In this document: positions 1 to 43,029 of the stretch, in pieces
Layout of the letters: each line of letters starts with the position of its first letter
Numbering within the stretch: the first letter of the stretch is position 1
Assembly (NCBI GenBank): GCA_018653605.1
Contig: JABHYY010000023.1
Location: forward strand, 1-43,029
DNA from: an archaeon
Lineage (GTDB): Archaea > Nanobdellota > Nanobdellia > SCGC-AAA011-G17 > GW2011-AR17
Direction of reading: 5' to 3'
DNA length: 43,029 nt
Made by a program: the position numbers and the translations under genes
The notes under the pieces: generated by a model
The model's input: only the letters and a program-made list of their open reading frames with translations
Told to the model about the DNA's origin: nothing
Database searches by the model: none

Positions 1-615
1 TACATCCCAAAAATAAGAAAGAAAGGATTAACTCCTGAGGAAAATCCTTTTGATGATTTTAAAGGAGAGATAAGAAAGTTTTTTTTAATTATAGAAAACT
101 TAAGCAAAAAGGGACATGATATCCATATAAAATGGGCTTTTGAAACACCTCTTGGAACAAAAGTTACTAGAATCTCCAGAAAAGACTTGAGGAAAAATTA
201 TATTGATCTTAACCCAGATAAAAAACACAATAGTTATTATAAAAAAATGAAAGGGGGCGCTTTAGTACAGAATATAAAAGATTTAGCTAAAGAACTATTA
301 AAAAACAAACAATTATTAACAAAAAAGAATTTAGAACAGATAGCTAAAGTAGTAAAATTATGTGATAAAAAATCAAAATATAAATCCTCAGTAATTTGTA
401 TCCCAGCAACTTCAAAATATTTAGAGCAAGGTCATTTTCAACATTTTAAAGGGAAATACTGGCCTTCTCCATTTGGAAGGTATGAAAATTTCAAAAAGAT
501 TGTTCTTAAGGAAGGATTAAGAAAATACAAGCCCTTTCTCGAAGGAAAGCTGTTTTACTTAAGACTTCTAAAAAGAGTTCCTGCTAAAGAATTAGCCTTC
601 CCTAAAACTATTTAA
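1..615 (+). CDS. Hypothetical protein, 5' end truncated by window (frame open from base 1)
   Basis: Frame 1 is open from base 1 (YIPKIRKKGLTPEENPFDDF...) and continuous with the listed ORF 187..615; no family recognised. Confidence 0.7.
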   Translation, partial: YIPKIRKKGLTPEENPFDDFKGEIRKFFLIIENLSKKGHDIHIKWAFETPLGTKVTRISRKDLRKNYIDLNPDKKHNSYYKKMKGGALVQNIKDLAKELLKNKQLLTKKNLEQIAKVVKLCDKKSKYKSSVICIPATSKYLEQGHFQHFKGKYWPSPFGRYENFKKIVLKEGLRKYKPFLEGKLFYLRLLKRVPAKELAFPKTI

Positions 616-638
616 ACAAAAACAACACTACTAACAAT

Positions 639-1106
639 ATGAAAATAAGATATGGAAAAAAAACAGATAAAAAAGAATATCTTAAAACTCAAAAAGAAGC
701 ATTTCCTAATTTAGATGTAAAAAGAGATACAAAGTTTTTTCTAGAGAAAGTAAAAAATAAAGAAATTTTTATTGTAGAAGAAAAAGGAGAATATGTTGGA
801 CACAGTTGCTTTCAAAAATATTTATATGATCCACCCTTTGCAGTATCAGTTTTTGGACAAGAAATGGCTGTAAAGAAAAAGTTTCGTGGTAATGGATATG
901 GTTCTGCTTTAAGAAAAAGATTAATACAATATTGTAAAAAAAACAAAATACCTGTAATCTATAATGCTACTGGAGACTATAAAGGAAACAAAGCAATAAA
1001 GTTTCACAAGAAACATGGTTTCAAAGTTGTTGGAAAATTAAAAGAAGTAGATCCTAATTCTGAATACAAATATGGTCAAATTTTTATGGCACTTCAAGTA
1101 CCATAA
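639..1106 (+). CDS. GNAT-family N-acetyltransferase
   Basis: MAVKKKFRGNGYGSALRKRLIQYCKKNKIPVIYNAT...NKAIKFHKKHGFKVVGKL: acetyl-CoA-binding R/Q-x-x-G-x-G/A-like motif and a GNAT-like C-terminus. Confidence 0.85.
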   Translation: MKIRYGKKTDKKEYLKTQKEAFPNLDVKRDTKFFLEKVKNKEIFIVEEKGEYVGHSCFQKYLYDPPFAVSVFGQEMAVKKKFRGNGYGSALRKRLIQYCKKNKIPVIYNATGDYKGNKAIKFHKKHGFKVVGKLKEVDPNSEYKYGQIFMALQVP

Positions 1107-1768
1107 GCAACTCTCAAACACTCAGCCATTTCCCAACAATTAAGAGGAGAAATCAAAGCATCATTATCAAAGAGAAAATTTCTAAGAAATTCCTCAGGAG
1201 TATTATCTTTAGCAAACTTAAGAACTCTATGATCAATATCAAGATCAGGAACATAACTAGGATTCCATTCTTTTTCAGAACCCTGTGCTTCATACCAACT
1301 TTGAACAAAAGCAATCATAGTATCAACAGTAATTTTCTCTCTACCATCATATCCTTGAAAATGCATCATATTTCCTTCTAAACCCAAATCATAATTTTCA
1401 TCCCAACCAATTAAAGTGCCTTTAACACTCTCACAATCTCCATCCCAAGAAAGACCATCAAAACTTTCTTCATCAAAAGAATCTTCACCAAAATCTTCAT
1501 AACTATCATCTTCATCAAAACCATCATAACCATTTGGTGCATCATAAGCTTCAATATCCTCATCTGACAAAAGAGAAAGAAGTGTCTCTTCAGTATGAAA
1601 ATCAATCACATCCAACAAAGTAGCCAAAGAATCATCAGCAAGAGAAAGCCCTCCTTCATCAACAAGTTCTTGAAACTGATCATAATCATCAACATCAGAA
1701 AGATCATCTGAATGCCTAACTTCCAAATAATCTTCCATGGTTCTAACACCTTCAAAATATCTATCCAT
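1094..1768 (-). CDS. Acidic hypothetical protein; start probably the internal ATG (MDRYFEGVRTMEDYLE) rather than the ORF-track start at 1822
   Basis: Long ORF with strongly acidic D/E-rich middle; purine-rich RBS-like GAGGAG upstream of the internal ATG. Confidence 0.6.
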   Translation of the reverse strand: MDRYFEGVRTMEDYLEVRHSDDLSDVDDYDQFQELVDEGGLSLADDSLATLLDVIDFHTEETLLSLLSDEDIEAYDAPNGYDGFDEDDSYEDFGEDSFDEESFDGLSWDGDCESVKGTLIGWDENYDLGLEGNMMHFQGYDGREKITVDTMIAFVQSWYEAQGSEKEWNPSYVPDLDIDHRVLKFAKDNTPEEFLRNFLFDNDALISPLNCWEMAECLRVAYGT

Positions 1769-1864
1769 AGCAATCAAAATATATCTCCTCTTAAAAAGCT
1801 TTATTATAATACAACACAACAAAACTCCCTAAAACTATTTAAATAAAAACAACAACAAAATATT

Positions 1865-2506
1865 ATGGAAACAATATGTGGTATTGATGAAGCTGGGAAA
1901 GGACCCCTATTAGGCCCATTAGTACTTTGTGGAGTAGTTATACACCCACAAGATGTACAGAAGCTAGTAGACATTGGAGTAAAAGATTCAAAATTCTTAA
2001 CACCAAAAAAAAGAGAAGAACTTTTCCCTAAAATAAAAACTATAATTAAAGATTACATGCTTACAATAGTTGAACCAAGAGAGATAGACAAAGCAGTAGA
2101 ATCAGAAACACTTAACCTAAACTGGATGGAAGCAATAAAATCAGCAATTATTGTAAACTACCTAAAACCAGACAAAGCAATCATAGATTGTCCAAGTACA
2201 AACATACAAGCTTACACAGATTACATGAAACAATTCTTAAAACAAGACACAGAATTACAATTAGAACACAAAGCAGAAAGATATCCAGTAGTTGCAGCAG
2301 CATCCATTCTAGCAAAAGTAACAAGAGACAGAGAAATTGAAAAATTAAAATTAAAATATGGAGATTTTGGCTCAGGCTACCCTTCAGATAAAAAAGCACA
2401 AGATTTCCTAAAAGCAAACTGGAAAAAGTACCCAGAACTTTTCAGACAATCCTGGGCACCATACAAAAAGGTAGCAAACCAAACAAAATTAGGCGAATTC
2501 AAATGA
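1865..2506 (+). CDS. rnhB: Ribonuclease HII
   Basis: METICGIDEAGKGPLLGPLVLCGV, GVKDSKFLTPKKRE, ERYPVVAAASILAKVTRDREI, GDFGSGYPSD: conserved RNase HII motifs. Confidence 0.96.
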   Translation: METICGIDEAGKGPLLGPLVLCGVVIHPQDVQKLVDIGVKDSKFLTPKKREELFPKIKTIIKDYMLTIVEPREIDKAVESETLNLNWMEAIKSAIIVNYLKPDKAIIDCPSTNIQAYTDYMKQFLKQDTELQLEHKAERYPVVAAASILAKVTRDREIEKLKLKYGDFGSGYPSDKKAQDFLKANWKKYPELFRQSWAPYKKVANQTKLGEFK

Positions 2507-2739
2507 ACATAACAACCAGATTCATAATAGCGATCATATACGACGCAACAGACCTTTTTTTAGGAAGAATTCCTATCTTTGGAACAGTGTATGATATTCT
2601 AGGAACTTACTTAGGATACAAATTATGGGGTGGTTGGGGCCTTGTACAAGGTTTAGAAATCCTTGACATCACTGACCAGATTGACTCTTTTATTCCTACT
2701 TTAACCATAATGGGCTTAGTAAGACTTTTTGTTGATTAA
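2503..2739 (+). CDS. Small hydrophobic membrane protein
   Basis: ATG overlaps the rnhB stop (ATGA); hydrophobic 78-aa protein. Confidence 0.7.
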   Translation: MNITTRFIIAIIYDATDLFLGRIPIFGTVYDILGTYLGYKLWGGWGLVQGLEILDITDQIDSFIPTLTIMGLVRLFVD

Positions 2740-2836
2740 TTCTTAAACAAAAGATTTATAAACCATTTCTGTCACCAAATTCTTGCTTTTAACATACCAA
2801 AAAGAGATGGAAATGAAGAGGGTATTCGAGTAAAAA

Positions 2837-3379
2837 ATGGAAAAAATATTAGTAGTAGCTCAAGAGAGAAAAGTGGCAAATACACTAGCTGAACACTTCA
2901 TAGAAAGTGGACAAGCTTACAGTGTTGATATAGCTGTAACTCATGAACAATCAATGGAAAGATTTGAGAATGGTAGAGGTTATGACAAAGTTTTTGTTGA
3001 TGAAGGAGCTTGTTTAGCAAGAGCTGCAAGCAAACATTGTTCAGATGTTCAATTATTCGAAGCCCCAAATATTTATTCAGAAGAACCTTTAGTAGTATTA
3101 AATACATTCAAACCATACGATTACAAAGCACCTGAAGAGGAGTTAGGCTGGGAAGCTTTGGCACTAAGATTTCATGAAAATGGATATGCAATAGAAAATC
3201 TTCCTGGATCACAAAGGTATTTTGAAGATTTATCAATTGAAAGAAATTTACCTGGAAGTTCAAGAGAAGATGTAGAAGTAGCAAGAGATTTAACTTTAGG
3301 AATTATGCTTATGAGTAAAGGATTAGAAGAAGAGATCGAACACATTCCAGATACAGGTGAATTCCAAGCATACATGTAA
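2837..3379 (+). CDS. Receiver-like (pseudo-receiver) protein, paralogue of next gene
   Basis: MEKILVVAQERKVANTLAEHFIESG...VDIAVTHEQSMERFENGRGYDKVFVDE resembles a response-regulator N-terminus; aligns with 3383..3697. Confidence 0.55.
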   Translation: MEKILVVAQERKVANTLAEHFIESGQAYSVDIAVTHEQSMERFENGRGYDKVFVDEGACLARAASKHCSDVQLFEAPNIYSEEPLVVLNTFKPYDYKAPEEELGWEALALRFHENGYAIENLPGSQRYFEDLSIERNLPGSSREDVEVARDLTLGIMLMSKGLEEEIEHIPDTGEFQAYM

Positions 3380-3382
3380 AAA

Positions 3383-3697
3383 ATGGAAAGAATATTAATT
3401 ATAGACAATTATAGAAGCAGTGCAGAAATATTGGGTGACTATCTTCAAGAACAGGCAGAAGATCCATTAGATGTTAAGATTGCAACAGATCATGCATCTG
3501 CTTTAGACCAATTAAAAGGAAATGATTTTGATAGGGTATACATGACAAGTGATATGCCATTAAGAATAGCAACACGAGATAACTGTCCAAATGCAATAAT
3601 AGAAATGGTTAATCTTGAAAGGGTTGTAGACAGAGCTGATAAACAAGAAGTGTTAGAAGCCCTTCTTTATGTTCCACCAAACCCTTATGAATTCTAA
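3383..3697 (+). CDS. Receiver-like (pseudo-receiver) protein
   Basis: MERILIIDNYRSSAEILGDYLQEQ...VKIATDHASALDQLKGNDFDRVYMTSDMP. Confidence 0.55.
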   Translation: MERILIIDNYRSSAEILGDYLQEQAEDPLDVKIATDHASALDQLKGNDFDRVYMTSDMPLRIATRDNCPNAIIEMVNLERVVDRADKQEVLEALLYVPPNPYEF

Positions 3698-4224
3698 ACA
3701 ACACTAGCTTTAATTATAGTTACACTTTCTAATGGTTTATCACTAGCATCAGTTTCTACAGCACCCATAGCATCAACAACATCCATACCAGAAACCACTA
3801 CACCAAAAACAGGATGAGCAGAATCTAAATAATTGTTATCAACAAGATTGATAAAAAACTGTGAAGTTCCAGTGTTAGGTCCAGCATTAGCCATTGCAAT
3901 TGTACCTCTGCTATTAGCATTATCAGAAGTAAACTCATCTTCAATAGGTTCAAGCCTAGGGTCACCAAATCCTGTACCAGTTGGGTCACCACCTTGCACC
4001 ATAAAACTTTCAATCACTCTGTGGAAAATAACATCATCATAAAATCCTTCTTCAACTAAACCAACAAAGTTTCCAGTTGTGATAGGCATATCATCAGCTA
4101 ATTCAATAACAATATCACCCATTGATGTCTCAAGCTTAACTTTAGTTGCAGAGTTTATAGGATAAACAACAATAGTAACAATAACAATCAATGCAACCAA
4201 TAAAATAATTCCTTTATGTTTCAT
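3694..4224 (-). CDS. Cyclophilin-type peptidyl-prolyl cis-trans isomerase, exported or membrane-anchored
   Basis: N-terminal hydrophobic segment, then FHRVIESFMVQGGDPTGTGFGDP, GTIAMANAGPNTGTSQFFI, HPVFGVVVSGMDVVDAM. Confidence 0.95.
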   Translation of the reverse strand: MKHKGIILLVALIVIVTIVVYPINSATKVKLETSMGDIVIELADDMPITTGNFVGLVEEGFYDDVIFHRVIESFMVQGGDPTGTGFGDPRLEPIEDEFTSDNANSRGTIAMANAGPNTGTSQFFINLVDNNYLDSAHPVFGVVVSGMDVVDAMGAVETDASDKPLESVTIIKASVV

Positions 4225-4270
4225 ATCTTTTCAAAAAGAATCCAAGTATAAAAAGATTTGGATAAAAAAA

Positions 4271-4344
4271 TGGGACGAGAGGGATTTGAACCCTCGACAT
4301 CTAGATCTTCAGTCTAGCGCTCTCCCAGTCTGAGCTACCGTCCC
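4271..4344 (-). tRNA. tRNA-Phe (GAA), intronless, CCA not encoded
   Basis: Reverse complement GGGACGG TA GCTC AGACTGGGA GAGC G CTAGA CTGAAGA TCTAG ATGTC GAGGG TTCAAAT CCCTC TCGTCCC A: full cloverleaf. Confidence 0.96.
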
Positions 4345-4416
4345 ATTAGAAATACAAAAAATTCTCACTCTTTTAAAACTTTCTATAATAGAATTCTCAG
4401 AATACAACAGCAAGCC

Positions 4417-5910
4417 CTATTTAACCAGTTCACCAGCTTTAGAAAATTTTAAACCACCCAACAAATTCCTAAGAACTTCAACCAGCTCACCCTCATCAAC
4501 TCTAATCTGCTTCATACTATCTCTGTCACGAATTGTAACAACACCTTTTTCCAAAGTATCAAAATCAATAGTTACACCAAAGTTAGTTCCAACCTCATCT
4601 TGCCTTCTATACCTTCGACCAACAGAACCAGATTCATCATAAAAAGCATTAAACTCTTTTCGTAAACTATCAAAAATCTCCATAGCTTTCTCAGGCAACC
4701 CTTTCTTGTTAACCAAAGGAAACACAGCAACATCAAAAGGAGCAATACCTAATGGAAATGCAATATAATCTCTTTCACCTTCTTTAAAGAAAATATCAAC
4801 CAAAGCCCAAACATTTCTATCAACTCCAAAACTCAACTCCAAAATATGAGGAATAAATCTTGAACCATCAATACGAACAGACTCCATTTTTTGCTTACTA
4901 CCTTTTTGATGACAAGTTAAATCATAATCTCCTCTATAATGCAATCCTCCAAACTCTTTCCAACCACCCAAAGTATCCACATCTAATTCCATATCAAAAT
5001 GAATCTTATTATAAAATGCTCTCTCTTTTTCACTTAACTCTCTAAATCTAAACTTTTGTTTAGGTATTTGCAAATCTTCAACATAAAATTTTTGTACTCT
5101 TACCATATGATACAAATAAAACTTAGGAATCTTTTGTTTCAACAACTCAGCACAAGTATAATCTTTAATCTTTTTCTCCCCAACTTTCAAAATTCTAATT
5201 TTTTCACTCTTAATTTTATCCCAATTATCACATTTAGTAATTTCTTTTGGATCAAAAAATATTTGTAACTCAGCTTGAACAATCTCTCTCAACCTAAAAA
5301 AACCTTGACGAGGAGAGATTTCATTTCTAAAAACTTTACCAATAGTAGCTAAACCAAAAGGTAACTTCCTACGCATAGCTTCAAACTCTCTTTTGTAAGC
5401 TAAGTAAGGACTTTGCGCAGACTCTGGTCTCAAATACATTACATTAGTTTCAGTTGCACCAACATTAATTGGAAACATCATATTAAAAATTTTGATTTTA
5501 CTAAGATCATCTTTACATTTAGGACACTTGATTTTATTCTTTTCAATAGCTTTATCCAATTCCTCAATTGTCATATCTTCAGCATTCTTATTAGTTGCAT
5601 TCTCAACCAACTGATCAGCTCTATACCTCTGATGACATTTTCTACACTCAGTCAAAGGATCATTAAAATGTTCCAAGTGTCCAGAACTTTCAAACACTTT
5701 CTTAGGCATAATAACACAATCATCAATCTCAAAATATCTTGGTGACAAACCCAGAAAACTTTTTCTCCAAATATTCTCCCACTTGTGCTTAATTCTTGTA
5801 CCTAAGTGTCCATAAGTCCAAAACCCAGAAGAAGCCTTATAAATTTCAGCACTAGGATAAAAAAATCCTCTACTTAAAGTAATTGAATTGATCTTATCTA
5901 ACTTATCCAT
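4417..5910 (-). CDS. glyS: Glycyl-tRNA synthetase (archaeal/eukaryotic alpha2 type)
   Basis: SRGFFYPSAEIY...GFWTYGHLGTRIKHKWENIWRKSF; LRPESAQSPYLAYK; FRNEISPRQGFFRLREIVQAELQIFFDP; class II aaRS motifs. Confidence 0.96.
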   Translation of the reverse strand: MDKLDKINSITLSRGFFYPSAEIYKASSGFWTYGHLGTRIKHKWENIWRKSFLGLSPRYFEIDDCVIMPKKVFESSGHLEHFNDPLTECRKCHQRYRADQLVENATNKNAEDMTIEELDKAIEKNKIKCPKCKDDLSKIKIFNMMFPINVGATETNVMYLRPESAQSPYLAYKREFEAMRRKLPFGLATIGKVFRNEISPRQGFFRLREIVQAELQIFFDPKEITKCDNWDKIKSEKIRILKVGEKKIKDYTCAELLKQKIPKFYLYHMVRVQKFYVEDLQIPKQKFRFRELSEKERAFYNKIHFDMELDVDTLGGWKEFGGLHYRGDYDLTCHQKGSKQKMESVRIDGSRFIPHILELSFGVDRNVWALVDIFFKEGERDYIAFPLGIAPFDVAVFPLVNKKGLPEKAMEIFDSLRKEFNAFYDESGSVGRRYRRQDEVGTNFGVTIDFDTLEKGVVTIRDRDSMKQIRVDEGELVEVLRNLLGGLKFSKAGELVK

Positions 5911-6006
5911 TCACTATAGAATATCCTAGAGTTTTTTAAATCTTTCTAGTTCCATCCTTCTATTACAAATACAAATATTTAAATATCACTCAGACATAAA
6001 AGGATT

Positions 6007-6753
6007 ATGACTTTCCTAGAAATGTTCTTAGAAATGCCAAATGTATATAAAATTAGTAGATGGGGTGGAGTAGAAAATAGAACTGGTTACATCTCTGAAA
6101 CAAAATATGTCAAAGAAATTTTAAAGAAGTTAGGTATTTCTTATAGAGAAATAAGTTATAAATCAGGTGTAGTTAAAAGTAAAAAAAACTTAATAACATC
6201 TATTGATCGAGGATTTGTTCTTCTAGCTAGAACCAAAAATGTTAAGGGAGAGAGGGTTGGTTATATGATAGATTTTACTTGGCAAAAAAATATGAAAGAC
6301 ATTATTCCTACATTTATTGATGAAATGCTTAGAAAAGAAAAAAATATAGATCCAAGCCAACTTTCAGTTTTATTAATTGCAAGACAAGGTTGTGGAGAAC
6401 ATACAGCAAAAAGATACTTGGAAGAAAAAGGAATAACAAACATTAAAGAATTTTTTCTATCAAATGAAAGAAATGATAATCAAAAACCAAAGTTATTAAG
6501 TTTTATCCCTTTTGGTGCAGCGTCTTATTGCCCTGTGAGTATAATATTTATGCCTACAACAGGAGAAGTTTTTATATCTAGAATAAAATCAATGTATAAG
6601 AAAACTTCCACTAAACTAGGACATAAGATAACTAAATATGAAAGTGAAATGCTTGAAGAATACCCTGAAAAAATTCCTAGTTTTTTAAGTATCCCAGAAG
6701 ATTTCAAAATTCATAATATAAGATTACCTTTCTTCTATACAATATTAGAATAA
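6007..6753 (+). CDS. Hypothetical protein
   Basis: Long ORF, archaeal-like codon use; no family recognised. Confidence 0.6.
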   Translation: MTFLEMFLEMPNVYKISRWGGVENRTGYISETKYVKEILKKLGISYREISYKSGVVKSKKNLITSIDRGFVLLARTKNVKGERVGYMIDFTWQKNMKDIIPTFIDEMLRKEKNIDPSQLSVLLIARQGCGEHTAKRYLEEKGITNIKEFFLSNERNDNQKPKLLSFIPFGAASYCPVSIIFMPTTGEVFISRIKSMYKKTSTKLGHKITKYESEMLEEYPEKIPSFLSIPEDFKIHNIRLPFFYTILE

Positions 6754-6757
6754 ACTT

Positions 6758-7528
6758 TTACAAGAACTTTCTCAACAACCTAACAAAACCTTCAGGACCT
6801 TCATTTCTATTATAATAATGACTTTTACCCATCTCAGCAAGGGTTTGATCAATTGTTTTTTCATTTGGAAGGACATGGTCACTAGGTTGTGTTCCTATGA
6901 CAACAAAAGGAGTAATACCATTCACTTCACCATTTCTTATTTTCTGTGTAAGATCCAACACTCTTTGTCCAGAGAATCTAACATCATCAAAATCCATAAG
7001 AATCATAGGAAATTTTTCTTCTTCAATCCTTTCAGCAGCAACATCAGCATCCCTAATGCCTCTTAACCTATATCTTTTAACAAAAAATTGCTTTTCAAAA
7101 CCAGTTCCATAACCACCAGCCTGAGACCACCAATTACCAATCCAAGGAACAACAAGTTGATCAGGCAATGACTCTTTCACAGCATCAACTAATCCAGTAT
7201 TATCTTCACCATCCATAAAAAGACATTCAGAAGCACCTGAACATTTACATGCTTGAATAATATTTTTCTTCCCATATTGCTTTGCATGGAATCTATCAAT
7301 GGCAATAACTTTTGTTTTAGGAGATTCCGACATAATATAACTAATTGATCTTAAAGATTCTTTAGCTGCTACACCAGAAATTTCAACAACAGCAACAGGA
7401 TATGTTAAAATTCTATGTGGAGAACAGTAACCAAAATTAACAACATCTATATCTTTTACTTCATTTAATTGACCTATCCAATCAGCATTATATTCTGCAT
7501 CACGAACAAATGTAGTAACTCTTACCAT
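6758..7528 (-). CDS. Hypothetical protein with receiver-like Rossmannoid segments
   Basis: EEEKFPMILMDFDDVRFSGQRVLDLTQKIRNGEVNGITPFVVIGTQPSDHVLPNE resembles the receiver D-loop/T-loop region. Confidence 0.5.
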   Translation of the reverse strand: MVRVTTFVRDAEYNADWIGQLNEVKDIDVVNFGYCSPHRILTYPVAVVEISGVAAKESLRSISYIMSESPKTKVIAIDRFHAKQYGKKNIIQACKCSGASECLFMDGEDNTGLVDAVKESLPDQLVVPWIGNWWSQAGGYGTGFEKQFFVKRYRLRGIRDADVAAERIEEEKFPMILMDFDDVRFSGQRVLDLTQKIRNGEVNGITPFVVIGTQPSDHVLPNEKTIDQTLAEMGKSHYYNRNEGPEGFVRLLRKFL

Positions 7529-7610
7529 AAGAATATTTTTTAAACCAGACTTTAAAAGCTTTACTCTGTTGTCAAAGCTTCTACTGACCCTCTACAAATT
7601 TTTTCAAATA

Positions 7611-8174
7611 CTAAGAAACATCACTACAAGTAGGCATAACAAAAGGAGGAGTTTCAATTATTCCTTCATCTTGGAGTCCTCTTTTTTTTCTTTCTAATTC
7701 TCTTACTCTTTCTTCAAGATCTTCTTGAGAAAGATCTAAATTTACTAATGCAGACATTATGTCTACTGGGATTACAAAGTATAATTCAGGGAAACTAGGA
7801 ATAGCATAAGAGCTTCCATGTTGAAAATCTAAAGGATTTCTTTGTATATCTAAAACAAAATTTAATGCTGTAGGATATATATTAACAGAAAAATCATCAG
7901 TAAGATCATATCTCACACCTGTTTCTCCATTCTTAACAATTCCTCCTGCATCAATTCTCATTGTTCCTTCAGTTACAACTGGAATATCTTCAGGAGTTGC
8001 TAAATTTCTTATCCAAGGCCTAGTATTATCTAATGGGGTTCCATTTTCTACTGCTTCTCTTTGAAATCCTTTTTGTAAATTAATTATTTCTTGGGGATCA
8101 CGTGCAAAGATCTTATCTGCAGCATATTCACCAGCTCTTAACCATTTTTTATAGTCTAATCTGTAAAGTTCCAT
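7611..8174 (-). CDS. Hypothetical protein
   Basis: Long ORF only. Confidence 0.55.
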   Translation of the reverse strand: MELYRLDYKKWLRAGEYAADKIFARDPQEIINLQKGFQREAVENGTPLDNTRPWIRNLATPEDIPVVTEGTMRIDAGGIVKNGETGVRYDLTDDFSVNIYPTALNFVLDIQRNPLDFQHGSSYAIPSFPELYFVIPVDIMSALVNLDLSQEDLEERVRELERKKRGLQDEGIIETPPFVMPTCSDVS

Positions 8175-8219
8175 GTATAATTAAATTTTATTATCTCTTT
8201 ATAAGTCTTTCGGAAGTAA

Positions 8220-8834
8220 TTACTTAACAGTAGCAAAACTCTTCAAATCCTCCAGATTCAAAACACAAACACCAAACTCTCCTTCATAAGCTAACCGAGG
8301 ACAAGCAGTATTCACCCAAACCTCAATATCAGAAAAATCCTCCAACCCAGAAACACTATCACAAAGAAAATAATAAACTTCTTTATCACCAAAATCAAAA
8401 TCCTTACCTTGCATATAATTCTGCCACTTTTTCACAGAAACCAAAACACCAACTTTCTTAGAATGCAGGTATTTCAAATAAGCACCTTTAATTCTCTTCT
8501 CAATCTTTTCAACATCTTTCATATCCAACTCAGTAACACTATTAGTGAAAGGGTTTGCCAAAAAAACTCTTTTTCCAGTCTTCCTTGCAACTTGAATTGC
8601 ATGAAATTTACCAGAGCCAACATAAAGATAAGCATCAACATCTAAGTCCAAAGCATTCTTAACATTGCATCCAAGAACCTGCCCAGCAACAACCCAACCT
8701 TCTTTTTTTATTTTATTAACTTCATCTAAGTGCTGTACTGTAGTAACTACTCCAAGTTTACCTTTGAAATCAACCTTCTCTAGCACAGGCGCAATGTCAA
8801 CTTCAGATTTTGCAGGAATATAGACTGTTTTCAT
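8220..8834 (-). CDS. Diphthamide synthase Dph2-like protein lacking the N-terminal domain
   Basis: KLGVVTTVQHLDEVNKIKKEGWVVAGQVLGCNVKNA (second Cys domain) and FSDIEVWVNTACPRLAYEGEFGVCVLNLEDL (third Cys domain); 204 aa only. Confidence 0.8.
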   Translation of the reverse strand: MKTVYIPAKSEVDIAPVLEKVDFKGKLGVVTTVQHLDEVNKIKKEGWVVAGQVLGCNVKNALDLDVDAYLYVGSGKFHAIQVARKTGKRVFLANPFTNSVTELDMKDVEKIEKRIKGAYLKYLHSKKVGVLVSVKKWQNYMQGKDFDFGDKEVYYFLCDSVSGLEDFSDIEVWVNTACPRLAYEGEFGVCVLNLEDLKSFATVK

Positions 8835-8887
8835 AGTTTTGAAGAATAATGTAGGGTATAAAAAGCTTTCTTAGCATGGCCAAAAGG

Positions 8888-8895
8888 TTTATATA
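8888..8895 (+). promoter_or_regulatory. Probable TATA box of the interrupted tRNA-iMet gene
   Basis: TTTATATA 24-31 nt upstream of mature tRNA position 1. Confidence 0.55.
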
Positions 8896-8949
8896 GGCAG
8901 GTTTTTTACAGTTAGCATAGCGGGGTAGGACAGTCAGGAGTGTCCGTCG

Positions 8950-8980
8950 AAACATTGAAAGTAATTTTGATGTTGCGGAA
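8950..8980 (+). other. tRNA-iMet intron 1 (position 29/30, 31 nt)
   Basis: Inner 10-bp helix AACATTGAAA-GTAA-TTTTGATGTT; central 4-bp helix CCGT(8944-8947)/GCGG(8975-8978); bulges CG|A and AA|G. Confidence 0.85.
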
Positions 8981-8988
8981 GGCTCATA

Positions 8989-9008
8989 AAGGATTCGTTC
9001 CTAGAGAC
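8989..9008 (+). other. tRNA-iMet intron 2 (canonical position 37/38, 20 nt)
   Basis: Inner helix AGGA-TTCGT-TCCT; central helix CTCA/AGAG with one A.A mismatch; bulges TA|A and AC|A. Confidence 0.8.
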
Positions 9009-9014
9009 ACCCGG

Positions 9015-9045
9015 AAAAGAGTAGTTTTGATTGCTCTTTGGTTAT
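9015..9045 (+). other. tRNA-iMet intron 3 (position about 43/44, 31 nt; exact boundary least certain)
   Basis: Inner 9-bp helix AAAGAGTAG-TTTTGA-TTGCTCTTT; central helix ACCC/GGTT with one C.U mismatch; bulges GG|A and AT|A. Confidence 0.7.
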
Positions 9046-9055
9046 AGGTCGTTGG

Positions 9056-9086
9056 AAGTAGCTTTCGTAAGGAAATTACTGGCGAA
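9056..9086 (+). other. tRNA-iMet intron 4 (position 53/54, 31 nt)
   Basis: Inner helix AGTAGCTTTC-GTAA-GGAAATTACT (one mismatch); central helix CGTT(9050-9053)/GGCG(9081-9084); bulges GG|A and AA|T; removal restores GTTGG TTCAAAT CCAAC. Confidence 0.85.
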
Positions 9087-9107
9087 TTCAAATCCAACCC
9101 CCGCTAT

Positions 9108-9863
9108 TTATATTTTTTTAAACAGATTTTTATTATCAATATTTCTTGCAACCCATAATTTGAACTTTTGTTTATGTTTTGGATGTCTTAATTTAATAAT
9201 ATCTACAAACTTCAATAATTGCAAATGTCCACAAATTTCAAATCTATGTCTTATAGTATAACCTAATTCCACTCTATCATCTTTAGATTTGACTTTGAGA
9301 ATATTGGTTGTTCTTAGATCTTTTGAACTAAGAGAATCATAAACTTCTTCAGTAAGTGTTCTACCTTTAAAACAGCAGGCCAAAACAGGATAATAATATT
9401 TTTCTTTATATCTTTTTTTCAAGCAAAAACCAAAATCTGTATCAACAAGACCTTGAATAAAATGATGTTTAAGAGTTTTATTTTGTTCTATTATTTGAGG
9501 TATAGATAAATCTAAAGGTTTTCTTCCAGAAGGCAAACCAATACATCCAGTAAGATAATTACTAATAGCTTTCGAACCAAAATTAAAACCATAAGTTCCA
9601 CCTGACATGTGTTTCATAATAGGTTCAATATTGAAAAGCCTCTTCATCAATTTTCTAATATTAACATCATAAAATTCAATCTCATCTGCAGGATTACCTC
9701 CACAGTTTAATACATATTTATGTTTTTTATCTCGATTTCCAGCAATGTGACCATCACCAGCCATTACACCACAGAAATAAGCTACTTCAGGAGTAATCTC
9801 CTTAGGCAATCTTATTCCTCTTTTTTGATCATAATAACTTAGTTTTATTTCATCTGCTTCCAT
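9108..9863 (-). CDS. Free-standing LAGLIDADG-family homing endonuclease
   Basis: EVAYFCGVMAGDGHIAG and HHFIQGLVDTDFGFCL: two LAGLIDADG-type motifs in a 251-aa protein. Confidence 0.85.
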   Translation of the reverse strand: MEADEIKLSYYDQKRGIRLPKEITPEVAYFCGVMAGDGHIAGNRDKKHKYVLNCGGNPADEIEFYDVNIRKLMKRLFNIEPIMKHMSGGTYGFNFGSKAISNYLTGCIGLPSGRKPLDLSIPQIIEQNKTLKHHFIQGLVDTDFGFCLKKRYKEKYYYPVLACCFKGRTLTEEVYDSLSSKDLRTTNILKVKSKDDRVELGYTIRHRFEICGHLQLLKFVDIIKLRHPKHKQKFKLWVARNIDNKNLFKKI

Positions 9864-9885
9864 ACTCCTACCTAAGACAAATTAC

Positions 9886-9923
9886 TTTAAAAGCTCTGCG
9901 CGCACACATGTCACATGTCACTC
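9886..9923 (-). promoter_or_regulatory. Shared promoter element, copy A (upstream of LAGLIDADG gene)
   Basis: Minus strand GAGTGACATGTGACATGTGTGCGCGCAGAGCTTTTAAA; 35/38 identical to 31867..31904. Confidence 0.8.
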
Positions 9924-9931
9924 AACTGCAA

Positions 9932-9951
9932 CTACAAAATATATGTTGTAG
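9932..9951. repeat. Palindrome upstream of element A
   Basis: CTACAAAATATATGTTGTAG; similar sequence CTAAAATATATGTTCTAC at 31841-31858 in the same position relative to element B. Confidence 0.6.
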
Positions 9952-10042
9952 AATAAGATTAAACAATTCTAAGCACAGCAGTCCACACAAACCAAAACCC
10001 TACACAAAACATTATTAAACAACAAAGACCAATAAATTAACA

Positions 10043-11062
10043 ATGAAAAAACTAATCTTAATATTAGCAATTTTATTTATCACAAGCTGCGCAGTTGAAC
10101 AAGCATATCAAGAACCATTGTATTTCAATGTAATTTTCCACAATGAAGAAGATGTTGGTAGCTGCACAAACCCAAAAGCAGCAACTCCAGACTACGATGG
10201 TAACCAAGAACTACTTCTACACTTCACAAATGCTTTCAGAGAGTTTGGCGAAATGGCGCAAGGACATGGAGTGAAAATCAACTTTGGCTCAGACTGGACA
10301 TTCTCAAATGGCGTTGAAAACTTTGACCCCACTTTTTACACAGACATGGAAGCAATGGGCCATGAGATAGACGCACACGCACACCAATCTTGTATCTTAT
10401 ACCATGAAGTAAGAGAAGACATTATCGACGCAGGTGGAACACCAACCACAGTTGCATCAGGTATGGAAGAAACTAACATCCAGGAACAGATGGAATACTT
10501 TGACAACTATCCTAATGAATTTGAAATATTTTGGGGAGTTGCACAAGCAGGCCATGGTGAGGGTGAAGAAATTTCTAGCTGGGTATGGCGACCATCAAGA
10601 GATAATTGGTTAGAGCACGATCCAGATGGTGACTACATTCACATTGGCCATGGTGAACAAGTGAATAGTATTAATTACATTCAAGAAGCAATTGAAAACA
10701 GATATGATGATAGAGTCAACACTTACTCAGTTTTTATTGGAACCTCACATTTTTTAGCTTCAAAAGACACTCCAGGCATTCCTAAAGACTGGACAGCAAC
10801 AATTGATGATGAAAGTCATTGGGAAAATAGGATAGAATGGTGGGATGACTTTTTTACAGAGGTTGACAATTTAGAAAACCTTGAATACGCATCTTTAACA
10901 GAAGTAGCAGAAATTTTTGAACAAAATGAAGACAACCTAAACTTTGACTATGACACAGAAAACCATCCAAGATCAGATGGTTCAATGGCAGCAAAAAATG
11001 AAAAAGCAGGCTACCCATTAACAGGTTTTGTCACAAGAAAAACCAAAACCCTTATTAAATAA
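10043..11062 (+). CDS. Secreted lipoprotein, polysaccharide-deacetylase (NodB)-like
   Basis: Lipobox-like MKKLILILAILFITSC; MGHEIDAHAHQS resembles the NodB His motif. Confidence 0.6.
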   Translation: MKKLILILAILFITSCAVEQAYQEPLYFNVIFHNEEDVGSCTNPKAATPDYDGNQELLLHFTNAFREFGEMAQGHGVKINFGSDWTFSNGVENFDPTFYTDMEAMGHEIDAHAHQSCILYHEVREDIIDAGGTPTTVASGMEETNIQEQMEYFDNYPNEFEIFWGVAQAGHGEGEEISSWVWRPSRDNWLEHDPDGDYIHIGHGEQVNSINYIQEAIENRYDDRVNTYSVFIGTSHFLASKDTPGIPKDWTATIDDESHWENRIEWWDDFFTEVDNLENLEYASLTEVAEIFEQNEDNLNFDYDTENHPRSDGSMAAKNEKAGYPLTGFVTRKTKTLIK

Positions 11063-11080
11063 TTAATCAATCTAACTAAT

Positions 11081-14000
11081 ATGAAAGGGAGGTTAACAGT
11101 TCTTATAGCAATAATACTAATTTTAGCAATAACTCCAATTCTAACAAATGATACAACTGTAGACCCTATAATCACTCAAACTTTAGAAAAAGAAGAAACA
11201 GTTCAAGTTGTTATTCAATACATTGAAGAGCCAGAAGAACCAACCTTTATTGAAACTCTTTTAACAGATGAAATCGAACAAGAAAACATTAATGAAGAAT
11301 TCTATTCAGCAGAAATAACTGAAGACCAACTTGAAGACTTATTAGAAGATCCAAATGTTCAAACAATTTCAGAAGACCCAGTTGCTTCAGTTCACTTATC
11401 AACCTCAACACAAGTAATCAACTCAACTGTGGTTAATTCAAAACAATTCTCATCAACAAACCTAACAGGCTTAGGACAAAGTGTTTGTGTTATTGACACA
11501 GGAGTAAACTCATCACACCCTGGTTTGAAAGGAAGAATCATTGCAGAAAAATGTTTTTGTGACATCACAGACTATGGTTCAGGTGGTTGTTGCTCAGATA
11601 ATACAAATGAAAACAGTGATGCAGAAGATGACTACAGGCACGGTACACATGTTGCAGGAATCATTGCATCCAATGACACAACTTACACAGGAGTTGCACC
11701 AGAAGCATACATAGTCTCAGTAAAAGTTACAAACTCTTCAGGCAATGCACTTTACTCAGACATCACACAAGGTATTGACTGGTGTAGAACAAATGCAGCA
11801 ACTTACAACATAACAGCAATCTCAATCAGTCTAGGAGGGGGAGCATACTCAGCACATTGCGATGCAACATTTGCAGGAATAGGATTAACAGGAGCAGTAG
11901 ACAATGCATACAACAACAACGTTTCAGTTGTAATCTCAACAGGAAATGATTATTCAACATCAAACATTGGATCACCATCATGTATAGAAAATGCAATTGC
12001 AGTATCTTCAACAACAAAACTAGATACAGTATCAAGTTTTTCAAATAGGAATTCAATAACTGACATGTTCGCACCAGGTGGAACCAGCACAGGAACAGGT
12101 GCATGTCCAAATGCAAACTACATCTGTTCAACACAATGGACAAGTGGATTCATTGGCTACTCAGGAACTTCAATGTCAGCACCACATGTAGCAGGAGTGA
12201 TTGCACTAATGCAACAGTATGAAAAAGATGTTGAAGGAAAACCCTTGACAGGAGATCAAGTAAACCAAACAATCACAACAAACGGTGCACTTATCGACGA
12301 CAGTGGAGGTTCAGGATACAGTTTTTATAGGCTAGACGCACTAAAATCCTTAATCGCAATTGATAATTTACAACCAGAAATACTCAACCCTAACACAACA
12401 CTACAAACATTCTACTTTTACAACAACATAACTTTCATTGCAAATGTTTCAGATATTAATTTAGACACAGTTTGGATAGAAGGAAATTGGTCTGGCTCAT
12501 TAGAAAACACAACTTTAACAAATACAGTAGATGCCCAATACAATTTCACATTAGACAATGGGAATTATTCTAACAGTGACACCTTCTCTTGGAGAATACA
12601 TGCAAATGATTCAAACAACAATATCAACTCAACAGATTTTTACACAATAACAATAGCAGGAAACCCAACAGTAACACTAAACTCACCAGCAGATGGTTCA
12701 ATGACAAACAATGCAACAGTATATTTTAATTTCACAGCAACAGATGAATTAGATTCTTTGATAAACTGTTCATTATACCTTGACTCCATATCAAACATTA
12801 CAAACACAACTGTAAACAATGGTACTTCAACAATATTTGAACTTGATTTAAACAGTTCAGACCACACTTGGTTTGTACAATGTACAGATTCAAACAACTT
12901 AACAACCAATTCCTCGTCGAGAACATTAACAGTTGACACTTTATCACCTTACTTCACAGCAGAAAACTTTACTTCAATAATTGAACTTGGTGCAAACTGG
13001 AGTTACATTGTAAACATTACAAACTCACACTTAAGTTATGCAAACTTTTCTTTTGATTCTTCAAATGTAACAATGTCAAATGTTACAGACATATTTAACA
13101 GAACTTTCCAGGTTTTGGATAATGGGAGTCAGGCTTTTGTAGTGTATGCATATGACACAGCAGGCAATTTAAATTCAACAAATAACACTTTCATTGTAAA
13201 TGATTCAATTTCAGGTGTAAGGATAATGAACTTTAATTACAATTCAACTGTTGCACAAGATTCAAACCAAACAGTTACAACTTATTTACTAAACTCTTTC
13301 CCAATAACAGAAGCTTACATAACATACAATGGAACAAACTATAATTTCACTAACAACACTCACTACAACTTTACAACAACCTTTTCAGTTTCTGCATGTG
13401 GTGACTACAACTTTACAATGTTCACAAATGACACTCAAGGTGAAAATAAATCTCAATTTACAAACTTTTCAATAAACTTTTGCTGTGGAAATGGTATTCC
13501 TGAAGGTGATGAAGATTGCAACACATGTCCAGGAGATACTAGTGAGTGTGATGAACCAGCAACAACTAGTGGTGGTGGAGGAGGGGGAGGTGGTTCAGGC
13601 ACTTCAGAGGAAAGTACAAAAGAAACAATAAAAATTTCATCAGCATCACCAGATGATCCAATTGAATTCAACATTTACAATACAATATTACCAATCAACA
13701 AATTAGAAGTGTTAGTAGAAAGACAAGTTGAAAACATTAAAGTTACAGCAGAAGTACTGGATGAGAAACCATCAGAAACAGTAAACCCTCAAGGTGAAGT
13801 TTACAAATTCCTAGAGATCTACACAACAAACCTTAATGAAGAAGATATTGAGCAAGCAGAGATACAATTTTTCATCTCAAGCACTTGGCTTAACAACAAA
13901 GATAAAGACTCTGTAATCCTACAGAGATACAACAGAGGTTGGGAACAACTACCAACAGAATACATAAAACTTTACCAAGACAACTATTATTTCAAAGCAG

Positions 14001-14242
14001 AAACAGAAGGTTTTTCATACTTTGTAATCACAGCAATTGAAGAAGAAGAAACTATTGAAGAAGAGATAACAGCACAAGCAGTTGAGGAAGTTGTAGAAGA
14101 TGTTCCACAATACATTGCACCAGCACCAGAACAAGAAATTGAAGAGTTCTACTTCACACCCTTTATAATGAGCATAGGAATAATTATAACCCTAGCAGTT
14201 ATAATAGTAGCACTTGCATGGAGAAAGAAATGGAAAATATAG
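11081..14242 (+). CDS. Secreted subtilisin-like serine protease (S8) with Ig-like repeats, Gly linker, PGF-pre-PGF-like domain and C-terminal TM helix
   Basis: Catalytic triad GQSVCVIDTGVNSSHPGL / DDYRHGTHVAGI / GYSGTSMSAPHVAGV; many NxS/T sequons; FTPFIMSIGIIITLAVIIVALAWRKK. Confidence 0.95.
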   Translation: MKGRLTVLIAIILILAITPILTNDTTVDPIITQTLEKEETVQVVIQYIEEPEEPTFIETLLTDEIEQENINEEFYSAEITEDQLEDLLEDPNVQTISEDPVASVHLSTSTQVINSTVVNSKQFSSTNLTGLGQSVCVIDTGVNSSHPGLKGRIIAEKCFCDITDYGSGGCCSDNTNENSDAEDDYRHGTHVAGIIASNDTTYTGVAPEAYIVSVKVTNSSGNALYSDITQGIDWCRTNAATYNITAISISLGGGAYSAHCDATFAGIGLTGAVDNAYNNNVSVVISTGNDYSTSNIGSPSCIENAIAVSSTTKLDTVSSFSNRNSITDMFAPGGTSTGTGACPNANYICSTQWTSGFIGYSGTSMSAPHVAGVIALMQQYEKDVEGKPLTGDQVNQTITTNGALIDDSGGSGYSFYRLDALKSLIAIDNLQPEILNPNTTLQTFYFYNNITFIANVSDINLDTVWIEGNWSGSLENTTLTNTVDAQYNFTLDNGNYSNSDTFSWRIHANDSNNNINSTDFYTITIAGNPTVTLNSPADGSMTNNATVYFNFTATDELDSLINCSLYLDSISNITNTTVNNGTSTIFELDLNSSDHTWFVQCTDSNNLTTNSSSRTLTVDTLSPYFTAENFTSIIELGANWSYIVNITNSHLSYANFSFDSSNVTMSNVTDIFNRTFQVLDNGSQAFVVYAYDTAGNLNSTNNTFIVNDSISGVRIMNFNYNSTVAQDSNQTVTTYLLNSFPITEAYITYNGTNYNFTNNTHYNFTTTFSVSACGDYNFTMFTNDTQGENKSQFTNFSINFCCGNGIPEGDEDCNTCPGDTSECDEPATTSGGGGGGGGSGTSEESTKETIKISSASPDDPIEFNIYNTILPINKLEVLVERQVENIKVTAEVLDEKPSETVNPQGEVYKFLEIYTTNLNEEDIEQAEIQFFISSTWLNNKDKDSVILQRYNRGWEQLPTEYIKLYQDNYYFKAETEGFSYFVITAIEEEETIEEEITAQAVEEVVEDVPQYIAPAPEQEIEEFYFTPFIMSIGIIITLAVIIVALAWRKKWKI

Positions 14243-15066
14243 GTGGACAAGCAGTAATTGAAGGTGTAATGTTTAAATCAAAAAACAAAGTTTCAATAGC
14301 AGTAAGAAAACCAAATGGTGAAATAAAAGTAAAAAAAGAAAGATTCAAATCACTAACAAGAAAGTTTCCATTATCACTTCCCTTTGTAAGAGGAATTATA
14401 ATTCTAATTGAAACATTAATCCTAGGAATAAAAGCATTAAACTATTCAACAAATGAAAACTTGGGTAAAGAAGAACAACTAGGAACCTTTGCAATGATCA
14501 TAACTTTTGTAATCTCAATAGGTTTAGCAATTTTCTTATTCAAATTTATGCCTTTACTAGGAGCACAATTACTTCCAATAGATAATACTTATTTGTTTAA
14601 CCTAGCTGAAGGTGTGATCAAACTAACAATTTTAGTTGGATACATTTGGTTAATCTCATTAATGCCAGATGTAAGAACTTTGTACCAATATCATGGAGCA
14701 GAACATAAAGTAATAAATGCATATGAAAGAGATGATTTAGCAAATGTAAAAAAATATTCAAGATTGCATCCAAGGTGTGGAACAAGTTTTATTATTTTTG
14801 TAGTTTTCCTGAGTATCTTAGTTTACATCTTAATTCCAATGGATTACAGTTTTTGGATAAAATTAGGTTTAAGATTACTATTACTTCCTTTTATTGCAGG
14901 CATTGCTTATGAACTAATAAAATTGTCAGGAAAGTACAGAAAAAGTAAGTTTTTACAAGCTTTAATTTCGCCAGGACTTCTCCTACAAAGGCTTACCACA
15001 AAGGAACCAACTCGAGATCAGATTGAAGTAGCCTTAAGAGGCCTTAGGGAAATAAAACACAATTAA
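14218..15066 (+). CDS. DUF1385 (YqhQ-like) membrane protein
   Basis: GGQAVIEGVMFKSKNKVSIAVRKPNGEI and QYHGAEHKVINAYE...SRLHPRCGTSFI. Confidence 0.92.
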   Translation: MEKEMENIGGQAVIEGVMFKSKNKVSIAVRKPNGEIKVKKERFKSLTRKFPLSLPFVRGIIILIETLILGIKALNYSTNENLGKEEQLGTFAMIITFVISIGLAIFLFKFMPLLGAQLLPIDNTYLFNLAEGVIKLTILVGYIWLISLMPDVRTLYQYHGAEHKVINAYERDDLANVKKYSRLHPRCGTSFIIFVVFLSILVYILIPMDYSFWIKLGLRLLLLPFIAGIAYELIKLSGKYRKSKFLQALISPGLLLQRLTTKEPTRDQIEVALRGLREIKHN

Positions 15067-15097
15067 TTTTATAAACACCATACATATAGAAATTAAA

Positions 15098-16102
15098 ATG
15101 CAAGATAAAATCATAGAACTAGTAAGAGATAAAACAGTAAAAGTATGCTGCCACTGGGATGCAGATGGTGTCACTTCAGGAGCTTTAATCTACCATATGA
15201 TCAAACCTTATGCAAAAGTGATCACAACAATATCCAAAGGAATGGTTTTCGAAGTAAAAAAAGAAGACATAGCTGAAGAAGAAGTGATCATATGCGCAGA
15301 CATTCCACCAGCAAAAGAAATTCTAGATAGAACAGTAATCTACATTGACCATCATCCATCAGAAATTTCAGAACAATGTACTTTAGCTATCCATGACGAC
15401 AAGTATCAATCCTGTTCTTTACTAATTTATGAAAATGTAATCGAAGACAAAACAAACCCTTACAACATATTTTTAACATTGCTAGGTTTTTTTGGAGATG
15501 CAGGAAAAAGAGAAAACCTTCCAACCATGCTAAAAGTAAATGCAATGAACTACACTCCAGAGCTTATGGAAAAAAACAAAAGCTATTACAGTAAAGGACA
15601 TTATTTAACAGTTGAAAAATATGTTTCTGCAATGAACACAGGAAAAAGAATGAATTGGTCAGGTGACATTCCATTAGAACTTTTAAAATGCATAGATCAC
15701 TATGGTCCATTCACTGAAAACTTCCACCCATTAGCACAAACAATACAAACTTACAAATCACATTTAAGAAATCTATACTCACAAGATGTTGAAATTAAAA
15801 GAGTAAACAACTTTGACATGATTTACATAGAATCCAAGAAAAATATTCAAGGTGTACTTGCAGCAAGAAACATAAAAGAGAAACCAATCATAGTGATTAA
15901 CAAATTTCAAGGCCAGTTGATGGGCAGTATGCGAGTACCAGACACATTAGATTTTGATGCAGGAAAATTCTTAGACCAATTCAATGGAAAGATTGAAACT
16001 TTCTTAGGTGGAGGCCATGAAAAAGCAGGTGGATTCACAATACAAGAAAAGGATTTTCCAGAATTAATAGAAAAGATTAAGCTTTCTTCTTCTTCTCAAT
16101 AA
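15098..16102 (+). CDS. DHH-family phosphoesterase (RecJ-like)
   Basis: VKVCCHWDADGVTSGALIYH, IDHHPSE, C-terminal GGGHEKAGGFTIQ (DHHA1-like). Confidence 0.9.
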   Translation: MQDKIIELVRDKTVKVCCHWDADGVTSGALIYHMIKPYAKVITTISKGMVFEVKKEDIAEEEVIICADIPPAKEILDRTVIYIDHHPSEISEQCTLAIHDDKYQSCSLLIYENVIEDKTNPYNIFLTLLGFFGDAGKRENLPTMLKVNAMNYTPELMEKNKSYYSKGHYLTVEKYVSAMNTGKRMNWSGDIPLELLKCIDHYGPFTENFHPLAQTIQTYKSHLRNLYSQDVEIKRVNNFDMIYIESKKNIQGVLAARNIKEKPIIVINKFQGQLMGSMRVPDTLDFDAGKFLDQFNGKIETFLGGGHEKAGGFTIQEKDFPELIEKIKLSSSSQ

Positions 16103-16955
16103 AAGCATAAGTCATAATATCTTTAGAATATCCAGCAGGAATGTTTCCAGTTGAAGCATATTCATACAATGCAGTGTTAAAGATTGCATTAGCAACAGTG
16201 AACACCATTCCAACCAACACTACAAGAATCACAACAAACAAGAATAAAAATCCCAAACCAATAATATTTCCAGTTAAAAACATAAGTGCTCCAACAATAA
16301 GAGCAGGGAAAATAATAGCTGCTGTAATAGCACCTTGTATAGCACCTAAACCAAAGTGTCTAACCAAACTTTCACCCCATGTCTTTTTAAGAACAGAAAT
16401 TGATTTCTTAATAGCTTTAAATGGAGTTAAATCATCATAAACCATTGCAGGAACCACAAAGATTGTAATAATAGCCCAAGCTAAGCTTAAAACACTTCTT
16501 AGAATGTGTATAACAATAGAACCAATGCCTTTAGATTTTCTAGCCATACTTTCTAATCCTCTCAATAAAAGGCCCACACTTGCAGCCAAAAGGCTCCACA
16601 GAGCAATCAAATGAATCTTAGAAAATGCAAATTTAAGACTTTCCATAAACTTCGCATCGCCACCAGCAAACCTTTTCTTTGCAGTGTACACAACACACAC
16701 ATTAAAGAAAGTTCCAATAAAAGCCAGTCCAAAATAAATAGCAAAAAATGCTAAATACTCAAAAAATCCAAACACTTGTGCTTCGCCAGCCAAAAGACTA
16801 ACAATCAATGTTGGAACTAGCAAAATCAAGATAAACAAAACTGAAAATATAGAAGCTAAAATTGGATACCAAATAAGCTCAGTATCTTCTTTCATAACAT
16901 TAAAAGTTATCTTTGTTATTCCCCAACTATTTTTAAAAACTGAAGTTATACTCAT
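16077..16955 (-). CDS. Multi-TM membrane protein (DUF6159-like)
   Basis: Six-helix hydrophobic pattern; ends convergently with a 26-nt overlap of the DHH gene. Confidence 0.65.
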   Translation of the reverse strand: MSITSVFKNSWGITKITFNVMKEDTELIWYPILASIFSVLFILILLVPTLIVSLLAGEAQVFGFFEYLAFFAIYFGLAFIGTFFNVCVVYTAKKRFAGGDAKFMESLKFAFSKIHLIALWSLLAASVGLLLRGLESMARKSKGIGSIVIHILRSVLSLAWAIITIFVVPAMVYDDLTPFKAIKKSISVLKKTWGESLVRHFGLGAIQGAITAAIIFPALIVGALMFLTGNIIGLGFLFLFVVILVVLVGMVFTVANAIFNTALYEYASTGNIPAGYSKDIMTYAFIEKKKKA

Positions 16956-16999
16956 AATATATAGTTTTTAGTATATATTTATAAAAGTTTCTAATTCAC

Positions 17000-17932
17000 C
17001 TAATCCAATTTTTCCAATAATCCAAATGCCTTTTTATCAAATTTTGAGAAGGCAAACCATTTCTTCCCTAAATCCTTTAGTGAAGCACCAATATGATATA
17101 CTTCTTTATTATCAATAATCATAAACCTATCATGGGATTTATTAAATTCTTTGATTTTAATCATAGGATATTGGGAATTATGTTTATTCAAATCTAATCT
17201 TAATTGTTTTGTAATAGTTTTTGTATAAATTATAACCACAACACCATCCTTTCTCTTAGAAAACAATGTTAAAACAGAATCATCAACAAAATTATCAATC
17301 AACACAATTGATTGTTTTGCACTTCTAATTAAATCAGAAACAAAATTATAAGCATCAAAAATCTGTCCTTCAAAGAAGATTCCTTGTTTTCTAACAAACT
17401 CTTTGTTTTCAATTGCTTCAAAAACTTTCTCAAAGTTTTTATCATACTCAATTTGTTTCCCTTCAACAGTATCTAGCCTTCTAAAGATTTCTGCATTTTT
17501 GGAAATAAATTTACGCATTGAAACAAAAGCATCCATTATTTGAATACTAACTTTCACAGCAATATCACTTTTAAGAACACTAGAAAGCATTGAAACTCCT
17601 TGTTCAGTGAATGCATAAGGTAAGTATTTTCTATGCATTCCTCTACCTTTGTTTAAGGTTCCAGAATGGAACCTTAAAGAATCTTTTATTTTTGAAGTCA
17701 CATTTTGTGACTTCAAGTTCTCTCCTAGTTCTAAGGTAACAATTTGTGACCTTAAAGAATTATATTCAGGCATAGTAAGCTGGAACATGAATCTTGAAGG
17801 AAATCTCTCAATATTTCTTTTAACAGCTTGATTAAGTTGCTTTGTTTCAACCTCATACAATTCAGCTAAATCACTATCCAACATCACTTGAAACGCTCTG
17901 ATTGTATGGATTTTATTCTTAATTTTGTTCAT
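17000..17932 (-). CDS. ORF6N-domain DNA-binding protein with PLD-like C-terminal domain
   Basis: IRAFQVMLDSDLAELYEVETKQLNQAVKRNIERFPSRFMFQLT; KYLPYAFTEQGVSMLSSVLKSDIAVKVSIQIMDAFV; KSHDRFMIIDNKEVYHIGASLKDLGKKWFAFSKF. Confidence 0.92.
   Translation of the reverse strand: MNKIKNKIHTIRAFQVMLDSDLAELYEVETKQLNQAVKRNIERFPSRFMFQLTMPEYNSLRSQIVTLELGENLKSQNVTSKIKDSLRFHSGTLNKGRGMHRKYLPYAFTEQGVSMLSSVLKSDIAVKVSIQIMDAFVSMRKFISKNAEIFRRLDTVEGKQIEYDKNFEKVFEAIENKEFVRKQGIFFEGQIFDAYNFVSDLIRSAKQSIVLIDNFVDDSVLTLFSKRKDGVVVIIYTKTITKQLRLDLNKHNSQYPMIKIKEFNKSHDRFMIIDNKEVYHIGASLKDLGKKWFAFSKFDKKAFGLLEKLD
17652..17754 (-). repeat. Three in-gene palindromes with 39-nt period (17652-17678, 17692-17716, 17732-17754)
   Basis: TTTAAGGTTCC-AGAAT-GGAACCTTAAA; TTGAAGTCACA-TTT-TGTGACTTCAA; TAAGGTaACA-ATT-TGTgACCTTA; centres at 17665, 17704 and 17743. 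Confidence 0.9.
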
Positions 17933-18064
17933 AAATAAAATAAAATATAGAGTTTTTTATAAAATCCAGCTATAAAAATCCGGAAACTTTCCATAAAACC
18001 TGAAAGATTTACATATTCAAAGCTTATACAAGCAAAACAAAGCAGTCAATACTAAAAAATAACC

Positions 18065-18961
18065 CTATACAACATGAGAGAAAACAGATCTAACATTATC
18101 TCTTCTCCATTGCAAACCTTTCAGAACTTCTTCAGGATAAGCAATAACTTGATCATCTCTTTCATGAGTTTCAGGCAAAATTTGAACAACTTGTTCTAAA
18201 AAATCATCAGATAAACCTTCAATAGTATCAATAGTTCTATCAATCCCAGCTCTATTAACTTCATCTCCATAAGGTAAAGCATAGAATGGTAATTCTTTTC
18301 TTTGTATAGCAACATCCCACTTAGTATCAGGATTCCAAAATCGATCTTCAGATAATTTAATTAAATCAGGATTAAACAACATCCCTGCAAAATAATCTAC
18401 CATCAAAACATCCCCTTGAGGTGTAAAAACATATTGAGTATCACCACTAAAACCAGCAAAAAAATTAAAAGGCCAGAAAGCATCTAGTTTATCCTTAACC
18501 TTTGCTTGTAATCCTTTAGGTACTCGGTTCAAAAATCTAGATTCAATAGCATTAACTAAAAATCTTGAAGCAATAATATTAGTGTCTCTATAGATAACTC
18601 CTTTTTCTTCACCTTTCCATGCATCAACAGTAGCAACTCTTGTTTCAGCAACACCTAAGTCTAATTTCTTACCAATCAAATACATAAGTTCAGCTTTTCT
18701 TCCAGCAATATCTTGATTTCTTATTTTTACAGAACCTGGACTCTCACACAACCAAAACCTTCCAGCATGATCCAAAGCAAAAATTTTATTATCAATTGGA
18801 GTATCAGCACAAAATAATCTTTCTTGAGGTGGAACTCTATTAACAGGCACCAAGCCTCCATTTCTAATTATTTCAAAATCAACATTAGAAGCAATATAAG
18901 AATTAAAAAAATCTTCAGCATCAGCCAAAGCACCTAAGTTCTGTCTTGATACATATGTCAT
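18065..18961 (-). CDS. Hypothetical protein, possibly HipA/PI3-4-kinase-like fold
   Basis: GRKAELMYLIGKKLDLGVAETRV ... TQYVFTPQGDVLMVDYFAGMLF weakly recalls atypical kinases. Confidence 0.35.
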   Translation of the reverse strand: MTYVSRQNLGALADAEDFFNSYIASNVDFEIIRNGGLVPVNRVPPQERLFCADTPIDNKIFALDHAGRFWLCESPGSVKIRNQDIAGRKAELMYLIGKKLDLGVAETRVATVDAWKGEEKGVIYRDTNIIASRFLVNAIESRFLNRVPKGLQAKVKDKLDAFWPFNFFAGFSGDTQYVFTPQGDVLMVDYFAGMLFNPDLIKLSEDRFWNPDTKWDVAIQRKELPFYALPYGDEVNRAGIDRTIDTIEGLSDDFLEQVVQILPETHERDDQVIAYPEEVLKGLQWRRDNVRSVFSHVV

Positions 18962-18962
18962 T

Positions 18963-20093
18963 TTACAACCTTTTCAGGTGCAAAATAACAAACAAAGCAA
19001 AAACAACTACAACCAGTACAGATCCTAAGATCAACCAGAAATTACTTTTACTTTCAACATCAAAATTGAAAACTCTCTGTTCAACCAAACCATCAGCAGT
19101 GCTAACTTCTACAACAACTTCTTGCATACCTTCTTCAACAGGATTAATGCTAAAAATCATTTCACCTGATCTGTCAGCAACAACAGTAATAGATTCAGTA
19201 TAGTCAACATTTTCAACACCATAGACAAACAAGTTAAACTCTCTAGTTTCACCTAAGTTAGTTATTTGCACTTTAAATTCAGACTCTTGTCCTACTTGCA
19301 AACCTGTAACTGAAGCAATTGAAACCAAAGCATCACTATCTACAGCAGTTGTTCCATTAACTCTTACCCAAGTAGTTTTCTCAACAGTTGTATCACCATT
19401 GTCATACTCAACTTGAACATTTAATTCATAATCACCTGACAAACCAGAAGGCACAGTTAAATACAAAGTTTGACTAGAAACTTCATCATCTTCTCCACCT
19501 TTAGCATCAAGTTCTTCAACATAAGCAACAGTTGAAACACCTTCAAGAGATGCAACAATTCTCAAATCATCTTCATCATTCTCACCCAAGTTCTCTAATC
19601 TAACTCTTACACCTAAGTAATCACCAGAATCAACACTTGAGGAACTCAAAAGAATCTCTTTAATATTTATACTATGTCTAGGTTCTTCCATATACAATGA
19701 ATATGAAACCATTTCAGAATCTTTATCATCATAGATTTCTACATACAATGTATAATCATGATCAGAAACCTCTAGATCAGATGGAATTTCTAAATACAAG
19801 GTTTTCTTGTAAGAAACACCATTTTCAACATCAAACATTTCACTGAACACTTCAAGATTACCATACTCATAACCGCCCATCCAAGCCCTTACCTTGACAT
19901 CAGTTGTGTCACCAGTACCTTCTAAATACACAACAACTTGTGCTGAGGTACCTAATTCAACTTGCACTTGGTTATCATTACTAGCTTCAATTCCATTAAC
20001 AGCAACTTTAGTTATATCATAACTCTCAGATGCAGCAACAAAACTAGCAAGTACAACAAATGCAAATAAAATAGCTAATATTAGTTTTTTCAT
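18963..20093 (-). CDS. Secreted cell-surface protein with CARDB-like repeats and C-terminal TM anchor
   Basis: Signal peptide MKKLILAILFAFVVLASFVAA; NLGENDEDDLRI / NLGETREFNLFVYG repeats; FWLILGSVLVVVVFALFVILHLKRL. Confidence 0.75.
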   Translation of the reverse strand: MKKLILAILFAFVVLASFVAASESYDITKVAVNGIEASNDNQVQVELGTSAQVVVYLEGTGDTTDVKVRAWMGGYEYGNLEVFSEMFDVENGVSYKKTLYLEIPSDLEVSDHDYTLYVEIYDDKDSEMVSYSLYMEEPRHSINIKEILLSSSSVDSGDYLGVRVRLENLGENDEDDLRIVASLEGVSTVAYVEELDAKGGEDDEVSSQTLYLTVPSGLSGDYELNVQVEYDNGDTTVEKTTWVRVNGTTAVDSDALVSIASVTGLQVGQESEFKVQITNLGETREFNLFVYGVENVDYTESITVVADRSGEMIFSINPVEEGMQEVVVEVSTADGLVEQRVFNFDVESKSNFWLILGSVLVVVVFALFVILHLKRL

Positions 20094-20159
20094 TTTTTTT
20101 AAGCCTCTTTAATACTATTCTCACCAGATCTACTCATATATAAAGCTTTCTATTTGTTA

Positions 20160-20900
20160 CTACTGATTAGAAATGAATCTCTCGGCCTGGACCTCTTCAT
20201 AAGCTTCAATTGCAAGATCAATAGCAGGATCACTCACATCTTCCATTGTATCCCTTACAGCCCAACCACTTTCATTAACTAATAAATCAGCTGATGCATT
20301 AGAATGAGAATGAGGAAATCCTTCTAAATCAAGAGTCATATGAGTAAATTCATGAAAAAGAAAATCACCAACTCGAGAAAATAATCTATACAAATCACTA
20401 ATTTCTCCCCTTAATTCAGCAAAACCAGTAGTAAGACTTTCTTCTTCTCTTAATCTAGCTTTCATCTTTTCTTTATCAAGCTCATATTTGCCTTCAGCAT
20501 TTAGGGAATAAAGATCAATCACTCTTTGTGCATCATCAAAATCATAAACATTAAAGAGAGCATCCAAAGTGTTTTGATTTAAAACAACAATTTGATCATC
20601 AGAAAAATAAGTAGCATATTTAATTTCTCCAAGACCAACATAAATATCATTTGGAACACCACACTGGACATTATTAGTTAATAAGTTTTCAAGAACCTGT
20701 CCAGGAGAAACAACTCTATCTTCTTTAGGGACATTTTGCTCAATTAGAGTAGAAATAGAATCACTTTCAGCATCAATACCAAATAATGTAACTCCATCAA
20801 TTAATATCTGTTCATTAGTACCACATTCTTGAATATCTTCATAATAACAGCCAGCTGAAGCTAATGTATATGCAAGTAAAGGTAATAATAAACTTCTCAT
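20160..20900 (-). CDS. Secreted/lipoprotein, putative zinc metalloprotease-like (HEFTH)
   Basis: Signal MRSLLLPLLAYTLASAGC; FLFHEFTHMTLDLEG matches HExxH. Confidence 0.45.
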   Translation of the reverse strand: MRSLLLPLLAYTLASAGCYYEDIQECGTNEQILIDGVTLFGIDAESDSISTLIEQNVPKEDRVVSPGQVLENLLTNNVQCGVPNDIYVGLGEIKYATYFSDDQIVVLNQNTLDALFNVYDFDDAQRVIDLYSLNAEGKYELDKEKMKARLREEESLTTGFAELRGEISDLYRLFSRVGDFLFHEFTHMTLDLEGFPHSHSNASADLLVNESGWAVRDTMEDVSDPAIDLAIEAYEEVQAERFISNQ

Positions 20901-20960
20901 AAAAATAATTTCAAAACAAGATATATATAAATCTGTCTATAAAAAGAAATAAAAAAAGAA

Positions 20961-21218
20961 TTATAAAAATTCTTTGGCTTTTTCCATAAAAGGTAAAACA
21001 GCTTCAACTTCTTCTTTAAGCATCCTACCGAGCTTAGCAAAGCTTACATCCCCATTTGCATTTCTATTCTCTCGAGAAATTTGCAATTTAGGAGTACCCT
21101 CATTATAAGAAAAAACACCTACTGTTATTTTTGTGCTTTCAAATTCTACACTCTCTGAAAACAACGATTTATCTAAACTTTTATCAAATGGCATTTTATA
21201 AAACCTCCAATCAATCAA
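20961..21218 (-). CDS. Small conserved protein, possibly PC4/ssDNA-binding-like; start may be the internal Met (MPFDKSL)
   Basis: TKITVGVFSYNEGTPKLQISRENRNANGDVSFAKLGRMLKEEVEAVLPFMEKA recalls the PC4 strand-helix pattern. Confidence 0.4.
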   Translation of the reverse strand: MIDWRFYKMPFDKSLDKSLFSESVEFESTKITVGVFSYNEGTPKLQISRENRNANGDVSFAKLGRMLKEEVEAVLPFMEKAKEFL

Positions 21219-21241
21219 AAACTTCTACCCTTTAAAAAACT

Positions 21242-21751
21242 TTAGATTCCCAATTCAGAAATAACTTCAGATAGAAACAGTTTATACCTTCTTTTAGCTT
21301 CAGGCAACATATCCATAGCATCTTCAATACTCAATTCATTACCTTCATCATCCCTAACAAAACCCCTTCTATATTTATCGATATTACCAATAAATCTAAA
21401 TCCTTCTTGTTCAAAATAATCATCTCTTCCTTCACCAACAAGCAATCCATCTAAACCATAATCTCTTAAAACTTCATTATCTCTTTCAATAAACAACACA
21501 GGTTTAGTCCAAAGATCAGTAGTATCAAATCTTTGAGAAGATTTAACTGGTTCAAAAGCAACCAAATTAATTCCAGGTAAATCAAGCCTATATTGGTTAA
21601 CACCCAAAGAACCCAAGTCATCAGCTCTACCTCTAGTTCTAACAAATTCATAAACTCTTTTAACATCACTCTCTTGAGAAAGTGCATAAGGAGCAACAGT
21701 AGCACAAGCAGCACCAATCAAACTTAAGCTTAAAAAATCTCTTCTATTCAT
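21242..21751 (-). CDS. Tat-type exported hypothetical protein
   Basis: N-terminus MNRRDFLSLSLIGAACATVAPYALSQE fits an RRxFL Tat signal and cleavage region. Confidence 0.6.
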   Translation of the reverse strand: MNRRDFLSLSLIGAACATVAPYALSQESDVKRVYEFVRTRGRADDLGSLGVNQYRLDLPGINLVAFEPVKSSQRFDTTDLWTKPVLFIERDNEVLRDYGLDGLLVGEGRDDYFEQEGFRFIGNIDKYRRGFVRDDEGNELSIEDAMDMLPEAKRRYKLFLSEVISELGI

Positions 21752-21804
21752 TGTAGTCAGAGTAAAAAACTTCCCCTATATAAGTATTATTATAATAAAA
21801 AAAA

Positions 21805-23952
21805 TTAAAAAAGAGAACTAAAAAAGTTCAATATTTTGTCCCATAGATTGCTAACATCTTCAGTAAAACCTTCTTCAAATTCAATAGCATCACCAACACT
21901 AACAACATCCAAGTTAAACACTCTTTCTTCATACAAGTTACCATTTTCAATAATAACTTTCAAACCATAATTTCCTGATTCTAAGTCATTAGGTACACTA
22001 ACTCTGTATAAAGCACCATCTTGTTCACTTCTATCTAAGTCAACAAAACTGCCATAACTTTTCTGGTCATTAAAGATAAATGTTAATTGAATATCTCTAG
22101 CATCAAAACTGTTTCTGTTATGCATTTCAACGAAAACAACAATTTCATTGTCCATAGCATTGTTTGACAAACAACCATTTGAATATTCGTAGTTACCAGT
22201 CACTTCAACATCTGAATCAAAGCAGTACCATGATCCTAAGCTTACAGCATTCATAACATTCACTTCAGTAACTTCTAACAAATTACTTTCATAGTTACTT
22301 GGAACATAAGGTTCTTCACCGCCACCAATAACATCATTAACTTTAACTGAAACTTCTTGTGAATCACTCAATCCACCATCAGTAACACTAACAGTTAAAT
22401 AGTACTGGCCAGCATCTTGAAATCCAGTTTGCCATGTCCAGGTATCACCTAGAGCATCTCCAGCATCAAGACCTTCAAAGCTAAAAGATAAAACATCGCC
22501 ATCTTCATCAGTTGCAGAAGCTACAATTTCAATAAATGTACCTTCATCAACTTCAATATCAGCAATATTATCTAATACAGGTGCATGATTATTTGGATTA
22601 ACACTTCCATCTAAAACAGTAATTGTGAATTCAACTTTAACATCACACTCACCATCATCAACAGTCACATCAATGTCATAAACACCAGCATCTCCAACAG
22701 AAGTTTGCCAGTTATAATCTGGACCTTGTGCATTACCAACAATACCTTCCCATGAAAAACTAAGTTGATCATGATCAGCATCAGTTGCATCAATTTCAAC
22801 ACTTACAGAGTCACCTTCATAAACAGTGATATCATCTACAGGTTCAACAAAAGGACAAACATTTCCAGTTGTACTTGCTTCATTAACAGTAATTGTAAAC
22901 AATCCTTCATTATGAGACATGTACTCATGAACTTCATCCCATACAGATACACTGTCAACATAAACACCAGCATCTCCAACAGAAGTTCTCCATGTAGCTG
23001 TATATGTTGTAGGAACATCTGTATTGTTATTCAAAACATAGTTCTGATTCAATGTAGTAAAAATAGCTCCATCAAAAACACCATCAATATCAAAGTAAAT
23101 TGAGTCACCATCAGCATCATACATATAGATAACTTCATTACCTAAAACTTTACCACCAATAGCTTTTGTTAAGTATTCAAAGTAACTATCAACAACTTCA
23201 AGAGTCATAACAACAGTTTCACCTTCATCAACAGTATAAGCTGCATCTGAAACTAAAGGTGCACTACCAAAGTCTCCCCATGGATTATAAGGTTCTAATT
23301 CCCATTCCCATAAAGGAGTTTCATCATCTAAAATCTCTACAGTAGCCCATCCATAATGATCTGCATCATAGTAAGCACTTGCAGGTGTCCAAACATCACA
23401 TGTCCAAACATCTCCAACTTCTGTAAGATCTGAATCTAATACTGAACTTGTACTTTGTGTAGATAAGTATTCAGCACCATCATTCAACCAAAAGAAGTCA
23501 AAAACTGCATCTTCATAACCTTCAACATAACATGTCAAATCATCTCCACTAAATGGTTCAGCTGGATCAATTACAACATTTCCATCATTACCAATCTCTG
23601 GAGAACCAGAAACAGTAACAGTTTCAGAACCATAAAAATCTGCATCATAGTAAGCACTTGCAGGTGTCCAGACATCACATGTCCATGTATCTCCACCTTC
23701 AGTAATACTTGAGTCTAATGTTAAAGAAGTGCTTTGACTAGATAAGTACTCAGCACCATTTTTCATCCAGTAAAAGTCAAAAACAGTATTTTCTTCACCT
23801 GAAACAAAACATTTCAGATCATCGCTAACATCTGGGTTACTTGGTGTGATTGCCACATCTCCAGCGCTAACAAAACTTGAAAATACTAATAACATAAACA
23901 AAGATAAAAAAATTAAAATTGTTTTTTTCATCATTTTTCTTGTGTCCTCCAA
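21805..23952 (-). CDS. Large secreted surface protein with duplicated N-terminal domains and PKD-like domains
   Basis: Signal peptide; two copies of ...TCDVWTPASAYYDAD.YG...; ATDEDGDVLSFSFEG...DAGQYYLTVSVTDGG. Confidence 0.8.
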   Translation of the reverse strand: MEDTRKMMKKTILIFLSLFMLLVFSSFVSAGDVAITPSNPDVSDDLKCFVSGEENTVFDFYWMKNGAEYLSSQSTSLTLDSSITEGGDTWTCDVWTPASAYYDADFYGSETVTVSGSPEIGNDGNVVIDPAEPFSGDDLTCYVEGYEDAVFDFFWLNDGAEYLSTQSTSSVLDSDLTEVGDVWTCDVWTPASAYYDADHYGWATVEILDDETPLWEWELEPYNPWGDFGSAPLVSDAAYTVDEGETVVMTLEVVDSYFEYLTKAIGGKVLGNEVIYMYDADGDSIYFDIDGVFDGAIFTTLNQNYVLNNNTDVPTTYTATWRTSVGDAGVYVDSVSVWDEVHEYMSHNEGLFTITVNEASTTGNVCPFVEPVDDITVYEGDSVSVEIDATDADHDQLSFSWEGIVGNAQGPDYNWQTSVGDAGVYDIDVTVDDGECDVKVEFTITVLDGSVNPNNHAPVLDNIADIEVDEGTFIEIVASATDEDGDVLSFSFEGLDAGDALGDTWTWQTGFQDAGQYYLTVSVTDGGLSDSQEVSVKVNDVIGGGEEPYVPSNYESNLLEVTEVNVMNAVSLGSWYCFDSDVEVTGNYEYSNGCLSNNAMDNEIVVFVEMHNRNSFDARDIQLTFIFNDQKSYGSFVDLDRSEQDGALYRVSVPNDLESGNYGLKVIIENGNLYEERVFNLDVVSVGDAIEFEEGFTEDVSNLWDKILNFFSSLF

Positions 23953-23959
23953 TTAAACC

Positions 23960-25483
23960 TCAAAATCTGAATCCTGCTCTAGCAAAAACTCTTCCAGATG
24001 GTGTAACTTTTTCAGCAGCTGGTCCTTCAAAACCAGTTACATCAGCTCCAACACCAACACTAAAGTCTCTTGCTCTTGTAGGGAATACATCAACAGCACC
24101 ACCAACAGTACCAACTGAACTTGAAGTGTTCAATTCAGCACCATCTGCTAGTTCTGCAGTAGATCTAAAATGATCAGCACTACCATAAACAGTTAAGTCA
24201 ACAGGACCAGCATGTGCAGTTGCATCAGCAGTAAAGCCCAATCCAATAATTTCCTGAGCATCACTTCCACCACCAACGCCACCACTAACAGCAACTCTAG
24301 CTCTACCTGCTTCATTTTCGCCTCTCAAAGCAACTTCAACAGCAGGAATTACTCTTCCAGTTGTATCTTGTTTACCAGCATAGTCAACAGCATTGAATCT
24401 TGCTTGTAATCTTCCACCAGCAGTTAAGGTCAATGCTCTTGAAACATTCCAACCATAAGCAGCAGATGCATCAACATCAAAAACAGTTACCATACCAGCA
24501 TCTCCAAGTTGAAGATGTGATATACTTATTCTACTTGCATCTAAGTAAACAGATCCCTTATCACTTGTAGGAATTCTTAAACCACCTTCAAAGAAAGCAC
24601 CATTTCCAACAATTGGAAGTGCTCCATTCTCTCTAATATGTTGGTATCCACCAGTAATTGCAAATCTTTGTCTTTCAAAATCAGCAGTTGTATCACTTGT
24701 AACAGGCATTTCAACTACAACACCATCATCCATTGGCATTTCAACAACCTCTTCCAAACCAGCTAATCCAGTCCAGAAGTTTTCTCCAGGAACTAAAATA
24801 GGTTTGTATGTATCTACACCAGCCCATTCATCACCAAAAACACCATCAGCTCTAGCTACAACAGTAGGAACTGTACCTGAATTTGCTACAACCATATTTC
24901 TAGCTAAATTTAAGTAATTATCAGCAACTGTATTTAGTTTAATCCAATCAGCACTACCACCAACAAAAAGGTCTCTTCTTCGAAGCATAGCTTCAGCTGA
25001 TCTTTGATATTCAGTAACTCTTCCTCTAACAGCAGGAGTCAATTTTGATATATGAACAACAGACATTGTATCACTTTCAGGACCAGAAGCAGCACTTATA
25101 CCTTCGTAAAAAGCTCTTCCTTCAGTACCTTCACCAAACAATGCAGCTTCTTCAGAAGCTCTTTCAGTTTGATAAGCCATCAAGGCATTATTAACATCAA
25201 CAACAACATTATCTTGTTCTTCTCTGTTCAAATCACCAAAGCCAGGATAGTGTACACTTGCCAAATCTTCAGCAACATTCCATGCTAATTCATCAGAAAG
25301 AACATTCTGAACAGTTTCACCAGCTTTAGGTGTTAAATTATATAGCTGTCTTAAATCAACAGCTTCTTCAAGAGCCATAGGCTCTGCGTCTTCTTGTGCA
25401 CCTGCAGCTAATGGAGACAGAGCAATCCCTGTACCAAGAGCATATGTTGCAACATTTTTTACAGAATCATAGTTTTTATTCAT
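23960..25483 (-). CDS. Secreted protein with C-terminal beta-barrel-like domain
   Basis: Signal-like N-terminus ending in AAGAQE; C-terminal half of alternating amphipathic strands ending GRVFARAGFRF with terminal Phe. Confidence 0.55.
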   Translation of the reverse strand: MNKNYDSVKNVATYALGTGIALSPLAAGAQEDAEPMALEEAVDLRQLYNLTPKAGETVQNVLSDELAWNVAEDLASVHYPGFGDLNREEQDNVVVDVNNALMAYQTERASEEAALFGEGTEGRAFYEGISAASGPESDTMSVVHISKLTPAVRGRVTEYQRSAEAMLRRRDLFVGGSADWIKLNTVADNYLNLARNMVVANSGTVPTVVARADGVFGDEWAGVDTYKPILVPGENFWTGLAGLEEVVEMPMDDGVVVEMPVTSDTTADFERQRFAITGGYQHIRENGALPIVGNGAFFEGGLRIPTSDKGSVYLDASRISISHLQLGDAGMVTVFDVDASAAYGWNVSRALTLTAGGRLQARFNAVDYAGKQDTTGRVIPAVEVALRGENEAGRARVAVSGGVGGGSDAQEIIGLGFTADATAHAGPVDLTVYGSADHFRSTAELADGAELNTSSSVGTVGGAVDVFPTRARDFSVGVGADVTGFEGPAAEKVTPSGRVFARAGFRF

Positions 25484-25611
25484 TTTGTATATACCTCGCG
25501 AGTATTATTACTCCTGCAAAATTACAACTGGTTTATAAACCTTTCGATAGAGTAACAACTCCAAAGTGATAGCAACAGTTATAAATACTCCAAAATTTCC
25601 ATAAATCCAAC

Positions 25612-25833
25612 ATGGGAAAAGTTCATACAAAAGCAAAGAGAAGGTTTGGTGGAGGACACACTTTAGGTAGCACTAGATTAGCTTCAAGAAAGAGAACAGC
25701 AAGGCCAAGAAGTTTTAGCTCAGAAGAAGCAGCAAAGAAATGGGCAGAAGCACAAAAAATCAAAGATTTTGACCTAAAGAACCTTAGAGCTGATCATGCT
25801 TCAACAAAAAAAATAATTATAATAAAAAAATAA
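25612..25833 (+). CDS. Small basic conserved protein
   Basis: MGKVHTKAKRRFGGGHTLGSTRLASRKRTARPRSFSSEEAAKKWAEAQ; ATG shortly after promoter-like ATAAATA. Confidence 0.65.
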   Translation: MGKVHTKAKRRFGGGHTLGSTRLASRKRTARPRSFSSEEAAKKWAEAQKIKDFDLKNLRADHASTKKIIIIKK

Positions 25834-25834
25834 T

Positions 25835-26758
25835 TTATTCAAACAAATCTTCTTTCTTTTTATCTGTAAAAACATATAATATAATCAGTACAACAATAAA
25901 AATAAGTAGTACAAAAGATAAGAACCTTGCATAGTTTGTTTCAGAAGCAGAACAGCTTTCCTCGTCGATAACAACAGTAGTTCCATTAACCTCTTCTTCC
26001 TCTTCAATAACTTCTTCTTCCTCAGGAATCTCAACAACCTCTTCAACAATTTCAAGCTCAACAATCTTATTCACAGTAGTAGTATAACTAACAATCACAG
26101 GACTATCAACATGCTCATCATCCCAAACATACAACATATCAGTGTAAACACCAGCATCACCTTCTGAAGTAACCCAACCAAATGAATAAAATCCAGTGTA
26201 CAAAAGAACAGTACTATTCTCAAAACCAGAATCACCAATCAAGTTAAAATAAACCCCATCACCCTCAGCATCATAAACATAAACATTATCAGTTGTTCTA
26301 AAGACTTTTTTCCAAAGATAAGTAAAATAATTGTTCTTCACTTCGACAGTAAAAACAGCAGTTTCACCCTCAGCAACACTAGTTGAACTAGTAGAAACAC
26401 TAGGAACAGTGTTAATTATAACAGGTACAACAACAATTTCAGTATCATTCGCTTCTTCAACAACAACAAGCTCTTCTTCATCAATCAGTATAATCTCAGT
26501 ATCCTCAGCTGTCACTTCAGTTTCAGGTTCCTCTTCTACTACAACCACTTCAACATCAAAACCACAACAGCATCTTTCTAAAGCAGTACAAGAAACAAAT
26601 CCAATATCCTCTTCAGAATTTTCACAAGTACTATCTTCATTTAACTCTCTACACTCAGCATAATCATATCCTAAGCTCAAGCATGTGTCTTCACAAGTAT
26701 CTGCCAAACAAAACGGCAACAATAATATAACAACCCCCACAATTAACCATATTTTCAT
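25835..26758 (-). CDS. Secreted surface protein with Cys-rich N-terminus, PKD-like domain, acidic stalk and C-terminal TM anchor
   Basis: Signal; CEDTCLSLGYDYAECRELNEDSTC; YVYDAEGDGVYFNLIG...GDAGVYTDMLYVWDDEHV; FLSFVLLIFIVVLIILYVFTDKKKE. Confidence 0.75.
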   Translation of the reverse strand: MKIWLIVGVVILLLPFCLADTCEDTCLSLGYDYAECRELNEDSTCENSEEDIGFVSCTALERCCCGFDVEVVVVEEEPETEVTAEDTEIILIDEEELVVVEEANDTEIVVVPVIINTVPSVSTSSTSVAEGETAVFTVEVKNNYFTYLWKKVFRTTDNVYVYDAEGDGVYFNLIGDSGFENSTVLLYTGFYSFGWVTSEGDAGVYTDMLYVWDDEHVDSPVIVSYTTTVNKIVELEIVEEVVEIPEEEEVIEEEEEVNGTTVVIDEESCSASETNYARFLSFVLLIFIVVLIILYVFTDKKKEDLFE

Positions 26759-26873
26759 ATAGTAGAAAATTCAAATAATCTTTATAATAATTGTTGTTGT
26801 TTGAAGATTATAATAAGGGAGCTTATTAGCACTGACAGCAAGCCTAATAAACAAATGCCTATTATATATAGAT

Positions 26874-27593
26874 ATGAAACCCTTTTGGCCAGCTGTAAAC
26901 AAAGTAATCAAGTATTCCAACATTATAATAGAAGTATTAGATGCCAGATTTCCAGAATTAACAAGAAATCAAGAGATTGAAGACAAGATCAAAAGAAAAA
27001 AATTAATTTTGGTTTTGAACAAGTGTGATCTGGTTGATAAAAAGGAAGTTGAAGCTTGGGCAAAAGAACACAATGCCTTATTTGTTTCAGCAACAAAAAG
27101 ATTAGGCACTACAATGTTAAAAAGAAAAATTATTTCTCTATCAAAAGGAAAAACAACAGTTGGTGTTTTAGGATATCCAAACACAGGAAAAAGTTCTATA
27201 ATAAATGTGCTTGCTGGTCGAAGAGCAGCAAAAACTTCACCACAGTCAGGATATACAAAAGGAAGACAATTAATTCGAATGTCACCAAACATTTATCTGT
27301 TTGACACACCAGGTGTTTTACCTTACAAAGAAAAAGATGAATTAAAACATAGCTTAACCTCAACAAAAGATTTTACAAAAGTTAAAGATCCTGAGACAGT
27401 TGCATTTGAACTTATTAAATTAAAAAAAACAACAATACAAAAGTTTTACAAATTAGAATCAGATGATCCAGAAGAATTGTTAGAAGAGTTAGGACAAAAA
27501 TTAGGCAAATTAAAAAAAGGTGGAAAGGTTAACTTTGATGCAACAGCAAGGATTATTTTAAAAGATTGGCAAAGAGGGAAAATTAAAGGGTAA
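26874..27593 (+). CDS. Circularly permuted YlqF/MMR1-HSR1-type GTPase
   Basis: G4 NKCD precedes G1 GYPNTGKSS and G3 DTPG. Confidence 0.93.
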   Translation: MKPFWPAVNKVIKYSNIIIEVLDARFPELTRNQEIEDKIKRKKLILVLNKCDLVDKKEVEAWAKEHNALFVSATKRLGTTMLKRKIISLSKGKTTVGVLGYPNTGKSSIINVLAGRRAAKTSPQSGYTKGRQLIRMSPNIYLFDTPGVLPYKEKDELKHSLTSTKDFTKVKDPETVAFELIKLKKTTIQKFYKLESDDPEELLEELGQKLGKLKKGGKVNFDATARIILKDWQRGKIKG

Positions 27594-28548
27594 CTCCTTC
27601 TAATACTGGATCAGGTGTCATACATCTAGTTTTTTCAAAACTAACAACCCTCATAGGATAACTTGTCATTTTCACAGGTTTTTGAAAATCATAATCATCA
27701 CCATCAACAATAGTCATTCCAGCATTTTCAAAAACAACCTCACTTGCAGGCCTTTCAATCTCAAGCCCAATTCTTTGACCCATGATTCCTCTTTTGTAAA
27801 ACACAAGAGGATCAATTGAACCAAAATCACCAGCCATAACCTGTAAATCATTTGAATAAGGTGGTTTAAACCCAAGCAATGAAATAGGAATAGAATAAAC
27901 AGCAATACCATTAAATTCACCATTCATTTGTTTTCCATCAACAACCATACTATATTCTCTTTTACCAAGCATTCTTTCATGGTGCTTTTTCATCAAATCT
28001 TTCATATAAAATGAAGCCATTGTTTGTACAACCATTCTAGCGCCATTTACAAAACTTTTTTTCTCATTATACATTTCAAACAGATTATAAATTAAACCAC
28101 TTGTAGCAGACCAACAAAACAAAGGTTGTTCTCCCTCTCTTTCAACTTTGATCAAATTACACACAGTTTCTTCTAAACTTTCACACTTATCCAACTTTCT
28201 AACAGGAGCTAAAGGATCTAAAGTCCAAATTTTACTTTGACCTAAAGCTTTAGAAAAAACATTAAAAGTTCCAGAAGGACCAATAAGGACAGGAGGAACA
28301 TCCCTTGTTTCAAACAATCTAAAAGTATCAGTAGCATAAAGATGTCCACCACCATCACCAGTTATCCAAACAATAACATCTGGCCTGTCTTTGTTAACAA
28401 TCTCATCAAACATTTGAGGAAATCTTTCAGGATTTTCAATATGAACAGGAGAATGGGGATATAGTTTCTTAATCTTTTCAATTAATTTTTTATCAACTCT
28501 TCTAGCATTAACATTAACAATAAAAGATTTTTTATACATAGAATTCAA
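27583..28548 (-). CDS. Diacylglycerol/lipid-kinase-like protein with divergent catalytic motif
   Basis: DVIVWITGDGGGHLYATDTF and PVLIGPSGTFNVFSKALG resemble DAGKc GGDGT and GTxNDFA motifs. Confidence 0.6.
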   Translation of the reverse strand: MNSMYKKSFIVNVNARRVDKKLIEKIKKLYPHSPVHIENPERFPQMFDEIVNKDRPDVIVWITGDGGGHLYATDTFRLFETRDVPPVLIGPSGTFNVFSKALGQSKIWTLDPLAPVRKLDKCESLEETVCNLIKVEREGEQPLFCWSATSGLIYNLFEMYNEKKSFVNGARMVVQTMASFYMKDLMKKHHERMLGKREYSMVVDGKQMNGEFNGIAVYSIPISLLGFKPPYSNDLQVMAGDFGSIDPLVFYKRGIMGQRIGLEIERPASEVVFENAGMTIVDGDDYDFQKPVKMTSYPMRVVSFEKTRCMTPDPVLEGVTL

Positions 28549-28564
28549 GAAAAACTTTTATTAT

Positions 28565-28720
28565 TTAAATTATACTGTTAATCATTCTATTTATTTCATC
28601 ATCTCTTCTGCAACTATTTGGTTTACCGCAATAAGGACAAAGTTTACCAACCCAACCTTTATTCCTTCTAAAAGTGTACCTGCATCCTTCACAAATAAAC
28701 CTAGCCATATCTTCTTCCAT
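28565..28720 (-). CDS. Small zinc-ribbon protein (51 aa, below ORF-track cutoff)
   Basis: MEEDMARFICEGCRYTFRRNKGWVGKLCPYCGKPNSCRRDDEINRMINSII; CxxC...CxxC. Confidence 0.75.
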   Translation of the reverse strand: MEEDMARFICEGCRYTFRRNKGWVGKLCPYCGKPNSCRRDDEINRMINSII

Positions 28721-28768
28721 ATTACTATATAATGCCTACTCATTTATTAAGTTTTTTAGTCTAGAACT

Positions 28769-29020
28769 CTATAATGAGGCCCTAACGCCCTCAATTGTAT
28801 AACCACCTAATCGATCATGAAATACAAATATTGGTTCTAAAACTTGATTTTCAGTAGTTAATACAATCTCTGATAATCTCGTAGAATAAGTATCACAATA
28901 TCCACTAACAGAAGGTATGGCATCAACAATTGCTCTTGCAACCCTTTGGCTATCTTCGAGTCTACAGTGTCTTGTCAAATATGTTTTATTCACCATACAA
29001 AAGATTTCGTCAGCATTCAT
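28769..29020 (-). CDS. Small hypothetical protein
   Basis: 83-aa ORF, divergent from 29103 across a very AT-rich intergenic region. Confidence 0.45.
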   Translation of the reverse strand: MNADEIFCMVNKTYLTRHCRLEDSQRVARAIVDAIPSVSGYCDTYSTRLSEIVLTTENQVLEPIFVFHDRLGGYTIEGVRASL

Positions 29021-29102
29021 TGCCCATCAAAATTTCAACTTATTTATATAATTATCTATTACAATAATACTTATATATTAATATTAATTAATTATATATA
29101 CT

Positions 29103-29456
29103 ATGGCAGATCTAGTAGCATGTCTATCAACCGGAAAAGGAACTTGGACTGAAGTAAAAAAATTAATCCATAATCAAAATTGGGATAATATATACTTGAT
29201 TACAAATGACTTTGGAAAAGATAAATTCACAGCAGACAAAGAGCTTAAGTTTATTCTAGTGGATGTAAATTCTGGAATGGATTCTATGAAAAAGATTATC
29301 ATGGAAGCATTACAAGATAAAGTGAAGACAGAGGTTGCAGTAAATTTTATTTCAGGATCAGGTAAAGAACATATGGCACTTTTATCAGCACTGTTCAAGC
29401 TTGGAACAGGTATAAGGTTTATTATTCCAACAGATTCAGATGTAAAAGAGTTATAA
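29103..29456 (+). CDS. Small Rossmann-like (possibly CARF-like) protein
   Basis: TEVAVNFISGSGKEHMALLSALFKLGTGIRFI loosely resembles the CARF TGGxxxM signature region. Confidence 0.4.
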   Translation: MADLVACLSTGKGTWTEVKKLIHNQNWDNIYLITNDFGKDKFTADKELKFILVDVNSGMDSMKKIIMEALQDKVKTEVAVNFISGSGKEHMALLSALFKLGTGIRFIIPTDSDVKEL

Positions 29457-29530
29457 GAATTTTTGTAGGGTTATTTATTGTAGTGACTACTTTAATGTCA
29501 CAGTTAATCATCACACAATCACAGAAAAGA

Positions 29531-30337
29531 TTAAAAAACAAATGGCCTTATTGATAATTTATATCTCCTAGTTTGGTTTGGAGCAACTGTATCAAACTCA
29601 CCCTCAGAAAAATAAGCTCCATTAACAACTGGTCTTTTTAATACAGGTTCGATGCAGATCATTCCTTCATGAGGTGTCCAAAGGACTGCTGCTTCAAAAC
29701 CATCCATTCTAAAATCAATACCTTGACTATCACCTCTGTATAAAATTCTCGAAGTATCTATAATTATTGGACCTCCTTGCAAAACATCTCTAACAGAAGC
29801 AATAGGATCTTCTGACCCTTCTACATATAGTTTACCTAAATCACCCTCTCCTTCAGTTCTAAATGCAGGATGCCAACCTAAGTTAAAAGGCATAATTTCA
29901 TCTCCAGTATTTTTAATATTAAAATAAAGATTTAACGCATAACAATCCATCATAAGTCTTTTTTCCAATTCAAAAGGCATCCATTTCATTGACTTGGGAT
30001 GGTTTTTTCCAGATTTTGGGTTAGGCACTTCAGAACCATCATAACTCTGTTTCAGTGTAACCCCTTTATCTGCATTAAAAATAATCTCCCAAGGTAACAC
30101 TCTAGAAATTCCATGCTGATCTAAAGGATAGACTTCATTATTCCAAACAACTTGATGTTTGTCAGCAGGACCAAAAAAAGGGAAAGCTACAAGTTCAGAA
30201 TTTGGCCAGCCTGGGACACTTTCTACAGCACCAGGATGCATGAATTCTCTATCTTCAAATTTTATTCCATAGATCTGACCTGAATCAGAATCAATCATTA
30301 CTTCTAACTGTAGATCTTTAAACTTTATTCCTACCAT
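29531..30337 (-). CDS. Aldose 1-epimerase / galactose mutarotase-like protein
   Basis: FPFFGPADKHQVVWNNEVYPLDQHGISRVLPWEI; FNLGWHPAFRT. Confidence 0.85.
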   Translation of the reverse strand: MVGIKFKDLQLEVMIDSDSGQIYGIKFEDREFMHPGAVESVPGWPNSELVAFPFFGPADKHQVVWNNEVYPLDQHGISRVLPWEIIFNADKGVTLKQSYDGSEVPNPKSGKNHPKSMKWMPFELEKRLMMDCYALNLYFNIKNTGDEIMPFNLGWHPAFRTEGEGDLGKLYVEGSEDPIASVRDVLQGGPIIIDTSRILYRGDSQGIDFRMDGFEAAVLWTPHEGMICIEPVLKRPVVNGAYFSEGEFDTVAPNQTRRYKLSIRPFVF

Positions 30338-30419
30338 AACCCTAGTTTTTTAATCCTTATTTATAAACATTCCTAAAACCATCAAAAAACATTTAAACCT
30401 CCCCAACAAGAAAAAATTT

Positions 30420-31427
30420 ATGTTTAAAGAAATGTTAGAATATGATGAAACACTATTCAAAGATGAACTAGTTCTAGACTATGAATACCTACCAAAAATT
30501 CTAAAATTCAGAGAAAACCAACAGCAACATTTTGCAACAACAATAAAACCTTTACTGCAAAAAAGAAATGGTTCAAACTTATTTATTTATGGAACACCAG
30601 GAATTGGAAAAACAGCAGCATGCAAACATGTACTAAGAGAATTAGAGCTAGAAACAGATTTAGTAATCCCACTCTACATAAACTGTTGGAAACATGATAC
30701 AGTTTACAAAATATTAGTAGAAATGTGCGAACAACTGAAATACAAATGGGTACAAAACAAAAAAACAGATGAATTAATGAAAGCAATAGCAGAAATCCTG
30801 AACCAAAAAGCAGCGGTTTTCGTGTTAGATGAAGTTGACAAGCTAAAAGAGCAACAAATAATTTACCAATTACTAGAAGACATTTACAAAAAATGCATTT
30901 TCATGATAACAAATGACAAGGATTGCTTAGCAAAACTAGACCAAAGAGTAAAATCAAGATTACTACCAGAAATGCTAGAATTCAAACCATACAACTATGA
31001 TGAAACAAAAGGGATTTTAGAAGAAAGAAAAAATGCAGGTTTTTTTCCAGGAGTGTTTTCAGAACAAGCATTTGAAAAAATAGCAGAAACTTGTTTTGAA
31101 AGAGAAGATATTAGAGTTGGAATTTTCTTACTAAAACAATCAGCAAACAATGCAGAAAACAAATCACAAAGAAAAGTTTTAGTAGATCATGTTGAAACAG
31201 AAAAACTAGATAGGTTTGAAAAAGCTAAAATTAAAGTGGATGATGATGACAAAACCATTCTAAACATTGTAAAAGAAAAACCAGGTTTATCAATAGCAAG
31301 TATTTATGAAATATTCTCAAAAAACTCTGACAAATCACTAAGAACAGTTAGAAGAAGAATTGAAAGGTTAAGAGATCTAAAACAAGTGATTTTTGAAGAA
31401 ACACCAACAGGTTCAGTTGTAAAATAG
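30420..31427 (+). CDS. Orc1/Cdc6-family replication initiator
   Basis: FRENQQQHFATTIKPLLQKRNGSNLFIYGTPGIGKTAACKHVL; VFVLDEVDKL; sensor MITNDKDCLAKLDQRVKSRL; C-terminal winged helix. Confidence 0.94.
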   Translation: MFKEMLEYDETLFKDELVLDYEYLPKILKFRENQQQHFATTIKPLLQKRNGSNLFIYGTPGIGKTAACKHVLRELELETDLVIPLYINCWKHDTVYKILVEMCEQLKYKWVQNKKTDELMKAIAEILNQKAAVFVLDEVDKLKEQQIIYQLLEDIYKKCIFMITNDKDCLAKLDQRVKSRLLPEMLEFKPYNYDETKGILEERKNAGFFPGVFSEQAFEKIAETCFEREDIRVGIFLLKQSANNAENKSQRKVLVDHVETEKLDRFEKAKIKVDDDDKTILNIVKEKPGLSIASIYEIFSKNSDKSLRTVRRRIERLRDLKQVIFEETPTGSVVK

Positions 31428-31489
31428 AGCATTCTATACAAAATTCAGCAAGCATAAAGATTAAATACACAAACAAAATTCCTAAAAAT

Positions 31490-31834
31490 ATGCCTGAATC
31501 AATAATCTTTGCATGCTATAGCCATGATTTTGTTAGACCTGATGGAGAAATTATTGAAAATTATGGCTTTGATATTTTATGTGTGCCACCTAATGAATTA
31601 GGGCCTTTTTCAGTAACTCATGTTAAAATAGTTGGAGGAAGAGGAGAAATATCAGATATTGAGGATTTAGCACAATATCTTTGGAACAGAAGAATAACTC
31701 TAGAAGAAAGAGGAAAAGATGTTTTAGGCTTTGGAACAGCTGTAACTCCTATAGCTGTGCAGATAGCAAATAATCCCAGGAAATTATCAACTAATGAATA
31801 TTACTACTTAGATTCAATATTAAATTGGCATTAG
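31490..31834 (+). CDS. Hypothetical protein
   Basis: 114-aa ORF only. Confidence 0.5.
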   Translation: MPESIIFACYSHDFVRPDGEIIENYGFDILCVPPNELGPFSVTHVKIVGGRGEISDIEDLAQYLWNRRITLEERGKDVLGFGTAVTPIAVQIANNPRKLSTNEYYYLDSILNWH

Positions 31835-31840
31835 CATACT

Positions 31841-31858
31841 CTAAAATATATGTTCTAC
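31841..31858. repeat. AT-rich near-palindrome upstream of element B
   Basis: CTAAAATATATGTTCTAC; matches 9932-9951. Confidence 0.5.
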
Positions 31859-31866
31859 ACTCATTG

Positions 31867-31904
31867 GAGTGACATGTGACATCTGTGCGCGCAGCGCTTA
31901 TAAA
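31867..31904 (+). promoter_or_regulatory. Shared promoter element, copy B (upstream of micro-ORF operon)
   Basis: GAGTGACATGTGACATCTGTGCGCGCAGCGCTTATAAA; tandem GTGACAT heptamers, TGCGCGCA palindrome, TATA box. Confidence 0.8.
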
Positions 31905-31961
31905 CAATTCCAACTATACTAATATTAACACAATTTGAGTTTAAAATAGGAGGAGAAAAAA

Positions 31962-32105
31962 ATGAGAACTAGCGTAAGCTATATGCCATGGAACCAGTAC
32001 AGACAAAGAGTAAACCAGATAGAAATGTTACATTTCTTACATACAACAACACTCCAATCAGTGAAAAATTATTGGAGAAAAAAAGGAGGGGATACATATG
32101 TTTGA
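31962..32105 (+). CDS. Micro-ORF 1 (47 aa)
   Basis: MRTSVSYMPWNQYRQRVNQIEMLHFLHTTTLQSVKNYWRKKGGDTYV; RBS-like AGGAGGAG upstream. Confidence 0.6.
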   Translation: MRTSVSYMPWNQYRQRVNQIEMLHFLHTTTLQSVKNYWRKKGGDTYV

Positions 32106-32187
32106 AACAGAATTTATTGAAAAGATATTCAGCCAACAACTAATGCAATTACCAATAGAGGAGGAACAAAAATGGAAAAAATACTAG
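32098..32187 (+). CDS. Micro-ORF 2 (29 aa)
   Basis: MFETEFIEKIFSQQLMQLPIEEEQKWKKY; overlaps ORF 1; GGAGGGG upstream. Confidence 0.5.
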   Translation: MFETEFIEKIFSQQLMQLPIEEEQKWKKY

Positions 32188-32288
32188 AACTAAATATATA
32201 CGACGAAACAGACTTATCACTAATGCTTGAAGAAGAAGTCATTGATGACTTTGAAGAAGGTTTTATGAGAGGTTATCTTGCAGGATAA
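32172..32288 (+). CDS. Micro-ORF 3 (38 aa)
   Basis: MEKILELNIYDETDLSLMLEEEVIDDFEEGFMRGYLAG; overlaps ORF 2; GAGGAGG upstream. Confidence 0.6.
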   Translation: MEKILELNIYDETDLSLMLEEEVIDDFEEGFMRGYLAG

Positions 32289-32290
32289 AA

Positions 32291-32437
32291 ATGGTACAGA
32301 GTAAAGTAAATTTAGATCCCAGAACTATTCAAATCAGAAACAAAGTGAAAGCAAAGTATAGTTTTAGAACAAGATCAGAAACACTTAACTTTATGGTTGA
32401 AGAGTATGCAAAAAAAGTATTAAGGCTTAAACTGTAA
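32291..32437 (+). CDS. Micro-ORF 4 (48 aa), ribbon-helix-helix / DUF2683-like
   Basis: MVQSKVNLDPRTIQIRNKVKAKYSFRTRSETLNFMVEEYAKKVLRLKL: short strand plus two helices with an RSETLNFMVEEY core. Confidence 0.7.
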   Translation: MVQSKVNLDPRTIQIRNKVKAKYSFRTRSETLNFMVEEYAKKVLRLKL

Positions 32438-32475
32438 AGTAAACCTTAAATAGCACCTCTTTTTCTCTTTTTTAT

Positions 32476-33060
32476 ATGGATCCACAGGAATTAGAAAGAA
32501 TTATTGAAGCAGAACACATTAATGAAAATTCTGTTATTGCAGCAGTTTATGTAAGAGGGCCAGAATATAATAATCCTAGAGCTACTTTAAGAATTGGTTT
32601 TTTTAACAGAAGTCAAGAAGGACCTATTTTAGTTAATCAAGCTAATTACCCAGAAGGATCAACAGGATACCTCAAAAAATTACTTGCTAATAAGTTAAGC
32701 CTAGAAGGAGATGATATAGTGCATCTTAGGAAGTTAACAGATTTAGATGTAAGCTCTGAAAGTTTTGAAGAAACATCCTCAGAAAGAGTAGAAGGTTTTG
32801 TTGCAAGATATTGTAGAGTTAGAAAAAAAGGATATAGAACTAGTTGGATTAATAAAGTTCAAATTGGTAAAAGGCTGTGGGCTAATAATGATTTAATACT
32901 CAGTCCAGGAATATCAAGTATTCTTGGGGATCATGGAATAAGACGAGTTGGAACCCCAATCTCCAAACTTCCAAGTAATCCTGAAAAAAGAGTCGTATGT
33001 AAATTAGTACCAATTATTTCTTCTATAGAAGCAGTTGAACTTTTAAGACAATATTTATAA
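32476..33060 (+). CDS. Hypothetical protein
   Basis: 194-aa ORF only. Confidence 0.55.
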   Translation: MDPQELERIIEAEHINENSVIAAVYVRGPEYNNPRATLRIGFFNRSQEGPILVNQANYPEGSTGYLKKLLANKLSLEGDDIVHLRKLTDLDVSSESFEETSSERVEGFVARYCRVRKKGYRTSWINKVQIGKRLWANNDLILSPGISSILGDHGIRRVGTPISKLPSNPEKRVVCKLVPIISSIEAVELLRQYL

Positions 33061-33083
33061 AATCCAATTCTTTAAGTTTACAC

Positions 33084-33674
33084 ATGAAAATACTAGCATT
33101 TGCAGATCCACACTCACATGAAGAATATTTAGACCAAATTAAACTCAAATCAAAAAATGTTGACATCATAATTTGCGCAGGTGACTTAACCTGGTTCAAC
33201 AAAAACATAAAAAAACTTCTAAAAAAATTAAATGTATTAAAAAAACCAGTTTACATAATTAATGGTAACCATGAAAACACAAAAGAAATGGCAAAACTTT
33301 GCAAACCATTAAAGAATGTTAGTTTTATGCACAAAAAAACACTAAGGATTGACAACAATGTTTTCCTATTCTTTGGCAATGATGGTTTATCACCTAATGA
33401 ACCTCAGTTTTACAAATTCTCAAAAAGAGAAATGCAAAAAGTAAAAAAAACAGATACAGTGGTTTTAGTTACACATGGTCCAGCTTCAAAAACAAAATTA
33501 GATTTACTACCTTGCGGACATGTTGGATGCAAAGATATCAAAGAGTTCATACTAAAATACAAACCAGTTTTACATATATCAGGACACCTGCACGAACATT
33601 TTGGCAAAAAACAACTTCTAAAGAAAACATTAATGGTAAATGTCGGACCTGGTGGAAGAATACTAAAAGTTTAA
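33084..33674 (+). CDS. Calcineurin-like metallophosphoesterase
   Basis: AFADPHSHEEYL, IICAGDLTW, INGNHENT, LVTHGPAS, HISGHLHEHFGK. Confidence 0.93.
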   Translation: MKILAFADPHSHEEYLDQIKLKSKNVDIIICAGDLTWFNKNIKKLLKKLNVLKKPVYIINGNHENTKEMAKLCKPLKNVSFMHKKTLRIDNNVFLFFGNDGLSPNEPQFYKFSKREMQKVKKTDTVVLVTHGPASKTKLDLLPCGHVGCKDIKEFILKYKPVLHISGHLHEHFGKKQLLKKTLMVNVGPGGRILKV

Positions 33675-33699
33675 ATAACAAACAACAATCCTAAACCAC

Positions 33700-34443
33700 A
33701 TGAACATACTAGAATCAATTCTACTTGGTGTAATTCAGGGAATAACAGAATGGTTACCAATTTCATCATCAGGCCACTTAGTTATATTCCAACAGTTCCT
33801 AAACATAGAAGTTCCTTTATTTTTTGACATACTTCTACACTTTGCAACACTAATTGTAATTTTAATAGTTTTTCACAAAGATATTCTAAAAATTCTAAAA
33901 GAGTTTCCAAGCACAAAAAAACCAAATGGTAAACTTGGTTGGTACATAATCATAGGTTCCGTACCAATCGCACTAACAGGATTTTTATTAAGAGATCAAA
34001 TAGCTAGTTTATTCACAAGCCTAAAAGCAGTGGCAATAGCACTATTATTCACTTCATTACTTTTATTTTTATCAGAAAGATTTCCAGGAAGAAGGAAGCT
34101 GAAATGGTATGACTCCATTGTTATCGGTATTTCACAAGCTCTTGCATTAGTTCCAGGTATTTCAAGATCAGGTTCAACTATCTCAACAGGTTTATTACTA
34201 GGTTTGGAAAAAAGGCAAGTTGCAACATTTTCTTTCCTACTGGTAATTCCAGCAATTCTGGGCGCAACAATACTAGAGTTTTCTACAGCTTCAATTGAGT
34301 TCAACTATATCTATGGTTTTTTAACAGCAATCATTGTAGGCTATTTCTCACTAAAACTGCTACTAAAGATAATTGTAAAGAACAAATTTCACTATTTTGG
34401 TTGGTACTGTTTAATCTTAGGAATAGTTTTGTTAATAATTTAG
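33700..34443 (+). CDS. uppP: Undecaprenyl-diphosphatase (BacA/UppP family)
   Basis: GVIQGITEWLPISSSGHLVIFQ; QALALVPGISRSGSTISTGLLLG. Confidence 0.96.
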   Translation: MNILESILLGVIQGITEWLPISSSGHLVIFQQFLNIEVPLFFDILLHFATLIVILIVFHKDILKILKEFPSTKKPNGKLGWYIIIGSVPIALTGFLLRDQIASLFTSLKAVAIALLFTSLLLFLSERFPGRRKLKWYDSIVIGISQALALVPGISRSGSTISTGLLLGLEKRQVATFSFLLVIPAILGATILEFSTASIEFNYIYGFLTAIIVGYFSLKLLLKIIVKNKFHYFGWYCLILGIVLLII

Positions 34444-34494
34444 TTCCCAAACAGTAACAAAAGTTTTATAAATAAGTGCATAGCAAAAAAAGAT

Positions 34495-35310
34495 ATGCAA
34501 ATTTACAATCAAGAACAATTACAAACAGCAATTGATAATGTATTTAGAGATTTATTTATAGTGGAGAACAGAACTTCTGATAATAGAGCATATGTTTATG
34601 CAAAAGTAGATGAAACAACTCCTGGTTTAATGTGTACAAATGAAGCAGATCCAGGAATAATTTTTCACAGTTTTATGCCTGATGAAGATATAGAAATACT
34701 GCATGAAAGAATAAACCATAGATTCAGAGGAAAGATGACAACAGAGATTCAAGATGGTAAATTAGTTCTTCGAATCAGGGAAAAAACATTAGAAGAAATG
34801 GCAGAAGATTTTAGACAAGAATGTAGATCAGATATTTCTCATGAAATACAGCATTTAGCTTTTTATGCATTAGATGAAGAAAAAGAAAAAGCAGTGGTAG
34901 AAGAAGTAAAAGAGAGATTAGGTTCAAATTTTGAATGGTACAAAGAAAGAGTAAGAAAATCATACAAAATTCATGATATGGAGGTTGAAGATATAGATAG
35001 AACAACTGTGATGGAAATTCTTGGAGAGATTGGAAATTTAACATATAATGGACATGCTTTAACAAAGACAAGTTCTTATTTTAGTAATGGAAAAACAACA
35101 TTAAAAGCATTTATGCCTTTATTTCCAATTGCAGATGCAGTTCTAAAAAATTATGCAATTTCAAGAGGATTTAGAATTGGTTGGAATTATAGAACAATGT
35201 CAAGATTACAAAATCATGGAATAAGAGAAAGAGATATGATGAGAGTAATGAGAGATAATATTGATTATGAGCAACCATTTTCATTACCAGTTTTCAATCT
35301 AGTAGCATAG
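34495..35310 (+). CDS. Hypothetical protein
   Basis: 271-aa ORF only. Confidence 0.55.
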   Translation: MQIYNQEQLQTAIDNVFRDLFIVENRTSDNRAYVYAKVDETTPGLMCTNEADPGIIFHSFMPDEDIEILHERINHRFRGKMTTEIQDGKLVLRIREKTLEEMAEDFRQECRSDISHEIQHLAFYALDEEKEKAVVEEVKERLGSNFEWYKERVRKSYKIHDMEVEDIDRTTVMEILGEIGNLTYNGHALTKTSSYFSNGKTTLKAFMPLFPIADAVLKNYAISRGFRIGWNYRTMSRLQNHGIRERDMMRVMRDNIDYEQPFSLPVFNLVA

Positions 35311-36222
35311 TTTTCTATCCTTGTCCTCTTTCATTAACAAACAAACTCTAGACTCAGTTTTCTCAGCAACTAACCGCCAGCCCAAAATCTCACCCAATTT
35401 CAAACTAAACTCTTTAATCTCCTCATGCCTAGCCATATCAGAATATTCAACACGATAACTAGCATACCCAACAGCCATCACAGCCTTTACCTCAACAAAC
35501 ATAGGATTACACTTCTTAATTATAGAAGCATAACCTTCAACATCACAAAGATTCAAACCTTTCAGAACAGACAACCTAACAGTACTCCTATCTTTAGAAG
35601 ATAACACTTCCAAACTCCTAATCAACCTTTCCCAACCATCCTTGAAAAAAGGTTTACAAGTTTTCAAATAAACTTCTTTGTTAGGTGCAGGTAAAGTAAC
35701 ATAAGTTTGAGTTGCATTAACCTTCTTTAACATCTCAGGGTTCTGTCCATTTGTAACTAAAAATGCAGTCATACCCTTTTTCTTGATCAATTCAACAAGC
35801 TCAGGCAACTGTGGATACAAAGTTGCATCACCAGATAGAGAGAGAGCAACATGCTTTGGATCTAAAGCCTCTTCAAACTTTTTTTTATCTACTGCATCAT
35901 TTCCACGAAAACCCATCAAATACAATTTATGAGCTTCTATCAACCCCTTTAAAATTTCTTCAGGAGTATCACCCTTATTAATCTCCATTGGTTGGGTATG
36001 TTCTAAAGATCTCCAACAAAAAACACACTGATGATGACAATTCAAAACAGAGACAGAACTCTGTACACATCTATGTGACTTCAATCCATAAAACTTCTCT
36101 TTGTAACAAAAACCTTCATCTCTTAAAGATTTTTTAGACCAAGAACAAACCTTAATAGCAGAATGATCACCAACAACACGATAACCTTGTTTTTCTAGAT
36201 CTTTTTTAACTAACTCATCCAT
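35299..36222 (-). CDS. taw1: tRNA 4-demethylwyosine synthase, radical SAM (Taw1/TYW1)
   Basis: SSVSVLNCHHQCVFCWRSLEHT; FRGNDAV; ALSLSGDATLYPQL; LVTNGQNPEML; TQTYVTLPAPNKEVY. Confidence 0.94.
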   Translation of the reverse strand: MDELVKKDLEKQGYRVVGDHSAIKVCSWSKKSLRDEGFCYKEKFYGLKSHRCVQSSVSVLNCHHQCVFCWRSLEHTQPMEINKGDTPEEILKGLIEAHKLYLMGFRGNDAVDKKKFEEALDPKHVALSLSGDATLYPQLPELVELIKKKGMTAFLVTNGQNPEMLKKVNATQTYVTLPAPNKEVYLKTCKPFFKDGWERLIRSLEVLSSKDRSTVRLSVLKGLNLCDVEGYASIIKKCNPMFVEVKAVMAVGYASYRVEYSDMARHEEIKEFSLKLGEILGWRLVAEKTESRVCLLMKEDKDRKLCY

Positions 36223-36254
36223 AATATGAAAAGAATTTTATTCTTATATAAATT

Positions 36255-36650
36255 TTACCTAGAAATTACATATGCTAGTTTAGTAAATGCCAACTTATAA
36301 TTTGCCTCGCCTGGTTCACCAGGAACTTCAGTATATTCAATTAAACCTTGAGCCTCTAGGGTATTAAAAATTGGTATTGCTTCATCTACAAGTAAATCTA
36401 AACCTAAATCCTCACTCATATTTCCACCCAAATCTTCAAACAATCTTAAAGTAAAATCTCTTAAAGCTCGTTTATCTAACTTAAGTTCACTTTTAGCTAA
36501 ATCAAGAAGAGTTTGATTAAGCTGTAAATGATGACCATTATCCCTTGTCTCATTAAGAAATTTAAGACCTTTTCTAACATTTGAATCAACAGTTCCACCA
36601 TGTGCAACAATATAAGCAGCAATTCTATTAACATTAATTTCTTCTGACAT
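36255..36650 (-). CDS. Hypothetical protein
   Basis: 131-aa ORF only. Confidence 0.5.
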   Translation of the reverse strand: MSEEINVNRIAAYIVAHGGTVDSNVRKGLKFLNETRDNGHHLQLNQTLLDLAKSELKLDKRALRDFTLRLFEDLGGNMSEDLGLDLLVDEAIPIFNTLEAQGLIEYTEVPGEPGEANYKLAFTKLAYVISR

Positions 36651-36728
36651 AACTTTTGAAATTTTAAAGGACTATATAAAACTTTACAAACTAGAATAAT
36701 CTAAAAAAACTAAAAAAACTTCTTTTTT

Positions 36729-36944
36729 TTATCGTTTTTTCTTACGCTTTGTTACTTTCTTCTTTTTAACAGCTTTTTTCTTTACTACTTTCTTCTTAGC
36801 CTTTTTCTTTACTACTTTCTTCTTAACTGCCTTTCTCTTTACTACTTTTTTCTTCACAGTTTTCTTCTTTACTGCCTTCTTAGCTGTCTTTTTTTTAGCA
36901 ACTTTTCGCTTTGCCTTTCTTCGAGGCACTCTTACTAATACCAT
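36729..36944 (-). CDS. Very Lys-rich histone-H1-like protein
   Basis: VPRRKAKRKVAKKKTAKKAVKKKTVKKKVVKRKAVKKKVVKKKAKKK: K/V/A repeats. Confidence 0.65.
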   Translation of the reverse strand: MVLVRVPRRKAKRKVAKKKTAKKAVKKKTVKKKVVKRKAVKKKVVKKKAKKKVVKKKAVKKKKVTKRKKKR

Positions 36945-36995
36945 ACAGATATCATAGGTAAAATCCTATAAAAGGGTTGTGTATTAACTAAGAAA

Positions 36996-37721
36996 TTAGA
37001 ACAATCCTTGATAATTTGCATAAATTGCTTTAGTACACTCTTCAACTGTTATACCCTTAATCTTAGCAATCTCTTTAACAGTCACAGCAACATTTGCAGG
37101 TTCATTAATCTCACCTTTAACAGGAGCCATCCAAGGAGCATCAGTTTCAGTTAATAACCGGGTCAAAGGAACTTTCTTAACCAATTCTTGAAAATGTACA
37201 GAATTAACAATAATTGGTGGGACAGAAAAGTAAACACCTTCCACTCTTTTCAACAACTTCAATTTACCAGAAAAACAATGTAATACAACTTTCCTAGGTT
37301 TTAACTCTTCCAAAATCTCAACAATTCTCCTTTCAGCTTTACGAGTATGAATTATAAGAGGAATATCTAACTTAGCACCAAGCTCAATAAACTTTCTAAA
37401 ATACTTCTCTTGCTTTTCATGCTCACCAAAGGTAAAGTCTAAACCAATCTCACCAAGTGCAATAGGTTTTTGCTTTTCAATCCACTTTAACTCTTCTTCA
37501 ATATCAGAATCAGAAAATTCAATGATTTCACCAGGATAAAAACCTAAGGCTTTCTTAACAATTTTATATTTTTTACAAATATCTAAAGTTTTTCTATTCC
37601 TTGAAGGCGATGCACCATTATTAATCACAGTAACAACACCAGCTTTTTTAGCTCTTTCAATTACAGGATCTAAATCTTCAAACCTACTATCATCCAAATG
37701 ACAATGCACATCAACTAACAT
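36996..37721 (-). CDS. TatD-family metal-dependent hydrolase
   Basis: LVDVHCHLDDSRF, ALGEIGLDF, PLIIHTRKAERR, VVLHCFSG, LLTETDAPW. Confidence 0.94.
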   Translation of the reverse strand: MLVDVHCHLDDSRFEDLDPVIERAKKAGVVTVINNGASPSRNRKTLDICKKYKIVKKALGFYPGEIIEFSDSDIEEELKWIEKQKPIALGEIGLDFTFGEHEKQEKYFRKFIELGAKLDIPLIIHTRKAERRIVEILEELKPRKVVLHCFSGKLKLLKRVEGVYFSVPPIIVNSVHFQELVKKVPLTRLLTETDAPWMAPVKGEINEPANVAVTVKEIAKIKGITVEECTKAIYANYQGLF

Positions 37722-38892
37722 TGAATATTCCCAAAAGCCACATAAGCAAATCAGTTAACCAAGGCAACATATTAATTACAATCAATCCCAAAACAAACAA
37801 ACTAATCCAGGTCAAAGCTTTTTGTGCTTTTTCTTTATCTTTAAACAATAGAAGAGCAGTACTATAAAACATTCTTCCACCATCAACAGGACCAAGAGGT
37901 AACAAGTTAAACAAACCAATTCCAACATTAATCAAAAACAACCAAATGTATAACAACATAAACCATTCAATAACACCCTCATAACCTTCAACCCATTCAT
38001 AACCATCATTCAACTTTGTTTCTTGCCCAAACCCACTAACTCCAAAAAAACCTTTTGATGCATTCTCTGGATTTTCAGACAACACAATAGTATAATCTCC
38101 TTTATCAGTAACAAGAGTCACTTCTTCACCAGGAACTAAATCCTCTGAAACATTAAGGAATTGAACAACATCCAAAACTTCATTGTCATTAATAGAATAA
38201 ATAATAAAAGGAACTTCAATTCCAGTCTCATTCATTGAATAACCTTCAATAGTAGTACTTACACTTACACCATCAACTTCATAAACAGCTCCCATAGCAG
38301 GAGTTAAAACAAAAATCATCCCCAAAAATAAAACAACACCAATGCAAATATTAACAGCAGGTCCAGCAGCAAAAAGTTTTAACTGATCCCAAACTCTAGC
38401 TTTTTCTAATTGCTCTTCATCAGGCTCAACAAATGCAGCTAACAAAGGACCCATGAAAGCAAAACCAGAACTTTTCACTTTAATCTTTTCCATCACAGAG
38501 GCAACACCATGTCCAAACTCATGAACAACTGCAGTCAAGAAGATTGCAATCATCCAATGCCAAAAACTTAAAGCAGGAGCACCTTCAATCTCTATCCCTG
38601 GTAAAACAGGTGCTAAAGCAGGTGGTGTTCCAGGAACAAAAACTAACTTAAAAGTTTCTATAATTATAAACACAAAAATAAAAATCATCCCAGCAAACCC
38701 AATAAAAACTCCAATTGAAGCAAAAACTCGTAAAATCTTAAATCTAGCTAACTTCCTCATTAACTTCAAACCTAATTTGGTCTTATACAAAAAGAATATT
38801 TTACCTTGTACAGTAAACCTTTCTTTGTGAGTAAAATAGAAAATTAACAATAAACCATAGAATATTAATAATGAAATTAGATCCCAATTCAT
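37711..38892 (-). CDS. Site-2 protease-like membrane metalloprotease (M50)
   Basis: TAVVHEFGHGVASV and LFNLLPLGPVDGGRM. Confidence 0.93.
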   Translation of the reverse strand: MNWDLISLLIFYGLLLIFYFTHKERFTVQGKIFFLYKTKLGLKLMRKLARFKILRVFASIGVFIGFAGMIFIFVFIIIETFKLVFVPGTPPALAPVLPGIEIEGAPALSFWHWMIAIFLTAVVHEFGHGVASVMEKIKVKSSGFAFMGPLLAAFVEPDEEQLEKARVWDQLKLFAAGPAVNICIGVVLFLGMIFVLTPAMGAVYEVDGVSVSTTIEGYSMNETGIEVPFIIYSINDNEVLDVVQFLNVSEDLVPGEEVTLVTDKGDYTIVLSENPENASKGFFGVSGFGQETKLNDGYEWVEGYEGVIEWFMLLYIWLFLINVGIGLFNLLPLGPVDGGRMFYSTALLLFKDKEKAQKALTWISLFVLGLIVINMLPWLTDLLMWLLGIFNVS

Positions 38893-38898
38893 TTTAAC

Positions 38899-39063
38899 CT
38901 ATTTTTTAGTACGGACAGGTCTAAAATCTTTACACTGACAGTTTCTACACTTGACTTTTCTCTGTAGAACTCTAGAAATATCAGTTCTAATTTTAGCTTT
39001 ACATTTCTTACAGATGAATATTCTTCTAAATTTTCTATCTGCTGTTTCTTCAAACCTTGCCAT
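38899..39063 (-). CDS. rpl40e: Ribosomal protein L40e (54 aa, below ORF-track cutoff)
   Basis: MARFEETADRKFRRIFICKKCKAKIRTDISRVLQRKVKCRNCQCKDFRPVRTKK. Confidence 0.85.
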   Translation of the reverse strand: MARFEETADRKFRRIFICKKCKAKIRTDISRVLQRKVKCRNCQCKDFRPVRTKK

Positions 39064-39065
39064 TT

Positions 39066-39464
39066 TTATTCTTTTCTAACTTCCTTTATTAACATATCAT
39101 CAACCAAGATCCAATACACCACAACCACACCCTCAAGAACTTTATCCTTAAGAGTATCAGGTATTTCCAAATCAAATGTTTCAAATGATTCCATGTCCAT
39201 AACATTTGCTTTGTCACCAACAACACTCAAAACTTGTGCTTTTTTCTTTTCAATGATTGGACTTTGTGCTTTATCATGCCCAGGCATGAGCTTGATGATT
39301 TTTTTGCCATCTTTAATTGAGACTGCTTCAATTCGACATTTTGCATGCCCATGTTTTCCAGGTCTGGATATATCAATACTCTTAACAATGCACGCAACAC
39401 CGTCAAAGATAACATACCGACCAGACTTTAGACTTGTCGCTTCTACTAGTTTGACCTCTCCCAT
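39066..39464 (-). CDS. eif5A: Translation initiation factor 5A
   Basis: SLKSGRYVIFDGVACIVKSIDISRPGKHGHAKCRIEAV with hypusination-site Lys. Confidence 0.96.
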   Translation of the reverse strand: MGEVKLVEATSLKSGRYVIFDGVACIVKSIDISRPGKHGHAKCRIEAVSIKDGKKIIKLMPGHDKAQSPIIEKKKAQVLSVVGDKANVMDMESFETFDLEIPDTLKDKVLEGVVVVYWILVDDMLIKEVRKE

Positions 39465-39618
39465 GAACAGTTAGAATTTCAATCTATATATAAATCTTTT
39501 GTATTTCTATGTATAACAATAGTAATCAAAACAGCTGTCATATCAAACAAAAGCACCCTCTCATTTAAACAAGTTTCGAACCAAAACAAATATAAACCAA
39601 AAACAAATATTAATAATT

Positions 39619-40257
39619 ATGGTAAAGAAAAATGACTTCATAGAATTAATCTACACAGGTATAATCAAAGAAACAAATCAAATCTTTGACACCAATGATA
39701 TTCAAATAGCAAAACAAGCAAATTTATTCGATCCAAAACAATCTTACCAACCTCACACAATCTGTATAGGACATAAAGATGTAGTTGAAGGTCTAGACAA
39801 TGCACTAGTAAACAAAGAAGCAGAAAAGCCCTTTACAGTGGAAGTAACACCAGAACAAGGTTTTGGAAAAAGAGATGCCAAATTATTCCAATTAGTTTCA
39901 GCAGCAAATTTCAAAGAAAAACAAATTCGTCCGGTTCCAGGGTTGCAAGTAACAATAAACAACATGCCTGGTGTAATAAAAACAGCCTCAGGTGGAAGAA
40001 TTCTTGTAGACTTTAACCATCCTTTATCAGGAAAAACAATAATTTACAAAGCAATGATCAAATCTGTTGTTACAGACCCAAAACAAAAACTGGAAGGTTA
40101 TCTTAAATTACTTCTAAGCATACCCAAAGTTGAAGCTAAGGTAGAAAACAACATTGCAGAGGTCAAACTTGATGTGCCTGAAAAGTTCCAGGAAACAATA
40201 ATCAAAGAAGTAAAGGATAGAATCCCAGAGCTAAAAGAGATCAAGTTTACAAAATAA
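39619..40257 (+). CDS. FKBP-type (SlyD-like) peptidyl-prolyl cis-trans isomerase
   Basis: IELIYTGIIKETNQIFDT; IGHKDVVEGLDNALV; VTPEQGFGKRDAKL; VDFNHPLSGKT. Confidence 0.94.
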   Translation: MVKKNDFIELIYTGIIKETNQIFDTNDIQIAKQANLFDPKQSYQPHTICIGHKDVVEGLDNALVNKEAEKPFTVEVTPEQGFGKRDAKLFQLVSAANFKEKQIRPVPGLQVTINNMPGVIKTASGGRILVDFNHPLSGKTIIYKAMIKSVVTDPKQKLEGYLKLLLSIPKVEAKVENNIAEVKLDVPEKFQETIIKEVKDRIPELKEIKFTK

Positions 40258-40306
40258 CAAATAAATCATAATTAACTTTATAAGTTTCAGAAGCAAATTT
40301 CTCTAG

Positions 40307-41413
40307 ATGGATACATTATTTCAAAGTGCAATGGAACAAGCATCACAGGAAAAGACTACAACATCTCATCCTATTGATGCAGAATTAGAAGAATTAATCT
40401 CAAGACAGAAATCAAAGATTAAAATTATTGGATGTGGTGGTGGTGGAAATAATTCTATTCACAGAATGTCTGAAGTGGGAATTGCAGGCACTGAAACAAT
40501 TGCAATAAACACTGACGCCCAAGATTTACTTTATACAAATGCTGATATTAAACTATTAGTTGGAAAAGAGCTTACACAAGGTTTAGGTGCAGGTTCACAG
40601 CCAAAGATTGGTGAAGAAGCAGCAAAAGAATCAGAGCATGAAATAAGGCAAAAATTACAAGGTGCAGACATGGTATTTATCACATGTGGTTTAGGTGGTG
40701 GAACAGGTACAGGTTCAGCACCAGTTGTAGCAGAAATGGCAAAGAAAGTTGGAGCATTAACAGTAGGAATTGTAACAATGCCATTTGAAATGGAAGGACA
40801 GAGAAGGTATGAGAACGCAGTTATTGGCCTTGAAAAGATGGAACACACTGTTGACACATTAATTGTTATTCCTAACGACAAATTGCTAGAATTAGCACCA
40901 GATTTACCATTACAAACAGCATTTAAAGTTGCTGATGAAATTCTTACAAACTCTGTAAAAGGTATTGCAGAGTTAGTTACAAAAACAGGTCTAGTAAACC
41001 TTGACTTTGCAGACATAAGAGCAATTATGGGCAAAGGTGGAGTTTCTATGATCGGTATAGGCGAATCTGACACAGATAATAGAGCAATGGAAGCTGTAGA
41101 AAAAGCAATTGCAAACCCTTTACTAGATGTTGACATCACAGGTGCATCAGGCGCATTAATTAATGTATTAGGTGGAAATGATTTAACACTAGAAGAAGCA
41201 AAAATGGTAGTTGAAGAAATATCTAACAAGCTTGATGATGATGCAAAGATTATCTGGGGTGCACAAGTATCAGAAGACCTTGAAAACACACTAAGAGTTT
41301 TACTAATTGTTACAGGAGTTCAATCTCCACAAATATTTGGTCCAAGAAGAACAACCTTTGACTCAGATAAAAAAGAGATGGAAAACGAACTAGGTATTGA
41401 ATTTGTAGAATAA
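40307..41413 (+). CDS. ftsZ: Cell division protein FtsZ
   Basis: [64 protein letters not shown]. Confidence 0.97.
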
Positions 41414-41447
41414 ATTTTGTATTTAATAATAAAAAAATAAAAAGAAA

Positions 41448-42131
41448 TTATTTTTTCTTTCGCTTAACCTTTCTTTTAGTAGTCTTTTTCTTAGTTTTAG
41501 TAGTAGCTTTTTTCTTATGTTTGGGCACTACTTTCTTCTTTGTAAACCAAGCAGTAATAATCAAACCCACTACAACTACCATAACAACTGCAAAGTATGA
41601 CCAACTAAATGTAGAAGCTTCAGGTCCATAAATAAGTTCAGCAGTTCTCTGTTTAACTTTATCAATTACAGGTTCAACTTTTTCTTCAATTATCTCTTTT
41701 ATTGTTTTCCTTTTTCTAGGAGGCCTAGGTTCTTCTTCTTCTTCTTCATCAGCAGTACCACCAGATCTACTTCCACCAGATAGTGCATTAGATGATGATG
41801 ATGAGCTACTCTCTTCAGCTGCAGCTGCTGCACCACAATCTACCGCACAACTTGAACTTGTTTCATCATTATTACAAACACCATCTCCACAATACATCAC
41901 TGTAGTTCCACCAGAAAAACTATAAGAACTAGTTGATCCATTCACAGCACTACCAGCACTTGAAGTTCCAGCATCAAATGTGTACGAGGAAGTATTTGCA
42001 CTAGAACCAGCAACACCAGTATCAACAGAGTCAATTGTATAAGAAGAAGTGTTAGCCTGATAAGCCATCACTGTAGACAAACTAAATAAAATAATAAAGG
42101 CTGTTATCAGCCCAATTGTTTTTGTCTTCAT
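41448..42131 (-). CDS. Secreted surface protein with C-terminal TM and poly-Lys tail
   Basis: Signal peptide; repeated A/S-rich SSYTFDAG-type motifs; STFSWSYFAVVMVVVVGLIITAWFTKKK; KKKATTKTKKKTTKRKVKRKKK. Confidence 0.75.
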   Translation of the reverse strand: MKTKTIGLITAFIILFSLSTVMAYQANTSSYTIDSVDTGVAGSSANTSSYTFDAGTSSAGSAVNGSTSSYSFSGGTTVMYCGDGVCNNDETSSSCAVDCGAAAAAEESSSSSSSNALSGGSRSGGTADEEEEEEPRPPRKRKTIKEIIEEKVEPVIDKVKQRTAELIYGPEASTFSWSYFAVVMVVVVGLIITAWFTKKKVVPKHKKKATTKTKKKTTKRKVKRKKK

Positions 42132-42143
42132 CTTATATTACCT

Positions 42144-43029
42144 CTATCCACTCATGTTAAACATCTTAAAGCTAGTTCCATCACAACCATAAAATCTATT
42201 ACTTGAACTATTGTAGTAAATTTCACCAGCATTTGATGCTCCACAACCAGCAGGTTGAGTCTTTGCCATAAGTCTCATTGTACCATTGATAACTAAGTTT
42301 GCACTATCAATATCAGCTGAAGGTGTAGCAACACCAATACCAACTCTTGGGTTTTGATTATTCAAACCAAACAAGAACTTACCAGCATCAGTAAATAAGA
42401 TATTAGTAGATTGACTGACATTCCTTATAGTCATGTTACCCTCATTATAATCCCACTGTTGAGCTTTAATAGTAGAACCTGATCCAGGAGAAATAATCCC
42501 ATTTGTGTCAAAAGTTATAGCTGTAGTACCAATCATCATTGTTACAGTTCCACCAGATTCACTAATTGAACCACTAGGACCAAAATAAACTGTGTTATTA
42601 ACATAGACATTTCCTTCTCTTGTAAATGTTGAAATAATATCTGAAGAACCATTTTTAACAGACATATTCTGTCCCCAAGGTATAGATAATGTACCAGCAT
42701 CTAACGCAGTAGCAGAAACTGTTCCTCCATTATCAAATGTAAAAGTTGAACCACCAATATCAAATTCAAAACTACCAGCTCCATGATCATTAATACCAGT
42801 TGTATATAATGTATTATTAAGATAAAGATCACCTTCTCTTGTAAAAATAGATCTATTCCCACCAACATCAAGGGTAAAATTCTCATTATTGTATACAGTT
42901 ATGTTTGGATTTTCTAAACCACCAATACTCAAGTTAGAACCAATAGTTACAGCCTCAGTAACATTCAAACCATTACTAACAATTAAACCTCCAGTAACAG
43001 TGATCCAACCATTAACAATGTTATCAATA
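42144..43029 (-). CDS. Large repetitive surface protein, N-terminus outside window
   Basis: Minus-strand frame stays open past the listed start to the window end (...IDNIVNGWITVTGGLIVSNGLNVTEAVTIG); beta-helix/fibre-like repeats. Confidence 0.7.
   Translation of the reverse strand, partial: IDNIVNGWITVTGGLIVSNGLNVTEAVTIGSNLSIGGLENPNITVYNNENFTLDVGGNRSIFTREGDLYLNNTLYTTGINDHGAGSFEFDIGGSTFTFDNGGTVSATALDAGTLSIPWGQNMSVKNGSSDIISTFTREGNVYVNNTVYFGPSGSISESGGTVTMMIGTTAITFDTNGIISPGSGSTIKAQQWDYNEGNMTIRNVSQSTNILFTDAGKFLFGLNNQNPRVGIGVATPSADIDSANLVINGTMRLMAKTQPAGCGASNAGEIYYNSSSNRFYGCDGTSFKMFNMSG

Follow-up and report, generated by a model that had tools for sequence, protein, structure and literature searches.

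A four-intron initiator tRNA gene in a DPANN archaeon and its proposed invasion by introns with the help of neighbouring LAGLIDADG nucleases

How does an initiator tRNA-Met (iMet) gene come to be interrupted four times? The published maximum is three introns per tRNA (PMC4033280, PMC8450103), and the multi-intron tRNAs of Thermoproteales are viewed as recent gains, their mechanism of intron transposition being called unknown (PMC4090602). The question is raised by a locus in the window, as we call the whole stretch of 43,029 nucleotides of archaeal DNA analysed here. A first-pass annotation made from the sequence had described the locus as an iMet gene with four bulge-helix-bulge (BHB) introns in a DPANN-type genome, and the genome is indeed of the Woesearchaeota/Nanoarchaeota type. 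Absent from that annotation is the most telling part of the locus, a homing-endonuclease gene that abuts the tRNA gene.

The interrupted gene and its splicing machinery

Removal of the four introns (Table 1) leaves five exons that join into a perfect 75-nt initiator tRNA-Met, AGCGGGGTAGGACAGTCAGGAGTGTCCGTCGGGCTCATAACCCGGAGGTCGTTGGTTCAAATCCAACCCCCGCTA, which ARAGORN reads as tRNA-Met(cat) with a fully paired cloverleaf (-31.4 kcal/mol). The four junctions, the cloverleaf and the CAU anticodon had been annotated exactly to the base; they were found again by an exon search that chains exons by dynamic programming, allows introns anywhere and had the junctions withheld, its profile consisting of intact iMet genes of relatives and the proposed mature form. 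The search recovered the identical four introns at 8919-9106 with a score of 99.4, and with a next-best score of 28.5 over both strands of the whole 961 kb genome (a 93%-complete assembly) the second iMet gene whose existence the annotation had left open was not found. In standard tRNA numbering the junctions lie at about 29/30, 37/38, 43/44 and 53/54, corresponding to nt 31, 39, 45 and 55 of the mature form, by which we refer to them. As foreseen for generic tRNA finders, neither ARAGORN nor Rfam matched the unspliced locus, and all but one of the partly spliced versions gave no gene or the wrong tRNA with ARAGORN. In genomes of this kind initiator tRNAs escape generic finders, and their genes may be counted as missing. 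The window also holds an ordinary, intronless tRNA-Phe(GAA) gene at 4270-4345 on the minus strand.

Table 1. Coordinates of the iMet gene, its introns and the adjoining features in the window
Feature	Coordinates	Strand	Remarks
Candidate archaeal TATA box TTTATATA	8888..8895	+	about 24-31 nt upstream of the tRNA; proposed from reading the sequence
iMet exon 1 (nt 1-31)	8919..8949	+	exon search, ARAGORN
Intron 1, 31 nt, after nt 31	8950..8980	+	central helix CCGT/GCGG, 4/4 pairs; 10-bp hairpin
iMet exon 2 (nt 32-39), CAU anticodon	8981..8988	+	exon search, ARAGORN
Intron 2, 20 nt, canonical position 37/38	8989..9008	+	central helix CTCA/AGAG, 3/4 pairs
iMet exon 3 (nt 40-45), 6 nt	9009..9014	+	exon search
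Intron 3, 31 nt, after nt 45	9015..9045	+	central helix ACCC/GGTT, 3/4 pairs; 10-bp hairpin
iMet exon 4 (nt 46-55)	9046..9055	+	exon search
Intron 4, 31 nt, after nt 55	9056..9086	+	central helix CGTT/GGCG, 4/4 pairs; position is one of two tied to family-A endonucleases
iMet exon 5 (nt 56-75)	9087..9106	+	exon search, ARAGORN
LAGLIDADG homing endonuclease, family A, 251 aa	9108..9863	-	convergent with the tRNA; ends 2 nt beyond the tRNA 3' end

The layout noticed at first in the 31-nt introns is common to all four, each consisting of 1 nt, a hairpin and a 6-nt tail made up of a 4-nt strand that pairs with the exon and 2 further nt. Hairpin z-scores are -3.2, -1.1, -4.8 and -1.1 for introns 1 to 4, and judged by their central helices introns 2 and 3 are slightly relaxed rather than strict BHB introns. 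Intronless full-length iMet genes are present in four genomes of the same family (G002, G005, G013 and G014; identity up to 91%), and another family member, G012, carries three introns, at nt 31, 39 and 45, with hairpins that differ from those of the window. Over 69 iMet loci of the order the number of introns ranges from 0 to 6, with recurring positions at about nt 7, 15, 22, 31, 39, 45, 55 and 61, and all mature forms that were checked fold as tRNA-Met(cat). Five introns are found in G042, G067, L225 and L295 and apparently six in G031 (L213), those at nt 4 and 22 being less certain. The insert after nt 4 of the G031 gene measures 16 nt, and a 16-nt insert occupies the same place in G071 (L267). 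That four introns are exceptional, as first annotated, is true against the maximum of three published for Thermoproteales and does not extend to these relatives.

Across relatives the central helix between exon and intron has a mean of 3.5-4.0 of 4 pairs compared to 1.2-1.8 for other intron 4-mers, and pairing exceeds that of between-locus shuffles at nt 15, 31, 39 and 55 (P from <0.0005 to 0.003). The covarying pairing points to maintained splice sites. As relatives of the same family have intronless copies and the exon-intron pairing covaries across relatives, we consider it practically certain that the four introns of the window are real and of the BHB type. Introns at the same position have their splice-site ends in common and differ largely in internal sequence, and with so little internal sequence shared the co-transfer of introns is only putative. 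A rule that held in the first set of loci, by which the nt-45 intron never occurs without the nt-39 intron, was dropped as L243, L244 and L298 break it.

The genome encodes both activities expected for BHB introns: one splicing endonuclease gene (PF01974, 187 codons), to which the N. equitans catalytic subunit 3IEY_A is closest in the PDB, and one RtcB ligase gene (548.6 bits). A profile search of the genome revealed no paralogue of the splicing endonuclease above noise, exactly one such gene is present in 16 of the 18 genomes of the family, and from the single gene we infer an alpha4 assembly. In the literature, relaxed introns are associated with (alpha-beta)2 or epsilon2 enzymes that carry special loops (PMC6379350, PMC12397907), and Thermoproteales combine an (alpha-beta)2 enzyme with the Crenarchaea-specific loop. 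In contrast, the single gene found here resembles no known broad-specificity type, the kind of enzyme for which the annotation had suggested a check, and alignment with the A. pernix enzyme, which has the insertion, shows that the loop is absent; an M. jannaschii sequence served only as one row of the paralogue-search profile, and the loop comparison is independent of that row. A lineage with a single gene and no loop calls into question the rule by which relaxed introns depend on specialised loops in the splicing endonuclease.

Neighbouring nucleases and intron position

Searched alone, the window nuclease had no match in Pfam, while 9 of the 10 members of the family-A alignment match LAGLIDADG_3. 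The window protein carries the motifs CGVMAGDG and GLVDTD with conserved Asp37, Asp141 and Asp143, and the motif aspartates vary little or not at all across the alignment. Structural matches to its AlphaFold model (pLDDT 93, pTM 0.91) include LAGLIDADG homing endonucleases, among them I-Tsp061I and I-DmoI, which are encoded in archaeal introns, as well as the maturase bI3 and a bifunctional enzyme. As homologues and structure agree, the identity of the nuclease is settled despite the Pfam miss: judged by sequence and model the protein has the LAGLIDADG fold, two motifs and the catalytic acidic residues. Some family-A frames (L189, L212, L193 and others) continue antisense into the tRNA and end in tails such as AGEGFEP, a trap for annotation.

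Across DPANN archaea, related nucleases are encoded next to iMet genes that carry introns. In the order, introns are present in 25 of 26 iMet genes with an adjacent nuclease compared to 25 of 43 without one (p = 4e-4; the loci are related by descent and Fisher p-values overstate their independence). The sole exception to the rule that a nuclease implies an intron is G085 (L175), in which a LAGLIDADG protein with a helix-turn-helix is encoded 97 nt downstream of an intronless iMet gene. The adjoining nucleases belong to family A, that of the window, to family B, another LAGLIDADG group, to family D and to smaller groups, and each type goes with its own position: A with nt 43-46 or 55, B with nt 31 and three other types with nt 15. 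The matching position is occupied in all 23 loci of the order with a typed family (permutation p = 1e-5, family A being permitted two positions).

This rule was first seen post hoc and then written down before further loci were fetched, and families A and B only were retested. An intron at nt 43-46 or 55 was present in 18 of 18 later family-A loci versus 16 of 39 intron-bearing loci without family A; the 18 comprise named genomes located by the protein alone and G071, were counted only if an iMet gene was present, and span records labelled Woesearchaeota, Nanoarchaeota and Aenigmatarchaeota. Likewise, later family-B loci, taken at class level from strong matches, carry the nt-31 intron in 9 of 9 cases versus 17 of 44 comparison loci, and in L299 and L300 this intron stands essentially alone. 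Four loci (L233, L239, L249 and L266) were left unjudged as the contig ends there. Family D (L199, L183 and L218; G078, G088 and G094) lies beside iMet genes with nt-15 introns; the two members scanned have no Pfam match, and the conserved residues suggest a PD-(D/E)XK homing endonuclease. Outside the typed families, a LAGLIDADG gene of G072 adjoins an iMet gene whose only intron is at nt 39. That the type of the neighbouring enzyme predicts the site of interruption suggests that archaeal tRNA introns owe their spread to such selfish enzymes.

The phylogeny of the nucleases departs from taxonomy, the window nuclease forming a group (support 95/85 and 99/95) with the nucleases of G087 and G089, genomes of another family, and not with that of G012 from its own. 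Among the close relatives of genus g67 introns and nucleases come and go together: G092 and G093 are intronless and have no nuclease, G091 and G095 have family A with introns at nt 39 and 45, and G094 has family D with an nt-15 intron. In G077 a degenerate family-A gene lies beside an intact nt-55 intron. These states, empty, occupied, decayed and intron-only, resemble a homing cycle. As all members of the window nuclease's clade carry the nt-55 intron, intron 4 is its likeliest partner, and introns 1 to 3 would then be relics of other invasions.

The association reaches beyond iMet. Each of the five LAGLIDADG genes of this genome has an intron-bearing tRNA gene no more than 150 nt away (p ~3e-8 for adjacency), the chance that a random interval of comparable size is near a tRNA being 3%. 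Of 20 further LAGLIDADG genes sampled systematically in the order, about 11 abut a detectable tRNA, mostly >80 nt long, and some other tRNA-adjacent nucleases adjoin intronless tRNAs.

Homing and the alternatives to it

We propose that free-standing homing endonucleases help protein-spliced BHB introns to invade the iMet gene repeatedly. Each nuclease family would recognise one stretch of the uninterrupted gene, and as an intron at either end accompanies family A, the family-A target would cover about nt 43-56. The nuclease would cut intron-free alleles, and repair from the donor would copy the intron and the adjoining nuclease gene together, the donor being immune as the intron splits the target. 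Excision of the intron from the RNA in vivo by the splicing endonuclease and RtcB would keep the tRNA functional. Upon fixation the nuclease would decay and the intron remain, and nucleases of other families would later add introns at other positions, the order of these invasions being one that we infer. The 25 intron-bearing iMet loci that are now without a nuclease mean that nuclease loss must be assumed under the homing reading. Homing by the adjacent nuclease, with successive invasions piling up introns, is in our judgement a probable account of the locus. We hold with slightly more reserve, and still favour, the wider proposal that dedicated free-standing homing endonucleases carry the protein-spliced tRNA introns of DPANN archaea, each family assigned to one region of the tRNA, and that waves of invasion, fixation and loss led to four to six introns.

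A reading that we regard as unlikely is that the introns arise or spread otherwise and are kept by the host as a shield for iMet, an essential gene, against nucleases or integrating viruses, with nucleases surviving only beside resistant genes. The same rule, no nuclease without the matching intron, is expected from it, introns last without nucleases, and Randau and Soll, as cited in PMC4090602, proposed that introns protect against integration. However, it leaves unexplained both why a nuclease gene should lie only tens of nt from the target presumed for it and why the two turn over rapidly as a pair inside one genus, and protection already belongs to the homing model. We disfavour as improbable the notion that tRNA genes are permissive landing sites for standalone nuclease genes and that the correlation with introns is incidental; LAGLIDADG genes are abundant, occurring in 91 of 103 genomes, and some adjoin intronless tRNAs, and yet intron position follows nuclease family in loci collected once the rule had been written down, and family A flanks iMet specifically.

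There is little to recommend the idea that the nuclease-like protein is a maturase that helps to splice the adjoining pre-tRNA. Some LAGLIDADG proteins are maturases, bI3 and the bifunctional enzyme are among the structural matches, and the splicing endonuclease here lacks the loop that has been tied to relaxed substrates, but the catalytic acidic residues are conserved and many iMet genes with several introns lack a neighbour of this kind. We give almost no credence to a decaying pseudogene with another iMet in its place, for which the incompleteness of the assembly might leave room, as removal of the introns gives a perfect product, no other iMet was found, and the pairing covariation indicates maintained splice sites.

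If true, the wider proposal would provide the missing explanation of how archaea gain tRNA introns, and it might hold for other archaea as well. The pairing of family and position would be a concrete mechanism, with each target site predicted to within ~20 bp, and multi-intron tRNAs would be the outcome of one invasion upon another of a target that is both essential and highly conserved.

Relation to known systems

At the window locus the nuclease gene is outside the intron and yet linked to it, as in the collaborative homing of phages, in which a free-standing endonuclease encoded next to an intron is believed to cleave the site where the intron inserts, thereby mobilising both (PMC10448857). 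The window system appears to work like collaborative homing. Phage introns, however, are self-splicing and reside in phage genes, whereas here protein-spliced introns of tens of nt reside in cellular archaeal tRNA genes. No Rfam intron match that would indicate a group I self-splicing intron was obtained at the window locus, where the introns are 20-31 nt long with BHB pairing, and we do not class the system as classical collaborative homing because its introns are protein-spliced. Archaeal rRNA introns that encode LAGLIDADG enzymes of the I-DmoI type are BHB introns too, and these enzymes share the fold of the window protein; unlike it they are encoded inside the intron, whereas the window gene lies outside the tRNA on the opposite strand. 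A further likeness is found in the Asgard archaea Atabeyarchaeia and Freyarchaeia, in which more than half of the tRNA genes are multi-intron, many at non-canonical positions; the excerpt of that report mentions no homing endonuclease and states no maximum per tRNA (PMC11291895). A partial literature search, with most subscription journals outside its scope, returned nothing on nucleases next to archaeal tRNA introns and nothing on tRNA introns in Woesearchaeota.

Several other tRNA genes have LAGLIDADG neighbours. In G000, C31 73225-73345 on the minus strand (L024) looks by eye like a tRNA-Arg(UCU) gene interrupted twice (~29/30 and 37/38), which ARAGORN mistakes for Thr, and its neighbour is a LAGLIDADG gene at C31:73338-74276. 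An intron-bearing tRNA near C28 11270 of G000, by eye Val(UAC) with a D-loop intron, abuts a LAGLIDADG gene, and so does each of the intron-bearing tRNAs at C38 3088-3202 and C15 8834-8964. In L278, L280, L283 and L275 a LAGLIDADG gene lies between two different tRNA genes, for example Asn and Ile, and as the flanking tRNAs differ, target duplication was rejected as the origin of this arrangement. In the same archaeal order, a group I intron (Rfam RF00028, 84.8 bits) at L305 674-869 (G065) adjoins a LAGLIDADG match.

Follow-up and report, generated by a model that had tools for sequence, protein, structure and literature searches.

A free-standing LAGLIDADG gene beside a four-intron archaeal tRNA-iMet gene suggests joint spread of enzyme and introns

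Why does a free-standing gene of the LAGLIDADG type lie next to an archaeal tRNA gene that is itself interrupted four times? The gain and spread of archaeal tRNA introns is an old open question, and the locus considered here bears on it. It lies in a stretch of 43,029 nucleotides (the window), which is one 43-kb contig of a 961-kb genome in 42 contigs, and comprises the following features.

8919-9106, plus strand: tRNA-iMet(CAU) gene with four introns, 188 nt, mature length 75 nt, recognised by acceptor pairing, the iMet D-loop AGGAGTG and the cloverleaf obtained after intron removal
8950-8980, plus strand: intron A, 31 nt, position 29/30 in the anticodon stem; boundaries inferred from the cloverleaf, BHB-like fold (z = -3.3)
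8989-9008, plus strand: intron B, 20 nt, canonical position 37/38; boundary inferred
9015-9045, plus strand: intron C, 31 nt, variable loop at about 45/46; one of the two introns (C or D) that accompany every close enzyme homologue
9056-9086, plus strand: intron D, 31 nt, T arm at 53/54; the other of these two introns
9108-9863, minus strand: free-standing LAGLIDADG homing-endonuclease-like gene, 251 aa, ATG start, intact
9744-9782, minus strand: first LAGLIDADG motif, residues 28-40, AYFCGVMAGDGHI; D37 invariant in family alignments
9429-9461, minus strand: second LAGLIDADG motif, FIQGLVDTDFG, residues 135-145; D141 and D143 invariant in family alignments
9885-9906, minus strand: the gene's own promoter region, with TATA-like CTTTTAAAG and, upstream of it, TGTGCGCGCAGAGCTT at 9891-9906

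Once the introns of 31, 20, 31 and 31 nt are removed, the remaining 75-nt tRNA-iMet folds into a complete cloverleaf (-31.4 kcal/mol). The exact intron boundaries are inferred and could shift by one or two bases; judged by minimum energy alone, the junctions of A and D adopt a BHB-like form, and B and C are less clear. A first-pass annotation of this DNA had described a tRNA with four introns, each too small to hold an endonuclease ORF, and an endonuclease gene convergent with the tRNA 3' end. All three statements are borne out, as the introns measure 20-31 nt and a single nucleotide separates the end of the tRNA (9106) from the stop codon (9108). ARAGORN did not detect this tRNA in the window because of its introns. 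A group I intron with an encoded endonuclease can be ruled out, given the intron lengths and an Rfam scan of 8000-10500 that returned no group I intron and no other convincing RNA. The neighbours of the pair are an ORF of 204 aa belonging to a diphthamide-synthesis family (8220-8834, minus strand) and a subtilase-family protein of 1053 aa (11081-14242, plus strand), and no integrase-like gene was recognised among the neighbours of the tRNA.

The identity of the adjacent protein emerges from its family. Searched alone, the window protein had no Pfam match at E<=1, and a weak NCBIfam match was judged spurious. Pfam LAGLIDADG_3 is matched by 25 of the 26 aligned family members, however, and G36/D37 and D141/D143 are unchanged in all 26. 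A PDB search with the family profile found I-DmoI (4e-9), and the AlphaFold model (pLDDT 91.3) matched I-Tsp061I, PI-PfuI, I-AniI and I-SceI with probability 1.00. By its predicted fold and its intact catalytic residues the gene product is a LAGLIDADG homing-endonuclease-like protein, and site-specific DNA cleavage is inferred from these properties. Some LAGLIDADG proteins, such as I-AniI and bI3, act as maturases, and the presence of I-AniI among the fold neighbours of the model leaves room for a protein that is no longer a nuclease but serves the introns of the neighbouring tRNA as a maturase or RNA-binding factor. Such a role is scarcely credible: for archaeal BHB introns the splicing endonuclease alone is sufficient, most iMets that contain C or D occur without the protein, and the aspartates of both motifs are invariant.

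The upstream sequence TGTGCGCGCAGAGCTT has exactly two copies in the genome, one in the window (9891-9906, minus strand) and one on contig C31 of G000 (74214-74229, minus strand). Each copy immediately precedes a LAGLIDADG gene (the two genes share only 28% identity), and a similar sequence precedes the genes of G059, G011 and L015. A common promoter or a site for a regulator is one possibility.

Is the enzyme's position beside tRNA-iMet peculiar to the window? Close homologues were set apart by a gap in score (at least 250 bits, with the next group at no more than 195 bits). They form one clade in the enzyme tree (SH-aLRT 91) and occur in 18 of 378 genomes of the class; in addition, G022 has a broken gene, and a named genome collection of Woesearchaeota, Nanoarchaeota and Aenigmatarchaeota assemblies adds further relatives. 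Two loci are truncated by a contig edge. In all 30 loci whose flanks are long enough, drawn from many archaeal families, the enzyme gene lies beside a tRNA-iMet. The two genes are mostly arranged tail to tail; the exceptions are G222 and L128, where the enzyme gene follows the tRNA 3' end on the same strand, and G312, where it lies 5' of the tRNA. This adjacency is not due to chance, because across 42 family loci 37 tRNAs were found within 110 bp of the enzyme gene and only six in the remaining approximately 1.4 kb on either side. These counts rest on a purpose-written tRNA motif finder, which gave 107 matches on the family-locus sequences and one on reversed sequence. Relatives of the enzyme were sought in viral contigs of IMG/VR as well, and none was found there. 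In several loci (L004, 2165-2208; L011; and others) the C-terminal codons of the enzyme run antisense through the 3' end of the tRNA or its T-arm intron.

The tRNA-iMets beside these enzymes also have their introns in common. All 30 are interrupted by an intron either in the variable loop (45-48) or in the T arm (53/54), the former being offset by one or two bases in G312, L138 and L139, and no carrier other than the window clearly has both C and D. For a comparison with genomes lacking the enzyme, patterns of the D arm and T arm, for which reversed controls were almost empty, served to find iMet genes, and introns were read directly from the sequence in 55 genomes of the order. Within the order, C or D is present in all 12 carriers versus 18 of 43 non-carriers (Fisher p = 2.0e-4), and the association persists when stratified by family (p = 9e-5). 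An automated intron parser found C or D in 21/21 carriers as opposed to 14/40 non-carriers (p = 1.9e-7); this test was pooled, with carriers sampled more widely than non-carriers, and nine loci beyond the reach of the parser were read by eye. At the level of the class, none of the 18 carriers has an intronless iMet, compared with about 120 of 278 other genomes (p = 6e-5). Among the close homologues, every iMet with intron A or B also has C or D. What counts is apparently an intron in the variable loop or T arm, as opposed to one at 29/30 or 37/38.

We consider collaborative (trans) homing of the free-standing enzyme with the tRNA introns to be the probable explanation, with cleavage, the exact target, co-transfer and splicing all inferred. 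The enzyme would be a monomeric, free-standing LAGLIDADG homing endonuclease whose target lies in the intronless tRNA-iMet gene, approximately within positions 45-57 (variable loop to T loop). An intron at 45/46 or 53/54 would break this target, and an allele consisting of the enzyme gene and an intron-bearing iMet would thus be immune. On meeting an intronless iMet gene, such an allele would supply the enzyme that cuts the intronless copy, and repair from the intron-bearing copy would carry over the intron or introns jointly with the remainder of the tRNA and the neighbouring enzyme gene. The host tRNA-splicing endonuclease would later remove the introns at the RNA level. Intron and enzyme gene would then move as a single unit, even though the gene could by no means fit inside so short an intron. 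The geometry of the locus gives the intron its role in this scheme: tail-to-tail insertion leaves the body of the tRNA intact, so only an intron could break an internal target in a functional gene.

If enzyme and introns move, sister genomes should retain empty sites, and four syntenic contrasts reveal them. In each, the enzyme gene lies between iMet and the neighbour that directly follows iMet in relatives. G024 and G079 are occupied and have C, as against the empty, intronless sites of G052 and G068; G078 is occupied with D, as against G040, empty and intronless; G093 is occupied with D, as against G098 (intronless) and G058 (A and B only); and G069 is occupied with D, as against G053 (intronless) and G025 (A, B and C). 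Patchy presence at one conserved site meets the mobility criterion for a homing endonuclease. Between iMet and the syntenic neighbour there is a LAGLIDADG gene only, with no integrase gene. An integrase-driven element in a tRNA att site was ranked lower.

The first-pass annotation had proposed two comparisons, and both came out in favour of a link. A lack of correlation between enzyme and iMet introns across relatives would have refuted it, whereas the correlation is strong (12/12 versus 18/43); and the syntenic loci of relatives without the enzyme are intronless for the most part, whereas occupied ones carry C or D. The same annotation had offered action in trans, protecting or spreading the introns, and simple integration at the tRNA as alternatives. 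The former is favoured by the correlation, with cleavage remaining an inference, and the latter is also literally true, in that the tRNA is the insertion site.

The association by itself could also arise if the target spanned the 3' boundary of the tRNA or its flank. Insertion of the gene would then destroy the target, as in ordinary homing into intronless sites, and the introns would be co-converted passengers. At most loci only a few bases do separate the gene from the tRNA 3' end, and other family members adjoin intronless tRNAs, for example a 75-nt tRNA-Ile in G116. Passengers should be lost by some carriers, however, and the enzyme tree tells otherwise. The C/D state changes at least seven times on this tree, three of the changes being forced by well-supported branches, and sister enzymes differ in their intron (L118 D versus L119 C, L123 D versus L128 C, L140 C versus L141 D). 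Despite these switches one of the two introns is always present, in 30 of 30 loci, and the place of the enzyme is constant. Switching with one intron always kept fits the need to break a shared internal target and is hard to reconcile with passengers. Gene geometry also varies (3' convergent, 3' on the same strand, or 5') but intron presence does not. Together with the position of the two stubs described below, which start inside the tRNA at 53 and 57 and not at its 3' end, this makes a boundary target unlikely, though not negligible.

The stubs are direct repeats of the iMet 3' end found beyond the enzyme gene. In L122 the repeat matches in 20 of 21 nt from position 53, and in L138 in 17 of 17 nt from position 57; no shuffle reached an equal score. 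Neither stub has the intron (D or 59/60) that its functional counterpart contains. Most simply, this can be read as a cut in the T arm of an intronless iMet, repair of its 5' side from an intron-bearing donor along with the enzyme gene, and joining of the far end to what was left of the 3' part. Stub starts and intron sites converge on positions 45-57. A stub or tRNA 3'-end direct repeat at the far end was seen in only two of 24 testable loci, and this scarcity counts against collaborative homing, as do the three loci whose genes are not tail to tail.

These two loci also bear on whether the introns arose separately, as a defence of the host or of the element that selection favours wherever the enzyme occurs, in which case gene and intron would not be one moving unit. 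That tRNA disruption blocks integrating elements is a published idea (Randau and Soll, as discussed in PMC3293823), and the C/D switches between sister enzymes would fit repeated independent protection. Pure defence needs no tight linkage, however, and in L122 and L138 an intronless stub accompanies an intron-bearing functional tRNA beside the enzyme, which suggests joint arrival of intron and gene. We therefore regard separate defence as improbable, and collaborative homing remains the preferred reading.

Many iMets carry C or D introns without the enzyme, a further point against collaborative homing. They are explicable by gain followed by decay and loss of the enzyme gene, a course that the broken gene of G022 and a fragment in G071 fit but that is mostly unproven. 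A search for decayed enzymes beside intron-bearing, enzyme-free iMets gave a single clear fragment, in G071 (E=8e-6), a single weak one, in G002 (E=0.006), and no remnant beside most of these iMets, so loss directly explains few cases.

Several known systems share parts of this arrangement. In the collaborative homing of phages, a free-standing endonuclease targets the site at which a neighbouring group I intron without an ORF is inserted, as in cyanophage psbA and T7-like phages (PMC3984707, PMC10448857). The window likewise combines a free-standing enzyme gene, 1 nt outside the tRNA, with adjoining ORF-less introns; the target, inferred only indirectly, would coincide with the intron sites, and both partners would travel together. 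It differs in that an archaeal chromosome, a tRNA gene and a LAGLIDADG enzyme are involved, in that either of two intron positions serves, and in that the introns are small (20-31 nt) and protein-spliced, unlike the self-splicing group I introns of phages. With I-DmoI and I-Tsp061I, enzymes of archaeal rRNA introns, the window protein shares fold, motif, archaeal host and a connection to intron mobility, but those enzymes are encoded inside the intron and the window gene outside it. Archaeal group I introns with LAGLIDADG genes, some of them in Woesearchaeota, involve similar hosts and the same enzyme family, but all 39 are in rRNA genes, with the enzymes inside large ribozyme introns (PMC6125680). 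SegB of phage T4 is a free-standing homing endonuclease among tRNA genes that drives inheritance of a tRNA region, but it belongs to the GIY-YIG family, has an intergenic target and is associated with no introns (PMC2988022). A single Caldiarchaeum tRNA-Thr locus combines intron gain with a neighbouring 813-bp ORF and a direct repeat formed by a tRNA fragment; it was, however, interpreted as integration of a pNOB8-type plasmid (PMC3293823). That 2012 study noted that a link of tRNA introns to integrating elements had been proposed, without direct evidence before its own single locus (PMC3293823). A literature search, from which subscription journals were mostly missing, turned up no account of homing by archaeal tRNA introns and none of LAGLIDADG genes next to tRNAs in archaea. 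Thus, phage collaborative homing and plasmid-tied intron gain at one archaeal tRNA locus are known, and we found no description of a LAGLIDADG-tRNA intron pairing.

The observations suggest that enzyme and introns spread together, and they define a coherent and testable system of one enzyme clade, one tRNA gene, two intron positions, empty sister sites and cut stubs. Collaborative homing predicts the target to about 20 bp. Alleles that are intronless, or that have introns at 29/30 and 37/38 only, should be cut, and those with introns at 45/46 or 53/54 should resist. The system would also show a way for an element to exploit an intron too small for its own gene.

Less similar members of the enzyme family abut tRNA genes, too (17 of 23 within 110 bp, by the motif finder). 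The enzymes of L144, L147 and L148 lie at a tRNA-Tyr(GUA) with a canonical intron after the anticodon, which suggests enzyme clades specific to tRNA isotypes. It is conceivable, though we advance it only tentatively and would not yet rely on it, that LAGLIDADG enzymes abutting tRNA genes form a whole family in DPANN archaea, its clades specialised on single isotypes (iMet, Tyr, Ile and others), and that this family drives the spread of archaeal tRNA introns, each small BHB intron being the immunity and mobility partner of the neighbouring free-standing enzyme. If true, this would account in general for tRNA introns at non-canonical positions and for tRNAs with several introns. The genome of the window has two more LAGLIDADG genes, and each of them overlaps, on the same strand, the 5' end of a tRNA gene with an intron (L002, 1176-1294 and 1285-2211; L003, 2120-2232 and 1495-2160).

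Another group of enzymes (L017, L019, L022, L027 and L032) is located just 5' of tRNA-Ile, often between two tRNA genes. Distant LAGLIDADG genes flank iMet in five more genomes (L053, L054, L057, L061 and L084, in G096, G032, G065, G072 and G056, respectively). All five of these iMets bear introns, which in G065 and G072 are A and B only; the enzymes of the latter two perhaps have a different target.
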